Shown here in pieces: positions 1 to 64,000 of a DNA stretch of 64,000 nucleotides. The DNA is from an uncultured Alphaproteobacteria bacterium (lineage in GTDB: Bacteria; Pseudomonadota; Alphaproteobacteria; UBA6615). The DNA lies in the NCBI GenBank assembly GCA_943787445.1, contig CALSML010000025.1, positions 1-64,000 of the forward strand, read 5' to 3'. Within the stretch, counting starts at the first letter, position 1. The number at the start of each line of letters is the position of its first letter. Both the position numbers and the translations under genes were made by a program. Below the pieces are notes generated by a model that ran no database searches, was not told the DNA's origin, and was given only the letters and a program-made list of their open reading frames with translations.

Positions 1-242
1 TCCACCGAGCGCTTGTTTCGATTGGCGCTCATGAAATAGGCGCTCTCGCTAGTGTCATTACCATCGGGACCGGACATGAAGGGCGGAGCAAAACGCCGCG
101 TGTCGTCACCGGCTCTAGGGCGTTCGATCTTGATCACATCTGCGCCAAGGTCGCCGAGCATCTGGGTGCAATAGGGACCGGCAAGAACGCGGGTCAGGTC
201 AAGGATGGTTACGCCGGACAGGGCGCCTGGGGTATCGGACAT
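1..242 (-). CDS. CaiB/BaiF (family III) CoA-transferase, N-terminal part only
   Basis: The reverse strand reads from ATG at 242 into the window edge, giving about 80 residues. They carry the family III CoA-transferase opening: [20 protein letters not shown] at residues 14-33, followed by ADVIKIERP. Enzymes of this family move CoA between acyl groups in the cytoplasm without a ping-pong glutamyl-CoA on the family I pattern; an active-site Asp lies further downstream and is outside the window. The substrate cannot be told from this fragment. The gene points away from the nitroreductase at 406, so the two share a divergent upstream region of about 160 bases. Confidence 0.85.
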
Positions 243-405
243 ATTGATCTCTCCGTTATCCGGGGGAGTGCCACCGGGAAAACCATTTGTGTCTCGTCTG
301 AATAGTGCATTCGCTGCCTGCGCTCAATGTCAGTCAGGACATGTTCGGCCAGCGAACCCTGACGGCAATGCGAATTGACTTTTGACAGGCTGACGCACAG
401 CTAAG

Positions 406-1128
406 GTGCGATGCCAAGCCGTGCCTGGATCCTGCAGGGGAAACCGGGCCGACACAGAAAGACTCGGAGGTCTCAAGTCAGAAGAAGCAGCACTCGCCGC
501 AGCTCATGCGCGGATCGAGGATTATCGTGGCCGGATCAGCAGTCTCGACGACAATGCTCGTGATCTGATTTTTCGCGAAGCCCGAAACCACATCTGGTGG
601 CAGGAAAAAGATGTCACGGATGCGCAGCTGCGTGAGATTTATGATCTCGTCAAATTTGCACCGACCAGCGCGAACACCCAGCCCATGCGGATCACCTTCC
701 TGCGTTCTCAGGAGGCTAAGGAACGGCTGGCCCCGGCCTTGATGGGGCCAAATGTGGAAAAAACCCTGAAGGCGCCAGTAGTCGCCATTCTGGGTTATGA
801 CAATACATTCTGGAGAGATTTCCGGCGTTTTTACCCCATCCGTCCTGAAATGGCCGAGCGTCACAAGGAAAATCCGGAAGTCGCCGAAAGCTTTTCCTTT
901 CAGCAGGCAACCCTGCAGGGCGCGTATTTTATCCTCGCTGTGCGCGCCGTTGGACTCGATGCAGGGGCGATGGGTGGCTTCGATGTGGGCAAGGTAAATG
1001 AGGAGTTCTTTGTGGATTCACCGGTCAAGGCGAACTTCCTGTGCAACATCGGCTATGGCGCTCTTGAAGGGATCAAAGGCCCGCGTCTGAATCGCTATCA
1101 CTTTGATGAAGTCTGCGCCATCATCTGA
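406..1128 (+). CDS. Nitroreductase-family flavoprotein, RutE/malonic semialdehyde reductase-like
   Basis: The protein resembles RutE, the FMN- and NAD(P)H-dependent reductase that turns malonic semialdehyde into 3-hydroxypropionate in pyrimidine breakdown. The shared features are an early FREARNHIWW block, KFAPTSANTQPMR (FMN contact), KTLKAPVVAI and GAMGGFDVGKVNEEFF. No other rut gene is adjacent, so a different small aldehyde or nitro compound is possible. The start is uncertain: GTG at 406 is the longest option, while homology with RutE only begins around position 530. A GGAGGT at 464-469 sits just before a stretch with no clear start codon. A strong hairpin terminator follows at 1151. Confidence 0.8.
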   Translation: MRCQAVPGSCRGNRADTERLGGLKSEEAALAAAHARIEDYRGRISSLDDNARDLIFREARNHIWWQEKDVTDAQLREIYDLVKFAPTSANTQPMRITFLRSQEAKERLAPALMGPNVEKTLKAPVVAILGYDNTFWRDFRRFYPIRPEMAERHKENPEVAESFSFQQATLQGAYFILAVRAVGLDAGAMGGFDVGKVNEEFFVDSPVKANFLCNIGYGALEGIKGPRLNRYHFDEVCAII

Positions 1129-1150
1129 GTTCAATTGCGTATACCAGCAA

Positions 1151-1182
1151 AGAAACGGCGGCACTTCGGTGCCGCCGTTTCT
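1151..1182. terminator. Bidirectional hairpin terminator between convergent genes
   Basis: A perfect 14-bp stem (AGAAACGGCGGCAC at 1151-1164 pairing with 1169-1182) closes on a TTCG tetraloop. It lies between the convergent nitroreductase and IclR genes and can serve both strands. Confidence 0.85.
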
Positions 1183-1191
1183 TTGATTGAT

Positions 1192-1962
1192 CTAGTTTGG
1201 TAGCTGTAAAGTGATCTTGCGAGACGCCTCGAGCAATACGGTCAGGAAACGTGTTGTCATTTCGTCCAGACGCGATCGCGCAGCATGGGTGCCCACATTG
1301 AGAGCGGCCAGGATGTGACCATTGCGGTCGTAGATCGGCACAGCGAGGGAACGGAGGCCGGTTTCAAGTTCCTGATCGACCAGCGCATAACCCTTCAGAC
1401 GTGCAGTTTCGATGGCGTCCCGCAGCTCGTTGATGTCGGTTTTGCTATGGTCGGTGAATTTGTATGGAACGATATCCGCCAGATAGGCATCAAGCATTTC
1501 CGGGGTTTGATGAGAAAGAAGCACCCGACCGAGCGAGGTCACATGAGCGGGTAAACGGGTGCCAATACTCAGATTGATCGACATGATCCGGGTGGCTGAT
1601 ACACGGGCCACGTAAATTACGTCTTTGCCATCGAGTACGGAGGCTGAGCAGGATTCCTGAAGCTCCTTTACCACGTCTTCCATAGCGGGTTGGGCGTTCT
1701 GCCACCAGTTCAGAGACGACAAATAGGCATAACCAAGGCCCAGAACATGTGGGGTCAGGGAAAATTTGCGCCCGTCATTTCGGATGTGGCCTAGCTGTTC
1801 TAGGGTCAACAGGAAACGACGTGCCGTGGCGCGTGTTGTCCCGGTGGCTTCAGCAACCTCACTGATGGTCATTTCCGAACTGTCTGGCCCAAATGCTTGA
1901 ATCACGGCGAGGCCGCGTTCCAGTGATTGGACAAATTCGGAGTTTGCAGCGCGTCCAGACAT
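1192..1962 (-). CDS. IclR-family transcriptional regulator (PcaR/PobR-like)
   Basis: This is a 256-residue cytoplasmic DNA-binding regulator. An N-terminal winged helix-turn-helix spans about residues 15-70 (TISEVAEATGTTRATARRFL is the recognition part), and an effector-binding IclR domain spans about 80-256, with LPAHVTSLGRVLL and GLRSLAVPIYD blocks as in the PcaR/PcaU/PobR branch that governs protocatechuate, 4-hydroxybenzoate and related aromatic genes. It is divergent from the intradiol dioxygenase at 2185, and the 222-base gap holds a perfect palindrome at 2005-2025, so control of that dioxygenase and of itself is the natural inference. The ligand is unknown. Confidence 0.9.
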   Translation of the reverse strand: MSGRAANSEFVQSLERGLAVIQAFGPDSSEMTISEVAEATGTTRATARRFLLTLEQLGHIRNDGRKFSLTPHVLGLGYAYLSSLNWWQNAQPAMEDVVKELQESCSASVLDGKDVIYVARVSATRIMSINLSIGTRLPAHVTSLGRVLLSHQTPEMLDAYLADIVPYKFTDHSKTDINELRDAIETARLKGYALVDQELETGLRSLAVPIYDRNGHILAALNVGTHAARSRLDEMTTRFLTVLLEASRKITLQLPN

Positions 1963-2004
1963 TGACCGGTATCTTGGTGAATCGTAGAATGCGTATGTCG
2001 AACT

Positions 2005-2025
2005 TATGTTCGTATTACGAACATA
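2005..2025. promoter_or_regulatory. Perfect 21-bp palindrome, probable IclR operator
   Basis: TATGTTCGTA, a central T, then TACGAACATA: both arms match exactly. A related half site, GTATGTCGAAC, lies just before it at about 1993-2003. GTTCG/CGAAC cores are typical of Pca/Pob-type IclR boxes. The site is 43 bases before the regulator start and 160 before the dioxygenase start. Confidence 0.75.
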
Positions 2026-2184
2026 CCAATTATGAAGTACGGTGTCGACGCCATTCTTGTCTGTTTCTCCATGGCGAACACCTAAACCGAGCGCGGTTGC
2101 GAATGTTGAGCCTTTAGGCGCATTCTTGGGCCAATTGAATTAGCTGTATCCCGCACCACATGGGCGCGGTTTCGAGGAGATAAG

Positions 2185-3114
2185 ATGCGTGACCTGACCG
2201 AATCAAATGTGACAGATGCAGTCCTGAATGTGATTGCGGATGACACCAATCCACGACTGAAGGAGATCATGGAGGCGCTTATTCGTCATTCCCATGACTT
2301 CATTCGTGAAGTGAATCTGAGCCCGGATGAATTGCTCTACGCAGCACGCTTCATTCAGAATGTGGGCCATATATCCGATGACAAGCGGGAAGAGGGTGTG
2401 TTGCTGGGCGATGTTCTTGGCATGACTGCTCTGGTGGAAATCCTTGGGGACCGTGAGCGCACAGGCGCAACGGAATCCAGTCTTCTGGGGCCGTTCTATC
2501 GTGAGGGTGCTCCGGCCCGCGAGATGGGCTTTGACATCTCACTGGATGATGATGAAGGCGAGCCCGCATTTCTGCAGGGGCGCGTGCTTGATTCAGATGG
2601 AAACCCGATCGAAGGCGTTATTCTGGATCTCTGGCAGACCTCCCCGAACATGTTCTACGAGGCCCAGGTCGGGCAGCCGAAGGACTATGAAGACTATGCG
2701 TATCGCGGGAAGTTCAAGACCGGTGCGGATGGTCGCTACTGGTTCCGCTCCCGTAAGCCTGTTGATTATCCGGTTCCGACCGATGGTCCGGTTGGATTGA
2801 TTCTGCATGGCACGGGCCGTCATTCCTGGCGGCCGGCACATCTGCACTATCTCATCTACAAGGACGGTTTTCAGACCATCCAGACCGAGATGTTCAACAG
2901 CGACAGCAAATATCTGGATTCAGATGCTGTCTTTGGCGTCAAGGAATCACTGATCATCCCTTACGAGAAGATCGACGATCCCGCACGCGCTGAGGAATAC
3001 GGTTTTAATGGTCCGTTCTACGAAGGCATTTTTGATTTCGTCATGAAGGACGATGCCAGCGTCAAGGATGCGGAAGCGGCATACAGCGAACGCGCTAGCA
3101 TGAGCTCGTCCTAG
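2185..3114 (+). CDS. Intradiol ring-cleavage dioxygenase (catechol or hydroxyquinol 1,2-dioxygenase)
   Basis: This non-haem Fe(III) enzyme cleaves catechol-type rings between the hydroxyls to cis,cis-muconates or maleylacetate. Residues 1-110 form the helical dimerisation domain (Dioxygenase_N), ending in SSLLGPFYREGAP. The catalytic beta-sandwich follows. The four iron ligands are visible: Tyr158 (in NMFYE), Tyr195 (in DYPVPTDGP), His219 and His221 (in RPAHLHY). The length, 309, is normal. A purine-rich GGAGATAAG sits before the ATG. The domain layout fits catechol and hydroxyquinol enzymes rather than protocatechuate 3,4-dioxygenase, but I cannot choose between the two. It is probably controlled by the divergent IclR regulator. 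Confidence 0.92.
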   Translation: MRDLTESNVTDAVLNVIADDTNPRLKEIMEALIRHSHDFIREVNLSPDELLYAARFIQNVGHISDDKREEGVLLGDVLGMTALVEILGDRERTGATESSLLGPFYREGAPAREMGFDISLDDDEGEPAFLQGRVLDSDGNPIEGVILDLWQTSPNMFYEAQVGQPKDYEDYAYRGKFKTGADGRYWFRSRKPVDYPVPTDGPVGLILHGTGRHSWRPAHLHYLIYKDGFQTIQTEMFNSDSKYLDSDAVFGVKESLIIPYEKIDDPARAEEYGFNGPFYEGIFDFVMKDDASVKDAEAAYSERASMSSS

Positions 3115-3197
3115 TCCGGGACCCACAATCTGGTGTAATTCTTTTCGGCGCAACCTTCCGGGGTGGCGCCGAAATTCGTAAGGGGAGGGTATGGCTG

Positions 3198-4094
3198 ATG
3201 AGCCTGAACGATCTGAAAATCGGCTGGATCGGAGCCGGCAAGATGGGCGGTCCGATGAGCCGAAATCTTGTTGCTGCAGGAGCCGAGGTCATCGTGTTCG
3301 ACCCGGTCGCTGCAAATGTCGAGGCTGTCGTCGCCGGTGGCGCACAGGCCGGAGCATCCAATCAGGATCTGGCACAGAGGGCCGACATCGTTGTCTCGAT
3401 GATTCCCAATGATGTAGTGTTGCGATCCATAGCCCTTGGAGATGACGGCATTCTGGCGACCATGAAATCGGGGGCGACCTACCTCGATATGAGCACGGTG
3501 TCTCCGCAGGCGTCTGCTGAAATATCCGCAGACGCGGAAGCGAAGGGGATCGGTTATGTGCGCGCGCCGGTGTCGGGAAGTACGGTGCTGGCGGAAGCAG
3601 CGACCCTGACGATCATGGCATCCGGCCCTAAGGCGTCCTATGAAAAATGTGTTCCCTTGTTCGAGGTGCTCGGGGCTCAGAATTTCTATCTCGGGGATAG
3701 CGAACAGGCGCGATACCTGAAACTGGTTGTGAATCTGCTGGTGGGAACCACAGGCGCGGTATTGGCGGAGGCTTTGACGCTGGGCCGCAAGGGCGGGCTG
3801 GACTGGCAGCAGATGCTCGATGTGATCGGGGTCAGCGCCGCAGCATCGCCCTATGTTCAATACAATCTGGCTCCGCTGAAGGCGCGAGACTTCTCGGCCT
3901 TGTTCACCACCGAGCAGATGGTGAAGGATTCACGTCTGATTCGTGATGCTGGCGAAGCCACAGGTGTTCCGCTGGCAATCGGGCAGGCGATGCTGCAGAT
4001 GTTCGAGGATACAATCGAGACCGGCTACGGCGAGGAAAACCTCACCGCAGCCATCAAGATGCTCGAAAGCAAATCGGGCCTTGATGAAATCTAG
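3198..4094 (+). CDS. NAD(P)-dependent beta-hydroxyacid dehydrogenase (3-hydroxyisobutyrate dehydrogenase family)
   Basis: The enzyme oxidises beta-hydroxyacids or reduces the matching semialdehydes. The Rossmann signature GAGKMGGPM is at residues 12-20, the substrate-binding APVSGS at 123-128, and the catalytic Lys is Lys175 with Asn179 in YLKLVVN. A C-terminal helical dimerisation domain completes 298 residues. The ATG at 3198 was chosen because AGGGGAGGG ends 8 bases before it; an upstream ATG at 3191 is in another frame. It follows the dioxygenase by 83 bases on the same strand and may be cotranscribed, which would suit reduction of a ring-cleavage product such as a tartronate or succinate semialdehyde. 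The substrate is inferred only. Confidence 0.85.
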   Translation: MSLNDLKIGWIGAGKMGGPMSRNLVAAGAEVIVFDPVAANVEAVVAGGAQAGASNQDLAQRADIVVSMIPNDVVLRSIALGDDGILATMKSGATYLDMSTVSPQASAEISADAEAKGIGYVRAPVSGSTVLAEAATLTIMASGPKASYEKCVPLFEVLGAQNFYLGDSEQARYLKLVVNLLVGTTGAVLAEALTLGRKGGLDWQQMLDVIGVSAAASPYVQYNLAPLKARDFSALFTTEQMVKDSRLIRDAGEATGVPLAIGQAMLQMFEDTIETGYGEENLTAAIKMLESKSGLDEI

Positions 4095-4105
4095 GTAAGT
4101 CCCGC

Positions 4106-4519
<414 letters not shown>

Positions 4520-5731
4520 CTACAGGCCGTGGTAGCCGCGTTCGCCATGCATCGCGAGATCGAGGCCCTGAACCTCGGTTTCTTCATCGACACGGAATTT
4601 GACGAACATCTTCAGTATTTTGACGATGACGTATGTCAGTACGCCCGACCAGACAGCGACAATCCCGATCCCGATCAACTGAACACCAAGCTGGCTTCCA
4701 ATGGTCATGCCTTCTGCAAGGCCACGTCCACCAAGTGCCGCTGTGACGAAGAAAGCTACGAGGACACTGCCCAATGCACCGCCGATACCGTGAACGGCAA
4801 AGACATCGAGTGAATCGTCGATTTTGAGACGCTGTTTTATCAACTGTGTGATCATGTAGCAGACCACACCGCCGGACAGACCCAGTATCAGACCACCGAT
4901 CGGGCCGACAGAACCCGATGCGGGTGTGATAGTGGCCAGACCGGCAACCATACCGGTAACCGCACCAATCAGACTGGCTTTGCGGTAGCGGATCAGTTCC
5001 ATCACCGACCATGCGATCGCGCCGGCCGCTGCAGAGAGGTGGGTGACCGTCATTGCCATGCCCGCCGAGCCGTCTGCTGTGAGCGCGGACCCGGCATTGA
5101 AGCCGAACCAGCCGACCCAGAGCATGGACGCACCGATCATGGTCATGCCGGGATTGTGTGGCGGCTGCACTTCGCTGGGAAAGCCGCGACGCGGTCCAAG
5201 CATCATTGCAAGCACCAAGGCCGAGGTCCCGGCTGTGACATGGACAACCACGCCGCCGGCAAAGTCGATCAGGCCCATGTCAGCGAGGAACCCGCCACCC
5301 CAGACCCAATGCACCACCGGCGCATAGACGAGCAGTACCCAGACCAGCGAAAAGGCGATTACAAAAGAGAAGTGAATGCGCTCGGGGTAGGCGCCAACGA
5401 TCAAGGCCGGCGTGATGATGGCGAAGGTCATCTGGAACATGAAAAACAGGCTTTCGGGAATGGTCCCCGAAACTGTGTCGACACCGACCCCCGTAAGGAA
5501 GGACTTTCCGAGCCCGCCCCACCAGGCATTGCCGTCACCGAATGCGATCGAATAGGCGACCACGAACCAGAGAATGGAAACCGTTGCCGCAATGGCGAAA
5601 CAGTTCATAAGAACCGACAGCACGTTCTGGGAACGCACGAGACCTGCATAAAAGAGGGCAAGCCCCGGCAGGGTCATGAAGAGCACAAGCGCTGTCGAAG
5701 TTAGAATCCAAGCTGTGTCAGCTCCGTTCAT
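4520..5731 (-). CDS. amtB: Ammonium transporter AmtB
   Basis: This inner-membrane trimeric ammonium channel has about 11 membrane segments in 403 residues. The pore residues known from E. coli AmtB are present with a constant offset of four: Asp156, twin His164 and His314, and the phenylalanine gate including Phe103. The mature-like N-terminus (MNGADTAWIL) lacks the cleaved signal seen in E. coli. The C-terminal tail (VQGLDLAMHGERGY) is the part that GlnK senses in homologues. A sigma-54-like element lies about 90 bases upstream, which would fit nitrogen-limited induction. Confidence 0.95.
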   Translation of the reverse strand: MNGADTAWILTSTALVLFMTLPGLALFYAGLVRSQNVLSVLMNCFAIAATVSILWFVVAYSIAFGDGNAWWGGLGKSFLTGVGVDTVSGTIPESLFFMFQMTFAIITPALIVGAYPERIHFSFVIAFSLVWVLLVYAPVVHWVWGGGFLADMGLIDFAGGVVVHVTAGTSALVLAMMLGPRRGFPSEVQPPHNPGMTMIGASMLWVGWFGFNAGSALTADGSAGMAMTVTHLSAAAGAIAWSVMELIRYRKASLIGAVTGMVAGLATITPASGSVGPIGGLILGLSGGVVCYMITQLIKQRLKIDDSLDVFAVHGIGGALGSVLVAFFVTAALGGRGLAEGMTIGSQLGVQLIGIGIVAVWSGVLTYVIVKILKMFVKFRVDEETEVQGLDLAMHGERGYHGL

Positions 5732-5822
5732 GATTCAACTCCTGAGAGTAAGTTGTTGATGTGTTTTTATTGTTTGTAGAGGCACGACATAGCTGACGAA
5801 CGGCATGTAACGATCTGCCTCT

Positions 5823-5838
5823 GCAAAAGCAGGTGCAG
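5823..5838 (-). promoter_or_regulatory. Possible sigma-54 promoter of amtB
   Basis: The minus strand reads CTGCACCTGCTTTTGC. The CAC of the -24 box, the TTTGC of the -12 box and the ten-base spacing between the paired dinucleotides fit the sigma-54 consensus, but the first G of the essential GG is a T. The call is therefore weak and rests partly on the amtB context. Confidence 0.35.
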
Positions 5839-5931
5839 TTTCAACTTTGGCGATCCCCCGATACGGCGTTTGTGCGATGTGTTTCTTATTTGGCCGCGGG
5901 TAGGCTATGGCAGGGATAATATATTTCTCAA

Positions 5932-7257
5932 ATGAGTTCGCAAGGGGGGCTTGTGGTCAAAATCCGAACGAGACCGCGGCAGGACGGTTCGCCTGAAAGC
6001 GTTTTGTGCGATTTGTTTGAGCAGGCGTTGCTAGCGTCGGATCCAATGTCGTGTGTACCGGTGCATCTGCCCGAATTGGCTGAGAACGGACGCGTTGTCG
6101 TTGTCGGTGCGGGCAAGGCGTCTGCGGCGATGGCGAAGGCGGTTGAAGACGAGGCCCGGGCGCGGGGGTGGCTCGATCGGGTCGAAGGCATTGTTGTCAC
6201 CCGTTACGGACATGCTGTGGCGTGTGAGCGCATCGAAATCATCGAGGCGTCACATCCCGTTCCCGACGTTGCCGGTGAAATTGCGGCCCAGCGTGTCCTT
6301 GAACTGGCGCACGGCCTGAATTCACAGGACATGCTCCTCTGCCTGGTGTCGGGCGGTGGTTCGGCGCTGCTGGCATTGCCCGCGGACGGCGTCAGCGCGG
6401 CTGAGAAAGCCGCGGTCAATCGCGCGTTGCTGCGCAGCGGCGCGCCGATTGATGAGATGAACTGTGTGCGCAAGCATATTTCGGCAATAAAGGGCGGTCG
6501 GCTGGCCGCAGCGGCGGCACCGGCCCATGTCGTCAGTCTGATGATTTCCGATGTGCCCCGGGATGATCCGTCGGTCATCGCCTCGGGACCGACTGTCCCG
6601 GACCGGACAACCTCGGCGGACGCGCTGGCGGTGCTGGAACGCTACGGGATCGAGACGCCATCCAGCATTCGAGGATTGCTTGAGTCCGCGGCGGGGGAAA
6701 CGCCCAAGCCCGGTGACGCCACCTTTGCGAATGTGGAGAACATCATCATCGCCAAGCCCGGCGATATGCTGACCGCGGTTGCGGATACGGCGGAATTGCG
6801 GGGTCTGCACGTGGTCTCCCTTGGTGCCGATCTGGAAGGGGAGGCCCGTGATCTCGGACGGGAACACGCGGCACTGGCACGGCGCCTGAAGCGCGAGCGT
6901 CAGGGCGATCGGCCGATTGTCGTTCTCTCCGGTGGGGAGACGACGGTGACGGTTCGTGGTGAGGGTCGCGGCGGGCGAAATGCCGAATACGCGCTTGGTC
7001 TGGCGGCCGGGCTGCTGGGACAGGTGGGAGTATATGGTCTTGCCTGCGACACCGATGGCATTGACGGGGTGGAAGACAATGCCGGGGTTTTGGTGACGCC
7101 CGATACGCTGGAACGGGCGGTGGCGGCGAGGTTCGACGTGCAGGATGTCTTCGAGCGGAACGATGCCTACACGCTGTTTGCAGCACTCGATGATCTGGTG
7201 ATGACCGGGCCGACGCGCACCAATGTGAATGACTTCCGGGCCATTCTGATTGTCTGA
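5932..7257 (+). CDS. gckA: Glycerate 2-kinase (GckA/TtuD, MOFRL family)
   Basis: The protein of 441 residues matches the type II glycerate kinase family, which makes 2-phosphoglycerate from glycerate at the end of the serine cycle or glyoxylate, tartrate and hydroxypyruvate routes. The N-terminal DUF4147 domain shows VVGAGKASAAMA, ASHPVPD and LVSGGGSALL. The C-terminal MOFRL domain shows LSGGETTVTVRG, GGRNAEYAL and DTDGIDGVEDNAG. ATG at 5932 has no clear ribosome site; GTG at 5953 is preceded by AAGGGGGG but at only 3 bases, so either could be used. The gene diverges from amtB. Older annotations call such proteins hydroxypyruvate reductase. Confidence 0.88.
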   Translation: MSSQGGLVVKIRTRPRQDGSPESVLCDLFEQALLASDPMSCVPVHLPELAENGRVVVVGAGKASAAMAKAVEDEARARGWLDRVEGIVVTRYGHAVACERIEIIEASHPVPDVAGEIAAQRVLELAHGLNSQDMLLCLVSGGGSALLALPADGVSAAEKAAVNRALLRSGAPIDEMNCVRKHISAIKGGRLAAAAAPAHVVSLMISDVPRDDPSVIASGPTVPDRTTSADALAVLERYGIETPSSIRGLLESAAGETPKPGDATFANVENIIIAKPGDMLTAVADTAELRGLHVVSLGADLEGEARDLGREHAALARRLKRERQGDRPIVVLSGGETTVTVRGEGRGGRNAEYALGLAAGLLGQVGVYGLACDTDGIDGVEDNAGVLVTPDTLERAVAARFDVQDVFERNDAYTLFAALDDLVMTGPTRTNVNDFRAILIV

Positions 7258-7265
7258 ACCACCTT

Positions 7266-7330
7266 ATTTATCAGTTGAAAAGTAACGCTTGCCTGATCTT
7301 TGGGGTGCTGTTATTGATCGTTTGATAAAT
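7266..7330. promoter_or_regulatory. Inverted repeat upstream of the monooxygenase, possible operator
   Basis: ATTTATCA at 7266-7273 and TGATAAAT at 7323-7330 are exact inverted copies that flank about 50 bases just before the monooxygenase start at 7367. A TetR gene follows in the same operon, so an operator pair is conceivable. The evidence is limited to the symmetry and position. Confidence 0.25.
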
Positions 7331-7366
7331 GGTGCGATTGAGCGCCATACGAATTCGGAGACGCCC

Positions 7367-8611
7367 ATGAGCCAGACAGCCTCCCAAGACTCAGCATCCA
7401 ACGAGCCAGCATCCAACACAACGCCGACCGTGACCCGGGAAGACATTCTCGCGCGCGCCGAAGCGCTTTTGCCCGTCGTGGCCGAACGCGCCGATACCGC
7501 GACCGAAGAGCGGCGTCTGCCCGAAGCCAATGTCCGCGATTTCCTGGATGCGGGTCTGTTCCAGATTCTCCAGCCCAAACGGGTCGGGGGCCTGGAGCTG
7601 GATTTCGGCATGCTGGTGGAGGTCGGCGCGGTGATCTCCCGGGTCTGCGCGTCGAGCGGCTGGAACGTCTCCAACATCGCCAGCCACCACTGGATGCTGG
7701 GCATGTGGCCCGAAGAGGCCCAGAACGAAGTCTGGGGCAAGAACGGCGAGACGGCGGACACGCTGATCTGCGCGTCGGTGATCTTTCCCGCCGGCCGCGC
7801 CAAACGGGTGGATGGCGGCTATCTGCTCAGCGGCCGCTGGCCGTTCTGCTCGGGGATCGATCCCAGCGAGTGGAACATGCTCGGCGGCATGGTCGAAGCC
7901 GATGACGACCACCCCGAGAAAGAAGCGCGGATGTTCCTGCTGCGCAAATCCGAGCACGAGGTGATCGACACCTGGTTCACCTCGGGCCTGCAGGGCACGG
8001 GCTCGAAGGATTCCGCGGCGGAAGAGATTTTCATCCCCGAACACATGACCGTGGCCGCCGACGATGTGAAGGGCGGGCCGACCCCGGGCAGCGCTGTCAA
8101 TCCCGGCGCGCTTTATCAGGTGCCGGTGATCGCGCCGTTCCCCTATGTGCTGACGGGAATGCCCCTGGGGATCGCCGAAGGGGTCTATCACAACTATGTG
8201 GAGGGCATGAAGGCCCGGACCGCCAATTACACCGGCGCGCGCATTGCCGATCTGCAGAACATCCAGATCAAGGTGGCCGAAGCCGGCGCCGCCATCGATG
8301 CCGCGCGGCTGATGATGATGGCCGATTGCGATCTGTCCATGCAGATTGCCGGACGCGGCGAAGCACCGGACCTGGAAACCAAGGCCAAGTTCCGGCGCAA
8401 CGGCGCCTATTCGGCCAATCTGTGTGTGGAGGCGGTCAACATTCTCTATCAGGCGAGCGGGGGCGGCGGCATCTACACCCGCAACCCGCTGGCACGTGCC
8501 TTCCGGGACATTCACGCCGCGCGGGCCCATATCGCCTTCAACATGGATGTGGCGGGTGCGACCTTCGGGCGGATCGCCCTGGGCCTCGGCTCCGACAACG
8601 CGGTTCTCTAG
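7367..8611 (+). CDS. Flavin-dependent monooxygenase, acyl-CoA dehydrogenase fold (HsaA/HpaB-C2-like)
   Basis: The 414-residue protein has the acyl-CoA dehydrogenase fold, and its features place it in the two-component aromatic monooxygenase group (HsaA, 4-hydroxyphenylacetate hydroxylase C2, DszC). Cues are an N-terminal RLPEANVRDFLDAGLFQILQ block, SGWNVSNIASHHWMLGM, SGRWPFCSGIDPSEW and LQGTGSKDSAAEEIFIPEH. Such enzymes use reduced flavin from a separate reductase, and no reductase gene is adjacent. ATG at 7367 was taken because GGAG lies 7 bases before it; a longer in-frame start at 7289 lacks a ribosome site. TetR follows with a one-base gap, so the pair is one operon. The substrate is unknown. 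Confidence 0.82.
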   Translation: MSQTASQDSASNEPASNTTPTVTREDILARAEALLPVVAERADTATEERRLPEANVRDFLDAGLFQILQPKRVGGLELDFGMLVEVGAVISRVCASSGWNVSNIASHHWMLGMWPEEAQNEVWGKNGETADTLICASVIFPAGRAKRVDGGYLLSGRWPFCSGIDPSEWNMLGGMVEADDDHPEKEARMFLLRKSEHEVIDTWFTSGLQGTGSKDSAAEEIFIPEHMTVAADDVKGGPTPGSAVNPGALYQVPVIAPFPYVLTGMPLGIAEGVYHNYVEGMKARTANYTGARIADLQNIQIKVAEAGAAIDAARLMMMADCDLSMQIAGRGEAPDLETKAKFRRNGAYSANLCVEAVNILYQASGGGGIYTRNPLARAFRDIHAARAHIAFNMDVAGATFGRIALGLGSDNAVL

Positions 8612-8612
8612 T

Positions 8613-9302
8613 TTGGCAAGGCCCGACCAGACGCCGCCGGACCCTAGTTTGCAGACGACCCGCGTGGCGCCGCGCCAGCGGCTGAGTCCCGAGGCCCGCG
8701 AACGACAGATCGTCGACGGCGCGATCGCGTTTTTTGCCGAGGTCGGCTTGGCGGGCCAGACCCGCGAGCTGGCCCAGCGACTGGGGGTGACCCAGCCGCT
8801 GATCTATCGCTATTTCCCGACCAAGCAGGACCTGATCGACCGGGTTTATGAGGAGGTCTTTGTCGGCCGCTGGCGGGCCGAGTGGACCGACCTGATCGGT
8901 GAGCGCGCGCGGCCCCTGCGGGACCGGCTGATCGCGTTCTACCGGATCTATGCGCGGGACGTGCTGACCTATGACTGGATCCGCATCTACATGTTTGCGG
9001 GCCTGGCCGGCGAGGACATCAACCGGCGCTATATCGCCCTGCTGGAAGACCAGCTGCTGGTGCCGATCGCGCGGGAGGTGCGCGCGGCGGCGGGCGCGCC
9101 GGCGCTTTCGGAAACGCCGGTGAGCGGGCTGGAAATCGAAGCGGCCTGGCACATTCACGCCGCGGTTTTCTATTACTTCGTGCGCAAGCACATCTACCGC
9201 GCCAAGACCGAACCGGACCTGAACGCGTTCATCGAGGATGCCGTCGACCGCACCCTGGATGGCGCACTCGCCGTGACACGGCGGGGGGGTGTGGCGGGGT
9301 GA
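8613..9302 (+). CDS. TetR-family transcriptional regulator
   Basis: The 229-residue protein has a TetR helix-turn-helix at about residues 30-72 (RELAQRLGVTQPLIYRYFPT), followed by a helical ligand domain with WRAEWTDLIGERARPLRDR and a C-terminal YYFVRKHIY region. The start is uncertain. TTG at 8613 abuts the monooxygenase stop, and TTG 8649 or GTG 8664 would drop only the non-conserved leader. It is translated right behind the monooxygenase, so it probably represses that operon in response to the aromatic substrate. The codon usage is richer in G+C than the genes to its left. Confidence 0.85.
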   Translation: MARPDQTPPDPSLQTTRVAPRQRLSPEARERQIVDGAIAFFAEVGLAGQTRELAQRLGVTQPLIYRYFPTKQDLIDRVYEEVFVGRWRAEWTDLIGERARPLRDRLIAFYRIYARDVLTYDWIRIYMFAGLAGEDINRRYIALLEDQLLVPIAREVRAAAGAPALSETPVSGLEIEAAWHIHAAVFYYFVRKHIYRAKTEPDLNAFIEDAVDRTLDGALAVTRRGGVAG

Positions 9303-9314
9303 GTGGTTTCTCCC

Positions 9315-9408
9315 GTCGTCAAGCCCGCGAAGGCGGGCATCCATAAACACCGAAGCCAAACCTGTCAGTCGCCTGTGTTTATGGGGTCCCGCCTGCGCGG
9401 GAACGACG
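9315..9408. repeat. Imperfect palindromic intergenic element, about 94 bases
   Basis: The arms (GTCGTCAAGCCCGCGAAGGC at the left; CCCGCCTGCGCGGGAACGAC at the right) are imperfect inverted copies, and within them ATAAACAC pairs with GTGTTTAT. Elements with the CCCGCGAAGGCGGG / TCCCGCCTGCGCGGGAACGAC theme are scattered between genes in many alphaproteobacteria. It can fold into a long hairpin beyond the TetR gene. Confidence 0.65.
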
Positions 9409-9440
9409 CACGAGGGGGTTACCCGTTATTTAGCCACACA

Positions 9441-9524
9441 CCGTCATGGCCGGACCTGATCCGGCCATCCACGTGGAGATGTTACGTGTCCCGCGGACGC
9501 CCGCAACACGTGCGGGCATGACGG
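9441..9524. repeat. Second palindromic intergenic element (GTCATGGCCGGAC type)
   Basis: The element opens with CCGTCATGGCCGGACCTGAT and closes with GTGCGGGCATGACGG, so the ends are inverted copies. Internally GGCCGGACCTGATCCGGCC is a near-perfect palindrome. This GTCATGGCCGGACnTGATCCGGCCATCC motif is a widely dispersed alphaproteobacterial intergenic repeat. It sits 32 bases after the first element and is a different family. Confidence 0.7.
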
Positions 9525-9599
9525 ATTGGCGGGGAAGGACGATTTCTTCCGCCTGTGCGATCATGATGCTCTGGAGCTTGCTGCTCCCCCCAAAAGAAT

Positions 9600-9624
9600 A
9601 AGGCCGGGCGTCTGCCCGGCCTTT
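9600..9624. terminator. Hairpin terminator for the deiodinase-like gene
   Basis: AAGGCCGGGC at 9600-9609 pairs perfectly with 9614-9623 around a GTCT loop. On the minus strand it is followed by ATTCTTTT. It ends the leftward gene that stops at 9647. Confidence 0.75.
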
Positions 9625-9646
9625 CTGCATCTGGTTCCGGCGCGCG

Positions 9647-10381
9647 CTATTGTGCGGCGGCGGCTTCCTTGCGGGCTTTGCGTTTGGCCCACCAGGTCTG
9701 AATGTCCAGCTTGAAATGCATGTAATAGACCTTGGGGAAGATGATCAGGATGTCGAACAGGGCGATCCAGCCGCCCTTCAGGGTCACCGGGATGGTGATG
9801 AAGGGGGAGGCGCCGAGAATGGCGACATGTTCGTCGGGGTTGATCGTATCTCGGTTTTCCAGCGCCCGTTCCACATTGTGGGCGAAGGACCAGTCGGCCC
9901 GATAGGTCACCTGACCCTCCGGGTTGATCACATAGACGGTGTTGGGGAGCAGGCCCCAGTCGTGATGCCATTTGCCGGCGACGTCATCGACGATGATCTT
10001 GCGCTCTTCGTTGTAATCGTCGCGGTTGCGCTTGGCGTATTCGATCTTCCCGTCGATGGTTTCGGCCTGTTTGGCCTTCTCGCCGGGATGGGCTTCGCGG
10101 ACATAGACCACAAGCCATTCCACATCGGGATATTTTTCCTTCAGCTTGGCGAAGGGCTTCACGTTCTTGACGTACATGGGGCAGGTCAGGCTGCCGGATT
10201 CGATCACCAGCCATTTGCCCTTGTAGTCGCTGAGGGAGACTTCCTTGCCGTCCAGATCGGTGAGGGTGTAGTCGTAATTGACGGTCTCACCAGCCTTCGG
10301 ACCCGGGAAATAGCCGAGTTCGTAGTTGCTCATCTTGAAACGCGGATAGGCGTAGCTGTCGTCACGTGCGGGAGCTGACAT
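9647..10381 (-). CDS. Deiodinase-like thioredoxin-fold protein with Cys in the catalytic position
   Basis: The 244-residue protein contains the iodothyronine-deiodinase type of thioredoxin fold. ESGSLTCPMYVKNVKPFAKL at about residues 61-80 corresponds to the GSxTUPPF motif of deiodinases, with Cys67 where the selenocysteine would be, and it is followed by DVEWLVVYVREAHPGE. The codon is TGC, so no recoding is involved. A hydrophobic segment at about 195-220 (FITIPVTLKGGWIALFDILI) may associate with the membrane, an uncommon addition, and the tail is Lys/Ala-rich. The likely role is a thiol peroxidase or reductase; bacterial deiodinase-like proteins have no settled substrate. It is monocistronic with its own terminator. 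Confidence 0.75.
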   Translation of the reverse strand: MSAPARDDSYAYPRFKMSNYELGYFPGPKAGETVNYDYTLTDLDGKEVSLSDYKGKWLVIESGSLTCPMYVKNVKPFAKLKEKYPDVEWLVVYVREAHPGEKAKQAETIDGKIEYAKRNRDDYNEERKIIVDDVAGKWHHDWGLLPNTVYVINPEGQVTYRADWSFAHNVERALENRDTINPDEHVAILGASPFITIPVTLKGGWIALFDILIIFPKVYYMHFKLDIQTWWAKRKARKEAAAAQ

Positions 10382-10516
10382 GATGTTACCTCCTCTTGGT
10401 AGTCATTGTTGGGTACTCAATTCGGCGCCACTGTAACAACCCGGCCGCATCAGCGAAACAGCTGAAATTTCAAGGTTTTGTGTACAGACCGGGCCTCTGG
10501 AGGCAGTTCTCACGCG

Positions 10517-11296
10517 CTAAACGGTCGTCCAGCCCCCGTCGATGGTCAGGCTGGCGCCGGTGATGAGTTCGGAGGCCGGGGAGGCGAGAAAGACGATCGA
10601 GCCGGTGACATCGGTGATCTTGCCAAGGCGGCCCATCAGGATGCGATCCATCACGAATTGCTTGAACTCCGGATTCTCGAACATGGGCGCGGTCATCGGG
10701 GTTTCGATGAAGGTCGGCCCGATGCAGTTGCTGCGGATGTTCTGGGGTGCGAGTTCCGCAGCGATGGCCTTGCTCATGCCTTCGATGGCGTGCTTGCTGG
10801 CGCAATAGACCGTGCGATTCGGGGAGCCCACATGTCCCATCTGGGACGACATGTGGATCAGCGAGCCACCACGTCCGCCCGCCAGCATGCGCCGCGCGGC
10901 GGCCTGGGCGACGATGAACATGGACTTGATGTTGAGATCGAGCAGGAAGTCGAGATTTTCCTCCGACACGTCGACGAAGGGTTCGGGCCGGTTGGCGCCG
11001 GCGTTGTTCATCAGAATGTCGATCCGTTCCAGGCCCTCGATCTTTTCGGTGACCTGGGCAACATCGGTCACATCGCAGACGATGGGGGTGGCCTTGCCGC
11101 CAGCGGCGCGCACTTCCTCGACTACCGCTTCGAGTTCGGATTGGGTGCGGCTGACCAGCATGACTTCCGCGCCGGCTTCGGCCAGCGAAAGCGCGGCACC
11201 GCGGCCAAGGCCGCGTCCGGCACCGCTCACCACTGCCACAAGGCCGTCCAGACGAAGGGACGGGGTTTTCAGTTCTTCAGTCTCTGCCACGCTCAT
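10517..11296 (-). CDS. SDR-family oxidoreductase (2-deoxy-D-gluconate/3-oxoacyl reductase type)
   Basis: This classical short-chain dehydrogenase of 259 residues has the cofactor motif GAGRGLG at 25-31, NNAG at 97-100, and the catalytic Ser151, Tyr164 and Lys168 (YCASK). The C-terminal TGASLTIDGGWT is standard. Arg50 after the second strand (VSR) suggests NADP(H) preference. It diverges from the cyclase gene at 11446, so it may act on the product or precursor of that hydrolase, but the substrate cannot be read from sequence. Confidence 0.88.
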   Translation of the reverse strand: MSVAETEELKTPSLRLDGLVAVVSGAGRGLGRGAALSLAEAGAEVMLVSRTQSELEAVVEEVRAAGGKATPIVCDVTDVAQVTEKIEGLERIDILMNNAGANRPEPFVDVSEENLDFLLDLNIKSMFIVAQAAARRMLAGGRGGSLIHMSSQMGHVGSPNRTVYCASKHAIEGMSKAIAAELAPQNIRSNCIGPTFIETPMTAPMFENPEFKQFVMDRILMGRLGKITDVTGSIVFLASPASELITGASLTIDGGWTTV

Positions 11297-11445
11297 GTCT
11301 CAGGCTTCCTCTTGGATAGGCTCATTTCTTGTGAATGCATTCTTGCATTCCATTTTTCGAGCGACCATAACCGACGCCAAGTTCGGTTGTAAGACCGGCA
11401 ATGACGTTTCAATTTTTACGATCAGAATAGTCGAGGGAACAATCC

Positions 11446-12474
11446 ATGGCGAAGAAAGCGACGGCAAAGAAAACTGCGGCGAAGAAGCCGGCTGCAAAGA
11501 AGCGGGCTTCATCGAAGAAAAAGCTGCTCACCAAGGCAGACGTGATGCGCAAATGCCGGCAGCTCAACAACTGGGGCCGCTGGGGCAAGAATGACGAGCT
11601 GGGTGTGCTCAACTACATCACCCCGGAGATGATTGCCGATGCCGCCAAGCTGGTGAAGAAGGGCAAGGTTTTCCGTCTGGGTCTGAACCTGGATGAGAAC
11701 GGCCCGCAGAACGGTCTGTTCGGTGGTCGCTGGAACCCGATGCATCAGATGCTGGCAACCGGCACCGATGCGGTGCAGGGCATTCAGGAGCCTCTGGCCG
11801 GCATGCGCTATGCGGATGATGCGATCAACCTGCCGACCCAGTGCGCGACCCAGTGGGACGCGCTGGCCCATGTCTTCACCGATGACAAGATGTGGAACGG
11901 CTATGACGCGACCCTGGTCGATGTGCGCGGCGCCCACAAGAATGGCATCGAGCACTTCGCCGACAAGATGGTCGGTCGTGGCGTGCTGCTCGACGTGGCC
12001 AAGATGAAGGGCAAGAAGCGCCTGGCCGATGGTGAGGAAATCACCATCGCGGATCTGGAAAAGACCGCCAAGAAGCAGGGCGTCGAAGTACGCCGTGGCG
12101 ACTTCGTGATCTTCAACACCGGTCAGATGGCCGATTGCCTCGACAAGGGTGATTGGGGTGGTTACGCCGGTGGCGATGCGCCGGGACTAGCCTTCGAAAC
12201 CGTGGACTGGATTCACAAGAAGGAAATCTCGGGCATCTGCTCGGACACCTGGGGCATCGAAGTGCGTCCGAACCGCGCCGTACCGGGCATCAACCAGCCC
12301 TGGCACTGGGTCACGATCCCGCATATCGGTATTGTGCATGGTGAAATCTGGTATCTGCGTGAGCTGGTTGAGGATTGCGCCGAGGATGGTGTGTATGAGT
12401 TCTTCCTCAGCGCACCGCCGCTGGTGATCACGCGCGGCACCGGTTCGCCGATCAATCCGCAAGCGATCAAATAG
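11446..12474 (+). CDS. Cyclase-family metal-dependent hydrolase with a histone-H1-like N-terminal tail
   Basis: Residues 30-342 match the cyclase/kynurenine formamidase-like family (PF04199), cytoplasmic metallohydrolases that open lactone or amide bonds. The metal-site motif, usually HxGTHxDxPxH, reads QCATQWDALAH at 132-142; Asp138 and His142 remain while both leading His are Gln. The same change is in the neighbour at 12607, so it is a subfamily trait. Unusually, the first 26 residues hold 11 Lys, 8 Ala and 1 Arg in AAKK-type repeats, like bacterial H1 or AlgP tails, and this part is missing from the paralogue. GAGGGAACAATCC precedes the ATG. The stretch up to the stop is followed by a strong terminator. 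Confidence 0.85.
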   Translation: MAKKATAKKTAAKKPAAKKRASSKKKLLTKADVMRKCRQLNNWGRWGKNDELGVLNYITPEMIADAAKLVKKGKVFRLGLNLDENGPQNGLFGGRWNPMHQMLATGTDAVQGIQEPLAGMRYADDAINLPTQCATQWDALAHVFTDDKMWNGYDATLVDVRGAHKNGIEHFADKMVGRGVLLDVAKMKGKKRLADGEEITIADLEKTAKKQGVEVRRGDFVIFNTGQMADCLDKGDWGGYAGGDAPGLAFETVDWIHKKEISGICSDTWGIEVRPNRAVPGINQPWHWVTIPHIGIVHGEIWYLRELVEDCAEDGVYEFFLSAPPLVITRGTGSPINPQAIK

Positions 12475-12498
12475 CACGCAAAAATTTATGTGCTTTGG

Positions 12499-12535
12499 GG
12501 GCCACGTTCCGATGGAGCGTGGCCCCTTTGTTTTG
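12499..12535 (+). terminator. Rho-independent terminator after the first cyclase gene
   Basis: GGGGCCACG at 12499-12507 pairs with CGTGGCCCC at 12519-12527, and TTTGTTTT follows. Confidence 0.85.
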
Positions 12536-12606
12536 CTAGACTTTGATTATAAGAAAAATCAGCCCGGGTTGCGGGCCATGCCAATTCACACCGGGGGAGA
12601 CCTGAC

Positions 12607-13590
12607 ATGCATCGTTATGACGATCCGAAATTCCAGATGGACATGGACACCATCAAGGAAAAATCCGAGCGCAACAAAAACTGGGGCAAATGGGGCCCCG
12701 ACGATGAGTGGGGCACGATCAACTATGTGGGTGACGAGGAGCGCAAGGCCGCGGCCCAGCTGGTGAAGCGGGGCGAGGTGTTCGCACTCGGTCTCAATTT
12801 TGACAGTGACGGTCCGCAGAACGGCCTGTTCGGTGGTCGCTGGAACCCGATTCACACCATGCTCGCGACGGGCACAGATGCTGTTGCCGGAAAGCAGACG
12901 GTTCCGGGTAAGAAATACGCCAGCCAGTACGCCGATGATGCTGTCTCGCTGCCGCTGCAGTGCGGCACCCAGTGGGATGCGCTGGGCCATGTCTTCAACA
13001 ACGACAAGATGTGGAATGGCTATGACGCGACCCTGGTTGGCGCGAATGGTGCGGAGAAGAACGCGATCCACAAGATGCGCAACAAGATGGTCGGTCGCGG
13101 CGTGCTGCTCGACATCGCGCGCTGGGCCGGGGTCGATTCCCTAGATGACGGCACCGCGATCGATGCCGAAGACCTGAACGCCTGTGCCAAGGCGCAGGGC
13201 GTGGAGATCAAGCGCGGCGATTTCGTTATCTACCGGACCGGACACATGGAACGTTGCCTGGCCGCGGGTGAGTGGGGTGGATATGCCGGCGGTGAAGCGC
13301 CGGGCGTGTCGTTCCACACCTGTGACTGGATGCACGACATGGAAATAGCCGCGATTTGCGCCGACACCTGGGGCTGCGAGGTCATTCCGAACGAGACCGA
13401 TGATGTGTTCCAGCCCTGGCACTGGATCGTGATTCCGCAGATTGGCATCACCATGGGCGAGATTTTCTATCTCAAGGATCTGGCCAATGACTGTGCGGAA
13501 GACGGCGTCTACGAGTTCATGTTCGTGGCACCGCCGCTGCCGATCACGCGAGGCGTTGGTTCGCCGATCAATCCGCAGGCGATCAAGTAG
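12607..13590 (+). CDS. Cyclase-family metal-dependent hydrolase, second copy
   Basis: This is a 327-residue paralogue of the protein encoded at 11446, with long shared blocks such as DGPQNGLFGGRWNP, LATGTDAV, DKMWNGYDATLV, KMVGRGVLLD and the identical C-terminus GSPINPQAIK. The metal-site motif is QCGTQWDALGH. It lacks the Lys/Ala-rich tail and starts MHRYDDPKFQ after CCGGGGGAGACCTGAC. Each copy has its own terminator, so they are separately transcribed tandem duplicates that have diverged, which suggests related but distinct substrates. Confidence 0.87.
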   Translation: MHRYDDPKFQMDMDTIKEKSERNKNWGKWGPDDEWGTINYVGDEERKAAAQLVKRGEVFALGLNFDSDGPQNGLFGGRWNPIHTMLATGTDAVAGKQTVPGKKYASQYADDAVSLPLQCGTQWDALGHVFNNDKMWNGYDATLVGANGAEKNAIHKMRNKMVGRGVLLDIARWAGVDSLDDGTAIDAEDLNACAKAQGVEIKRGDFVIYRTGHMERCLAAGEWGGYAGGEAPGVSFHTCDWMHDMEIAAICADTWGCEVIPNETDDVFQPWHWIVIPQIGITMGEIFYLKDLANDCAEDGVYEFMFVAPPLPITRGVGSPINPQAIK

Positions 13591-13616
13591 CTCCTGCGAC
13601 AATTATGTAACGGATG

Positions 13617-13655
13617 CGGGCGGTTCCGGGGTTGCCGGGGCCGCCCGGCCTGTTT
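13617..13655 (+). terminator. Rho-independent terminator after the second cyclase gene
   Basis: A 13-bp stem with two G.T pairs (13617-13629 with 13635-13647) and a GGTTG loop is followed by GCCTGTTTT. Confidence 0.75.
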
Positions 13656-13694
13656 TAAGACACTGCGAAATTCAGCCAACCGAGGAAGAGTGAA

Positions 13695-15008
13695 ATGGCC
13701 ATCAAAATCCTGAAAGAGGGTATGGATTCCGAAGCGACGGATGAAGCCGACGCCAAGGTTCGAGACATCGTTGAAGGCATCCTCGGTGATGTAAAGTCCC
13801 GCGGCGACGCTGCTGCCCGGGAACTCTCGGAGAAGTTCGACAAATGGTCGCCCGAAAGCTTCCGTCTGTCGGATGCGGATATCAAGGCGCTGATGGACAC
13901 GCTGTCCGAGCAGACCATCGAGGATATCAAGTTTGCCCAGACCCAGGTCCGCAACTTCGCGCAGATCCAGAAGGATTCCATGAAGGATGTGGAGGTCGAG
14001 ACGCTTCCCGGTGTGACCCTGGGCCACAAGAACATTCCGGTGAACAGCGTTGGCTGTTACGTGCCCGGTGGTCGTTATCCGATGGTGGCCTCGGCCCATA
14101 TGTCCATCGTGACCGCCAAGGTGGCCGGTGTGCCGCGGGTGATCGCCTGCACCCCGCCGAATGAAGGCGGGCCCCATGCCGCGACCATTGCGGCGATGCA
14201 TCTGGCCGGTGCGGATGAAATCTACTGCATGGGTGGTGTGCAGGCTGTGGCCGCCATGGCCCTGGGGACGGAAACCATTGATCCCTGCACGATGATCGTT
14301 GGCCCGGGCAATGCCTATGTGGCCGAAGCCAAGCGTCAGCTGTATGGCAAGGTGGGGATCGATCTCTTCGCTGGTCCGACCGAGGTTCTGGTGGTTGCCG
14401 ATCACACGGCGGACGTGGAAATGGTTGTGGTCGATCTGCTGGGGCAGGCCGAGCATGGCCCGAATTCACCAGCGGCGGTCATCACCAATTCACGCGAACT
14501 GGCCGAAGCCATTCCGGCCGAAATCGAGCGCCAGCTGAAGATTCTGCCGACTGCCGATATCGCCTCGGTGGCGTGGCAGGATTACGGCCAGATCATCCTG
14601 TGTGACACCCGCGAGGAAATGCGCGATGAAGCTGACCGCATTGCCTATGAGCATGTGGAAATCCTGACCGAGGACCCACGCTGGTATCTGGACAACATGA
14701 CCAATTTCGGCGCGTTGTTCATTGGTCCGGAAACCAATGTTGCCTATGGCGACAAGGTGATCGGCACCAACCACACGCTCCCCACCAAGGGGGCGGCGCG
14801 CTACACGGGCGGTCTGTGGGTCGGCAAGTTCATGAAGACCTGCACCTATCAGCAGATCACCGAAGAGGCGAGCGCGCTCGTGGGTGATTATTGTTCGCGT
14901 TTGTGCGAGGTCGAGCGCTTTTGGGGACACAAGGAGCAGGCTGATCTTCGCTTGCGTCGCTATGCAGGTCGCAATATCGGTATAGGTTCGACAGACGCTG
15001 CCAAATAG
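13695..15008 (+). CDS. Histidinol dehydrogenase-family alcohol dehydrogenase (HisD/HpsN-like)
   Basis: The 437-residue Zn- and NAD-dependent enzyme keeps the HisD active-site landmarks: [45 protein letters not shown] (Gln and His metal ligands), the EH pair in AYEHVEI, and [13 protein letters not shown]. HisD performs the last two steps of histidine synthesis, but no his gene is near. The [13 protein letters not shown]-type middle and the [10 protein letters not shown]-like C-terminal block ([16 protein letters not shown]) are closer to HpsN, which oxidises 2,3-dihydroxypropane-1-sulfonate to sulfolactate. With TRAP genes next door, a catabolic double oxidation of a primary alcohol to an acid is the better inference. 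It is monocistronic. Confidence 0.82.
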
Positions 15009-15029
15009 ATTTTCTCGTTACGGAACTAA

Positions 15030-15057
15030 AAAAGGGCGGCCTAAGGGCCGCCCTTTT
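15030..15057. terminator. Bidirectional terminator between the HisD-like gene and the first TRAP binding-protein gene
   Basis: AAAAGGGCGGCC at 15030-15041 pairs perfectly with 15046-15057 around TAAG, giving A and T tracts for both strands. Confidence 0.9.
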
Positions 15058-15077
15058 CATAATCACGGTAGCTAAGG

Positions 15078-16163
15078 CTACTTGATGACGTAGTCATGAA
15101 CGGGCTTGGCGCCGTTCTCTTTTGCCAGAGCATGGAGACGCTTGAAGGTGGCTTTGCCCGGGAAACCGAGCTTCTCGTATTCAGCAGCCTTCTGGTTGAC
15201 CCAAGGCTCAATAGCCTGGGCCATCTTGTTGCGCTCTGCAGAGCCGAGATCGCGAACCGTCACACCTTGCTTCTTGAGGTTCTCGAGAGCTGAGGTGAAC
15301 TTACGCACGCCTTCGTCTTCAACTGCCTCGTTGTAGACATGGGTCTCTTCCATGATAATCTTCTTCACGGAATCCGGCAGCTTAGCCCAGGTCTTGTTGT
15401 TTACTGTCATTGGATAAGCAACAACCGAACCCCAGCCCATGGTGGTGTAATATTTGGCCACTTCACCAAACTTGAAGCCGAAATACGGCGCCGGAAAAAT
15501 CACGACACCCGAATACACACCCGACTGCAGGGCGTTGTAAACCTCGTTCAAGTTGGTCTGAACCTTCGAAGCGCCGGCATAGTCAAGCCAAGGCAGGTTC
15601 GGACCGGCCGCACCGATCTTCACACCCTTGAGCTCTTCCATCTTGGTCCACGGGAACTTCGTGCCTAGGCCGTAATCGTCGAATGCACCATTGGCGATAT
15701 AGGTTTGACCGTATTGATCAAAGATCTTGGAGAAGTAGTCGAACTCCTTGTGGATCTGACGCGTGGTCGGCCCCATGATCTTCGGATCGCCCGAGATGAA
15801 CGGATTGAAGTAGTTCAGGTTGTGGACGAACAGCTTAGTCGGCTCGAAGCAGGAGCACATCAGACCGATATCAACGAGACCTTTCTGGGTAGATTCGAGA
15901 GTTTCAAATAGGTTCGACATAGTGCCGCCGTAACCTTCGATAAAACGAATCGTATGATCAGTTTCGGCTGCCACGCGTTTTGTGACATTCGGTACGAAGG
16001 TCTTGTTGGCCTGATTCACACTTGCTAGCGGTGCCGAAGGATGGCCGGCAGCGATACGAATGTTGAAGTTGTCGGCGCTAGCCGAAGTTTGGGCCATGAC
16101 CAAACCTGCGGTCAGGACGCCAGCCGTTAAGACGGACTTTGTAGTCATTGAGTTGAGCTTCAC
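15078..16163 (-). CDS. TRAP transporter substrate-binding protein, DctP family (copy 1)
   Basis: This periplasmic binding protein of 361 residues has a signal peptide of about 30 residues (cleavage after TSASA, before DNFNIR). DctP features include AAGHPSAPLASVNQ, the TKMEELKGVKIGAAGPNLPW core that contacts ligand carboxylates in this family, and ALQSGVYSGVVIFPAPYFGF. Apart from the signal peptide it is almost the same protein as that encoded at 16369-17451. It is transcribed away from dctQM at 17883. CSCFEPTKLFVHNLNYF is an uncommon Cys-containing segment. It presumably delivers the substrate handled by the cyclases and the HisD-like enzyme. Confidence 0.88.
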   Translation of the reverse strand: MKLNSMTTKSVLTAGVLTAGLVMAQTSASADNFNIRIAAGHPSAPLASVNQANKTFVPNVTKRVAAETDHTIRFIEGYGGTMSNLFETLESTQKGLVDIGLMCSCFEPTKLFVHNLNYFNPFISGDPKIMGPTTRQIHKEFDYFSKIFDQYGQTYIANGAFDDYGLGTKFPWTKMEELKGVKIGAAGPNLPWLDYAGASKVQTNLNEVYNALQSGVYSGVVIFPAPYFGFKFGEVAKYYTTMGWGSVVAYPMTVNNKTWAKLPDSVKKIIMEETHVYNEAVEDEGVRKFTSALENLKKQGVTVRDLGSAERNKMAQAIEPWVNQKAAEYEKLGFPGKATFKRLHALAKENGAKPVHDYVIK

Positions 16164-16320
16164 CAGGTTTCTCCCTTGGCAATTCTGTTATGGCCTGTTG
16201 GCCTGATTGGTTTTTGGGAACGCACTCGATAAGCACTGATGACAGTGTGAAGGGGATCGACGGCGGTGTGAAGCATTTTTCGCGGCGGATCGCGGGGATG
16301 TGTGCGGGGCACAGGCATAA

Positions 16321-16348
16321 AAAAGGGCGACCCGAGGGCCGCCCTTTT
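16321..16348 (-). terminator. Terminator after TRAP binding-protein copy 2
   Basis: AAAAGGGCG (16321-16329) pairs with CGCCCTTTT (16340-16348), with an inner CC/GG pair and one mismatch. On the minus strand a run of T follows. It separates the two binding-protein genes. Confidence 0.8.
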
Positions 16349-16368
16349 CCAAATCAGTGTAGCGGAGG

Positions 16369-17451
16369 CTACTTGATCGAGTAGTTGTGAACGGGCTTGG
16401 CGCCGTTCTCTTTGGCCAGCTCGATCAGACGATTGAAGGTGGCCTTGCCCGGGAAGCCCTGTGCTTCGTACTCGGCAGCCTTCTCGTTGACCCAGGGCTC
16501 AATGGCGAGGGCCATCTTGCCACGCTCTTCAGAGCCGAGATCGCGAACCGTCACACCCTGCTTCTTGAGGTTCTCAAGAGCCGAGGTGTATTTACGGACG
16601 CCTTCGTCCTCAACAGCGGTCTGGTAAACGTCCATTTCTTCCGTGATGATCTTCTTCACGGAATCAGGAAGCTTGGCCCAGGTCTTGTTGTTCACGGTCA
16701 CCGGATAGGCGAGGACCGAACCCCAACCCATTGTGGTGTAGTACTTGGCCACTTCACCGAACTTGAAGCCGAAATACGGAGCCGGGAAAATCACGACACC
16801 GGAGAACACGCCGGACTGCAGGGCGTTGTAGACTTCGTTCAGGTTGGTCTGGACCTTCGAGGCACCAGCATAGTCAAGCCAGGGAAGGTTCGGACCGGCA
16901 GCACCGATCTTCACGCCCTTGAGCTCTTCCATCTTGGTCCACGGGAACTTCGTGCCCAGGCCGTAATCATCGAATGCACCGCCGCCGATATAGGTCTGGC
17001 TGTACTGATCGAAGATCTTGGAGAAGTAATCGAACTCCTCATGAATCTGACGCGTGGTCGGACCCATGATCTTCGGATCGCCCGAGATGAACGGGGTGAA
17101 GTAGTTCAGGTTATGGACGAACAGCTTGGTCGGCTCGAAGCAGGAGCACATGGCACCAATGTCGACCAGGCCCTTCTGGGTGGATTCGAGAACCTCGAAC
17201 AGGTTGGCGATCGTGCCGCCGTAACCTTCAATGAACCGAACGGTGTGGTCGGTTTCGGCCGCCACGCGTTTGGTGACATTCGGAACGAAGGTCTTGTTGA
17301 GCTGATTGACAGTCGCAAGCGGAGCGGCCGGATGACCAGCAGCGATACGAATGTTGAAGTTATCAGCAAGAGCCGAGGTGGTGGTCGCAGTTGCTGCAAC
17401 AGCCATCAAGCCGGCCGCGGCAAAACTCGCGAGGTGTGTACGTGCTTTCAC
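16369..17451 (-). CDS. TRAP transporter substrate-binding protein, DctP family (copy 2)
   Basis: The 360-residue periplasmic protein has a signal peptide ending near TTSALA before DNFNIR. It matches copy 1 nearly residue for residue through the mature part; differences cluster at the N-terminus, around INGG/IANG near Tyr156 and near the C-terminus. The ligand core is intact. Its start is 431 bases from dctQ, in the opposite direction. Duplication of the soluble receptor with one membrane pair suggests a second ligand, or dosage. Confidence 0.88.
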   Translation of the reverse strand: MKARTHLASFAAAGLMAVAATATTTSALADNFNIRIAAGHPAAPLATVNQLNKTFVPNVTKRVAAETDHTVRFIEGYGGTIANLFEVLESTQKGLVDIGAMCSCFEPTKLFVHNLNYFTPFISGDPKIMGPTTRQIHEEFDYFSKIFDQYSQTYIGGGAFDDYGLGTKFPWTKMEELKGVKIGAAGPNLPWLDYAGASKVQTNLNEVYNALQSGVFSGVVIFPAPYFGFKFGEVAKYYTTMGWGSVLAYPVTVNNKTWAKLPDSVKKIITEEMDVYQTAVEDEGVRKYTSALENLKKQGVTVRDLGSEERGKMALAIEPWVNEKAAEYEAQGFPGKATFNRLIELAKENGAKPVHNYSIK

Positions 17452-17882
17452 AGAAAATCTCCCTTGAACAAAAGTCTGTTTTTACGAATCAACAAAACGT
17501 TGCTGCTCGACTGAGCGGTACTCCATTTATGATTCGGGCGCAGAGAAGCAGGATTTACGCGTAAAAGCTAGAGACCAACCCGTATTTGTTCATGTTTTTG
17601 GCTCCGACTCGCATCTTTCGCCCAAACAACCGTTTTTTGTCTCCCGTTTGTGGTTGTTCCGCTTCGGTAAGGAACAGCCTGTGCGGGAAATATGGCGAGA
17701 TCATCACGCGGCTTTGATCGAAAGAAGGCAATCGGAAGACAAAAAAGGGCAAAACTTCACGATCGTGGATTTTACATAGGCGTGCAGTCTGCTAACTTCG
17801 CCCACGGATTCGCACGGGAGGGTGCGATTCCAGATTTTTGCATCGGCGTTGAGACCATCGCAGATGCTACAGGGAGGACGAT
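17452..17882. other. 431-base divergent control region between dctP and dctQM
   Basis: I see no gene here. It holds a possible hairpin at 17652-17679 (GGTTGTTCC pairing with GGAACAGCC, 10-base loop) and an inverted repeat TCGCAC / GTGCGA at 17810-17827 that lies 55 bases before dctQ. Both could be regulatory, since the region must carry promoters for both directions. An open frame starting at 17692 runs into dctQ and looks like a chance reading. Confidence 0.45.
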
Positions 17883-18419
17883 ATGGTCGATCGGGTCGTT
17901 TATACTGTCACGCGCGTTTGCAGCACGATCGCTGCATTCTGGGCTTTGGCACTGGCATTTTTGATTCTCTATGACATTACGGGTCGAACATTCTTCAATC
18001 ACCCCTTTGATGGGACCATTGAGATCGTGGCCAATTCGATGGTGTCGATTCTGTTTCTACAGATGCCATACACGATCTATCGCGGCGCGCATCTGCGTAC
18101 GACCGTGATCTATCAGAACCTGGGCTCACTTGCCCGGCGCCTGACTGATATTCTAGTTGCGGTGCTCGGCGTCTGGTTCTTCCTCTCGATTGCCTATGGC
18201 GGTTACGAGGACATGATCATTGGCTGGAACGTCGATGAACGTGAGGGCGAAGGTTCCATCCGCGTTCCTGTCTATCCGGTCCGAACCCTGATCTTCATTT
18301 TCGCGCTGGTGTCGGCCTTCGTGTACGGCGTGTTGCTGGTGCATTTCCTTACAGGTGGTCAGGCGATCACCGAAGAAGAAGAAGGCAAGCACGAAGCCGT
18401 TTCGGGCTCGCAGATTTAA
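17883..18419 (+). CDS. TRAP transporter small permease (DctQ)
   Basis: The 178-residue inner-membrane protein has four predicted membrane segments and the DctQ features YDITGRTFFNHPFDGTIEI, with a polar C-terminus of acidic residues (EEEEGKHE). GGGAGGACGAT precedes the ATG. DctQ links the large permease to the periplasmic receptor, here most likely the two DctP proteins at 15-17 kb. Its stop is TAA, which is infrequent in this window. The dctM start is 70 bases on. Confidence 0.9.
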   Translation: MVDRVVYTVTRVCSTIAAFWALALAFLILYDITGRTFFNHPFDGTIEIVANSMVSILFLQMPYTIYRGAHLRTTVIYQNLGSLARRLTDILVAVLGVWFFLSIAYGGYEDMIIGWNVDEREGEGSIRVPVYPVRTLIFIFALVSAFVYGVLLVHFLTGGQAITEEEEGKHEAVSGSQI

Positions 18420-18489
18420 CTTATAGAAACCACAACCCGCTGGCCGCCTGATCTGGGCGCCGGATAAACGGGACAAGGGGGCGTTTAAA

Positions 18490-19863
18490 ATGGATCCAAC
18501 CTCAGCCGTACTTTTGATGCTGGTCGTGCTGATTTTTGCCGTTGTTGGCGGAATTCACATTGGTCTTTCTCTCGGTGTCAGTGCCCTGATCGGCACCTGG
18601 CTCATGTTTGGCACGTTCGGCAGTCTGGACGAGGCCTGGCAGGGCTACACACTGGCTTCCGGCCAGGTGGGCAGCACGTCGTTCTTCGCATTGCGCGATT
18701 TTGTGTTCGCCGTCATTCCACTCTTCGTGTTGATGGGTGAGTTTGTCAGTCGATCCGGATCTGCGGGTGACCTATATCGTGTGATGAACTTCGGCCTGAA
18801 GCGCATCCCGGGCCGCCTCGCCGTTGCGACGGTGGCCGGCAATGCGGTCTTCGCCGCTGTGACCGGCACGAGCCTCGCCTCCGCCGCCGCGTTCTCGCGT
18901 CTGGCCTATCCGGAGATGATGAAGGCCGGCTACAACCGCAAATTCGCACTGGGTTCGGTTGCAGGCAGCGCCTGTCTCGGCATGCTGATCCCGCCCAGCG
19001 TGCTCCTGATCATCTGGGGCATTGTGACGGAAATTTCGATCGGCTTCCTGTTTTTGGCTGGTATCTTCCCGGGCCTGCTGCTCGCGCTGCTGATGGCGTT
19101 TTATTGCTCGGGCTTTGCCATGTTCAAGCCGCATATGGCGCCGGCTGTCGATCTTTCCGATGAAACCCTGACCCGTCAGGAAATGATCAGTGGCGGTGGT
19201 GTCATCTTCCTGATTGTGGCCGTTCTGGGCAGCATCTGGGTTGGCCTGGCCACCCCGTCCGAAGCTGCCGCTCTGGGCGCGCTGTTCGGTCTGGTGCTTG
19301 CCCTGATCAAGGGCGTGCGCTGGGAAGGCATCCGCGAATCCATTATCGACTCCGGTAAGGTGATCGCGCCGATCCTGTTCCTGCTGCTGACGGCGCAAAT
19401 GTACTCGCGTCTGCTGACCACCGGTGGTGTCGTCAACCTGATCACCGAATCGGTGGGCGGTGCGGGGATCGACCCGAATATCGCCGTGGTCATGATGATC
19501 GTGATCTGGCTGGTTCTGGGAACGCTGCTCGATTCCGGTTCGATCATTCTGCTGACCGTGCCGATCTTCTGGCCCATCGCGCAGAACTTCGGATACAACG
19601 AATACGCCTTTGCGATCATCGGCATTCTGGCGATTGAGGCTGGTCTGCTGACCCCGCCTGTCGGACTGCTGGTCTACGCTGTGAAGGGGTCTGTCCCCGA
19701 CAGAACGGTCCAATTGGGCGAGATTTTTGCGGGCTCGATACCATACTGGCTGTTGATCCTCGTGGTCATGGTGATCGTCTGGCTGGTGCCCGATCTGGCC
19801 ACCATTCCGATCACCTGGAGTTCGGATATCCAGTTTAATCACCAAATCGGAATCTTCCGATGA
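18490..19863 (+). CDS. TRAP transporter large permease (DctM)
   Basis: The 457-residue protein has around 12-13 membrane segments and the DctM blocks FVFAVIPLFVLMGEFVSRSG, GNAVFAAVTGTSLASAAAFS, GSACLGMLIPPSVLLIIWGI and TPPVGLLVYAVKG. It is the sodium-coupled translocation subunit. An AAGGGGGCG site lies before the ATG. It forms an operon with dctQ and ends at a strong terminator, so the cupin gene beyond is separate. Confidence 0.93.
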   Translation: MDPTSAVLLMLVVLIFAVVGGIHIGLSLGVSALIGTWLMFGTFGSLDEAWQGYTLASGQVGSTSFFALRDFVFAVIPLFVLMGEFVSRSGSAGDLYRVMNFGLKRIPGRLAVATVAGNAVFAAVTGTSLASAAAFSRLAYPEMMKAGYNRKFALGSVAGSACLGMLIPPSVLLIIWGIVTEISIGFLFLAGIFPGLLLALLMAFYCSGFAMFKPHMAPAVDLSDETLTRQEMISGGGVIFLIVAVLGSIWVGLATPSEAAALGALFGLVLALIKGVRWEGIRESIIDSGKVIAPILFLLLTAQMYSRLLTTGGVVNLITESVGGAGIDPNIAVVMMIVIWLVLGTLLDSGSIILLTVPIFWPIAQNFGYNEYAFAIIGILAIEAGLLTPPVGLLVYAVKGSVPDRTVQLGEIFAGSIPYWLLILVVMVIVWLVPDLATIPITWSSDIQFNHQIGIFR

Positions 19864-19890
19864 ACTGAACACCCGTTCGGGTTAGAATTG

Positions 19891-19925
19891 CGGCGGCATC
19901 TTCGAATGGAGATGCCGCCGTTTTC
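19891..19925 (+). terminator. Rho-independent terminator after dctM
   Basis: CGGCGGCATCT at 19891-19901 pairs with 19910-19920, and TTTTCGTTT follows. Confidence 0.88.
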
Positions 19926-19968
19926 GTTTGTGCGAGACGTGTGAACCGGAAAGTTTGAAGGAAAAGCC

Positions 19969-20508
19969 ATGAGCGATATCGAGATAATGTCCCGCGACGA
20001 GATGATGAAGCGGGTGGCGTATTGGAAAGACCAGAAACCCAACCCGAACATGTTCGTGGATACGCGCATTCCCGAATACGAACGCGAACTGTATTCGATC
20101 ATCGGCTCGGGAGTGTCGGAAGATGCAGACAATCCGGTGGCGATCACCGATGTGGAGGGGTTTCACATCGCCTATATCGGCGCCGAGCCGGGCAAGGGGG
20201 CGCCCTTTCACTCGCACCCGACCGTGGAGGTGTTCATCCCGCTCACGGGGACCTGGTCGGTCTACTGGAATGAAGGCGAAGACCGGGAAGAGGTCATCCT
20301 GGGACCAATGGACTGCATTTCGGTACCGCCGAAGGTGATGCGGGGCTTTCGCAACGAAGGAGACGCCCATGCGCTGATGATTGGAATTGTGGGCGGGGAC
20401 GAAGCCACCAAGGTCGACTGGCCCGAGGACATTCTCGAACAGGCGCGCGCCACGGGACTGTCCTTGGATGCTGATGGCAATATCGTCGAGATTGCTGCAG
20501 CCGAATAG
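19969..20508 (+). CDS. Cupin-domain protein
   Basis: This 179-residue single cupin has GAPFHSHPTVEVFIPLTGTW as motif 1 (two His and a Glu metal ligands) and PPKVMRGFRNEGD as motif 2, where Arg replaces the usual His. The N-terminal helix region (MMKRVAYWKDQKPNPNMF) is specific to this small group. It may be a sugar, acid or aromatic binding enzyme; its role is unknown. It stands alone between two terminators, which suggests its own promoter inside 19926-19968 or readthrough from the TRAP genes. Confidence 0.75.
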   Translation: MSDIEIMSRDEMMKRVAYWKDQKPNPNMFVDTRIPEYERELYSIIGSGVSEDADNPVAITDVEGFHIAYIGAEPGKGAPFHSHPTVEVFIPLTGTWSVYWNEGEDREEVILGPMDCISVPPKVMRGFRNEGDAHALMIGIVGGDEATKVDWPEDILEQARATGLSLDADGNIVEIAAAE

Positions 20509-20535
20509 GGCGCCAATTCCTGCGAGTACAAAGAA

Positions 20536-20559
20536 AAACGGGCGCCGCGGCGCCCGTTT
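20536..20559. terminator. Bidirectional terminator between cupin and coxS-like genes
   Basis: AAACGGGCGCC at 20536-20546 pairs with GGCGCCCGTTT at 20549-20559. A and T flanks are on both sides. Confidence 0.85.
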
Positions 20560-20586
20560 GTATGTCTGGAGACGGGAAAGCGGTGA

Positions 20587-21063
20587 CTAGCCGCGACGCT
20601 CCTCGGCGACCCACTCGATCGCGTCGACGATTGCCTGATAGCCGGTACAGCGACAGTAATTGCCGGAGATGAATTCCCGGATTTCCTCGCGCGAGGGAGA
20701 CGCATTCTTCGTCAGGAGTTCCTGAGCGGTCAGCAGCATGCCGGGTGTGCAGAAGCCGCACTGTACGGCGTTGCGTTCGTGGAAGGCCTTCTGCAGATCG
20801 GCAATCTCGCCCGCATCGGACAGGCCTTCGATGGTTTCAACCTCCGCGCCTTCGGCCTGGGCGGCCAGCATCAGGCAACCGCGGACAATGTCCCCGTTCA
20901 CCCGAATGGTGCAGGCGCCGCAGACGCCATGCTCGCAGCCCACATGGCTGCCAGTGAGTTCCATGTCGTAGCGGACAAAATCCACGAGATTGGTGCGGGC
21001 GGGGATGCGGCGGCTGACCTGCTGGCCATTAACCTTCATCGTGATGTCGACGTTTTGATCCAT
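20587..21063 (-). CDS. Molybdenum hydroxylase small subunit, 2x[2Fe-2S] (CoxS-like)
   Basis: This 158-residue electron-transfer subunit of a xanthine-oxidase-family enzyme carries two [2Fe-2S] clusters. The ferredoxin-type site uses Cys43, Cys48, Cys51 and Cys63 (GCEHGVCGACT), and the helical site uses Cys102, Cys105, Cys137 and Cys139 (CGFC and CRC). Length is normal. It is 15 bases behind the medium subunit, with the order M then S. The catalytic large subunit is not adjacent: downstream is a terminator and upstream are regulatory bases. It must work with a large subunit made elsewhere, possibly that at 62.5-64 kb. Confidence 0.9.
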   Translation of the reverse strand: MDQNVDITMKVNGQQVSRRIPARTNLVDFVRYDMELTGSHVGCEHGVCGACTIRVNGDIVRGCLMLAAQAEGAEVETIEGLSDAGEIADLQKAFHERNAVQCGFCTPGMLLTAQELLTKNASPSREEIREFISGNYCRCTGYQAIVDAIEWVAEERRG

Positions 21064-21078
21064 CTATCTTTCTCTGCG

Positions 21079-21933
21079 CTAGGAGGCGAGTTCCGCGAGC
21101 GCGCGCTTGGTCAGCACACGTGCGAGATGCATTTTCATTTCGGCCGGGCCGTTCAAATCGGGCATTGGATCGAGATCGGCATCCAGAGAATCCTGGGCCT
21201 TCTTGATCGTGTCCTCAGAGTTGGCCTGACCATTCAGAGCGGCGGCGGCGCTTTTCGCCAGAATGGGCTGGTCACCGGCGCCGAAGAAGCCCAGACGCAT
21301 ATCGGCGAAGGTGTCACCTTCGATCCGGCCCTGAACGGCAATCCCGACCATGGCGTAGTCACCATGGCGCCGGGCCAATTCCATGAAGGCCGTGCGCTCG
21401 CCATCCTGGATGACGGGAATTTCTGCACCGACGAGCAATTCGTTCTCTTTCAGGTCGGTTTCGAACAGGCCCTGGAAAAAGTCATCCGCTACGACCGTGC
21501 GCTGGCCGTCGCGTCCCTGGAGGACGAAGCGGGCACCGAGTGTGCGGGTGACGGCGGGCAATTCGGCTGCCGGATCGGCAAAGGCCACCGAGCCGCCAAA
21601 GGTGCCGCGATTGCGGATCGCCTGATGGGCCACATGGGGCATGGTCTTGGCAATCAGCGGGGCATAGGTCTGCACATCGGTAGATTCGAGAACCTGAGAA
21701 TGCCGGGCGAGGGCGCCGATCTTCAGGGTTTCACCGTCGCAGGAAATTTCCGACAGGCCTTTGAGGTGGTTGATGTCGATCAGGACTTCCGGAGCAGAGA
21801 GGCGCATGTTCAATGTCGCCATCAGGCTCTGGCCGCCGGCGAGGATCCGGGCGTCATCACCATGCTCGTCGAGCAGGTCGAACACCTGATCCAGCGTTTC
21901 CGCGCGGACATATGCAAATGGTGCGGGTTTCAC
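21079..21933 (-). CDS. Molybdenum hydroxylase medium subunit, FAD-binding (CoxM-like)
   Basis: This FAD subunit of 284 residues shows the two classic FAD-loops: ILAGGQSLMATLNMR at about 30-44 and IRNRGTFGGSVAFADP at about 106-121. The C-terminal CO_deh_flav domain follows. A GTG start at 21933 has GGGAGAAGTGAA just upstream. It is the first gene of a two-gene operon with the small subunit. A second, different medium subunit is encoded at 61680; the two are paralogues by eye, not copies. Confidence 0.9.
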   Translation of the reverse strand: MKPAPFAYVRAETLDQVFDLLDEHGDDARILAGGQSLMATLNMRLSAPEVLIDINHLKGLSEISCDGETLKIGALARHSQVLESTDVQTYAPLIAKTMPHVAHQAIRNRGTFGGSVAFADPAAELPAVTRTLGARFVLQGRDGQRTVVADDFFQGLFETDLKENELLVGAEIPVIQDGERTAFMELARRHGDYAMVGIAVQGRIEGDTFADMRLGFFGAGDQPILAKSAAAALNGQANSEDTIKKAQDSLDADLDPMPDLNGPAEMKMHLARVLTKRALAELAS

Positions 21934-22092
21934 TTCACTTCTCCCTCAAGACCGTCTTTGGACCGGATCCGGATTTCGTGTCGTTCCGGAACAGATGTTG
22001 TCTATTTCGATGTTGTCCCCAAGTCTATGCGAATGGTGGCGTGATGCCTATGTTCGCGTTGAACCATTTCAACATTTTTTCAGAGATCAGTC

Positions 22093-22557
22093 ATGGCAGA
22101 TGCAAAAGTTCAGGTGAAGAGCGCCAAATACACGATGGTCGGCGAAGCCGTTTCCCATTCACGCACGGATATCAGCGTGCGCGACGTGAAGGTCATCACC
22201 GATGAGCCGCTCGAGCGTGGCGGCACAAATGCCGGTGCATCTCCGACCGAAACCATGATGGCGGCACTTGTGGGCTGCACGAACAACGTGGCCACGCGGA
22301 TTGCCCATCATCAGAAGCTGAACTTCGAAATCGCATCGATTGAGTGTGATGTCGAATTTGACCGCCGCGGGGTCATTCTGGCCGAGCCGATCGATGTGCC
22401 GTTTCCCAATATCACCCTGACCATCAATGTGAAGACCGATGCAACGCCGGAGCAGCTCGCTGAAGTCGAGAAGATGCTGCCGATCTACTGCCCGGTTTCC
22501 AAGGTGTTCCGCCAAGCCGGTAGCAATGTTATCGAGAAGTGGAATGTGGTCAGCTAG
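22093..22557 (+). CDS. OsmC/Ohr-family protein
   Basis: The 154-residue protein has the OsmC layout and both redox cysteines, Cys62 (ALVGCTNN) and Cys133 (YCPVSKVF), with the GASPTETMMAAL helix start. Such dimeric cytoplasmic proteins reduce organic hydroperoxides by a lipoyl-dependent thiol mechanism. It lies 28 bases before the GST gene on the same strand, an arrangement that fits a small detoxification operon. Confidence 0.88.
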   Translation: MADAKVQVKSAKYTMVGEAVSHSRTDISVRDVKVITDEPLERGGTNAGASPTETMMAALVGCTNNVATRIAHHQKLNFEIASIECDVEFDRRGVILAEPIDVPFPNITLTINVKTDATPEQLAEVEKMLPIYCPVSKVFRQAGSNVIEKWNVVS

Positions 22558-22585
22558 CTGACAAAAAATGGAAAAAGGAACGGTC

Positions 22586-23203
22586 ATGGCGCTCACGATC
22601 TGGGGACGACACACGTCGTCGAATGTGCAGAAGCTTCTTTGGGGCTGCGCCGAAATGGGCGTCGCCTATGATCGTCCCGATATGGCGGGTGCGTTCGGAT
22701 TCACCGATGAATATCTGGCGATGAATCCAAACCGTCTGGTGCCAACCATTGATGACGACGGGTTCATCCTGTGGGAATCCAATGCCTGTCTGCGTTATCT
22801 GGCAAACAAGCATGGTCAGGGAACACTCTGGCCCGAAGATCCCCATATACGCGCCGATGCGGATCGCTGGATGGATTGGCAGACCGCGACGTTCTGGCCA
22901 GCGCTGCGCCCCGTGTTTCATCAGCTGATCCGAACACCGGCCGATCAGCAGGACCGTGACCTGATCGATCGCAGCATCAAGCAGGCCGGCGAGATCACAG
23001 CGGTTCTTGACCATTTCCTTGAAGGACGCGATTTCGTGGCGGGTGACCAGTTCACGATGGGAGATATTCCCATCGGTGGCGTGATCTATCGATGGTACGA
23101 AATGGATATTGCCCGGCCCGAGCGTCCAAATGTGCGCAGGTGGTATGACCGTCTGGCCGAACGTGCCGGTTATGCCGAGCACATCATGATCCCGCTGGAA
23201 TAA
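22586..23203 (+). CDS. Glutathione S-transferase family protein
   Basis: The 205-residue protein has an N-terminal thioredoxin-fold domain (TIWGRHTSSNVQKLLW with the Ser-rich contact, NPNRLVPTIDDDGF with the cis-proline, WESNACLRYLA with the glutathione gamma-glutamyl site) and a helical C-terminal domain with GDQFTMGDI. ATG at 22586 is preferred because AAAAGGA lies 6 bases ahead; an in-frame ATG at 22568 has no site. Stop TAA at 23201. It is a conjugation or disulfide-exchange enzyme of unknown substrate, in operon with the OsmC gene. Confidence 0.87.
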   Translation: MALTIWGRHTSSNVQKLLWGCAEMGVAYDRPDMAGAFGFTDEYLAMNPNRLVPTIDDDGFILWESNACLRYLANKHGQGTLWPEDPHIRADADRWMDWQTATFWPALRPVFHQLIRTPADQQDRDLIDRSIKQAGEITAVLDHFLEGRDFVAGDQFTMGDIPIGGVIYRWYEMDIARPERPNVRRWYDRLAERAGYAEHIMIPLE

Positions 23204-23204
23204 C

Positions 23205-23711
23205 CTATCGCGGTGCGATGGCGGATTGTCGCTGACGGATCGATTCCGGCCATTGCGACTTTATATAGGCCAGCACAGAGCGAACTTGTTCATCTGTCAG
23301 TACGCCGTCATAGATCGGCATGTCCGTTTCGACGGGCTGTCCCACCAACGCAGACAATCCAAACTTTGTGAGATTGAACAGGGTGGCGTCGTCATGATGC
23401 CAGGTATGACCCGATTCATCATGAGGTGGTGCCGGTAATCGTCCATTCGCCTTGCGTTGCCGCCAGTTCGGCTGCCCTTCCAGCTTGGCCCCGTGGCAGG
23501 CGGCACATTGGGAAACGTAGATGCTTTCCCCCAGTACAAGCTGTTTGTCAGACACTGGTACTGCTTCGGGCGACAGGCTGGCCTGTGTTGGCTCTTTGGT
23601 CGCACCCCAATCGCGTGCGACGAGGCCGATTGCGACCAGAGCCATGACCAAAACAGCTGCGGCAAAGAGTGCCAAGATGTGTCGGGGAATTCGTCTTGTT
23701 CTGTCCGCCAT
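23205..23711 (-). CDS. Membrane-anchored c-type cytochrome (class I)
   Basis: The 168-residue protein has an uncleaved or signal-like hydrophobic segment at about 12-33 and a haem c site Cys69-Ala-Ala-Cys72-His73. The likely distal Met is in TDMPIYDGVLTD. It probably carries electrons on the periplasmic face, for example between a dehydrogenase and an oxidase. It is convergent with the GST gene, whose stop is one base away. The context gives no partner. Confidence 0.85.
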   Translation of the reverse strand: MADRTRRIPRHILALFAAAVLVMALVAIGLVARDWGATKEPTQASLSPEAVPVSDKQLVLGESIYVSQCAACHGAKLEGQPNWRQRKANGRLPAPPHDESGHTWHHDDATLFNLTKFGLSALVGQPVETDMPIYDGVLTDEQVRSVLAYIKSQWPESIRQRQSAIAPR

Positions 23712-23761
23712 GAAACCTGTGTACAGGTTCCACCAACTGGAAGGTCAAGCCGTGGAAGAAA

Positions 23762-24907
23762 CTAGTTCCAGAGAATCTCCGACGCCATCGCGGCACCTTC
23801 GGTCATCGCCTTGAACTTCATCCAGACGATGTTGCGATCGACCTGAACACGTCCGGCAAAGGTGCCGAAGCCGCAATCACCACCGACCAGAACATTCTCG
23901 CGGCCTACCACGCTGGCGTAGTTCTGAATCCGGTCACTGACCAGTTCGGGATGCTCAACGAAGTTTGAGGTGGTGTCGATGACACCAGGGATGATGACTT
24001 TTCCATCCGGCAGTTTCACATCGCGCCAGACCTTCCATTCGTGCTCGTGGCGCGGATTGGCACCCGGGAAGGACACGGCACCCGGCCTGGCCGACATGAT
24101 GATGTCGACGATATCGACCAGCGGCACATCCTCGTGATGCGGCCCCAGAGTGCTGGCCCAGCACACATGCATGCGCATTTTCTCGGCAGGAATATCGCGG
24201 ACAGCATGGTTGAGTGCTTCCACATGCATTGTGATTTCCTTGCGGAAGTCCTCCAGCGAAAGATGTTTGAAAATCGTGTGCCGGCTCAGGGCCAGATCCG
24301 GGCAATCCAGCTGCAGCACCAGCCCGGCGTCCACAATAGCTTCGTATTCATGCTTCATGACATCGGCGAGCGCGAAGATATATTCCTCTTCACTACTGTA
24401 ATGCAGATTCGGCAGGAAGCGCGCGATCTGTCCGGGAGAGGGGGACGTCATGAACACGTCCTCGGCCTTGCCAAGCCCGATCACGCTGGCTGCGCGGTCA
24501 ATATCCGCCTGCGCCGCATCCCAATCCAGCCATTCGACCGGGCCTGTGCAGGCCGGGCGATGGGTGAGCGGCGTCACAAACGGTCGAAGCATCTCGGTAA
24601 GTTCGGGGAATTCGTCTTCATCCGCGGTCATGGGAATTGTCTGGTTCGGTCCGTCATACCCGGTGAGGCGGTCTTTCACATGGATCGTGTAATCCGCGCG
24701 GCCCTGTTCGCCATCATTGATAACATTCAGGCCGGCATCGATCTGCTTCTTCACCACATCTGCAACAGCGCGGCTGACCGCTTCATCAAAGCCGTCGAGT
24801 TTCTTGCCGGGGTTTTTTTCGCTCTCCATGAGAAAATCCACGACGTCATGTGGTCGTGGCAGGCTGCCGGTATGTGTGGTGAGAATTCGATCTGTACTGC
24901 GCTGCAT
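23762..24907 (-). CDS. MetE-C-like cobalamin-independent methyltransferase family protein
   Basis: The 381-residue protein matches the catalytic half of cobalamin-independent methionine synthase (COG0620). The start RILTTHTGSLPRP is diagnostic. The zinc ligands are visible as His247, Cys249 (MHVCWAS) and Cys345 (GGDCGFG). It lacks the N-terminal half needed for folate binding in MetE, so the methyl donor or even the reaction is not clear; related stand-alone proteins include epoxyalkane CoM transferases and demethylases. The gene is leftward, after a 152-base gap from the GntR gene. Confidence 0.78.
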   Translation of the reverse strand: MQRSTDRILTTHTGSLPRPHDVVDFLMESEKNPGKKLDGFDEAVSRAVADVVKKQIDAGLNVINDGEQGRADYTIHVKDRLTGYDGPNQTIPMTADEDEFPELTEMLRPFVTPLTHRPACTGPVEWLDWDAAQADIDRAASVIGLGKAEDVFMTSPSPGQIARFLPNLHYSSEEEYIFALADVMKHEYEAIVDAGLVLQLDCPDLALSRHTIFKHLSLEDFRKEITMHVEALNHAVRDIPAEKMRMHVCWASTLGPHHEDVPLVDIVDIIMSARPGAVSFPGANPRHEHEWKVWRDVKLPDGKVIIPGVIDTTSNFVEHPELVSDRIQNYASVVGRENVLVGGDCGFGTFAGRVQVDRNIVWMKFKAMTEGAAMASEILWN

Positions 24908-24922
24908 GTAACTTCCCCTGAA

Positions 24923-24950
24923 ATGCGATCCCGTTGATCAGGAATCGCAT
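24923..24950. promoter_or_regulatory. Inverted repeat in front of the MetE-like gene
   Basis: ATGCGAT at 24923-24929 and ATCGCAT at 24944-24950 are perfect inverted copies, spaced by 14 bases, 16 bases before the MetE-like start. It could be an operator or a small RNA leader hairpin. Confidence 0.3.
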
Positions 24951-25059
24951 GAAAATTAGCACAATAGTCTGGGGACCGCGCGTCAGAAGATGGAAATTTC
25001 GTGGAAAAAGGCGAAGGCAGTTGGGCGAGGAATGTCGCGCCCCGTTTTAACCTGTCGCC

Positions 25060-25836
25060 TTAGAGCGAAATGTTGCTCGTGGGCAAAGACAGGCCGGATT
25101 CAACGACAATATCGTTGGTTCTCCCGAGATGGGCGTGATGCAGGGCAACTGCACGTTCGACATCGCGTGCGATGGCAGCTTCCATCAATTCGTGGTGCTC
25201 GTCACTTTCGCTGCGGTTCGGGTAGCTTAGGGATGCGGCAAGCTGGCGGTAACGGTTGGCCTGGTCTGCGAGAAGATCGCAATAGGCAAGCATACGAGGC
25301 GACCCGCAATTGCCCAGAATCGCGCCGTGAAATGCGTGGTGCAGTTTTTCCCATTCGGGATTGAACGCGTATGAATCGACCGAGGCTGATCGTGGCGTTT
25401 TCGACAGGCGATGATAGGCAAGGACGATGGCGTCCTCCCAGGCGTCGTCACCATTGGCGATGGATTCGCGGAGGACGATTTCCTCAATCCAGAATCGGGT
25501 TCGGATCAGGTCAGCCAGATCCTCCGAACCGATGCCGGCAACATGGAAGCCTTTCTGATCCTCGAAACATACCAGTTTCTCTGCTGCAAGCCGGTTGAGG
25601 GCTTCACGCACCGGGCTGATGCCCACATTGTAGCGTTCCCGCAAGCTGGTCGAACCCAGCTTGAAACCCGGTGACAGGATCCCCGTGATGATATCTCTGC
25701 GTATCTGGTGATAGACCGCTGTCGCGATGGTCGGACCACCGGCGCGGCTGTCATTGGAGGTTCGCTGTTTCACTGGCATGACTTCGGAATATCCTGAGGT
25801 GAAGGCACTGATCACGTTGCGGATGAGATGATACAA
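25060..25836 (-). CDS. GntR-family regulator, FadR/FCD type
   Basis: The 258-residue protein has an N-terminal winged helix-turn-helix at about 40-100 (LRERYNVGISPVREALNRLA) and a C-terminal all-helical FCD ligand domain with FHGAILGNC and SDEHHELMEAA. These regulators bind acids, often metal-assisted, and repress the transport and catabolic genes beside them. The ORF begins at 25836, but Met20 (MPVKQRTS, 25779) would also suit. It diverges from TRAP operon 2, and two palindromes fill the shared region. Confidence 0.88.
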   Translation of the reverse strand: MYHLIRNVISAFTSGYSEVMPVKQRTSNDSRAGGPTIATAVYHQIRRDIITGILSPGFKLGSTSLRERYNVGISPVREALNRLAAEKLVCFEDQKGFHVAGIGSEDLADLIRTRFWIEEIVLRESIANGDDAWEDAIVLAYHRLSKTPRSASVDSYAFNPEWEKLHHAFHGAILGNCGSPRMLAYCDLLADQANRYRQLAASLSYPNRSESDEHHELMEAAIARDVERAVALHHAHLGRTNDIVVESGLSLPTSNISL

Positions 25837-25838
25837 TA

Positions 25839-25873
25839 TTCCAAATTATATCCACAGGTGAATTAATTTGGAA
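25839..25873. promoter_or_regulatory. Long inverted repeat, probable GntR operator
   Basis: TTCCAAATTA at 25839-25848 and TAATTTGGAA at 25864-25873 match exactly in inverted orientation across a 15-base spacer. The position is between the divergent regulator and the TRAP operon. Confidence 0.6.
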
Positions 25874-25878
25874 AATCG

Positions 25879-25898
25879 TTGACACAAAGGTGTGTCAA
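25879..25898. promoter_or_regulatory. Palindrome overlapping a -35 box of the TRAP operon
   Basis: TTGACACA AAGG TGTGTCAA is a perfect inverted repeat of 8-base arms. Its first six bases equal the sigma-70 -35 consensus TTGACA, so a bound repressor would block the promoter that drives dctP at 25980. The -10 box (TTCTAT near 25903) is only a partial match. Confidence 0.6.
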
Positions 25899-25979
25899 AC
25901 GCTTCTATCCGCCTAACCGAACGCGCCGCATGTGAAGCGCGGCCATATCCATACCGGGTAAGCCCCAAGGGAGAAGAAT

Positions 25980-27077
25980 ATGATCAACACCAAATCCATC
26001 GCCAAGAAACTCGGTGCTGTCAGCATCGGTGCGCTGATGGCGTCTGTGGCCTTTGCTGCACCGTCTTCGGCAGCTGAGAAAATCAAAATCGCAGCGATCG
26101 ACGGTTACTCGCCGAAGTCACTCTGGGTGGCTGAATTCATCAATTATTACATTCCCGAGATCGACAAGCGCTTGGCCAAGACCGGCAACTACGAGATCGA
26201 GTGGAATCAGGCCTGGGGTCAGATCGTTAAAGTTCGCGGTGTGCTCGGTGGACTGCAGAAGGGCCTGGGCGACATTGGCGTCGTGACCACGGTCTTCCAT
26301 GCTGACAAGGTGCCGTTGCAGCTGATCGCCTATGCCACGCCGTTCGTGACCAACAATCCGGGCCTCGTAGCCAAGACCGTTGACGGTCTGGCTGACACGC
26401 ATCCGCAGTTCAAGCAGGCTTTTGACAAGTTCAATCAGGTCTATCTGACAAATCTGGCCGTGCTGGACACCTATCAGATTTTCACCAAGGACAAGATTTC
26501 GCAGCTTTCCGACATGAAGGGCCTGAAACTTGGTAGTGCCGGTCTGAACCTGCGCTGGCTCGAAGGTTTCGGTGCCGCTGGTGTTGCGGGCAGTCTCGTG
26601 ACCTATCACAACAAAGTCGGTACGGGCGTTCTCGATGGCTTCATGCTGTGGCCGGAAGCTGTTGTCGGTCGCAAGATCTACGAAGTTGCCCCTTACATGC
26701 TGAAGGCGGATCTGGGCACGGCAAACTCCAAGGTGATTTCGGTCAACAAGGACACCTGGGCGGCTCTGCCGGACGAGATAAGGGTTGCCATGCAGGAAGC
26801 TGCAATCGGCTATCGTGACGAGATGGGGCTCAAGGCCCTTGCGCTTGCGGATGCCAGCTACAAGGCATTCACCAAGAATGGTGGCACGATCACCGAGCTG
26901 AGCCAGGCACAGCGTCAGCGGTGGGCCGACAATATGCCCAATGTTGCCCAGGACTGGGTTGCAGCACGTGAAAAAGAAGGTAACCCGGGCAAGGTCGTCA
27001 TGAAGTCCTATATGGACACCATGCGCGCTGCCAATCAGCCGATCCTGCGTCAGTGGGACAAGGATGCAGGCTCCTGA
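25980..27077 (+). CDS. TRAP transporter substrate-binding protein (second system)
   Basis: The 365-residue secreted receptor has a signal peptide of about 32 residues ending APSSAA. The mature part has DctP fold markers including DMKGLKLGSAGLNLRW with the conserved ligand-contacting Arg, and GVLDGFMLWPEAVVGRKI. It is clearly different from the receptors at 15-17 kb. CAAGGGAGAAGAAT precedes the ATG. It is the first gene of the operon dctP-dctQ-dctM behind two palindromes. Confidence 0.88.
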   Translation: MINTKSIAKKLGAVSIGALMASVAFAAPSSAAEKIKIAAIDGYSPKSLWVAEFINYYIPEIDKRLAKTGNYEIEWNQAWGQIVKVRGVLGGLQKGLGDIGVVTTVFHADKVPLQLIAYATPFVTNNPGLVAKTVDGLADTHPQFKQAFDKFNQVYLTNLAVLDTYQIFTKDKISQLSDMKGLKLGSAGLNLRWLEGFGAAGVAGSLVTYHNKVGTGVLDGFMLWPEAVVGRKIYEVAPYMLKADLGTANSKVISVNKDTWAALPDEIRVAMQEAAIGYRDEMGLKALALADASYKAFTKNGGTITELSQAQRQRWADNMPNVAQDWVAAREKEGNPGKVVMKSYMDTMRAANQPILRQWDKDAGS

Positions 27078-27102
27078 GCCTGAATTAAGGAAAAGGTTCG
27101 AC

Positions 27103-27648
27103 ATGACGGATCTGACCCAAGGGGCGTCACCAGCCGGTGGCGCCCCTCAGGATTTGCTGGATCGTACTCTGACCGTGATGAACACGATCGGGTCGCTCTG
27201 GATTTTTGTTCTGATGGTGATGATTGATACGGATGCGTTCAGTCGCACGCTGTTCAATCATCCTATTCACGGCGTCAACGAACTCGTGGAGATGTCGATC
27301 ATTGCGATCGTCTTCATGCAGCTCGGCGATGCGACCCGGAAGGGACGTCTAACGCGGTCAGACGGCTTCTATGGCCTCGTTCAGCGTCGTCGCCCGCGTG
27401 CCGGTCATGTCATGGGCGCGATCTTTGATTTTCTGGGCGTGGTGTTCATGGCGATCGTTCTCTATGGGATTGTCCCGGAGCTCTATCTCGCCTGGCGCGA
27501 CAATTACTTCGTCGGGGAAGAGGGCCTTTTCACAGTGCCTGAGTGGCCCATCAAATTTATTCTGGTGCTGGGCTGCGCTGTGACAATGCTGCAGTTTTTG
27601 AAATTCGCGATCCGGCATGTGGTGCCGGTTGCGCGCGGCGTGCGCTAG
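27103..27648 (+). CDS. TRAP transporter small permease (second system)
   Basis: The 181-residue membrane protein has the DctQ traits IDTDAFSRTLFNHPIHGVNELVEMS and four predicted hydrophobic segments. ATG at 27103 is preferred, since TTAAGGAAAAGG lies shortly upstream and the longer frame would overlap the dctP stop. It is 25 bases after dctP. Confidence 0.9.
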   Translation: MTDLTQGASPAGGAPQDLLDRTLTVMNTIGSLWIFVLMVMIDTDAFSRTLFNHPIHGVNELVEMSIIAIVFMQLGDATRKGRLTRSDGFYGLVQRRRPRAGHVMGAIFDFLGVVFMAIVLYGIVPELYLAWRDNYFVGEEGLFTVPEWPIKFILVLGCAVTMLQFLKFAIRHVVPVARGVR

Positions 27649-27669
27649 CGGGCGCCGGAAAGGTTTACC

Positions 27670-29007
27670 ATGATGGGTGGTATTGAAGTCGGCATTGCCT
27701 CGGTCGTGGTGATCGTGTTCCTGATCTATATGGGATTGTACATTCCCGTGGCGCTGGGGCTGGTGTCCTTTCTGGGCGTGTGGCTCATCCGCGGCAATCC
27801 GGACATTGCCGTTGCGCTGTTGTCGGAATCGATTGCCGATACGGTCTCCGAGCTGGTTTTTGCATCGGTACCACTGTTCGCCCTGATGGGCTTGATCGTC
27901 AGCAAGGCGGGGCTTGGCAAGGACGTCTACGAAGTCGCCAATTTCATCTTCTATCGCATTCGCGGCGGTCTCGGCATTGCGACGGTGGCCGCGAATGCCA
28001 TCTTTGCGTCGATCACAGGTTCGTCGATTGCCTCGGCGTCGGTCTTCACCCGTGTCGCCATTCCGGAGATGCGTCGTTTTGGTTACAAGCCGCGCTTCAC
28101 CGTAGGGGTGGTTGCCGGTTCATCCGTTCTGGGGATGCTGATCCCGCCGAGCGCGATGCTGATTATCTATGCGATTGTCACCGAACAATCCGTCGGACGG
28201 ATGTTCATCGCCGGTATCATCCCAGGCATTCTGCTGGCGGCCTGCTTTGGCATTCTGATTCTGTTCCTGGCCTATACCTTCCCGAAATATGTCGGTGGGC
28301 AGGATTCCGCGGACATCGCGGCGGAGGACTGGGCCAATCTGACCTGGATGGATCTCGTTTTGAAGATCATTCCGGTCATCGTGCTGGTTCTGGTTGTCCT
28401 GGGCGGAATTTATGGTGGCGTCTTCACGCCTACCGAAGCTGGTGCTGCAGGATCGCTCGCCGCGCTGGTGATCGCCTTGATCAAGAAAAGCTTCAGCTGG
28501 CGTGATCTCTGGGAGGTCCTTGTTGAGACCGGTTACATCACCGCAACAATTCTGTTCCTGATCACGACGGCCTCAATGTACAGCCGGATGCTTGGTGTGG
28601 CTGCCCTGCCGACCGTTTTCGGTGAGTGGCTGACGAGCTTTGATCTGAACCTGATCCAGTTGATGGTGATCTATGTGATCTTGATGGTGCTGCTGGGCAC
28701 GATCATCGAAACCGCGTCGATCATTCTGATTGTTGTGCCGCTGTTTCTTGTGGTGTTGGACAGTTTCAACGTGGATCTCGTCTGGTTTGGTATCATCACC
28801 GTGGTTGGTGCAGAGATCGGCCTGTTGACGCCGCCGCTGGGGATATCGTGTTTCGTCATCAAGAGCGCGATCAATGATCCGACGGTTTCGCTGGCGGACA
28901 TCTTCGCCGGAGCGTTCCCGTTTGCAGTGATGATGTTCATCGTGCTCATGGTTCTGATCGCCTTTCCGCAACTCAGTCTATATCTGCTGCAAATCGGCTA
29001 CGTCTAG
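27670..29007 (+). CDS. TRAP transporter large permease (second system)
   Basis: The 445-residue protein has 12 or so membrane spans with the DctM blocks FASVPLFALMGLIVSKAG, IFASITGSSIASASVFTR, GSSVLGMLIPPSAMLIIYAI and LLTPPLGISCFVIKS. It starts 21 bases after dctQ. It should form the sodium-coupled carrier with the two upstream genes. The downstream hydrolase and reductase genes lie close enough (69 bases) to be cotranscribed. Confidence 0.93.
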   Translation: MMGGIEVGIASVVVIVFLIYMGLYIPVALGLVSFLGVWLIRGNPDIAVALLSESIADTVSELVFASVPLFALMGLIVSKAGLGKDVYEVANFIFYRIRGGLGIATVAANAIFASITGSSIASASVFTRVAIPEMRRFGYKPRFTVGVVAGSSVLGMLIPPSAMLIIYAIVTEQSVGRMFIAGIIPGILLAACFGILILFLAYTFPKYVGGQDSADIAAEDWANLTWMDLVLKIIPVIVLVLVVLGGIYGGVFTPTEAGAAGSLAALVIALIKKSFSWRDLWEVLVETGYITATILFLITTASMYSRMLGVAALPTVFGEWLTSFDLNLIQLMVIYVILMVLLGTIIETASIILIVVPLFLVVLDSFNVDLVWFGIITVVGAEIGLLTPPLGISCFVIKSAINDPTVSLADIFAGAFPFAVMMFIVLMVLIAFPQLSLYLLQIGYV

Positions 29008-29076
29008 TTTATCGGCATCTGGTTTTCCGGTGGGTGTTTCCGCATAATCGCGGCCAACAAAACTCCGAGGGAAGAG

Positions 29077-29961
29077 ATGCAGATTTTCAAAGACCGTGTT
29101 CCGTATTCCGCCATTGTTGACCGCCCGGCCTGGAAGCTGCCGGACGGCAAACGCATGGCTGTCTGGATTATCGCCAATGTCGAGGATTGGGATATTTCCC
29201 GCCCGATGCCGCGCACGGTTCTGCCGCCGCCCATGGGCGTGCCCTTGTTGCCGGATTTGCCCAACTGGTCCTGGCATGAATACGGCATGCGTGTCGGGTT
29301 CTGGCGCATACGCGACGCGTTGCGTGACCGGGGCATCAAGCCGACCATGGCGATCAATGGCCGTGTCTGCGAAAACTATCCGCGGATCGCCGAGGCCGCG
29401 CTCGAACTCGACTGGGAGTTCATGGGGCATGGCTATCTGCAGGGCCCCATGCACAAGCATGACGATCAGCAGGAACAGATCGACCGCGCGGTTGCCGCGA
29501 TTGAAAAATTCTCCGGCAAGAAGGTGCGTGGCTGGGAAAGCCCGGGCCTGACCGAGACCTTCCAGACCATCGATTTTCTGCGGCGTGCCGGGGTCGAGTA
29601 TGTGGCCGACTGGGTGCTCGACGATCAGCCGGTGGAGATCGAAACCACCGACGGGCCGATGCTGTCTGTCCCCTATACGGTGGAAACCAACGACATCACC
29701 ATGATGGCTTTACAGCAGCATTCATCTGACGAGATGTTCAAACGCTCGAAGGATCAGTTCGACCGGCTCTATCAGGAGAGCGAGAACTCCGCGCGGGTCA
29801 TGTCCATCAGCCTGCACATGTATCTCACGGGCGCCGCGCACCGGATCAAGTATTTCGAGGATATTCTCGACTACATCATGGGCCATTCCGACGTGGCCAT
29901 TGTTCCGGGCGAGGACATCATGGACTGGTATCGGGCCGCCCATGCAGATGGGGCCGCGTAG
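29077..29961 (+). CDS. NodB-fold polysaccharide deacetylase/allantoinase-like hydrolase (PuuE type)
   Basis: The 294-residue protein has the carbohydrate esterase 4 (NodB) fold in the shortened form seen in PuuE allantoinase and related amidohydrolases. Visible points: NVEDWDISRPM near residue 34 (catalytic Asp), GHGYLQGPMHKHD (His motif), RGWESPGL and SISLHMYLTGAAHRI. There is no signal peptide, so it acts in the cytoplasm and is not a cell-wall deacetylase. It follows the TRAP operon at 69 bases, so its substrate may be what the TRAP system imports, possibly a ureide or cyclic amide. Confidence 0.8.
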   Translation: MQIFKDRVPYSAIVDRPAWKLPDGKRMAVWIIANVEDWDISRPMPRTVLPPPMGVPLLPDLPNWSWHEYGMRVGFWRIRDALRDRGIKPTMAINGRVCENYPRIAEAALELDWEFMGHGYLQGPMHKHDDQQEQIDRAVAAIEKFSGKKVRGWESPGLTETFQTIDFLRRAGVEYVADWVLDDQPVEIETTDGPMLSVPYTVETNDITMMALQQHSSDEMFKRSKDQFDRLYQESENSARVMSISLHMYLTGAAHRIKYFEDILDYIMGHSDVAIVPGEDIMDWYRAAHADGAA

Positions 29962-29985
29962 TCCGGCTGCGTGGGATCGGTTTTC

Positions 29986-30914
29986 ATGGCTTTACTTCTG
30001 ACCCCGCCTGTCGAGGGCACATTGCAGACCTGGCGTGATGGTATCCTTGCGGAAATTCCGGATCTGGAAATCCGTCTCTGGCCCGATGTGGGTGACCCTG
30101 CGGATATCCATTATCTGCTCATCGGTCGCTTTGATCTTGCCGATTTGCCGGAGCTCCCGAATTTGCGGTTTCTGATGCCGATGTTTGCCGGCATCGACCA
30201 TCTGGTGGCGCATCCCAACATGCCCGATGTACCGATTGTCCGCACGGGGCCGCCGGAGGGTGACCCGGCGATGACGGAATACGCGATCCTTCATGTGCTG
30301 CGTCATCATCGTCATATGCCCGACTATCTGGCCCAGCAGCGGCGCAGGGAATGGACGGTAATCCCGCAGAAACTGCCCCGTCATCAACGGGTCGGTTTCA
30401 TGGGGTTCGGAACCATGGCCGAACCACCCGCCCGTACCCTGAACGGATTGGGGTTTGATGTCGCGGCCTGGGTGCGTAAAGAGCGTGAGGACCCGGATAT
30501 CGAAATGTTCTGCGGTGCAGGGGCGCTGACTGCGTTTTTGGGGCGCACGGATATTTGGTCTGTCTGTTGCCGCTCACAGCCGAGACAGAGGGTATTCTGA
30601 ATGCCGAGGCCTTTGCCGCATTGCCGGAAGGGGCCGCGGTGATCAATCTAGGTCGTGGTGCGCATCTGGTGGATGCTGACCTGATCGCCGCTCTGGATTC
30701 CGGGCATCTCTCTGGGGCGACGCTGGATGCCACAAAGCCGGAACCGCTGCCCGCGGACAGTCCGTTCTGGCTCCATGATCGTGTTACGATCATGCCCCAC
30801 ACCGCGCGTCGGGTTCGCCCGGACACGGTTGGCTCACAGGTGGCCGAGGCCGTCAGGCTGGATCGGGTCGGGAAACCACAAATCTGGGCGGTTGACCGCT
30901 CGGCTGGATACTAG
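29986..30914 (+). pseudogene. GhrA-like 2-hydroxyacid dehydrogenase, one frameshift
   Basis: The combined product resembles glyoxylate/hydroxypyruvate reductase A. The first part, to about residue 190, contains GFMGFGTMAEPPARTL in the NAD site; the second part contains VCLLPLTAETEGILN, NLGRGAHLVDADL with the catalytic Arg, and PHTARRVRP with the catalytic His. The two halves are in different frames and join at GATATTTGGTC near 30551-30560, where a single missing T in the run at 30554-30556 would restore the reading TDILVCLLP. All residues around the break are conserved, so a sequencing error is likely. The start ATG at 29986 was taken over that at 29971. If functional, it reduces the keto acid made by the adjoining enzymes. 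Confidence 0.75.
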
Positions 30915-30927
30915 ACGGAGAAATAGC

Positions 30928-31722
30928 ATGGCATTGAACGACGCACAGGTGGCCAAGGCGGCCGATCTTCTGGCCGAAACCTTCCAGGCCCGAACGACCA
31001 TCGATGCCCTGCCGGAGGATTGCGCACCGGCAAATGCGGCTGAGGCCGTACAGGTGCAAATCGCGATGCTGGAGCGGCTTGGTCTCGAAGCTTCGGGTTA
31101 TAAGGCCGGTTTCACCAATCCGCCGATGCTGGAAAAGGCCGGTCCGGACGGACCGATGTACGGCGTGATGTTTCGTGATTTCACGATTTCCAGTGGCGGA
31201 TTACTTAAACGTTCGGATGTGGGGCCGGGCGCTCTGATCGAAGCCGAGGTTTCGTTCCGTATGGGAGTTGATCTGCCGGCGCGTGACGGTGGGTATACTG
31301 ATGACGAAGTCATGTCTGCCGTGGACAGTGCGATTGTCGGGATCGAGTTTGCCGTGCCACGCCTGAACAATCCGTTGGGCCAGCCGATGGTCCATCTCGC
31401 AGCCGATAACGGCGCAGCCATGGCCTATGTCGCCGGGCCTGATATCGCGGACTGGGCGTCCCGCGACCTTCGGGAACTGGAAATCGAACTGCTGTTCGAC
31501 GGGGTGGTCGTTTCCGAGGGTCTGCCGCTGCCCGCACGGTGCGACGAGCGCTGGGCGCTGGCCCAGACGATCAACCATTTCTCGGCGCGCGGGATCGGGA
31601 TCGCTGCGGGTGACCTGATCACCACCGGTGCGGCTGCCGCACCGATACCGCTGGGCACGGCGTCCGAGGTTGTGGCGCGGTTTGCGGGTACTGGCGACGT
31701 CCGCGTGTCGATCGAGGACTGA
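30928..31722 (+). CDS. 2-keto-4-pentenoate hydratase/4-oxalocrotonate decarboxylase-like (MhpD family)
   Basis: The 264-residue protein is of the hydratase/decarboxylase branch of the fumarylacetoacetate hydrolase superfamily, which hydrates 2-hydroxypenta-2,4-dienoate-type acids in meta-cleavage routes. Metal-site features are IEAEVSFRMG and VGIEFAVPRL, and ITTGAAAAPIPLG is at the C-terminus. ATG at 30928 has GGAGAAATAGC ahead; an upstream in-frame ORF start at 30727 lies inside ghrA. It is 13 bases from the reductase, and its stop overlaps the protease ATG (TGATG). Confidence 0.82.
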   Translation: MALNDAQVAKAADLLAETFQARTTIDALPEDCAPANAAEAVQVQIAMLERLGLEASGYKAGFTNPPMLEKAGPDGPMYGVMFRDFTISSGGLLKRSDVGPGALIEAEVSFRMGVDLPARDGGYTDDEVMSAVDSAIVGIEFAVPRLNNPLGQPMVHLAADNGAAMAYVAGPDIADWASRDLRELEIELLFDGVVVSEGLPLPARCDERWALAQTINHFSARGIGIAAGDLITTGAAAAPIPLGTASEVVARFAGTGDVRVSIED

Positions 31723-32483
31723 TGGGGCTGCGTGGGGTCTTTCTGAGGTTTGCGGCGCTGTTGGTCTGGAGCGGCGTGGCGATCGCGGCCGACGCGGACC
31801 TAGACGCGCTGAAGAAACGTCTGTTCCCGGGCATCAAGGGCGAAGACAACCGCCGGATCATCGACAGCAGTGACTATCCCTGGAGTGCGATTGGCCTGGT
31901 GAACAGCCGGTTGGGCGGATTCTGCACCGGAACGGTGATCGGACCGCGTGACGTTCTGACCGCCGCCCATTGCCTCTGGAACAAGCGCACGCGCAGCTGG
32001 CTGGTTCCCGATGCGATCAAATTTCTGGCCGGATATCGGCGCAGGGATTTTATCGCTCATGGCAAGGTGGGTGACTATACGCTGGCCGATCCGCTGGTCA
32101 CGCCAAATGACGGTGCACGCTTTCGCCCTCATGACTGGGCGATCCTGCATCTGGCCGAACCGATTGATGGTATCACCGGGATGTTGCCACTGGGCCTGCC
32201 CGGGACGCCTGTGCGCGAGTACCTTCAGGCAGGTTAAAGTAAAGACAAGCAGCATATTCTGACGGTCGATGAGGGGTGCAAGGTCGATGACACACCGCGT
32301 CGGGACAAGCTGCTGTTGCACAAATGCGATGCCGTCAGCGGGGATTCCGGATCTCCCATACTGGGGATCGCCGGAGACACGCTGGTTGTAATCGGGGTGC
32401 ACATCGCGACACGTCGCTACAAAAAGGGTGAAAGCACCGGCATTGCGATCCCGACTGATTCCGTGTCGGAAGCGACCCGTTAG
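31722..32483 (+). pseudogene. Secreted trypsin-like serine protease with an in-frame TAA between catalytic Asp and Ser
   Basis: Reading in a single frame for 254 codons gives a signal peptide (cleavage near AIAADA), VLTAAHCLW with His83, RPHDWAILHL with Asp138, and GDSGSPIL with Ser209. The TAA at 32235-32237 is codon 172, in QAG-stop-SKDKQH where homologues have Tyr. As written the product is 171 residues with no catalytic serine. The rest of the frame (SKDKQH to EATR-stop at 32483) shows no other defect, so one Tyr-codon change to TAA or a read error explains it. The ATG overlaps the hydratase stop, so it is the last gene of that operon. Confidence 0.82.
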
Positions 32484-32558
32484 CCCCGGTTGGCCCTTGT
32501 CTTATGCGGGTTGAGGACATAATTCTGATCAGACACTGCAACGGATACGGTACCGAAC

Positions 32559-33158
32559 ATGGCTGAAGCCGACACAAGCAACGTCTCACCTGTCGTTGAT
32601 GCCCTGATCAACCGGGCGTCCATGCCGCCGCGGCTGTTCAGTGATGCCGCGCCGGCGCGCGCGGATGTCGAACGGATGCTGGACGCTGCGATGAGCGCGC
32701 CAGATCATGGTGCGGTCCATCCGTGGCGGTTCCACATTATTGAAGGTGAAGCGCGCAACCGGCTGGGTGATCTGTTTGCTGAAGTCCTGCTGGACCGCGA
32801 TCCCTTTGCGCCGACCGCCGCGATCGAGAAGGCCAAGGCACGACCATTGCGCGCACCGCTGATTATCACGGTCTGTGCCAAGGTTGATCCGTCGCGGGCG
32901 CCGAAGATTCCCGTTGTCGAGCAGGTCGTCACGGCTGCAGCGGCGATGGAACATCTGGTGATCGCCGCGCAGGCCATGGGGTATGGCGCGATCATCCTGA
33001 CGGGCCCCAATGCCCATGCGGGCAAGGTGCGCGTGGCCTTTGGACTGGATCGGGAAGACGAGCTTCTGGGCTTTGTCTACATCGGCTGCGCTGATGAACC
33101 GGCACCGGCGAAAGAGCGCCCGAATGCTGCCGACTACACCAGCGAGTGGAACGGCTGA
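32559..33158 (+). CDS. Nitroreductase-family flavoprotein (YdjA-like)
   Basis: The 199-residue FMN-binding protein has the nitroreductase beginning NRASMPPRLF, the SAPDHGAVHPWRFHII block and the GYGAIILTGPNAH segment, as in the single-subunit YdjA/NfnB group. It differs from the RutE-like protein at 406. The substrate is unknown; the reaction is NAD(P)H-dependent reduction of nitro- or quinone-type compounds. A terminator follows. Confidence 0.82.
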   Translation: MAEADTSNVSPVVDALINRASMPPRLFSDAAPARADVERMLDAAMSAPDHGAVHPWRFHIIEGEARNRLGDLFAEVLLDRDPFAPTAAIEKAKARPLRAPLIITVCAKVDPSRAPKIPVVEQVVTAAAAMEHLVIAAQAMGYGAIILTGPNAHAGKVRVAFGLDREDELLGFVYIGCADEPAPAKERPNAADYTSEWNG

Positions 33159-33173
33159 CCGCAGACAGCAAAA

Positions 33174-33197
33174 CGCCCCGCCGGTGAGGGCGGGGCG
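33174..33197. terminator. Bidirectional terminator between nitroreductase and SMP-30 genes
   Basis: CGCCCCGCC at 33174-33182 pairs with GGCGGGGCG at 33189-33197. On the minus strand it is followed by TTTTGCTG. Confidence 0.8.
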
Positions 33198-33227
33198 CTG
33201 TTCGATATTGCAGTACCCGCTGGTGGA

Positions 33228-34256
33228 TTAGAAAGTTTCGTTCCAGTGCACCATGGGAAGCCCGGCCACCGGTGAGGTGAAGTAGGGCAGGTTGGTTGAG
33301 CGCAGGCTGCCAACATAGACCGTCTTCAGATCCGGACCGCCGAAGGTGACCGAAGCGCACCATTTGGCAATGTCGCCGCCGCATTCGAGCAGCAGCTCGG
33401 CGGTGACCTCGGATTTCTGGAAGGCATCGTTCAGCTTCTTCACTTCGGCCGGATTGGAATCATCAAAGATGATGTGCAGATCACCGTCCGGCTTGATGGC
33501 AAAGATGCCGTCATTCATCACATGGGTGCCCCACAGATTGCCGAAACTGTCGAAGGCAATACCGTCGATCAGACGTCCATGGTCCGTCGGGCCATAGATT
33601 TCCTTGCCGGAGAGACTTCCGTCTTCGCCGATCCTGTAGCGGGCAATGTTGCGGCCACAGGTCTGCACCACATAGAGCCATTCCTCATTCGCGTCGAGTT
33701 TGCACTCGTTGGAGAAATGCACGTCGTCCGCAACGATCCGGACGCCCTTGCCCTCTTCATAGAGCAGGATGCGGCCGTCGATGATGTCGGGGCTGATGGC
33801 TTTCGGCCAGTCATGAAGCATGGTCGAGATGGTGATCCAAATGCGGTTCTTGCTGTCGCGGGCCACGAAGTTGACCTTGCCGATTTCCTCGCCATCGACG
33901 CTGTCGAACATGACTTCGGTTTCGCCGGTGCGCGTCATGCGTTCCAGGCAATCGGTTCCGAAATTCGAAATTAGGATGTCGCCATTGGCAGCAAAGGCGA
34001 GACCGTTGGGCAGTGTGCCGTCCACGAATTTTGACGCATCGTCATCAGTGGATTGAAACGCATCGGCGTCATGCGACTGGGTAATGATCGACTGGCTGCC
34101 ATCGGGGACAATGCGCACCACGCCGCCGCGCGCATCCGCGGACCACAAGGTGCCGTCCTTTTCCGCAAGGATGCATTCCGGACGCTGCAGATCGCTGCCG
34201 ATGAACTTGAAGTCGTCTTTGGTGAGGGTAAACCCGTCAATAGGATTGGCTGACAT
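33228..34256 (-). CDS. SMP-30/gluconolactonase-type beta-propeller hydrolase
   Basis: The 342-residue protein is a six-bladed propeller lactonase of the SMP-30/Gnl family with repeated blade patterns, for example LQRPECILAEKDGTLWSAD, LPNGLAFAANGDILISNFG and LIDGIAFDSFGNLWGTH. Metal ligands should be the Glu at the start of blade one (PECI) and Asn and Asp further on. It has no signal peptide. It sits 102 bases downstream of the BKACE gene on the same strand, so lactone opening of a product or precursor of that enzyme is a fair guess. Stop is TAA. Confidence 0.85.
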   Translation of the reverse strand: MSANPIDGFTLTKDDFKFIGSDLQRPECILAEKDGTLWSADARGGVVRIVPDGSQSIITQSHDADAFQSTDDDASKFVDGTLPNGLAFAANGDILISNFGTDCLERMTRTGETEVMFDSVDGEEIGKVNFVARDSKNRIWITISTMLHDWPKAISPDIIDGRILLYEEGKGVRIVADDVHFSNECKLDANEEWLYVVQTCGRNIARYRIGEDGSLSGKEIYGPTDHGRLIDGIAFDSFGNLWGTHVMNDGIFAIKPDGDLHIIFDDSNPAEVKKLNDAFQKSEVTAELLLECGGDIAKWCASVTFGGPDLKTVYVGSLRSTNLPYFTSPVAGLPMVHWNETF

Positions 34257-34358
34257 TTGTCTCGTCCTCGGTTGTTGTTGTTCTGGTGCCGAAATCGCCG
34301 CGCGACAGAGGCCGCGCGGCGTCTCTAATTTTCGGCTTTGGCGAGTTCCGGCCTGTGG

Positions 34359-35294
34359 CTAGAACTTCACCATATCGCCGCCCTTGAGATCGAGGATCTC
34401 ACGGGCTTCGTCGGGCGTGGCAACCTCGAGCGAGAGGTCTTCCACGATCCGGCGGATCTTGGCGACCTGCTGGGCATTCGATTCTGCCAGCTTGCCCTTG
34501 GCGATGAAGAGTGAGTCTTCCAGGCCGACACGCACGCTGCCGCCCATCAGAGCCGACTGGGTGGTGAAGTTCATCTGGTGACGGCCTGCCGCCAGAACGG
34601 AGAAGACATAGTCGTCGCCGAAGAGTTTGTCGGCGGTCGCCTTCATGTGCATCAGATGCTCAAGGTCAGCGCCGATGCCGCCCATGATTCCGAAGATGAA
34701 CTGCAGGAAGATCGGACCCTTCAGGCGACCGGTCGAGTAGAAGTAATGGGTGTTGTAGAGATGGCTGACGTCGTAGCACTCATGCTCGAACTTCACACCG
34801 CGCTTATCGTGCAACTCGGTGATGATGTATTCCATCTGCTTGAAGGTGTTGGTGAAGATGAAGTCGTCGGTCATCTCCAGATACGGCTTCTCCCAGTCGT
34901 ACTTCCAGTCCTCGTAGCGATTGGCCAGACCGAAGATGCCGAAGTTCATCGAACCCATGTTGAAGGAGGTGACTTCCGGCTCTGCAACGACGGCGGCAGC
35001 TATACGCTCGTCGACGGTCATGCCTAGGCCACCACCGGTCGTGATGTTCACGACGGCATCGGTGTTCTGCTTGATGCGCGGCAGGAACTGCATGAAGACG
35101 TCGGGATCCGGCGTCGGCTTGCCGTTCTCGGGATCGCGTGCATGAAGATGGATGATCGAAGCACCGGCTTCGGCCGCCTCGATCGAGGATTGTGCGATCT
35201 CGTCGGGCGTGATCGGAATGTGGTCCGACATGGTCGGTGTGTGAATGGCGCCTGTTACCGCGCAAGAAATAATTACTTTGGACTGTTTCGCCAT
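34359..35294 (-). CDS. Beta-keto acid cleavage enzyme (BKACE, DUF849)
   Basis: The 311-residue Zn-dependent enzyme family splits a beta-keto acid plus acetyl-CoA into acetoacetate and a CoA ester. The Zn motif IIHLHARDP gives His49 and His51; GGSVRVGLEDSLF near the C-terminus supplies a Glu ligand and the substrate-binding region. The TCAVTGAIHTP opening replaces the usual T(N/C)APxGA. The exact keto acid (3-keto-5-aminohexanoate, dehydrocarnitine and others are known) is set by residues I cannot assign by eye. The SMP-30 partner downstream is unusual. Confidence 0.88.
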   Translation of the reverse strand: MAKQSKVIISCAVTGAIHTPTMSDHIPITPDEIAQSSIEAAEAGASIIHLHARDPENGKPTPDPDVFMQFLPRIKQNTDAVVNITTGGGLGMTVDERIAAAVVAEPEVTSFNMGSMNFGIFGLANRYEDWKYDWEKPYLEMTDDFIFTNTFKQMEYIITELHDKRGVKFEHECYDVSHLYNTHYFYSTGRLKGPIFLQFIFGIMGGIGADLEHLMHMKATADKLFGDDYVFSVLAAGRHQMNFTTQSALMGGSVRVGLEDSLFIAKGKLAESNAQQVAKIRRIVEDLSLEVATPDEAREILDLKGGDMVKF

Positions 35295-35492
35295 GGAAGT
35301 TCCCCCTGAGGCCGAAGTTATTCTGTTTGTTGTACCGTTAACCCGATCATGGGTTCACCGGAGTTGCGCTGTCCACCCGCAAGATATCCGGCTTCACAGA
35401 CGTGAAACTGACCGGGCGGGGCAGCGATCCCCCATTTGTTATGCGTCGAAAGTACAAGGGCACTCTGATCAAGTCCAGAACCCGCGCGCGAA

Positions 35493-36287
35493 TTAGCCGT
35501 GCTCGAAACTCGTGATTCCGTAGATCTGGGACAGTGGCAGTTCGGGGGCCGAACCGCGGTACATGCGAGCGGTCTCGAACACCGGGGAGAGCCTGCGTTT
35601 GCGGCACAGTTCGACCGCCGGCGCGTTGGGTTCCGGCGGGTCGACGCAGACGCTCTCGCAGCCGGACCGGCGGACCAGAGCATCGAAGATGTTTGCTGCA
35701 ATGGCCGGTGTGTCGGCAAAGTGCGGGCCGATCTTGTGACCGTCGCGGCTTGGACGGATCACGCCATAGCCCTCGAGATGCTCTTCCGAATGAGAGACAA
35801 CCCCCAGATGTCCTGGTGTTGTCAGCCATAACTCGAGGAATGCGCGACGGGCCGCAGGGAAGCAGGTCCGGTCATAGGCGGCAATGGCGTCGAGATGCCC
35901 GGCTGTGACGGTTGTCAGCCAGTCCGGATCGGAGGACAGGCCTGTTGGTACGCCGCCATAGCGAAGATTGCGATGGGCCAGGGGAATGACCGGATTTCCG
36001 GCAGTTATCCTGCTAGTCGACGACCCCTCGAGCCCGATGCCCTGACCGCGAATGGCCGGATCGGCGATATAGAAGCCCAGAAAGGAGAACGCCGAGCTGT
36101 ACTGAACGAGGGACATGCAGGCCAGCATCTGATCGTCCTGTCGTGCGACCTAAAACCCCGTCGGATCGGCAGTATGGAAGCTGTCGGCATCGCGGAGGCC
36201 GGGGTTCCAGCCTTCACGCGCGGCCCAGTCGACCATGGTGTCGAGATCGCTTCGGGAGGCCCGTTCGAAGACCACACTATTCCCCAT
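35493..36287 (-). pseudogene. GNAT acetyltransferase (Acetyltransf_18 type), decayed
   Basis: The start (MGNSVVFERASRSD, then DWAAREGWNPGLRD) and the C-terminus (GYGVIRPSRDGHKIGP, with RYGG before it) are those of a two-domain GNAT protein. Inside there is an in-frame TAG at 36152-36150 in GF-stop-VARQDD where homologues have Leu. After GQGIGL the expected next helix is missing, and a second-frame remnant reads GVVD-stop-QDNCRKSGH, matching the usual GVVDQQDNYRKSGF with altered residues, before the first frame resumes at LAHRNLRYGG. So a nonsense codon, a deletion of roughly 60-70 bases and frame changes coexist. This is genuine decay. It starts 7 bases after the aldolase stop. Confidence 0.75.
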
Positions 36288-36293
36288 GGGTGC

Positions 36294-37214
36294 TTATAGT
36301 CCCCAGCGAAGGGCGAGAGGATCGAGACCGCGGGAGAGATCCAGTAGTGTATCTCGTACTGCCGGTGCAAGGGGCGGAATTGGATGCCGGCAGAAATCCG
36401 ATGCAATGACCCCGCCTTCCTTCAGAACCGCTTTGGCGGCCCGGAAGCCACATAGTCGGTTTTCGAGATTGATCAGGGGCAGAACCCGCTCATAGACGGC
36501 TTTGGCGGCGGATCGATCTCCGTCCAGGTGGGACATGATGGCCGGGCGGATGAGATCGGGCAGAAGTGCCGAGGTCATGCATCCGGTGGCACCGGCATCC
36601 AGATCGGCCAGCAGGGTGATGCCTTCTTCGCCGTCAAACGGCCCTTCGATGGCATCACCCCCGGCTGCGATCAGTGCCTGCAGTTTGTTAGCCGCCTGGG
36701 CACACTCGATCTTGAAACAGGTTACAGCCTCGATCTCGCGAGCCATGCGCACCAGCAGATCCACGGACAACTCGACCCCGGACATGGGCGCATCCTGCAC
36801 CATTATCGGTATGCCAGCGCTTCCGGCTGCCTCGAACTGGGCAAAGGTCTGGTCGGGCGTTCCCCGCATCAGCGCGCCGTGATAGGGCGGCATCAGCATG
36901 ATCATGGCGGCACCGAGCTCTGCCGCCTGACGGGCCCGGGCGACCACGATATCGGTCGCGAAATGGCTGCAGGTAACGATCACCGGCACGCGTCCGGCGA
37001 CATGTTCAAGGCAGAGCCGGGTGAGTGTGTCTCGCTCGGCATCGGAAAGCAGGAACTGCTCGGAAAAATTCGCGAGGATGCAGATGCCATCGACGCCCTG
37101 GTCGATCATGCAGTTGAGCACACGCTTCATACCGTCGAGGTCAATCGTGCCGTCGTCGTGAAACGGGGTTGGGGCGACGGGCCAGACGCCGGTGTAAGTG
37201 AGTTTCGATATCAT
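36294..37214 (-). CDS. DHDPS/N-acetylneuraminate-lyase superfamily aldolase (DapA-like)
   Basis: The (beta/alpha)8 class I aldolase of 306 residues has the Schiff-base lysine Lys168 in VTCFKIE and the start GVWPVAPTPF. The Tyr of the usual YN-P motif, which forms the catalytic triad in DapA, is replaced by Gln140-Asp141 in MVQDAPMSG, so true dihydrodipicolinate synthesis is doubtful. A keto-acid aldolase or hydratase role is more likely. GTG/ATG at 37259 gives a longer form; ATG at 37214 is chosen for the AAAAGAGG 9 bases ahead and family length. Confidence 0.82.
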   Translation of the reverse strand: MISKLTYTGVWPVAPTPFHDDGTIDLDGMKRVLNCMIDQGVDGICILANFSEQFLLSDAERDTLTRLCLEHVAGRVPVIVTCSHFATDIVVARARQAAELGAAMIMLMPPYHGALMRGTPDQTFAQFEAAGSAGIPIMVQDAPMSGVELSVDLLVRMAREIEAVTCFKIECAQAANKLQALIAAGGDAIEGPFDGEEGITLLADLDAGATGCMTSALLPDLIRPAIMSHLDGDRSAAKAVYERVLPLINLENRLCGFRAAKAVLKEGGVIASDFCRHPIPPLAPAVRDTLLDLSRGLDPLALRWGL

Positions 37215-37439
37215 GGCTGAATTTCCTCTTTTCATCGGCGTCGATGCCTGCCCAACCAAATATTAACCATATTCCTGCTCAATAGCCGCAACTTGCGCCG
37301 GATGAGGCGATGACAACACCAAGGCTCCGTATATCAAAGTGACCACTCTGGAACGTCAGAATACGACCGCTGTCAGCGCCGTGGCTGGAATGAAATCTAT
37401 GCTCGTGGTGAGGAACCGAATGAAGAGCCCTGGACCAAT

Positions 37440-38027
37440 GTGGTTTCGTTCGTCCATCGGTTTGTCCTGAAGAACGCGACGGGACCGGTCTCGTTTCTGG
37501 AACTGGGATGTGGTTCCGGCCCGAATCTTCGGTTTACGCCGCGCATTAGCTTGGATTGCACGGGCATTGATGCCAGCGAAGTTGCCGTTGAAGTCTGCAA
37601 TGCCCGTCTGGAACGGGATGGGCTCCGCGCCGATGTGCTGCATTGTCCGTTCGGGAGATTGCCATTCCCCGATCAGTCCTTTAATTGCGTGGTCGATCGC
37701 GCCTCGCTGATGTTTGCTGATCCGGCGACACTGGATGAAACGGTTGCTGAGGTGCATCGCGTGCTTAAGCCGGGTGGGCACTTCTTTCTCAACACCATTG
37801 CCGATGGTGTAGCCGCCACACTGGTGGCCACGGATACGGATGACGGGTCTTCGGATACGGATCTGTATGCGAAATATCCCGATTTCTGTCTGACTTCCGC
37901 GTCTGCCCTGGCGACACGGTTCGGGGCGGGCTGGGTCTCACCCGAGGTCAAGCGGGTGGAGCGGACGGTCTATGTGCCCACGCTTGATGTCACCGCCGAG
38001 TGGGAACTGGTTCTGCAGAAGGTCTGA
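37440..38027 (+). CDS. SAM-dependent methyltransferase, start codon doubtful
   Basis: The class I fold is clear: FLELGCGSGPNLRF (motif I), VDRASLMFADP and HRVLKPGGHFFLNT. From GTG 37440 the protein has 195 residues. However, homologous-looking coding (WNEIYARGEEPNEEPWTNVV) continues upstream in the same frame, open from about 37308, without any ATG, GTG or TTG. A GTA at 37329 stands where a start might once have been. Either the start codon has been lost, or a base error hides it. The substrate is unknown. Confidence 0.6.
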   Translation: MVSFVHRFVLKNATGPVSFLELGCGSGPNLRFTPRISLDCTGIDASEVAVEVCNARLERDGLRADVLHCPFGRLPFPDQSFNCVVDRASLMFADPATLDETVAEVHRVLKPGGHFFLNTIADGVAATLVATDTDDGSSDTDLYAKYPDFCLTSASALATRFGAGWVSPEVKRVERTVYVPTLDVTAEWELVLQKV

Positions 38028-38113
38028 ACCCGGGTTTTCTCCGCCAGCGTTCGGTTGACAGGTTCCCCGGCTGGAACGTTCAATGCATCCCGACAATCGG
38101 GAAGGATTGAACC

Positions 38114-39379
38114 ATGTCCGAAACACTTTTTATCAATGTCGTTATCATTGATGGCACCGCTGCACCGGCCTTTTCCGGACAGGTTCTGGTCAAAGGCGAC
38201 CGCATTGCCGATGTGGCGCGCGAAGGTGCTTCAATCGATGCCCCGAATGCCAAAACCGTTGATGGGAGCGGGGCCACGCTGATGCCCGGGATGACGGATG
38301 CCCATGCGCATCTGAGCTTTCTCGATGCAGGGACGCTGGGTGAGCTGACGAACCTTACCCCGGAACGCCACGTACTCGAGACGGCCAAGAACGCCCGCAA
38401 GTTGCTCGATCACGGCTTTACCAGCATGTTCAGTGGTAGTTCGGCCCGTGACAACACAGATATTGCGATCCGCGATTCGATCAATGCGGGGGATATTCCC
38501 GGCCCGCGTTTGCTGGCGGCAACCCGGCAGATGACCGTTTCCGGCGGATTTGGCGACATCGAAAAGGACGACGCGTATTCACTGGTCCTCAATGGCCCCG
38601 ATGAATTCCGCAAGGCCAGCCGGGAAGCGGCCCGCCGCGGTGTTGATATCCTGAAGATCGTGCCGTCGGCACCGGGGTCGGGAAAAGACGTGCTGGCGGA
38701 AGACACCGCAATGACGGATGCCGAGGTTGCCGCTGTCTGTGAGGTCGCGCATCAGCGGAACCGAGCCGTGGCGGCGCATGCGCGCTCTGCCGAGGCCGTG
38801 AAGATGTGTGTCCGCAACGGCGTGAAGATGATTTACCACGCTACGCTGGCGGATGAAGAAGCCAAGGATATGCTGGAAGCCCGCAAGGGCAGCGTGTTTG
38901 TGGCACCGGCCATGGGATTGCCCTATGGACGGCTGAAGGAAGGCGAATCCTACGGGGTTTCCACTGATGACTACACGCGCGCGCGGGCCGAGAAGGAAAT
39001 CGAAACGGTCAGTGCGAATATGGATGAATTGAAGTCCCGTGGCGTGCGGGTGCTGCCAGGGGGCGACTACGGATTCAAGTGGAATCCCCATGGCAGAAAT
39101 GCCCGTGATCTCTTTATGTTCGTTGAGCTTTTCGGGTTTTCACCGCTTGAGGCCATTCGGGCCGCGACCGCTCATGGCGGCGCACTGATGGGGATGGAAG
39201 GCGAGCTTGGTCTTGTCACAAAAGGTGCCTTTGCAGACCTGCTTCTGGTGGACGGAGATCCGGTGAAGGATATTCAGATTTTGCAGGACAGGGATCGCCT
39301 GCTGGCGATCATGAAAAACGGTGACTTCCACAAGACACCGTCCGTAGAGCGTGCACAGGCACAGGTTGCGGCCGAATAG
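38114..39379 (+). CDS. Amidohydrolase, imidazolonepropionase/prolidase-like
   Basis: The 421-residue metallo-dependent hydrolase has the DAHAH motif (His64, His66 as metal ligands), ILKIVPSA (a candidate carbamoylated Lys), AAHARS and YHATLAD (His), and the terminal GGDYGF (Asp). The N-terminal beta-sandwich and C-terminal GAFADLLLVDGDPVKDI are typical. The group includes Xaa-Pro-type dipeptidases and organophosphate or amide hydrolases. AAGGATTGAACC precedes the ATG. It heads a row with an FAH gene and an MBL gene on the same strand, spaced by 30 and 16 bases. Confidence 0.82.
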   Translation: MSETLFINVVIIDGTAAPAFSGQVLVKGDRIADVAREGASIDAPNAKTVDGSGATLMPGMTDAHAHLSFLDAGTLGELTNLTPERHVLETAKNARKLLDHGFTSMFSGSSARDNTDIAIRDSINAGDIPGPRLLAATRQMTVSGGFGDIEKDDAYSLVLNGPDEFRKASREAARRGVDILKIVPSAPGSGKDVLAEDTAMTDAEVAAVCEVAHQRNRAVAAHARSAEAVKMCVRNGVKMIYHATLADEEAKDMLEARKGSVFVAPAMGLPYGRLKEGESYGVSTDDYTRARAEKEIETVSANMDELKSRGVRVLPGGDYGFKWNPHGRNARDLFMFVELFGFSPLEAIRAATAHGGALMGMEGELGLVTKGAFADLLLVDGDPVKDIQILQDRDRLLAIMKNGDFHKTPSVERAQAQVAAE

Positions 39380-39409
39380 GCCCAGTACGAACGATTTTCG
39401 GAGATACCC

Positions 39410-40378
39410 ATGAAGCTGGTGACGTTTTTGACTGCGGAGGGTTCCGAACGGATCGGGGCACTGAATGGTGACGAAACCAGGGTCGTTGATCTGGCAGCAA
39501 CTGATGACCAGCCCTGTTTTGCTTCCATGCTGGACCTGATGGAAGCCGGAAAACTCGGCCTGGACCGGGCGCGTGACATTCTGTCGGCCTCCAGTGCGGA
39601 TGCCGGCCTTGATCTGGCTGGTGTGACCTTGCGCACGCCGGTCCCGGTGCCGCCGCAAATCCGGGATTTTCTGTGTTTCGAAGAGCATCTGATCAACGGC
39701 TACAACATGCTTCGCAAGAAGAAGGCCGAGGCCGAGCCGGACCCGGTCGAAGCACTGGCCCGGTTTGAGAGAGAAGGGGTCTTTGCCATCCCTGATATCT
39801 GGTACGAGCAGCCGGTGTATTACAAACCCAGCCGGTTTGGCGTGATCGGCACCGGGCAGGAAGTTAGCTGGCCGCCATTTTCGGAGTTGCTGGACTACGA
39901 AATGGAATTCGGTGCCTGGATTGGCACCAGCGGCAAGGATGTTTCGCCGGACGAGGCCAAAGACATGATCTTTGGCTATTCGATCTTCAATGACATCTCT
40001 GCGCGCGACACGCAGGCCCGTGAAATGTCGGCCGGGCTGGGACCGGGCAAAGGCAAGGATTTCGAGACCGGAAACATCATCGGACCCTGCATTGTGACCG
40101 CGGACAGCTTTGATCCCTACAGCGCCGACATGATCGTGCGGATCAATGGCGAAGAGCGGTCACGGGGCAATTCGCGGGACATGCACTGGAAGTTCGAAGA
40201 TTGCATCGCCCATACCGCGCAGGCGGAAACTGTCTACTCCGGTGAGTTTTTCTGTTCGGGAACCGTGCCATGGGGCTGTGGACTCGAACACGATCTGTAC
40301 TTGTCTGACGGCGATGTCGTGGAACTGGAAGTGACCGGCATCGGCGCGCTGAAAAACCGGGTTGTGAAGCAAACGTAA
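39410..40378 (+). CDS. Fumarylacetoacetate hydrolase-family protein
   Basis: The 322-residue protein has the FAH fold with IRDFLCFEEHL, the acidic metal cluster in YEMEFGAWIG and FNDISARDTQAREM, and PWGCGLEHD. Members cleave C-C bonds of diketo acids or isomerise and decarboxylate ring-cleavage products. The length (322) fits the single-domain family rather than the full mammalian type. Stop is TAA. It is in the likely operon amidohydrolase-FAH-MBL. Confidence 0.85.
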   Translation: MKLVTFLTAEGSERIGALNGDETRVVDLAATDDQPCFASMLDLMEAGKLGLDRARDILSASSADAGLDLAGVTLRTPVPVPPQIRDFLCFEEHLINGYNMLRKKKAEAEPDPVEALARFEREGVFAIPDIWYEQPVYYKPSRFGVIGTGQEVSWPPFSELLDYEMEFGAWIGTSGKDVSPDEAKDMIFGYSIFNDISARDTQAREMSAGLGPGKGKDFETGNIIGPCIVTADSFDPYSADMIVRINGEERSRGNSRDMHWKFEDCIAHTAQAETVYSGEFFCSGTVPWGCGLEHDLYLSDGDVVELEVTGIGALKNRVVKQT

Positions 40379-40394
40379 GGTCAGGGAGCAGAAC

Positions 40395-41390
40395 ATGGCG
40401 AAATGGGAATTTACCAAGGGTCTTCATGAGGTTGGCAACGGGCTTTATGCGTATCTGCTGCCCGATGGCGGTTGGTGCTGGTCCAACACGGGCCTGATCG
40501 TCGACGGAGACGAAAGCATTCTGATCGACACGCTGTTTGATCTGCCGATGACCGCCGACATGCTCGACACCATGCGAGATGCCGTCGCGGCGTCCAAGCG
40601 CATCGGGAAACTGGTGAACACCCATGCCAATGCAGATCACACCTGGGGCAACCAACTGGTGAAAGAGGCGGAAATCATCGCTTCGACCGGTTGTGCCGAG
40701 GAGTTCGATCATTTCCTGCCCGAAACCCTGCTCGAACTGATGGGGCAGTCCAAGGAACTCGGTGTGCTGGGCGAGTTTTTGGAGCACTGTTTCTCGCCGT
40801 TCGATATCACCGGAATTGAGCTGACTCATCCGACCACGACCTTCAGCGATGAGAAAACGATCACGGTCGGGGATCGAAAGGTCGATCTTTACAGCGTTGG
40901 CCCGGCTCATACGCGCGGCGATGTGCTGGTCCATCTTCCCGAGGACAACATGATGTTTTCCGGAGATATCCTGTTTGTCGGCGGACATCCTGTGATCTGG
41001 GATGGACCGATCGACAACTGGCGTAAGGCCTGTGACAAAATTCTCGAACTCAACCCGGCAGTTGTTGTGCCTGGGCATGGCCCGATATCCGGGGTCGAGG
41101 AAGTCCGCCGGTTCCGCGCCTATCTGGACGAAATGGAACACGAATGCCGCAAGCGGTTTGATGCGGGGCTCGATGAAATGGAAGCGGCCAAGGACATCGC
41201 GCTGGCCAACTATGAAGACTGGAACGACGCCGAGCGCGTCTTCGCCAATGTAGCGGCGATCTATCGCGAATTCCGGGGTATTCCGGCCAGTGAAGGACTA
41301 ACCCCAATGGAAGTCTTTGCGGGAATGGCGGAACTCTTCAAGCACCAGAAGACCAGCGGGACCCACGGTCATCACGGACATGCGCATTAG
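40395..41390 (+). CDS. MBL-fold hydrolase with HxNxDH metal motif and His-rich tail
   Basis: The 331-residue metallo-beta-lactamase-fold protein reads NTHANADHTWGN at 75-86, so the canonical HxHxDH has Asn79 in place of the second His; His77, Asp81 and His82 remain. Further ligands are His in GPAHTRGD, Asp in SGDILF, and PGHGP. The C-terminus is THGHHGHAH, with five His in nine residues, which may bind extra metal. An Asn at this position is known in a minor MBL branch, so activity is possible. It is the last gene of the three-gene row. Confidence 0.82.
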   Translation: MAKWEFTKGLHEVGNGLYAYLLPDGGWCWSNTGLIVDGDESILIDTLFDLPMTADMLDTMRDAVAASKRIGKLVNTHANADHTWGNQLVKEAEIIASTGCAEEFDHFLPETLLELMGQSKELGVLGEFLEHCFSPFDITGIELTHPTTTFSDEKTITVGDRKVDLYSVGPAHTRGDVLVHLPEDNMMFSGDILFVGGHPVIWDGPIDNWRKACDKILELNPAVVVPGHGPISGVEEVRRFRAYLDEMEHECRKRFDAGLDEMEAAKDIALANYEDWNDAERVFANVAAIYREFRGIPASEGLTPMEVFAGMAELFKHQKTSGTHGHHGHAH

Positions 41391-41424
41391 CTGATCGCTC
41401 CCTGCCACTCGACCATAGTCCCAC

Positions 41425-42144
41425 CTAATCGTCCAGTTCGGGGTAGTGGCGGAAGATGCCGTGTTCGTTGAAGGGAATGCGCCGGTCCGAGGCCAGATAC
41501 GCCGCAACACCCGGTCGGGTGGCGATGCGGTCATGCAGGGCGATCACTGCCGGATAGTCCGGTTCCAGCATCGCCATCGTTTTGGGAAAGGCGTAGCGCA
41601 TGCCTTCGACAATCTGGAACAGCGAAAGTTCCGGATGAGTGCAAGCGCCACCGACCAGAAAGCCGTCGGACTGAAGCAGGTGTTCGCAGTAGCCGCAGAA
41701 TTTCGGAATGCGCAATTCGCGAAAGCTGGGCGCGCGGCGCAATGCTTCGTCCTGCTGATCTTCGTAATAGAATTCCTTGGCCAGCGGATGGTGCACGTCA
41801 TGTGCCTCGACCAGAAAATCGGCCAGTAGCATGGACAGTTCCAGAGCACGTCGGCGTTCATTTTCGTTTTCGGGGGCCAGTCCGTGCCGCACACCCAGAT
41901 AATCCATGATGAGAGGGGTTTGTGTGACCAGCGTGTCGCCGTCTTTCAGGATTGGCGGGGCAAAGGGCGGTTTGGCATGGTCGGGGGCGTCAAGGAAATT
42001 GCGTAAGGCGGGAATTCCGCCACCTTCGCTTTCGGGTTTTCGAACAACGTCGACATAGTCCGCGCCGACATCCTCGAGCAGAAGTCGAATGAATTCGCCA
42101 CGTCCCTGAATGGTGGGCCAGTAATAGAGTTCGTACATTGTCAT
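41425..42144 (-). CDS. Glutathione S-transferase family protein, sigma/pi-like
   Basis: The 239-residue protein has MYELYYWPTIQGRGEFIRLL, where Tyr and the RGEFIRLLLED pattern resemble sigma/pi-class enzymes, then TQTPLIMDYL as the glutathione contact and a helical C-terminal domain. The start is ATG 42144, preceded by a weak site. It converges on the MBL gene and diverges from the CoA ligase gene. It is distinct from the GST at 22586. Confidence 0.8.
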   Translation of the reverse strand: MTMYELYYWPTIQGRGEFIRLLLEDVGADYVDVVRKPESEGGGIPALRNFLDAPDHAKPPFAPPILKDGDTLVTQTPLIMDYLGVRHGLAPENENERRRALELSMLLADFLVEAHDVHHPLAKEFYYEDQQDEALRRAPSFRELRIPKFCGYCEHLLQSDGFLVGGACTHPELSLFQIVEGMRYAFPKTMAMLEPDYPAVIALHDRIATRPGVAAYLASDRRIPFNEHGIFRHYPELDD

Positions 42145-42201
42145 GACCTAGCGGCTGTCTGTATCCTGCGCCATTCTAGCGTGGGGGAGGCGAAGTTATC
42201 C

Positions 42202-43731
42202 ATGAATCTCAATCAGTTGCTTGGGCGCGCCGCGCGTTCGTTTCCTGACCGGGTCGCGATTTCGCACGGCACGGCCGATTATTGTGACTATGCGGCCCTG
42301 GCGCGTCGCGCAGCAGGGCTGGCCGGTGCGATGCAGGGGCCGTTGGGCTTGCAGGCGAATGACCGGGTCGGCCTGTTCATGACCAACACGCCGGAATATC
42401 TCGAGGCGTTTCATGGGGCCTTGCATGCGGGCATGACAGCGCTGCCCATCAACAACAAACTGCATGAGAAGGAACTCGCCTACATTCTGGACGACGCCGG
42501 AGCCGGTGCTTTATTCGTGACGCCGGACCTTGCCGAGAAAGCTGCAAAGGGCCTCGACATCGCAGGCAGCAAGGCGCGGATCGTGGTTGTAGGGGAAGCC
42601 GAATATGCCCGCCATCGCGATGGTGATGCAGCCGCGATGGTCGATCAGGGCGACGACGATCTCGCCTGGCTGTTCTACACCTCGGGGACCACCGGTAATC
42701 CCAAGGGAGCGATGCTCAGCCATCGCAATCTGTGGGAGATGATGCTGACCTATTTTCTGGATGTGGACCGTGTGCCGGTCAACGGTGCGGCACTGCATCC
42801 GGCGCCGATGTCCCACGGTTCGGGGTTTTACGGCATTCCGCATCTGGCGGTTGGAGCACGACAAGTGGTTCCGGAATCCGGCGGCTTCGAGCCCGATGAA
42901 ATCCTGCATCTGTGTCAGAAGCTTGAAGAAGTATCTCTGTTTGCAGCTCCGACCATGGTGAAGCGACTGGTCAACCACAGGGGCGGCGGTGACGCCCCCA
43001 ATCTGCGGACGGTCACCTATGGCGGCGGGCCGATGTATGTGGCTGATCTGAAAGAGGCGCTGGCGCGCTTCGGCCAGAAATTCATACAAATCTACGGGCA
43101 GGGGGAAAGCCCGATGTGCATCACGGTGTTGCCGCGCGAAGATCACGCCGACACGAATCATCCGCGCCATGAGGAGCGGCTGGCGTCGGTGGGCTACGCC
43201 CAGTCTGTCGTCGATGTGAAGGTTGTGGACGGAGATGACAAAGAACTTCCGACGGGTGAGGTCGGCGAAATTCTGGTGAAGGGCGCAGTTGTGATGCGCG
43301 GCTACTGGAACCGGCCCGATGCGTCCGCGGAATCCCTGCGCGGCGGCTGGCTGCACACCGGCGACATGGGGGCGTTTGATGGTGATGGCTATCTCACCCT
43401 CAAGGACCGCTCCAAGGACATGATCATCTCTGGTGGGAGCAATATCTATCCCCGCGAGATCGAGGAAATTCTGCTGCGTCATCCGGATGTTGCCGAATGC
43501 GCCGTGGTGGGGCGTCCCCATGAGGAATGGGGCGAGGAGGTCGTCGCTTTCGTGGCTCCACGTGAAGGGGCGGATGTGAATACAGCTGAACTCGACCAGC
43601 TCTGTCTGGAAAACATCGCCCGCTTCAAGCGACCAAAGGATTACCGGGTGGCGGCGTCATTGCCGAAGAACAACTATGGCAAGATCGTCAAACGCGAGTT
43701 GCGCAATCAGCTTGAGGCTGAGGACAAGTAG
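42202..43731 (+). CDS. AMP-forming acyl-CoA synthetase
   Basis: The 509-residue ligase activates a carboxylic acid to the CoA ester. The P-loop is FYTSGTTGNPKGAML, the adenine/Mg region includes YGQGESPM, the hinge is LKDRSKDMIISGG, and NNYGKIVKREL holds the catalytic lysine. ATG at 42202 is preferred with GGGGGAGG upstream; GTG at 42181 would precede that site. It is likely to serve long-chain or aromatic acids, next to the SDR that could act in beta-oxidation. Confidence 0.9.
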   Translation: MNLNQLLGRAARSFPDRVAISHGTADYCDYAALARRAAGLAGAMQGPLGLQANDRVGLFMTNTPEYLEAFHGALHAGMTALPINNKLHEKELAYILDDAGAGALFVTPDLAEKAAKGLDIAGSKARIVVVGEAEYARHRDGDAAAMVDQGDDDLAWLFYTSGTTGNPKGAMLSHRNLWEMMLTYFLDVDRVPVNGAALHPAPMSHGSGFYGIPHLAVGARQVVPESGGFEPDEILHLCQKLEEVSLFAAPTMVKRLVNHRGGGDAPNLRTVTYGGGPMYVADLKEALARFGQKFIQIYGQGESPMCITVLPREDHADTNHPRHEERLASVGYAQSVVDVKVVDGDDKELPTGEVGEILVKGAVVMRGYWNRPDASAESLRGGWLHTGDMGAFDGDGYLTLKDRSKDMIISGGSNIYPREIEEILLRHPDVAECAVVGRPHEEWGEEVVAFVAPREGADVNTAELDQLCLENIARFKRPKDYRVAASLPKNNYGKIVKRELRNQLEAEDK

Positions 43732-43744
43732 ACAAGTCCAGAGT

Positions 43745-44650
43745 TTATTCCTTAGCCATCACGTCAGTGAGGTTCGCCACACCGTCGTGATAGCCCTGTG
43801 GATCCTCCATGGCGATAATCTGTGGCCACAGTTCGGCGATTTTCTCTGGTGTCATGTTCTGGCGGGGGTCAACGCGGACTCCGGCCCCCTCCATGACCTG
43901 TATGCGGGAATAGTAACCGGCGGTAGCCGAAAGGATGTTGCCGCTGTCGGTACAGTCTTCGCTGACCAGATAGGCGACCATGGCTGCGACCGCATCGGGG
44001 GTCACCAGTTCGGGGTCGTAGGTGTCGAAGATGCCAGAGGGTTCGGCAATCCGCGTGGCGGCGAGCGGGGCGAGGGCGTTGATCGTGATGTTGTTGCGCG
44101 CGCCTTCCAGTTTCAGCGTGTTCATGAAGCCAATCACCGCCATCTTGGCCGCGGAATAGTTGCTCTGTCCGAAATTGCCGTAGAGGCCGGAATTCGACGA
44201 GACCATGAGAATGCGGCCGTAATTGGCGTTGCGCATATGCGGGATGGCAGCGTGGGTAACATAGACCGACCCCAGAAGATGCACCTTCACGACGAATTCG
44301 TAGTCGTCGAGGGTCATCTTATGGAAGGATTTGTCGCGCACAATCCCGGCATTGTTGATGATGATATCCGTGCTACCAAAGGTATCCATCGCTGTCGCGA
44401 CGATCTGTGCGGCGCTGTCCCGTTCGGCAACACTGTCATAACTGGCGACAGCTTCGCCGCCGGAAGCCCGGATTTCCTCGACAACGGCATCTGCCGGCGT
44501 GGCCGAGGACCCGCTGCCGTCAATGGCACCACCGATATCATTGACCACGACTTTGGCCCCGCGCGCGCCCAATGCGAGGGCATAGCTTCGGCCCAGCCCG
44601 TGTCCCGCACCGGTGACAATTGCCACGCGTCCATCGAATCGAATTGCCAT
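43745..44650 (-). CDS. SDR-family 3-hydroxyacyl-CoA dehydrogenase-like (HSD17B4 N-terminal type)
   Basis: The 301-residue protein has GAGHGLGRSYALALGARG, then KVVVNDIGG as in the dehydrogenase part of peroxisomal multifunctional enzyme type 2, NNAG, and the Ser/Tyr/Lys set in SSNSGLYGNFGQSNYSAAK. The C-terminal extension beyond the usual SDR end (DPRQNMTPEKIAEL) is also found in that group. ATG 44650 follows GGGGGACA; GTG 44662 is an alternative. It converges with the acyl-CoA ligase, 13 bases away, so the two may serve one fatty or aromatic acid route. Stop TAA. Confidence 0.85.
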   Translation of the reverse strand: MAIRFDGRVAIVTGAGHGLGRSYALALGARGAKVVVNDIGGAIDGSGSSATPADAVVEEIRASGGEAVASYDSVAERDSAAQIVATAMDTFGSTDIIINNAGIVRDKSFHKMTLDDYEFVVKVHLLGSVYVTHAAIPHMRNANYGRILMVSSNSGLYGNFGQSNYSAAKMAVIGFMNTLKLEGARNNITINALAPLAATRIAEPSGIFDTYDPELVTPDAVAAMVAYLVSEDCTDSGNILSATAGYYSRIQVMEGAGVRVDPRQNMTPEKIAELWPQIIAMEDPQGYHDGVANLTDVMAKE

Positions 44651-44856
44651 TCTGTCCCCCAACTAAAAACCATATTCCGTGGCAAATCGCCAACAGGGTG
44701 ATTGGTTTTCATTGGCCGCTTCGAGTCAAGAGATTCCGGTGTTTTCAAAGATCGATCATCACCGAATTGCGCGTGGATTTTCGAGCGCGCGCGCGTTAGC
44801 TTGCGCCGCCCCGTGAGATGGGCGCCGTGGGACAGGACAAAACTGGGGAACAAACG

Positions 44857-45777
44857 ATGGAATTGGCAAATCTGGATTGGACCATCTACTGGTTCATGTT
44901 TCCGATTTCGATGGGGGTTGCGACAACGGCGATGCTGAGCGGAATCGGTGGAGCCGCCCTGTTCGCGCCGATCTTCCTTATCATTTTTCCGTTTCTCGGA
45001 CCCGATTATGTTCTCGCCGGTGCAGCCGCTGCGATCGGCACCGCGCTGATGACCGAGGTCTTCGGGTTTTCCTCTGGTTTCGTCGGCTATTACCGGAAGG
45101 GACTGATTCATTTTCGCAGCGCCTTTCCATTTCTGATGGTGGCGATTCCCGTTGCCGTTGTTGGCGCTCTTATGCTGGCTACCCTGAAAGAGCAGGAAGG
45201 CGTGCTGAAAGCAGCTTATGCCTTGCTGATGCTGGTGCTGGCACCGATCATTTTCCGGCATCACCCGCCTGAAGAACTGGCTCAGGAGGAAGATCACCGG
45301 TTTGATGGTTCGGGCCGGGAGCCGGTCAGTGTGACTGCAGCTGATGGTCAGACCTACAATTTCAAGAAACCGAAGCAGGGGGTTGATGGTGCCGCGACGA
45401 CGGGTGTGGGCTCCTTTCTGACGGGCCTGCTCGGGGTGGGGATCGGTGAAGTGATCATGCCGCAACTCGTCAAACGAAATCACGTACCAGTGCCTGTGGC
45501 GGCGGCAACCTCGGTCTTTATCGTGATCGTGACCATTGCCGTGGCGTCGTTCACGCAGGTTTCGACCCTGATCGCGGCGGGTGGCGCCAACGTCATCCCC
45601 TGGAATCTAGTGTGCTACACTATTCCCGGCGTGATTATCGGTGGTCAGATCGGCCCCAGACTGCAGGGTAAGGTCTCCCAGCGGACAATGGAACGTACAA
45701 TTGCCATTTTGTTCGCGATCATTGGTCTGGCGATGGGATTCATCGCGCTCCGCGATCTTGGAGTGTTTGGCGCTTAA
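44857..45777 (+). CDS. TauE/SafE-family membrane exporter
   Basis: The 306-residue integral membrane protein has about eight hydrophobic segments in two repeats of the TauE/SafE pattern (IGGAALFAPIFL, and GVGSFLTGLLGVGIGEVIMP with the internal-repeat glycine motif), separated by a hydrophilic stretch with HHPPEELAQEED. Some members export sulfite or organosulfonates. ATG 44857 is taken; 44818 is a longer alternative. Stop TAA. The context (SDR, hypothetical membrane protein) does not reveal the substrate. Confidence 0.82.
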   Translation: MELANLDWTIYWFMFPISMGVATTAMLSGIGGAALFAPIFLIIFPFLGPDYVLAGAAAAIGTALMTEVFGFSSGFVGYYRKGLIHFRSAFPFLMVAIPVAVVGALMLATLKEQEGVLKAAYALLMLVLAPIIFRHHPPEELAQEEDHRFDGSGREPVSVTAADGQTYNFKKPKQGVDGAATTGVGSFLTGLLGVGIGEVIMPQLVKRNHVPVPVAAATSVFIVIVTIAVASFTQVSTLIAAGGANVIPWNLVCYTIPGVIIGGQIGPRLQGKVSQRTMERTIAILFAIIGLAMGFIALRDLGVFGA

Positions 45778-45795
45778 CCAGCAAACGTAGTTACG

Positions 45796-46530
45796 ATGTC
45801 ACTTGGTTTATCAGATGATCGAAATCGTCGGCGACGCCGACGGTTGGTGTTTGGTGCCTCATTTCGGTGGGGGCTCGCGCTCGCGGTGGGTGTGGGCGTC
45901 GGTTTGTACGCTCATGACATCGGCTCGGACATTGCCCAGCAGCAGGTCACCGAATTGCGGATGCAGCTGAACGAGGAAACGGAAAGCGGCGAGAAGTTGC
46001 GGTCCGAGGTCATCGGTCTGGAGGCAGCGCTGCGCAGCGAACGGGACAAGGTGGCAAACTGGCGCGCTCGGTATAAGGCCGATGTGCCCAGTGAGGACGA
46101 GATGCCAATCATGGAGGCCATCCGCGCGCGGCTGAACGAGGGAGTCTCGACGGAAAGACTGCAGACGGTGGTCTCGATCGTGCGCGATGATGTGACCTGC
46201 GAGCCTTTGGGCGTGACTAAACGGTTCTTTGTGAACAATGAAATCAGCCGTGGTGCCAATGATTCCGTCAGTTTTGCCAATGGAAAGATCACCATCACCG
46301 GTGATGGAGTGGCGGCGCGGAATGCCAACAATAAGTCCGAAGCCTGGTTTGACACCAAGTCACCGGTCACCCTGATCATCTCACATCTGGGCGGTGAGAA
46401 CTCCAAGGTATCCGGCCTGTTGCCGCTGCATCAGTCGGTGGCCATTGGTGATGTTGAGTATCGGTTCACGGCTGTGGTCGGGGCGCGTTCATTTGTGAAT
46501 GTGACCGGAGAGCGGTGCCCGATCTCCTGA
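45796..46530 (+). CDS. Hypothetical bitopic protein with coiled coil
   Basis: I do not recognise this 244-residue protein. It begins with a cluster of six Arg (DRNRRRRRR), has one membrane segment at about residues 25-40 (WGLALAVGVGVGLYAH), a coiled coil at about 45-95 (QQQVTELRMQLNEETESG onward) and a C-terminal beta-rich region. There are two Cys, in VTCEP and the terminal ERCPIS, that may pair. The orientation is probably inside-out, with the C-terminal domain periplasmic. It starts 19 bases after the TauE gene and may be cotranscribed with it. Confidence 0.72.
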   Translation: MSLGLSDDRNRRRRRRLVFGASFRWGLALAVGVGVGLYAHDIGSDIAQQQVTELRMQLNEETESGEKLRSEVIGLEAALRSERDKVANWRARYKADVPSEDEMPIMEAIRARLNEGVSTERLQTVVSIVRDDVTCEPLGVTKRFFVNNEISRGANDSVSFANGKITITGDGVAARNANNKSEAWFDTKSPVTLIISHLGGENSKVSGLLPLHQSVAIGDVEYRFTAVVGARSFVNVTGERCPIS

Positions 46531-46867
46531 AAAATTCTATTCAAAATCATGTGTTTGATGCGGGTGTTTGCGATCCGTTTGGCGTAAGTTCTGCGCGCGC
46601 AACGTAAACTTGGATGAAAATTTTGCGTGTGCGCCGCAAAACAGATACGCAAGAATCTTGAATCAAGCCCGCCGAACGACTAAATCGGTCGGCGGTATTA
46701 CGAAAGGCCCTGCGAACGGGGCTGCAAAATGAAGAAATGCCGGCGGTTTGGCGGCATCGGCGAGAATTGTTACAGCGGCGTTTCTGACCGCGAATTTCAA
46801 AGTCGATCTGACCGACCCCAATGGTTTTCGCAGCAGCGGAAATCGCAACGGAGGGAATGGACGAGCC
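46531..46867. other. Intergenic region of 337 bases before the Gld-type ABC operon
   Basis: I see no gene. It holds a perfect inverted repeat TTTTGCG-N7-CGCAAAA at 46621-46641 and a hairpin at about 46669-46695 (CCGCCGA pairing with TCGGCGG). Either could be the end of the previous transcript or a leader of the ABC operon. The GGAGGGA at 46850-46856 is the ribosome site of the ATPase gene. Confidence 0.4.
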
Positions 46868-47860
46868 GTGACTAAGCTCCTTGATATCAAGGGCCTGACC
46901 AAGAGGTTTGGGCCCATCACCGCCGTGGACGATGTGTCGTTCTCGGTCGATCGTGGTGAAGTACTCGGTTTTCTTGGCCCCAATGGTGCTGGAAAATCAA
47001 CGACGATGAAGATTGTGACTGGCTTTCTGTCTCCGTCAGAAGGCGCTGTCGAAGTATGCGGACATGACGTGGCACGTGAACCGATGGCCATCAAACGCCG
47101 CATCGGTTATTTGCCGGAAGGTGCGCCGCTTTATGGTGACATGACGCCGATGGCGCTGCTGCAGTTTGTCTGCAAGCTGCGCCAGCTCTCGACGGAAGAC
47201 ACCAGCCGCGGGATCGATTACGCGGTCGAGAAACTGCACATCAGCAATGTCCTTTATCAGCCGATCGAGACCCTCTCGAAAGGCTACAAGCGCCGGGTCG
47301 GGCTTGCCCAGGCGATCGTGCATGATCCCGAGGTTCTGATCCTCGATGAACCTACCGACGGGCTGGACCCCAACCAGAAGCACGAAGTTCGCGAGCTTTT
47401 GACCGAGATGGCCGGCAAAAAGGCCGTGATCATCTCCACCCATATTCTCGAAGAGGTCGAGGCGGTTTGCTCCCGTGCGATCATCATCGCAAAGGGTAAG
47501 CTTGTTGCTGATCAGGATCCGCTGACTCTGCAGTCCCGCTCACGCCTTCACAACGCCATCGGCATTCGCCTGCCAGTGTCTCAGGTCGAAGCCTGCACCG
47601 CGGTGCTCAATGGGCTGGAAAAGGTCACCGCCGTTCAGACCTCCGCGCAGGTACGGGACACCGTCGAACTGCTTGCCGTGTCCGCGAACGGACTGGAAAT
47701 TCTCGATCCGGTGCGCACCGCGATCGATGCCAAGGGCATTCACGTCAATGAAATCTTTGTGGAACGAGGACGTCTCGAAGACGTCTTCCGGGATCTGACC
47801 TTTGAAGTGGAAGGCCTGAAAGCGCGGCCCGTTATTGGTTCGGAGGTTGAAAATGCATAG
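46868..47860 (+). CDS. ABC transporter ATP-binding protein (GldA-like)
   Basis: The 330-residue ATPase has Walker A GPNGAGKST, signature LSKGYKRRVGLAQAI, Walker B LILDEPTDGLDP and the H-loop STHILEEVEA. It is followed by permease, GldG-type and DUF4340 genes, the standard Gld-like exporter or envelope complex. In non-gliding bacteria the function of the complex is not settled. GTG at 46868 is the only start with GGAGGGA upstream (spacing 11). Its stop TAG overlaps the permease start by 8 bases. Confidence 0.9.
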   Translation: MTKLLDIKGLTKRFGPITAVDDVSFSVDRGEVLGFLGPNGAGKSTTMKIVTGFLSPSEGAVEVCGHDVAREPMAIKRRIGYLPEGAPLYGDMTPMALLQFVCKLRQLSTEDTSRGIDYAVEKLHISNVLYQPIETLSKGYKRRVGLAQAIVHDPEVLILDEPTDGLDPNQKHEVRELLTEMAGKKAVIISTHILEEVEAVCSRAIIIAKGKLVADQDPLTLQSRSRLHNAIGIRLPVSQVEACTAVLNGLEKVTAVQTSAQVRDTVELLAVSANGLEILDPVRTAIDAKGIHVNEIFVERGRLEDVFRDLTFEVEGLKARPVIGSEVENA

Positions 47861-48587
47861 CATCTGGATCGTGAGCCGACGCGAACTGTCGGCGTACTTC
47901 ACCTCGCCACTGGCCTATATTTTTATTGTCATTTTTCTGGCTCTGGCTGGCGGACTGACCTTCTTCTTCGGTGCCTGGCTCGATCGCGGACAGGCCGATT
48001 TGCAGGTTTTCTTCATCTACCATCCCTATCTCTATCTGTTCCTGATCCCGGCTGTCGGGATGCGGCTTTGGGCCGAAGAGCGGAAGTCGGGCACCATTGA
48101 GTTCCTGCTGACCCTGCCGGTCACGACCGGACAGATCGTTCTAGGCAAGTTCCTGGCCGCCTGGGTGTTTGCCGGGATTGCGCTGGCCCTGACCTTCCCG
48201 ATGTGGCTGACCGTCAACTATCTGGGCGCGCCGGATAACGGCATCATTCTGGCGGCTTATATCGGCAGTTGGCTTGTTGCCGGAGGATTCCTGGCTCTGA
48301 GTTCCTGTGTTTCGGCGCTGACCAAGAATCAGGTCGTCGCCTTTGTGCTCGCCTCGGCGGTCTGTTTCGTCTTCATGATGAGCGGGGTGGAGATCATCCA
48401 GTCCTTCTTCCGGGCCTGGACGCCGCAGGTGTTTGTGGAATCCGTCGCGGAACTCAGCTTTCTGACGAACTTCACCGAGATTGCCCGTGGTGTCATCGAC
48501 ATCCGGGACATCGTATTTTTCCTCTCCGTGATTGGGGTCGCCTTGTTCGTCAACACGGCGATTGTCGAAGCGAAGAAGGGGGTCTGA
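47853..48587 (+). CDS. ABC transporter permease (GldF-like)
   Basis: The 244-residue ABC-2 type permease has six hydrophobic segments. The family hallmarks are IVSRRELSAYFTSPLAYIFI at the start, RLWAEERKSGTIEFLLTLPV after the second segment, and a cytoplasmic KNQVVAF loop. CGGAGGTTGAAA before ATG 47853 is a good ribosome site. The start overlaps the ATPase gene. Confidence 0.9.
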   Translation: MHSIWIVSRRELSAYFTSPLAYIFIVIFLALAGGLTFFFGAWLDRGQADLQVFFIYHPYLYLFLIPAVGMRLWAEERKSGTIEFLLTLPVTTGQIVLGKFLAAWVFAGIALALTFPMWLTVNYLGAPDNGIILAAYIGSWLVAGGFLALSSCVSALTKNQVVAFVLASAVCFVFMMSGVEIIQSFFRAWTPQVFVESVAELSFLTNFTEIARGVIDIRDIVFFLSVIGVALFVNTAIVEAKKGV

Positions 48588-48590
48588 ACC

Positions 48591-50534
48591 ATGTGGAACA
48601 AGATCCGCAGTGCCGATCGTGCCGCGCTTGCCTGGGGCACCGTTGCACTTTCCATCGTTTTCTTTCTGGCGTTCAACACGCTGGTCAACACGGTCTTTAC
48701 CAGCACGCGGCTGGATTTGACCGAAGATCAACTCTTCACGTTGTCGGATGGCACCCGCGAGGTGCTGGCCAATCTTGAAGAACCTATCGATCTCCGGTTC
48801 TATTACTCTGAGAAGTTTGACGAGATCGGGCCGGATATCGCCCGCCACTCCGACCGTGTCCGTGAGTTGTTGGATGAGTATTCCCGGCTGTCCGACGGCA
48901 AGGTCCGGATTGAAGTGTTCGATCCGCAGCCGTTCTCGACAGAAGAGGATCTGGCTGTCAGCGATGGCCTGCAGGGATTGCCCTTCGATCAGTCCGGCGC
49001 GCGAGCCTATTTCGGTGTTTCCGGTACCAACTCGACCGATGATGTCGACGCTATCGGGTATCTCGCCCCTGAGCGTGGACCGTTTCTCGAACATGACCTG
49101 ACGCGGTTGATTTCGAACCTGGCTGACCCGGAGAAACCGGTTGTTGCTGTGCTCACGGATCTGCCGATGCAGGGGACGCAATTCGATCAGTACACGCCCT
49201 GGCTGGCGATCGACGGCATGCGTCAGTTTTTCAATGTGAAATTCCTCGACAAGGATGCCAAGGAACTGCCCGACGATATCTCCATTCTGATTGTCGCCGG
49301 TGCGCACACCATTCAGGACGAACTGCTCTATGAGATGGATCAGTTCGTGATGAACGGAGGCAAGGCGCTGATATTCGCTGATCCACTGGCAGAATCGATG
49401 GCGCTTTCCGGACCTGCGGCCGGGCAGTTGCCGCCGCCGGGAGTCGGGCAGGCGGCGATCGAACCCTTGCTCAATGCTTGGGGTGTGACGGTCGAGCGCG
49501 GACAATTCGTCGGCAACCTTGATGATGCGATTCGTGTGGGGTTCCCGAACCCGGAAACGGGGCAACAGGTCGCGGTCGACTATGTGGCCTGGTTGGATCT
49601 GCAGGGTGAGCGGTTCTCTCAGGACGACACCATCACTGCGCAGTTGCAGCGGATCGTGGTGAGTTCCGCCGGTGCCTTCATGTCGGCAGAAGATGCGGAG
49701 ACGAAGCTGGAGCCGCTGATTTTCACAACGGCCAATTCTGACCTGATGAGCGCGTTCGATATCGCACAGCAGCCCAATCCGATTGCGTTGCGGGACAAGT
49801 TTGAATCGACGGATACCGTCTTCAATATTGCAGCCCGACTGACCGGTAATGTGAAATCAGCATTTCCTGATGGCCCCTCGGACGAGGTCCTCAAGGATAT
49901 TGAGGATGACGCCCGCAAAGAGGAACTCCGCGCAGCACACAAGAACGCTTCAGAGAAGCCGGTGAACATCATTCTCGTGGGTGATGTGGACATGCTGGCG
50001 GATCAGAACTGGGCGCAGGTGCGTGATGTCGCCGGGGAACGCGTACCGGTTCCGACGGCCAACAATGCGGATTTCTTCATCAATGCGATCGACAATCTGC
50101 GCGGCAATCAGGGCCTGGTTTCCCCCCCCCCCTGCGTGGTCGTGGACTGGCCATCCGGCCCTTTACGGTGATTGCGGATATGCGTCAGGAAGCGGATGCC
50201 AAGTTCCGGGCCAAGGAACAGGAATTGCTCGGTCGCATCGCTGAAGTGGAACAGACCATCGAGCGCCTGCAGCGCGAGGAGCAGACCACGGGTGTTTTGC
50301 TTACCGGCCGAACAGCAGGCGGAAGTCGATAATTTCCGGATTGAGATGCTCGATAAACGACGGGAGTTGCGCGAAGTGCAGCGTTCCCTGCGTCAGGACG
50401 TCGAGACACTGCAGCGCGATGTGCGTCTGATCAATATCTGGGCCGTGCCGGTGCTGATTGCCTTGCTGGCGATTATCCTTGCTGTTGTGCGTCGGTTGCG
50501 ACGCGCTCGTTACCATCGCACCGTGTTGCACTAG
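48591..50534 (+). pseudogene. GldG-like ABC auxiliary protein, two frame breaks
   Basis: The long extracytoplasmic domain (about 500 residues, LDLTEDQLFTLSDGTREVL after an N-terminal membrane segment) and a C-terminal coiled coil plus second membrane segment (WAVPVLIALLAIILAVV) are typical of GldG_uslG proteins. The reading is continuous to 50121, where an 11-C run (50122-50132) shifts the frame; LRGRGLAIRPFTVIADMRQE follows in another frame. A second indel at CTTACCGGCCG (50301-50310) restores the first frame as AEQQAEVDNF. With the breaks ignored, the protein would have about 648 residues, and all conserved parts are present. Either base error or a phase-variable tract. Confidence 0.82.
50122..50132. 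repeat. C11 homopolymer inside gldG
   Basis: Eleven consecutive C follow GGTTT. This is the longest mononucleotide run in the window, and it stands exactly at the first frame break of gldG. See the linked finding. Confidence 0.9.
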
Positions 50535-50548
50535 AGGAGGATAAGACC

Positions 50549-51604
50549 ATGAGCCCCCGTATTTTTCTGACCTGGTTCGTCGTCACTGTCGTCACTGTTG
50601 TGCTGGCGGTTGTGGTTGGTCTTGGTCGCGAGACTGCAACCTTCGATCTCGTGAAGCGCGAGCCCGTATTCGAAGATCTTCGTGCCAACCCGGATTCTCC
50701 CGCAAAGGTGGAAGTGAAGAGCCGGTTTGGTGAGTTCACGCTGGAGCGTGGCGCGACAGGTTGGGTATCGCCGGATCGTGCCGGCTATCCAGTTGAGGAA
50801 TCCGATGTGCGCCGCTTGATCGTCGGACTGGCGGATATGCGTTTTGTGGAACGCAAAACCTCCAATCCGCAGCGCTTCAAGCGACTTGAAGTTCAGGAGA
50901 TTACCGATGAACTTTCGGATTCCGCCTATGTGAAGGTCTCCGATGCCAGCGGGAAGCCACTGGCCGAAGTGATCATCGGACGGCCCAGCGCACGCTTCTT
51001 TGGCGGCAATTCGAGCGGGACGTATATCCGTTTCCCGGAAACCACGGAGACCTGGCTGGTCACCAGTGTGACGAATGTTCAGACGCGTCTGGTTCCCTGG
51101 CTGGACCGGGACATCGTATCGGTGACCGCCAATCAGGTCGAACGGATCACCATTGGTGACGGTGAGGGCGCCTATGTTCTGGCGCGCGCGAATGCGGAAT
51201 CGGAGTTCACCATTGATGGTGCCCCCGAGGGCCGCGTGCTGGATCAGGAGAAGGTTCGTCCTGTGAATCGGGCGTTGGCGGATGTTGAACTGGAGGACGT
51301 GAAGCAGCGGAGTGAATTTCCTCTGCCCGATGATGCCAAGGTTGCTGAAGTTTTGACGTTTGACGGTTTGTCGGTTCGGGTGCGTCTGGCCAATATCGAC
51401 AAGAAGAACTGGGCGACGTTCGAGGCGAGCTATGTTGGCGATACCGCCGACACTTCAGATGCGGCTAAAGCGGCCCGGGAGGTAGCCGAGACGATCAACG
51501 CAAGGGTCGGCAACTGGGTTTACTGGTTGCCCAGCAACCCATTCTTAAATCTCACGCGGCCTGTTGAAGAGGTTCTGACTCCGGAAACACCTGACGCGTC
51601 GTGA
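50549..51604 (+). CDS. DUF4340 protein of the Gld-type ABC operon
   Basis: The 351-residue protein has one N-terminal membrane segment (FLTWFVVTVVTVVLAVVVGL) and a large exposed domain with FTLERGATGWVSPDR, DVRRLIVGLADMRFVERKT and NPFLNLTRPVEEVL, matching DUF4340, which accompanies gldFG-like genes. It probably contacts GldG on the outer face of the inner membrane. GAGGAGGATAAGACC precedes the ATG. A terminator at 51635 closes the operon. Confidence 0.87.
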   Translation: MSPRIFLTWFVVTVVTVVLAVVVGLGRETATFDLVKREPVFEDLRANPDSPAKVEVKSRFGEFTLERGATGWVSPDRAGYPVEESDVRRLIVGLADMRFVERKTSNPQRFKRLEVQEITDELSDSAYVKVSDASGKPLAEVIIGRPSARFFGGNSSGTYIRFPETTETWLVTSVTNVQTRLVPWLDRDIVSVTANQVERITIGDGEGAYVLARANAESEFTIDGAPEGRVLDQEKVRPVNRALADVELEDVKQRSEFPLPDDAKVAEVLTFDGLSVRVRLANIDKKNWATFEASYVGDTADTSDAAKAAREVAETINARVGNWVYWLPSNPFLNLTRPVEEVLTPETPDAS

Positions 51605-51634
51605 ATCTGGAGAGCGTGAATTTGAATATCAGAT

Positions 51635-51661
51635 ACAGCCCGAAACATTGTTTCGGGCTGT
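51635..51661 (+). terminator. Rho-independent terminator closing the ABC operon
   Basis: ACAGCCCGAAAC at 51635-51646 pairs with GTTTCGGGCTGT at 51650-51661 around ATT, followed by GTTCG. The T-tract is short. Confidence 0.8.
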
Positions 51662-51678
51662 GTTCGTAAGGGGGAAGC

Positions 51679-52470
51679 ATGGATCTGGGATTGAAGAACA
51701 AGCGTGCTCTGGTGCTTGGGGCGAGCAAGGGCATTGGACGGGGAATTGCCGAGGAACTTGCTGCCGAAGGTACGCGCGTTATTGTGGCCAGTCGTGACGG
51801 CGCGGCGTGTGCCCAGGTGGCAGCGGACATTGCATCGTCATCGGGAAGTGAAGTTCTTGGGACAGCCTGCGATATGGCAGATCTCGATGCGGTTGATCGC
51901 GTTGCGGACTTCGCGCAGGAGGCCTTTGGCGGGGTCGATATACTGGTCAACAACACTGGTGGGCCTCCGTTTGGAAGGGTGAGCGAAATCGATTCAGAGA
52001 CATGGCGGCAGTATTTTGAATCGATGTTCATATCGGTCACCCGTCTGACCGGACATATTCTGCCGGGCATGCGCGCCCAGGGCTGGGGGCGTGTGTTGCT
52101 GGTGACGTCCACGGGGGTGATCGAGCCCATTCCGCATCTGGGGATTTCCAATGCGCTGCGTATTGCCCTGACCAACTGGGCGAAAACCATCTCGTTGGAG
52201 CTGGCACCCGATGGCGTGACGATCAATGCGCTGATGCCCGGACGCATTGATACCGATCGCATTCGTCAGTTCTATGAAGTTGCGGCGGAGCAGCAGGGAA
52301 AGGATATCGAAGACGTCAAAGCCGAGGTGGCGTCGGGCATCCCCATGGGACGGGTCGGACGTGTGGATGAGTTCGCAGCACTGGCGGCTTTTCTTGCCAG
52401 TGAACGGGCCTCATACATCACGGGAACGGCCACGGCGATTGATGGTGGTGTGACGAAACGCGGCACGTAA
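51679..52470 (+). CDS. SDR-like protein lacking the usual catalytic Tyr and Lys
   Basis: The 263-residue Rossmann protein has GASKGIGRG at about 15-23, VNNTGG in place of NNAG, and the C-terminal YITGTATAIDGGV. At the catalytic position, where YxxxK is expected, the sequence is ISNALRIALTNWAK, so both Tyr and Lys are replaced (Ile and Arg). The Ser (TSTG) is kept. This occurs in a small SDR group (BKR-like SDR) whose activity is debated. GTTCGTAAGGGGGAAGC leads to ATG. It probably binds NAD(P) but may not reduce by the standard mechanism. Confidence 0.82.
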   Translation: MDLGLKNKRALVLGASKGIGRGIAEELAAEGTRVIVASRDGAACAQVAADIASSSGSEVLGTACDMADLDAVDRVADFAQEAFGGVDILVNNTGGPPFGRVSEIDSETWRQYFESMFISVTRLTGHILPGMRAQGWGRVLLVTSTGVIEPIPHLGISNALRIALTNWAKTISLELAPDGVTINALMPGRIDTDRIRQFYEVAAEQQGKDIEDVKAEVASGIPMGRVGRVDEFAALAAFLASERASYITGTATAIDGGVTKRGT

Positions 52471-52576
52471 GTATCGGAATTTAAACGTTTTGATTATAAT
52501 CATACCATTATTGCTTTCTGAGCACGGTGCATCTTAACGTGCCGCCAAATCAGTAGATTGTCCGATGGAGTTACGC

Positions 52577-53388
52577 ATGGCCCGCAAGCCGAAAAAGGAT
52601 AAAGCAGCCGAGACACCCGCAGCCGAAGAAACCGCCGCGCAATCGTCACGTTTTCCGCTGTTTTACACCGCACCACGGCCGCTTGAAGCTTCCCGCCATG
52701 CGAAGACGTCTCTGGCAGAGAACCTGGATGGCGGGTTTTCCGAGAGCGCGAATGCGATTCCCCTGAATATTGTGGAGTTCGCCGTTGCGGCGCGCCATTA
52801 ACCGATTGTGTTCTCGAACACCGCACCGTTTCTGCCGGTCATTATCACTGGCCTGCGTTCCGGGACGAATGCTTTCATCGATGCAGAGGGAAAACGTTGG
52901 GCCCGCGGGTGCTATGTGCCCGCTTATGTGCGCCGGTATCCCTTTATCCTGATGGAGAACTTTGAGCAGAAGCAGTCATTCTCTGTGCCGATGAGGATTC
53001 CGGTTTCCTGACCGAGGATGGCGAGCGTCGATTATTCGAGGATGATGGCGATCCGTCCGAAGTGACCAATCAGGCGCTGGAATTCTGCCGCGCCTATCAC
53101 GCCCAGTATGAGGCGACCCAGCGGTTTGTGGCCGAGCTCAACGAACGTGATCTTCTGGCCGACAATTCAACGGAAATCCGCCTGACAGATGATCGCAAGA
53201 TCCAGATGCAGGGCTACAAGGTCATTGACCGGGAGAAATTTGAAAAGCTCCCCGATAACGTGTTCCTGGATTGGCGTGCGAAGAACTGGCTGCCCATTGC
53301 CTATGCACACATGACATCCCTGTCTAACTGGCCAGCCGTTCTGCAGCGTGCGGCAGACCGCGCCGCCGAAGTACAGGGTGCCGCCTAA
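52577..53388 (+). pseudogene. SapC family protein, interrupted
   Basis: The sequence matches the SapC family (surface-layer associated proteins and their relatives), 270 residues. It begins MARKPKKDKAAETPAAEE, has IPLNIVEFAVAARH, then GTNAFIDAEGKRW and RGCYVPAYVRRYPFI, and ends WLPIAYAHMTSLSNW. TAA at 52799-52801 stands in AARH-stop-PIVF, where homologues have Tyr. A frame change follows near 52985-52990 (CTCTGTGCCGATGAG), after which ADEDSGFLTEDGERRLF continues. ATG 52577 has GGAG 6 bases before. TATAAT at 52495-52500 may be its -10 box. No other decay is visible. Confidence 0.8.
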
Positions 53389-55162
53389 GGCGTTACCTTC
53401 GCGTCCGTCATCTCCATCAGGCCCTTTGCGTCCTCCATGACGATGATCTGCATGGCTTCCTTGCGCCCGCGCACCTCGATTTCCTCGTGTCGCAGAGAGC
53501 TGGAATCCAGCCCGCCGAGTTCGGCCACATGCTCGGAGAAGATCAGCTGTGCGCCGAAATCCTTGGTCTTGGCTTCGAGCCGGCTGGATGTGTTGACCGT
53601 ATCCCCGATGGCGGTCACCGAGATCGCGTGGCTGTAGCCCATTTCACCCACGATTGCGGCGCCCGCGTGAATACCAATGCCAATGCGTAAAGGCGCAGGC
53701 AGGTCGTCCTTGAGGAGCGCGTTGAGCTCGTCGAGCTTCACAGCCATTCTCTGAGCTGCCTTGAGGGCGGATATCGCACCGTCGCGAGGATTCCCGTCGA
53801 CGCCGAACAGCGCCATGATGCCGTCGCCGATGAACTTGTCGACCCGGCCGCCAGCCTGTTCAATGGCTTCGCCCATAGAGCGGAAATACCGGTTGAGAAC
53901 AAACACCACGTCATAGGGAAGTTTCTGCTCGGAAAAGCTGGTGAATCCCCTGATATCGGCAAACAGAATGGAAATTTCCTGTTCCTGACCCTGCATGGCA
54001 GCAGATTTTGCAAAACCGTCACGCGGGCTGGCATTGGGCGGCAGCATGGGCGTGACCGAAAGATCCTCTGTGGGGCGTGTCTGACAGGCCAGCCGCACAT
54101 CCGGAGCTGCGCCGACCCGGCGCAATACTTTTTCGCTCCGAATCATCCGGGTCCGGGAGGTTGTCGATGCGGGCCGTTGACCCGAACGCGGCATGTGGAA
54201 CACCGGCCACGGCCACCACAAACAGCGGCATGGGGAATGTCGTTGAGCTGACTGGCTTCGAGAATGGTCATGCCCGGCGGGACCGAGACGATCCGGCCTT
54301 CGGGATAGGTGATCCGCACCACGCCTTCCCGGCTTTCCAGGTAAAGACGTAACGCACGTGCGAGCAGGGTCAGCGCGATGGCCGCGGCCCATACCCATGA
54401 ATATCCAGCTTTCGAGCTGGTAGAGATAGGCAATCTGCGGCAGCTTCCGGCGCCGTTGTTGTCGATGGCGAGATCAAGCCGAAACCCGGGGTCTTCAGCC
54501 GCCAGTCGTTCCACAGCGCGACCGGCAAAGACAAAGCCCAGCAACCCGAGTACCGGGACGAGCAGCGCCACGCCATAGAGCCAGGGCAGAATGCGCATGA
54601 ACCATGGCTTGAGACGCAGCCAGTAGTAGAGACCGATACAGGCATGTACCCACAAGATAATCGTTGCCGCAGCTTGTTGCAGGCCGCCCATCGGGTTGTC
54701 GACCCAGAGTGCAAGAAGCACATAGGCGTAGGTATCTTCGGTGCCGTAGAGCTGCATTGCGGCGCGGGTGCCAAGAACATGGCTGACCAGCAGAATGGGG
54801 GCCGCAAAACCCAAAATCAGCTGCAAGGCTTCGCCGATCGACATTTTCAGTCGGCGGCGCGAATACACGGCATAAAGCGCGAACGCGGCATGGGTCATCA
54901 GGGAGCCGACAAAAAGCGTCGTTCCAACGGGATTGCGCCAGAGGAGCAGGAAATACTCGCCGCCCGGCCTCCATGGCTTCCAGCGAGATCAGCCCCAGCG
55001 CATGATTCGCGAGATGGATGATGACGAATGCAAACAGAATAAGCCCGCTACCGAGCCGAAGACCTCGCTTTCGTTACGGGAATTCCCCGCTTTCTGGGGT
55101 TTTTTCTCGAAACAGAGGACTTTGTAGGGTCGGATGCTGACACGATGTTGAATGGATTCCAT
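53385..55162 (-). pseudogene. Membrane ferredoxin-adenylate cyclase fusion, several frame breaks
   Basis: Reading over all frames gives: an N-terminal membrane region (LGSGLILFAFVIIHLANHAL, then six or so further helices to about 54340), a 2Fe-2S ferredoxin domain (HAAVCGGRGRCSTCRVRV, CX5CX2C, the fourth Cys probably in RLACQTRP), and a C-terminal class III nucleotidyl cyclase (FADIRGFTSFSEQ, KFIGDGIMALFG, GIGIHAGAAIVG, AIGDTVNTSSRLE). Asp of the metal site and the FxGDxxM region are present. Breaks lie near 55060, 54960, 54172 and 54130, where one base would restore each join. GAGGACAA lies before ATG 55162. The last 4 bases overlap the SapC gene. Confidence 0.8.
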
Positions 55163-55293
55163 TTGTCCTCTATCTATAGCGAAAGGGTAGCATGCGCCAA
55201 AGATGCCGAAACTTCTTTAAGGGGGGTCGCGTCTGGACAAAAGTGAACAGGGGCTGTGCGGGGGCCCCGGCCAATGGCCGCGAGAACTCATCT

Positions 55294-55776
55294 ATGGGTG
55301 CACGTATCGCGTCTGCAATTGTCGCTTCATTCTTGGTATTCGGGGCTGGCGGGGCATTTGCCGCCGGAACCTCCACCACCACCGAACTGACCTCTCAAGA
55401 GGTCCGTGCTCAGCTGGCCAGTGCCGAAGAGTTGATCCGCAAGAAAAGTTACAGCGATGCGATAAGCGTCCTGAACGGGATTGTGGAAACCAATCCACGC
55501 GAGGCAGATGCCTACAATCTGCTGGGCTACAGCTATCGCAAATCAAAGGCCTTCAACCGCGCTGAATCCAACTATAAGCGCGCGCTGCGGTTGAACCCGG
55601 ATCACAAGGGAGCGCTGGAATATGTCGGCGAACTTTATCTGGAGACGGACCGTCGTCCGAAAGCTGAAGAGATGCTCGCGAAGCTGGAGAAACTTTGCCC
55701 CAGCGGATGCGAAGAGCTCGACGATCTGCGCAAGGCCATAGCCTCAGGCGGCCAGACAAGTAAGGCCAACTGGTAG
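55294..55776 (+). CDS. Periplasmic TPR protein
   Basis: The 160-residue protein has a signal peptide (MGARIASAIVASFLVFGAGG, cut after GAFA) and three TPR units, with KKSYSDAISVLNGIVETNPR and AFNRAESNYKRALRLNPDHKGALEY clearest. C-terminal Cys pair in KLCPSGCEEL. TPR proteins bind partners rather than catalyse. Start ATG 55294 was chosen because the longer frame from 55192 begins with a Cys- and Arg-rich leader without sense. It diverges from the cyclase gene. Confidence 0.8.
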   Translation: MGARIASAIVASFLVFGAGGAFAAGTSTTTELTSQEVRAQLASAEELIRKKSYSDAISVLNGIVETNPREADAYNLLGYSYRKSKAFNRAESNYKRALRLNPDHKGALEYVGELYLETDRRPKAEEMLAKLEKLCPSGCEELDDLRKAIASGGQTSKANW

Positions 55777-55930
55777 ATCGAACCCTCGGTTCATCACGAA
55801 TACAGGCCCCGCCGCGTTGCATGGCACGGCTGGGTTTTCGTCCCGGTCGCTTGAAATTATCTCAAAGGCCGATTGATTGGACTGTTCATTTGTCGATCCT
55901 CACGCCATCTCTGTTTGAGAGAGGATGACG

Positions 55931-56173
55931 ATGATCAGATCGATGAAAATCGCAGCCGTCGGATTGCAGGCCAGCGCACGAAAATTCGATACGGCTGCAA
56001 CGGAGGTGGTCACCGCTGGTGTGGCGACGAAGCGGGTCGATACCGTGGCACCACGCCGTGACACCGATCCGCCGAATGCATTTTTTGACATGATGCGTGC
56101 CGAGCAAGGCTACAAAGCCAATCTTGCGGTTCTTGTGACGGGCGCAGGAAATGAGCTCTGCGCTCCTCGATGA
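55931..56173 (+). CDS. Small flagellar-rod-like protein
   Basis: The product has 80 residues. The first part, MKIAAVGLQASARKFDTAA, resembles the N-terminal helix of FlgB/FlgC/FlgG rod proteins (SGLxAAxxRFDxxAxNIAN), and the last part, FDMMRAEQGYKANLAVLVTG, resembles their C-terminal helix (MxAxRAYxANxxVLxT). The middle domain is missing and the linker is short. GAGAGAGG at 55917-55924 suits ATG 55931. No other flagellar gene is visible. It may fold as a bare coiled coil in export or assembly. It converges on the SLR gene. Confidence 0.5.
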   Translation: MIRSMKIAAVGLQASARKFDTAATEVVTAGVATKRVDTVAPRRDTDPPNAFFDMMRAEQGYKANLAVLVTGAGNELCAPR

Positions 56174-56179
56174 TGAGGA

Positions 56180-56586
56180 CTAACGGCGGCCTTCGGTGTA
56201 GACATGCCGAATGCGGGGTTCGGCATCCGCAATTTCTTCTGGCGACATCTGTTTTTTAAGGCTGGACAGAACCTTGGTCGCTTCCGGTCTGCCGGCGCGG
56301 CTGGCGATGGTCATCCATTTATAGGCTTCCATCTTGTTGTGGGGTACACCCTCTCCAAGCCCGTACATGCGCGCAATGTTGCACTGAGCGGCAGAATTGC
56401 CGTGTCGGGCGGTTTCCTCCCAGCAGCGCAGGGCCTGGCCGTAGTTGCGCTGGCGGTAGAACTCCACACCCTCAGCACGGTACATTCGGTTTTCGACCGT
56501 GACTGGGCCTCGGCGCGATCAGTCCCAGGCGGGACAATGCCCAGTGTGACAAGCATGGCAAATGCCAGAACGATCAAAAACTTCAT
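56180..56586 (-). pseudogene. Secreted Sel1-like repeat protein, one frameshift
   Basis: From ATG 56586 the frame encodes a signal peptide (MKFLIVLAFAMLVTLGIVPP, ending GTDRAEAQ). A missing or extra base near 56495-56505 changes frame, and then NRMYRAEGVEFYRQRNYGQA continues with Sel1 repeats (AQCNIARMYGLGEGVPHNKM, AYKWMTIASRAG) to TAA-free stop at 56180. The full protein would have about 135 residues. Sel1 repeats are scaffolds for protein contact. It is the last gene of the molybdenum operon; its start lies at the end of the MoeA/MocA reading. Confidence 0.72.
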
Positions 56587-58220
56587 TTGCCAATCCCCAT
56601 GCCCCGATGCCGCAAGCCGGGCGAGTGCTTCGGGCGAATCCACATCCACAACGACCGCATCGTCTTCGATCGGAACCTCGATCACGAGGTCTGTATTTTC
56701 GCCAATCAGGTGCTTGGCACCGACATCGCCGCCAAGCGCCGTCATGTCATCGAAGAACCGACGGTCCCAGAGTACAGGGATTACCGCGTTTTCCATTCCA
56801 GGTGGGAACACAAATGACATGCCCTTCATCCGGGTCGTGGGCCTGCATAATCCGGGTGATATGCGCCGGCATAATGCGCGGCATGTCGCCTAGGGCGACA
56901 ATCGCCCCGTCGCAACTCACGGGTACTGCGCTGATACCGGTGCGCAGCGATGTGCTCAGGCCCTGTTCGAAATCCGGGTTGTGGGCATAGGTGACATCTG
57001 CACCCAGCGCGTCACGCACCTCGTCCGCGGCGTGGCCGGTGACGACGATGACCGGATCGGCACCGGCGGCCTGGGCCGCCTCGATCGCATGGCGGGCCAT
57101 GGGTTTGCCATCGACCGCGATCAGCAGTTTGTTGATGTCTCCCATGCGACGTGACTGGCCGCCGGCCAGAATGACGGCGGCATAGCGGGGCGCCGACTGG
57201 CTGTCGCGCTCACGCCGCGGGGCTGCTGTGGTGCGGGGCAACGGACGCGAGGGGATTTCCTTCATCAGGCCGCCCACACCCATGCTCATGATATCGGCGC
57301 TTGAAACGGGAATATCTGCCATGATGCGTTCGAGGATCAGATCGTTGCCACCTGGCCGTGGTGAGCGCGCTGAACCCGGGAGCGCCAGAATGGGTACATC
57401 GCCGATATGGGCGACGACGAGGAGGTTCCCCGGATCCACCGGCATCCCGAAATGATCGATCTTTCCACCGGCGTTTTCGATGGCCACCGGGATTTCGTCG
57501 AGCCGGTCCACGGTTGCCGAAGCTCCAACCACAAGAATGATCTCGGCGCCGTCATTCCGCGCCTGATCGAGGCAGGTGGTAATGCCCGCCATGTCATGGG
57601 AAACAATCCGGCTGCTGGTCAGGGTTGAGCCCATGGACTCAACCCGGTTGCGAATGACCTCAATGGTCTTGTCGCTGACACTTGGTTTCAGACCGGGCAG
57701 GGAGGTCTGGACCAGGGCCACATTCCGGGATCGATAGGGACGAACGGCGATGACGTCCTGTGCGGCGGCTTCGGCACGCTGCAGACTGGCTTCGGTGACT
57801 GCAAAGGGAATAATTTTGACGGTGGCGACGACCTGATCGGTTTCGACCCGGTCCAGCGGCCGGAGGGTGGCGATGGTGATGCCCTCGTCGATCCCATTGA
57901 TGCGATTGACGGCATCGGCGTCGATCTGGATCAGCCCGTTGGCTGCGGCGAAGATATTGACCCGGCCCGTGCCTTCGATACCCGCCCGAACGCCCGAACC
58001 TGTGGACGCATCGGCAAGACGCCGGGGCAGCTGTGTTCTCGTCGACGTCATCAGGTTCAAACTGCGCGACGGTGACTTCCTCGATTCCCGCCTGTGACAG
58101 CTGATCCAGATCGTTCTGGCTGAGCACCTGACCTTTTCGAAAACGTTGTCCTGCGATGGTCTGGCCATGTACCAGCATCGTGCCGAGTGCGTCAGATACG
58201 GGAAGCGGCCCGAACTTCAT
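56587..58220 (-). pseudogene. MoeA-like/MocA-like molybdopterin fusion, two frame breaks
   Basis: The N-terminal part (MKFGPLPVSDALGTMLVHGQ, then GRFRKGQVLSQNDLDQL-like text) and central domain (HDMAGITTCLDQA, LVVGASATVDR, GMPVDPGNLLVV, ALPGSARSP) are a MoeA/CinA-type molybdopterin-binding domain. The C-terminal part is a MobA/MocA nucleotidyltransferase (VILAGGQSRRMG, MARHAIEAAQAAGADPV, ALGDMPRIMPAHI). Such fusions insert or modify molybdenum cofactor (CTP or GTP addition) for xanthine oxidase-type enzymes. Frame breaks: C-run at 58024-58027 (extra C) and near 56776 (extra base), after which VLWDRRFFDD continues. The ATG overlaps the XdhC stop (ATGA). The exact C-terminal end is unclear. Confidence 0.8.
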
Positions 58221-58909
58221 TCGGCCCGCAGGACTTGGGTGATCTGCGCCATGATCGAGATGGCGATCTCGGCCGGGCTCTTTGCATTGATGGAGAGGCC
58301 AACCGGTGCATGAATGCGCGCAATTTCTTCTTCGGTGTAGCCGTCCTCGGTCAACCGTTCGACGCGGCGTCCATGGGTCTTACGGCTTCCCAGAGAGCCG
58401 ATATAGAAGGCCTCCGATCGCAGGGCGACATGTAGTGCCGGATCGTCGAGCTTTGGATCATGGGTCAGGGTGACCACGGCTGTACGGTTGTCGATTCGGA
58501 GCGTTTCGAGGGCTTCATCCGGCCAGTCCTCGCTCAGGGTTACCCCCGGGAAGCGGTCCCGGGTCGCGAAGGCCCCGCGCGGGTCGACGATGACAACCTC
58601 ATAGCCCGAGGTCTGCGCCAGCGTCATCAGGGGCTGGGCGATGTGAACGGCACCCACAATGATCATCCGTTTGGGCGGATTGAAGACCTGTACAAACAGT
58701 GGCGTGCCGTAGGCATCGGCGCGACCGCTCTTGTCGTCGCGCAGTGCGGTGCGGGCGGAGGCAACAATCGCCTCATCGAGATCTAAGCTGCCTTCAACGG
58801 CATCTCGGTAGACCAGCGACTGCGCGCCGGATTCAAGGTTGGACACAAGGGCAACCGGTCGCTTGGCTTCGCGGGCGGCAAGGAGGCTTTTGAGGGTATC
58901 CGGGCGCAT
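58217..58909 (-). CDS. XdhC/CoxI family, Rossmann (C-terminal) part as separate protein
   Basis: The 230-residue protein corresponds to the C-terminal XdhC domain, with a Rossmann-type MIIVGAVHIAQPLM, VVIVDPRGAFATRDRFPG, VVTLTHDPKLDDPAL and YIGSLGSRKTHGRR. XdhC protects sulfurated molybdenum cofactor and inserts it into its enzyme. The first part (AREAKRPVALVSNLESG) resembles the start of the N-terminal domain but is short. The gene begins 6 bases after its partner at 58916. Confidence 0.87.
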   Translation of the reverse strand: MRPDTLKSLLAAREAKRPVALVSNLESGAQSLVYRDAVEGSLDLDEAIVASARTALRDDKSGRADAYGTPLFVQVFNPPKRMIIVGAVHIAQPLMTLAQTSGYEVVIVDPRGAFATRDRFPGVTLSEDWPDEALETLRIDNRTAVVTLTHDPKLDDPALHVALRSEAFYIGSLGSRKTHGRRVERLTEDGYTEEEIARIHAPVGLSINAKSPAEIAISIMAQITQVLRAE

Positions 58910-58915
58910 GGCGGC

Positions 58916-59263
58916 TCAGTCGACCCTCTCGACCCAGACTTCGACCTTGCCGCCGCAGGCCAGACCGACTTCCCAGGCCATTTCGTCGGAAACCCCGAAA
59001 GCGAGCAGACGCGGTTTGCCATCCTGCATCACTTCGCGTGCTTCATGGACCACGGCACCTTCGATACAGCCGCCGGAGACGGAGCCAACCATGTTGCCGT
59101 CCTCATCCGCGGCCAGCTGACTGCCCGTGGGGCGCGGGGAGGAGCCCCAGGTGCTGACGACGGTGGCAATGGCCACGCCCTTGCCGGCGGCGCGCCAGGC
59201 TGCGGCCTTCTCGACCACATCGTCGTGGTCGAGGGCCTGTAGATCAATCGCGGATTTGCTCAT
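58916..59263 (-). CDS. XdhC/CoxI family, N-terminal domain as separate protein
   Basis: The 115-residue protein is the XdhC_CoxI domain (PF02625): VVEKAAAWRAAGKGVAIATVV, WGSSPRPTGSQLA, and GSVSGGCIEGAVVHEA. The GG and Cys in SGGC are the region that holds cofactor sulfur in this family. ATG 59263 overlaps the TGA of the VWA gene (ATGA), so translation is coupled. Splitting XdhC in two genes is a known variant in Cox-type operons. Confidence 0.87.
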   Translation of the reverse strand: MSKSAIDLQALDHDDVVEKAAAWRAAGKGVAIATVVSTWGSSPRPTGSQLAADEDGNMVGSVSGGCIEGAVVHEAREVMQDGKPRLLAFGVSDEMAWEVGLACGGKVEVWVERVD

Positions 59264-60576
59264 TCGGCTGCCTCCTGCCATGGGTTGTGTCCAAATCCCT
59301 TGTCGAGAGCGGGCTTCGTCAAAACTTCGGACAATTGCTCCAAGCTATCAAGATTGTGGATTGAACGGAATTCGTCGACATGGGGGAGCAAGGCCTGCGC
59401 ACCCAGTGATTTCGGTTCGTAACGATCATAACGTAAGAGCGGGTTCAGCCAGATCAAGCGGCGACAGGACATGTGCAGGCGCTCGATTTCGCGTTCCAGG
59501 CCATCGGCGGCGTCCCGATCCAGTCCGTCGCTGATGAACAGGACCACGGCACCCTGTCCCAGGACACGTCGCGACCAGTTGGTGTTGAAATCGTGCAGCG
59601 AGTGCCCGATCCGGGTTCCCCCGGACCAGTCATCAACCGCTTCCCCGACCTTGTCGAGGGCCTCGTCCACATCCTTGTTGCGAAGCTGACGGGTCACATT
59701 TGTCAGGCGCGTCCCAAAAAGGAACGTGTGCACCCGGTCCCGGTCATTGGTGATGGCGTGCATGAAATGCAGCACCATGCGTGAATAGCGGCTCATCGAT
59801 CCGGAAATGTCGCACAGCACGACGAGTGGAGGATGGCGGCGTTTGCGCTTGCGGAACTGCAGTGGAATCGATGCCCCGCCGCCCCGCATCGCGGCACGCA
59901 GGGTGTTCCGCATGTCGATACGGCGACCGCCGGAATCAGGTTTGAAGCGGCGTGGTGGGCACTTCCATGATCGGAAGGCGCAATACGGGCGATGGCGCGT
60001 TTGGCTGCTTCCAGTTCTTCGCTGGACATTTTTTCGAAGTCGGTTTCCTGCAGGACCTCGTTGGCAGACCAGGTCCATCACCGCATCCACGGTGATATCG
60101 GGGTCTTCCTCTTCGCCATTGCCTTCGCCCTCTCCGGGCGTGGTCGGGCGGATTTCTGCTTGAGTGCCTCAGCAAGGCGTCGGTTCATCTCCTCGGCTTG
60201 TTGCTGGGCCTCGGGATCGACAAAGGAAGGGCAGCACCAGCGAGGCCATGCGTTCGAGCAGTTTCGGATTGCGCCAAAAAATGTGGAAGGCCTGATCGAA
60301 GATTTCACGCTGATCGCGGCGATTCACAAACACCGCGTGCAGGGCCCAATAGAAATCCTCGCGATTGTCGATTCCGATGGTTTCGACAGCCTTGATGCCT
60401 TCGATCACCTTGCCGGGGCCAACCGGCAGTCCGGCAGATCGCAGAACGCGCGCGAAATGCATGATGTTGGTCGCAATTTTCCCCGCATCCACATCCTCGA
60501 CATTGTCGAGTTTGTCGAGCCTGGCCTTGGCATTCAGGGCCGGCCGTGCCTCGTCGGGGATGGCCTTCTCGGACAC
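59260..60576 (-). pseudogene. VWA-domain CoxE-like protein, several frame breaks
   Basis: The C-terminal two thirds reads intact: LVVLCDISGSMSRYSRMVLH has the MIDAS motif DISGS, followed by HAITNDRDRVHTFLFGTRL and DDWSGGTRIGHSL, typical of CoxE. The N-terminal part (LDNVEDVDAGKIATNIMHF, GPGKVIEGIKAVETIG) is in another frame. Between about 60225 and 59955 the frame changes at least five times: VDPEAQQQAEEMNRRL, EGEGNGEEEDPDITVDA and EKMSSEELEAAKRAIARIA each lie in a different frame. All pieces are recognisable, which suggests local sequence errors. CoxE works with the MoxR ATPase in molybdenum enzyme maturation. GTG 60576 follows the MoxR stop by 3 bases. Confidence 0.8.
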
Positions 60577-60579
60577 GGG

Positions 60580-61506
60580 TCAGCCGGATGCCAGCTGCGC
60601 GGTCGCGATCTCGCTCTTGACCTCGTCGAGGATTTTTGAGGCTTCGCTGCCACGAATTTTGGCGATGTCATCCTGATACTTCAGCAGGACTCCCAAAGTG
60701 TCGTCGATGGCATCGGGTGTGAGCTCGATGATGTCGAGCTGATGCAGGGCCGAGGCCCAGTCGATCGTCTCGGCAATACCAGGAACCTTGAAGAGGTCCA
60801 TGGCGCGCAGGCGCTGCACGAATTCGACCACCTGACGGGACAGTTCCTCGTTTGCCTGCGGGGCCTTGATTGCCAGAATCTCCAGTTCGCGTTCCGCGTC
60901 GGGATAGTCGACCCAGTAGTAAAAACAACGGCGCTTCAGGGCATCGTGAATTTCACGTGTCCGGTTCGAGGTAACGATGACAATGGGGGTTTCGGCCGCT
61001 TTGACGGTTCCGATTTCCGGAATGGTGATCTGGAAGTCGGACAACACTTCGAGGAGATAGGCCTCGAAGGCTTCATCGGTCCGGTCGAGTTCATCGATCA
61101 GCAGAACCGGGGCGCCGCCGTCGGACGGTTCGAGCGCCTGCAGCAGGGGGCGTCGGATCAGGAACTTGTCGGAGAATATGTCGTTCCCGAGCTGATCGCG
61201 ATCCTTGACCCCTTCGGCCTCGGCCATGCGGATTTCGATCATCTGGGAGGAGTAGTTCCACTCATAAACGGCGGACGCTACATCCAGGCCTTCGTAACAT
61301 TGTAGGCGCACCAGCTTGCGGCCGAGGGTCTCGGACAGGACCTTGGCGATCTCGGTCTTGCCGACACCCGCCTCACCTTCGAGGAAGAGGGGGCGACCAA
61401 GCTGGAGCGACAGGTGGACCGCCGTGGCCAGGCTGCGATCAGACACGTAGTTGCCCAACCCGAGAAGTTTGAGAGTGTCTTCAACGTTTTCAGGAATGTT
61501 GCTCAA
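60580..61506 (-). CDS. MoxR-family AAA+ ATPase (CoxD-like)
   Basis: The 308-residue ATPase has Walker A GEAGVGKT at about 43-50, Walker B VLLIDELDRTDE and sensor 1 VIVTSNRTREI, with an Arg finger in KRRCFYYW. It is intact. It is a chaperone-like unfoldase that acts with CoxE in the final maturation of Mo hydroxylases. A terminator-like hairpin lies between it and CoxM, so it may have its own promoter. Confidence 0.92.
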   Translation of the reverse strand: MSNIPENVEDTLKLLGLGNYVSDRSLATAVHLSLQLGRPLFLEGEAGVGKTEIAKVLSETLGRKLVRLQCYEGLDVASAVYEWNYSSQMIEIRMAEAEGVKDRDQLGNDIFSDKFLIRRPLLQALEPSDGGAPVLLIDELDRTDEAFEAYLLEVLSDFQITIPEIGTVKAAETPIVIVTSNRTREIHDALKRRCFYYWVDYPDAERELEILAIKAPQANEELSRQVVEFVQRLRAMDLFKVPGIAETIDWASALHQLDIIELTPDAIDDTLGVLLKYQDDIAKIRGSEASKILDEVKSEIATAQLASG

Positions 61507-61631
61507 GATAATTCGCCTGGTCTGCGTGTTTGTGTATTCCGTGCGGTGGGGTGCCGACAGACGGCAACCTGCCGGAATGTGAAGTGTTCGGTATTGATAT
61601 AGCCCAATGGAGCCAAACCGGGGAACAAAGA

Positions 61632-61654
61632 CGGCCGGAGCATTGCCCCGGCCG
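61632..61654 (-). terminator. Hairpin between coxM and the MoxR gene
   Basis: CGGCCGG at 61632-61638 pairs with CCGGCCG at 61648-61654. On the minus strand TCTTTGTTCCCC follows. It may end or attenuate the coxLM message. Confidence 0.55.
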
Positions 61655-61679
61655 CTTTAAACAGGGATCATCCGTTGAG

Positions 61680-62477
61680 TCAGCTGGCAGCGTCGACCGC
61701 GCGGCTGGCCATCACCGAAATCAGATGGGCGCGATATTCCGCAGATGCATGAATATCGGAGTTGAGATCGTCATCGGACATTTTCACGCCCTTGGCCGCA
61801 TCGGCACTCCAGCTGCCTGAAAGGGCGGATTCGATCTCGCCAGCGCGGAACACACCGTCCTGACCGGCGCCGGTGACGGACACGCGGGTCTCACCGCCGG
61901 TCTGGGCCACCATCACACCAACCAGCGCATAGCGCGAAGCTGGGTTCGGGAATTTGGCGTAACCGGCCTTTTCGGGAACTGGGAAACGGATGGCCGTGAC
62001 CAGCTCGTCTTCTTCGAGATTGGTGGCAAACATGCCGTCGAAAAAATCATCTGCAGCGATTTCACGCTTGTTGGTGATCACGGTTGCGTTGAGGGCCAGT
62101 ACAGCGGCCGGATAATCGGCGGCCGGATCGTTGTTGGCAATGGAGCCACCAATGGTCCCGCGATTGCGCACCTGCGGATCGCCGATATTGCCGGCAAGAC
62201 GCTGCAGGGCCGGGATCTTAATGCCGACGACATCGGACGAGGCCACTTCGACATGCCGGGTCATCGCTCCGATGGTGATCGAGTCACCGCCATCTTCAAT
62301 GCCGACAAGGCCGTCAATACCCGAAAGATCGACGAGATTCGAAGGCTGCGCCAGACGCATCTTCAGGGTGGGGATCAGGGTCATGCCACCGGCAAGGAAT
62401 TTACCGTCCTCTGCTGAGGACAATGCGCTAACCGCATCATCCTGAGAACCGGCCTTCTGATAATTGAACTGGTACAT
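61680..62477 (-). CDS. Molybdenum hydroxylase medium subunit, FAD-binding (CoxM-like, second)
   Basis: The 265-residue subunit has FLAGGMTLIPTLKMRL and VRNRGTIGGSIANNDPAAD, the FAD contacts, and FPVPEKAGYAKFPNPASRYA. It follows the large subunit at 22 bases and is the expected partner. No small-subunit gene is visible in this part; it may precede the large subunit beyond the window edge. It is shorter than the medium subunit at 21079 and is not a duplicate. Confidence 0.9.
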   Translation of the reverse strand: MYQFNYQKAGSQDDAVSALSSAEDGKFLAGGMTLIPTLKMRLAQPSNLVDLSGIDGLVGIEDGGDSITIGAMTRHVEVASSDVVGIKIPALQRLAGNIGDPQVRNRGTIGGSIANNDPAADYPAAVLALNATVITNKREIAADDFFDGMFATNLEEDELVTAIRFPVPEKAGYAKFPNPASRYALVGVMVAQTGGETRVSVTGAGQDGVFRAGEIESALSGSWSADAAKGVKMSDDDLNSDIHASAEYRAHLISVMASRAVDAAS

Positions 62478-62499
62478 CGTCTATCTCCCTCGCCAGACG

Positions 62500-64000
62500 T
62501 TATTCCGCCGCCTGGCGGACACTAGATGCTTGAATAGCCTGCCAGACCCGATTGGGTGTGGCAGGCATGGAAATATTTTCGACGCCAAGAGGCGCCAATG
62601 CGTCAAGAATCGCGTTGACCACCGCTGGTGGTGATCCGATCGCGCCCACTTCACCCACGCCCTTCACTTCGAGCGGGTTGGATGCACCCATGACGCTCTG
62701 GGTGGCGACATCAAAATTCGGCAGATCGTCTGCCCGCGGCATGGTGTAGTCCATGTAGGAGCCTGTCAGAAGCTGCCCGTCATCATCATAGACGCAGCCC
62801 TCCAGCACAGCCTGACCAACGCCCTGAGCAAGGCCGCCATGTACCTGGCCGGCGACGATCATCGGATTGACCACCCGGCCGACATCGTCAACCGCAGTGA
62901 ACCCGATCACGTCGATATTGCCGGTTTCAGGGTCGATTTCGACTTCGCAGATATGCGCGCCGCCCGGGGGAAGCTGAAGTTGAGCGGGTCATAGAATGCG
63001 TTTTCATCCAGACCTGGCTCGATCTCCTCGATCGGATAATTGTGGGGGACATAGGCGGCCAGCGAGACTTCGCCGAAGGCCATTTCCTTGTCCGTTCCCG
63101 CAACCGTGAACTTGCCATTTGCAAATTCGATATCGGAGGACATCGGCTTCCATGATGTGCGCCGCGATCTTCTTTGCCTTGTCGATGACCTTGTTGCAGG
63201 CGTTCAGGATCGCCGGGCCGCCAACGGCCAGGGAGCGTGATCCATAGGTGCCCATGCCGAACTGGACCTGATCCGTGTCGCCATGGCTGACCTCAATCTG
63301 GTCCACGGGGATGACCGAAGCTTTCGGAGACGAGCTGGGCAAAGGTCGTTTCGTGACCCTGACCATGGCTGTGAGTGCCTGTATAGAGCGTGACCGAGCC
63401 GGTTGGATGCACCCGCACCTGAAGCGGATTCATAGAGACCGGCGCGAGCGCCCAGAGCGCCTGCGACAGCCGAGGGTGCAATCCCGCAGGCCTCGACATA
63501 GGTGGAGATGCCAATACCACGCAACTTGCCGTTTTTCGCAGCCGCATCACGTCGGGCAGCGAAACCATCATAGTCGGATGCCTTTAGGGCGCTTGCGAAT
63601 GTCGCCGGGGAATCCCCACAATCGTACTGGAGCGCGACCGGTGTCTGATAGGGGTACTGGTCGGCCTGAATCATGTTCTTTCTGCCGCAGCTCAACCGGG
63701 TCGAAGCCGAGATCACGGGCGGCTTTTGAAACCAGCCGTTCGAGAAGATAGGTGCATTCCGGACGGCCTGCGCCGCGATAGGCATCCCACCGGGACAGTG
63801 TTGGTGAATACGGTCTGCACTTCGGCATAAATCGCCGGTGTCGTGTACACACCCGCCAGAAGTGTCGCGTAGAGATAGGTCGGGACGCTCGAGCCGAAGG
63901 TTGAGAGGTAAGCGCCCCACATTGGCCTTGGTCGCGACGCCGCAAGCCCAAGAACTTTCCGTCCTTGTCGAGTGCAAGTTCGGCATGGGTTTCGTGATCA
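62500..64000 (-). pseudogene. Molybdenum hydroxylase large subunit, CoxL form II, many frame breaks, 5' end outside the window
   Basis: Fragments in changing frames spell one protein: [124 protein letters not shown] and [15 protein letters not shown] with the conserved active-site Glu. AYRGAGR at 63763-63783 (minus) is the form II signature, whereas true CO dehydrogenase has AYXCSFR. At least seven frame changes (near 63920, 63785, 63680, 63440, 63330, 63145, 62965) break it without substitutions. The substrate is unknown but probably not CO. Confidence 0.85.

Follow-up and report, generated by a model that had tools for sequence, protein, structure and literature searches.

The window, that is the whole 64,000 nt stretch of DNA analysed, contains two tandem hydrolase genes, here called CYC1 and CYC2. 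CYC1 is the ORF 11446-12474 (342 aa), and its codons 1-26 (11446-11523) encode MAKKATAKKTAAKKPAAKKRASSKKK, a Lys/Ala-rich N-terminal tail preceding the catalytic core. The features of the locus are given below with the evidence for each in brackets.

9647-10381, minus strand: peroxiredoxin/deiodinase-like protein, a neighbour in most loci (domain scan, locus comparison)
10517-11296, minus strand: divergent SDR oxidoreductase, a conserved neighbour (domain scan, locus comparison)
11343-11371, plus strand: promoter-like TTGCAT-17-CATAAC, the putative CYC1 promoter (most bases invariant in 8 relatives)
11433-11437, plus strand: Shine-Dalgarno sequence GAGGG of ATG11446 (CGAGG and ATGGC show no variation among 8 aligned relatives)
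11446-11523, plus strand: polycationic N-terminal tail of 26 codons, predicted to be disordered (composition, conservation, pLDDT, drift simulation)
11524-12474, plus strand: catalytic core of CYC1, a PF04199 metal-dependent hydrolase with the motif Q-x-x-x-Q-x-D-x-x-x-H (Pfam, 5ibz match, fold match)
12497-12527, plus strand: terminator-like hairpin between CYC1 and CYC2, 14 pairs followed by a T-rich stretch (sequence retained by the majority of g1 and g5 members)
12607-13590, plus strand: tail-less tandem paralogue CYC2, starting MHRYDDP (alignment, N-termini of relatives)
13695-15008, plus strand: HisD-like dehydrogenase (PF00815), a conserved neighbour (domain scan, locus comparison)
15078-16163, minus strand: TRAP transporter solute receptor (DctP), a neighbour in many loci (domain scan, locus comparison)

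PF04199 was found in CYC1 at 2.1e-24 (86.8 bits against a gathering cut-off of 23.1), and the closest solved structure was 5ibz (MGS0169), which covered residues 36-342 (phmmer 1.3e-67) and was also the best fold match. MGS0169 has been described as a Mn2+-stimulated and probably tetrameric esterase with a modified motif consisting of Gln127, Gln131, Asp133 and His137 along with Arg87, His286 and Glu299 (PMC5341072). The two proteins belong to the same PF04199 fold family, and the alignment to 5ibz shows all seven catalytic or ligand residues in common, being Q132, Q136, D138, H142, R95, H287 and E300 in CYC1. CYC1 accordingly carries the Q-x-x-x-Q-x-D-x-x-x-H motif of the MGS0169 group with the equivalents of Arg87, His286 and Glu299, and not the H-x-G-T/A-H-x-D-x-P-x-H motif of classical kynurenine formamidase and isatin hydrolase, as both of the first His are Gln (Q132, Q136). 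CYC1 differs in having a 26-residue basic tail; the crystallised MGS0169 fragment begins at residue 21. Judging from the catalytic residues, it is very probable that CYC1 hydrolyses esters, lactones or amides in a metal-dependent way, and it may be a tetramer like MGS0169. The Q-type PF04199 motif is also present in trans-dienelactone hydrolase, hence an aromatic or lactone substrate is conceivable for CYC1. An intradiol catechol dioxygenase (PF00775/PF04444) is encoded at 2185-3114 of the window. Five distant acidobacterial homologues have N-termini with the appearance of signal peptides, which suggests that periplasmic versions occur among them.

As far as the contigs extend, the tailed loci have CYC1 together with the SDR, CYC2 and HisD-like genes, mostly with the peroxiredoxin-like gene and often with a TRAP DctP gene; in the loci of the Rokubacteria orthologues these neighbours were searched for and not found. 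In the window there are two closely similar DctP receptors in tandem (15078-16163 and 16369-17451), and a MOFRL/DUF4147 glycerate-kinase-like protein is encoded at 5932-7257. HisD-like enzymes include sulfopropanediol dehydrogenase. We suggest that the MOFRL/DUF4147 protein, the SDR, the HisD-like dehydrogenase, the two hydrolases and the TRAP receptors make up a small-molecule catabolic cluster.

Aligning the 5' region of eight relatives from genera g1 and g5 revealed that CGAGG and ATGGC are both invariant. Met34, named by the first-pass annotation as a possible true start, is not conserved, as Val or Leu is found at that place in other genera, and three loci have no alternative start codon ahead of the core. 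According to these comparisons ATG11446 is the start of CYC1. Further upstream, the TTGCAT-17-CATAAC sequence along with the terminator-like hairpin suggests that CYC1 has its own transcription unit in g1 and g5; a consensus scan for sigma-70-type promoters listed none in the stretch 11343-11371. Between the divergent SDR and CYC1 genes, a near-palindrome at 11333-11371 (GGAATGCAnnCTTGCATTCC-like in some relatives) overlaps a conserved CTTGCA that resembles a -35 box; the palindrome is possibly an operator, and a TetR-family gene is located at 8346-9302. The CYC1 leader (11376-11400) has a conserved GTAAG(A/G)CCGG-like stretch in g1 and g5, and the leader of one relative contains the inverted repeat CCGG-TTGTAAGA-CCGG. 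No RNA family was detected by an Rfam scan of the window, the CYC1 leader included.

Residues 1-26 of CYC1 comprise 11 Lys, 1 Arg and 8 Ala and no Asp or Glu, giving a net charge of +12; the 11 Lys and 8 Ala had been counted correctly, and correctly placed, in the first-pass annotation. The tail is Lys/Ala-rich and strongly basic with few acidic or hydrophobic residues, as are bacterial histone H1-like tails. A degenerate nucleotide pattern of the AKK repeat, GCNAARAARNNNGCNNNNAARAAR, with one mismatch allowed, gave three matches in the window, all within the CYC1 tail, where 0.00 are expected per window (none of 100 dinucleotide shuffles had a match). These shuffles, together with the drift simulation presented below, rule out chance low complexity as the source of the tail. 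In the AlphaFold model residues 1-24 have pLDDT below 50, which is weak evidence of disorder as the alignment was shallow and the mean pLDDT of the whole model is 64; in the cell the tail would presumably be disordered.

The orthologue search covered 84,980 species genomes and the whole order (24 genomes), and resulted in 14 full-length CYC1 orthologues from five genera of one order of marine Alphaproteobacteria, plus one fragment at a contig end. The tail is present in all 14 and in the fragment. The H1- or AlgP-like Lys/Ala tail that the first-pass annotation reported on a cyclase-family hydrolase is therefore real, and the lack of conservation among relatives that it named as grounds for doubt is not what we find. 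The 14 tails are 17-32 residues long with a net charge of +8 to +14 and 0-1 hydrophobic residues, and there is no acidic residue among their 303 positions (pooled composition K 0.376, A 0.254, R 0.109, D/E 0), while sequence and length differ between orthologues. In the AT-rich genus g2 (MAGKSTTTKGKAKNKSTTRKKG) Ala is replaced by Thr, Ser, Asn and Gly, and Lys/Arg is kept. Since composition varies in this way while Lys/Arg persists, the conserved property, as read from the alignments, is positive charge free of acidic and hydrophobic residues, probably together with disorder, and the "H1-like" Lys/Ala look seems partly to be an effect of base composition. Among 385 alphaproteobacterial genomes outside the order no match at E <= 1e-100 was found outside the family, and the distant homologues showed no convincing tail, the basic stretches of two of them lying upstream of the likely starts.

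Synonymous sites of the core, compared from genus to genus, are near or at saturation (pS 0.4-1.1, with dN about 0.1 or less), and the codon-aligned tails of three g5 species gave pS 0.26-0.38 versus pN 0.04-0.11. At 0.2-0.6 substitutions per site, a neutral drift simulation starting from the window tail, in which the start sequence, the substitution model and the use of six lineages are simplifications, yielded tails with a mean of 1.2-2.0 acidic residues. The chance that six lineages would all keep eight or more K/R and no more than one hydrophobic residue without gaining any D/E was about 7e-6 at 0.2 substitutions per site, which is the most lenient setting, and far lower still at the observed synonymous divergence. 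Purifying selection on the tail for positive charge is supported by these sequence-based estimates.

In a tree of 64 proteins the tailed proteins form a single clade (100/99), sister to the Rokubacteria orthologues (pair 100/99), with one state change. The Rokubacteria orthologues (75-76% identity, searched for in the genomes of known loci) read MAKLTRDDVLKK (start MAK-LTRDDV), exactly without the tail. Four paralogue clades, that of CYC2 among them, fall outside this pair, and because the clades of CYC1 and CYC2 had already parted when the tail-less Rokubacteria orthologues diverged, the CYC1/CYC2 split is much older than the tail. The gene at 12607 starts MHRYDDPKF, in agreement with the earlier statement that the tandem paralogue has no tail, and the relatives of CYC2 start MHRYDD/E with two exceptions (MHKFDD and MHRHDD). 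None of the 43 paralogous N-termini inspected in the order is tailed, which rules out overlooked paralogue tails. The first-pass annotation regarded the paralogue as otherwise very similar, which overstates an identity of about 60-62%. It further proposed that the tail was added to, or lost from, one duplicate: addition in the CYC1 lineage agrees with the tree, but an asymmetry arising after a recent tandem duplication is ruled out, as the paralogue clades are older than the tail. On this phylogeny the tail is a single lineage-specific gain in CYC1, in the ancestor of one marine Alphaproteobacteria order and well after the duplication; loss in Rokubacteria instead of gain would need an extra assumption.

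Other Lys/Ala tails were located in five genomes by tail and pattern searches, which miss diverged tails, and the tail-like clusters alone were examined further. Trigger factor, topoisomerase I and CarD carry the other tracts examined in the genome of the window; in the four related genomes an Smr protein, a DEAD-box helicase and ribosomal protein L21 have them too. Each of these proteins acts on DNA, RNA or the ribosome, and the hydrolase is the sole metabolic enzyme seen with a tail; within this order, Lys/Ala tails look like a recurrent feature of proteins that work on nucleic acid or the ribosome. The tails are C-terminal on trigger factor and topoisomerase I in the genome of the window, and on L21 in the relatives. 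The CarD-type regulator (L178, G000:C1:2800-5000, minus strand) has an N-terminal Lys/Ala/Pro tail of ~120 residues. In the g2, g7 and g9 genomes checked CarD is untailed (open frames of 175-176 aa) and the hydrolase tail is kept, hence the longer tail of CarD is less conserved than that of the hydrolase. With CarD tailed in some genera and not in others, gain of Lys/Ala repeats appears to be easy in these GC-rich genomes.

For a tail that, on the evidence of the sequences, is encoded and read from the real start, kept by selection for its charge, of single origin and attached to an intact catalytic core, we propose a role as a sequence-nonspecific electrostatic tether that keeps CYC1 on a polyanion inside the cell, with nucleic acid or the ribosome as the likeliest partner. 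We rate the chances of this as even; binding to a polyanion is favoured because the other examined Lys/Ala tails sit on nucleic-acid and ribosome proteins. That the tail binds, what it binds and how the cell profits are what we infer here. The ancestor of the order gained once, on CYC1, a presumably disordered polycationic tail of 17-32 residues, and this hydrolase of a small-molecule catabolic cluster would then be held on the polyanion by tail charge, as HbhA, HupB, AlgP and eukaryotic aminoacyl-tRNA synthetases are by their Lys-rich tails. If CYC1 is a tetramer like MGS0169, four tails would bring ~+40 charges in all, resulting in avidity and clustering, and catalysis would presumably be unaffected. 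That a catabolic hydrolase, by acquiring an H1-like tail once, was recruited throughout a marine order to the nucleoid, RNA/ribosomes or polyphosphate is a tentative reading, which we place somewhat short of even.

The tail could instead bind an acidic protein surface and no nucleic acid, the partner being a member of the pathway (SDR, HisD-like dehydrogenase or CYC2) or the acidic core of the CYC1 tetramer itself, and the role being complex stabilisation, steering of anionic substrates or solubility. The core has a negative net charge in most orthologues (-8 to 0) and the neighbourhood of SDR, CYC1, CYC2 and HisD-like genes is conserved, as such a role would lead one to expect. Core charge is, however, not tracked by tail charge (one orthologue has a core of 0 and a tail of +14), and the Rokubacteria orthologues manage without a tail, though the searched-for neighbours were not found in those loci. 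Taking into account also that the other examined Lys/Ala tails belong to nucleic-acid or ribosome proteins, we find this explanation unlikely.

It seems distinctly unlikely that the tail holds CYC1 on polyphosphate granules or the anionic inner membrane, and not on nucleic acid. Lys-rich tails do associate with polyP granules as well, as found for AlgP (PMC9239181), and TRAP transporter genes lie within the locus, but with 0-1 hydrophobic residues per tail and almost no aromatics there is no amphipathic insertion motif, and the locus gives no hint of polyP. The near absence of hydrophobic residues speaks against a classical amphipathic membrane anchor.

We give little credence to the tail being a functionless codon-repeat expansion (GCN/AAR), or serving early translation or expression alone. 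Several other proteins in these genomes bear Lys/Ala tracts and the length of the tail differs between species, as expected of such an expansion, but the tail is kept in five genera despite high synonymous divergence and without one acidic residue, it persists in AT-rich g2 and in genera with an untailed CarD, and it is too long for a simple start-codon-proximal effect. An annotation artefact, in which an internal start (Met34 or GTG33) is used and the tail is never made, can be dismissed as extremely improbable, since the in-frame GTG-ATG pair at codons 33-34 of CYC1 is outweighed by the three loci lacking any alternative start, the replacement of Met34 elsewhere, the invariant Shine-Dalgarno sequence and ATGGC, and the amino-acid-level constraint on the tail.

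If the electrostatic tether is true, a soluble metabolic enzyme has been given a constitutive address on a polyanion. Lys/Ala tails are already known on bacterial nucleoid, granule and ribosome proteins, and what is new is a metabolic hydrolase as host; a literature search of incomplete coverage gave no description of a Lys/Ala tail on a PF04199 enzyme. The tail-less Rokubacteria orthologue and the tail-less tandem paralogue are natural controls for charge-tag addressing of metabolic enzymes to DNA/RNA, and the system bears on whether bacteria address metabolic enzymes in this simple way and gain from it.

Among known basic tails, that of HbhA (AKKA type, residues 161-199) is reported to be both required for sequence-independent DNA binding and sufficient for it, yet M. 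tuberculosis RplV, which has four AKKA repeats, gave no DNA binding in gel shift (PMC10665949), hence AKKA motif content is no guarantee of DNA binding. The Mycobacterium proteins HbhA and HupB have AKK-type repeats in a basic tail as CYC1 does, but their tails are C-terminal and the hosts are non-enzymatic. The C-terminal KPAA domain of AlgP binds DNA and is required for polyP granule spacing (PMC9239181). The Lys-Pro-Ala domains of AlgP and PhaF are low-complexity, Lys/Ala-rich and polycationic like the CYC1 tail, and disordered as the CYC1 tail is predicted to be, whereas they are long (~150 aa in AlgP), C-terminal and found on granule- or DNA-organising hosts, and the CYC1-type tail is N-terminal, on a metabolic enzyme and, with 17-32 residues, below the length of the HbhA and AlgP tails for which DNA binding has been tested. 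Actinobacterial TopA is stabilised on DNA by its Lys repeats (PMC7398561); bacterial topoisomerase I, tailed in the present genome as well, resembles CYC1 as an enzyme of GC-rich bacteria with a Lys/Ala tail, and differs in that the host acts on DNA and the tail is C-terminal. The disordered basic N-terminal extensions of eukaryotic LysRS, the human enzyme included, and AspRS give nonspecific nucleic acid binding (PMC6213541), and yeast AspRS has a Lys-rich segment of 23 residues (cited in PMC6213541). As in CYC1, these are basic N-terminal extensions, disordered as is predicted for CYC1, on otherwise ordinary enzymes having relatives without the extension, but LysRS and AspRS are eukaryotic and the substrate of the host enzyme is already RNA.
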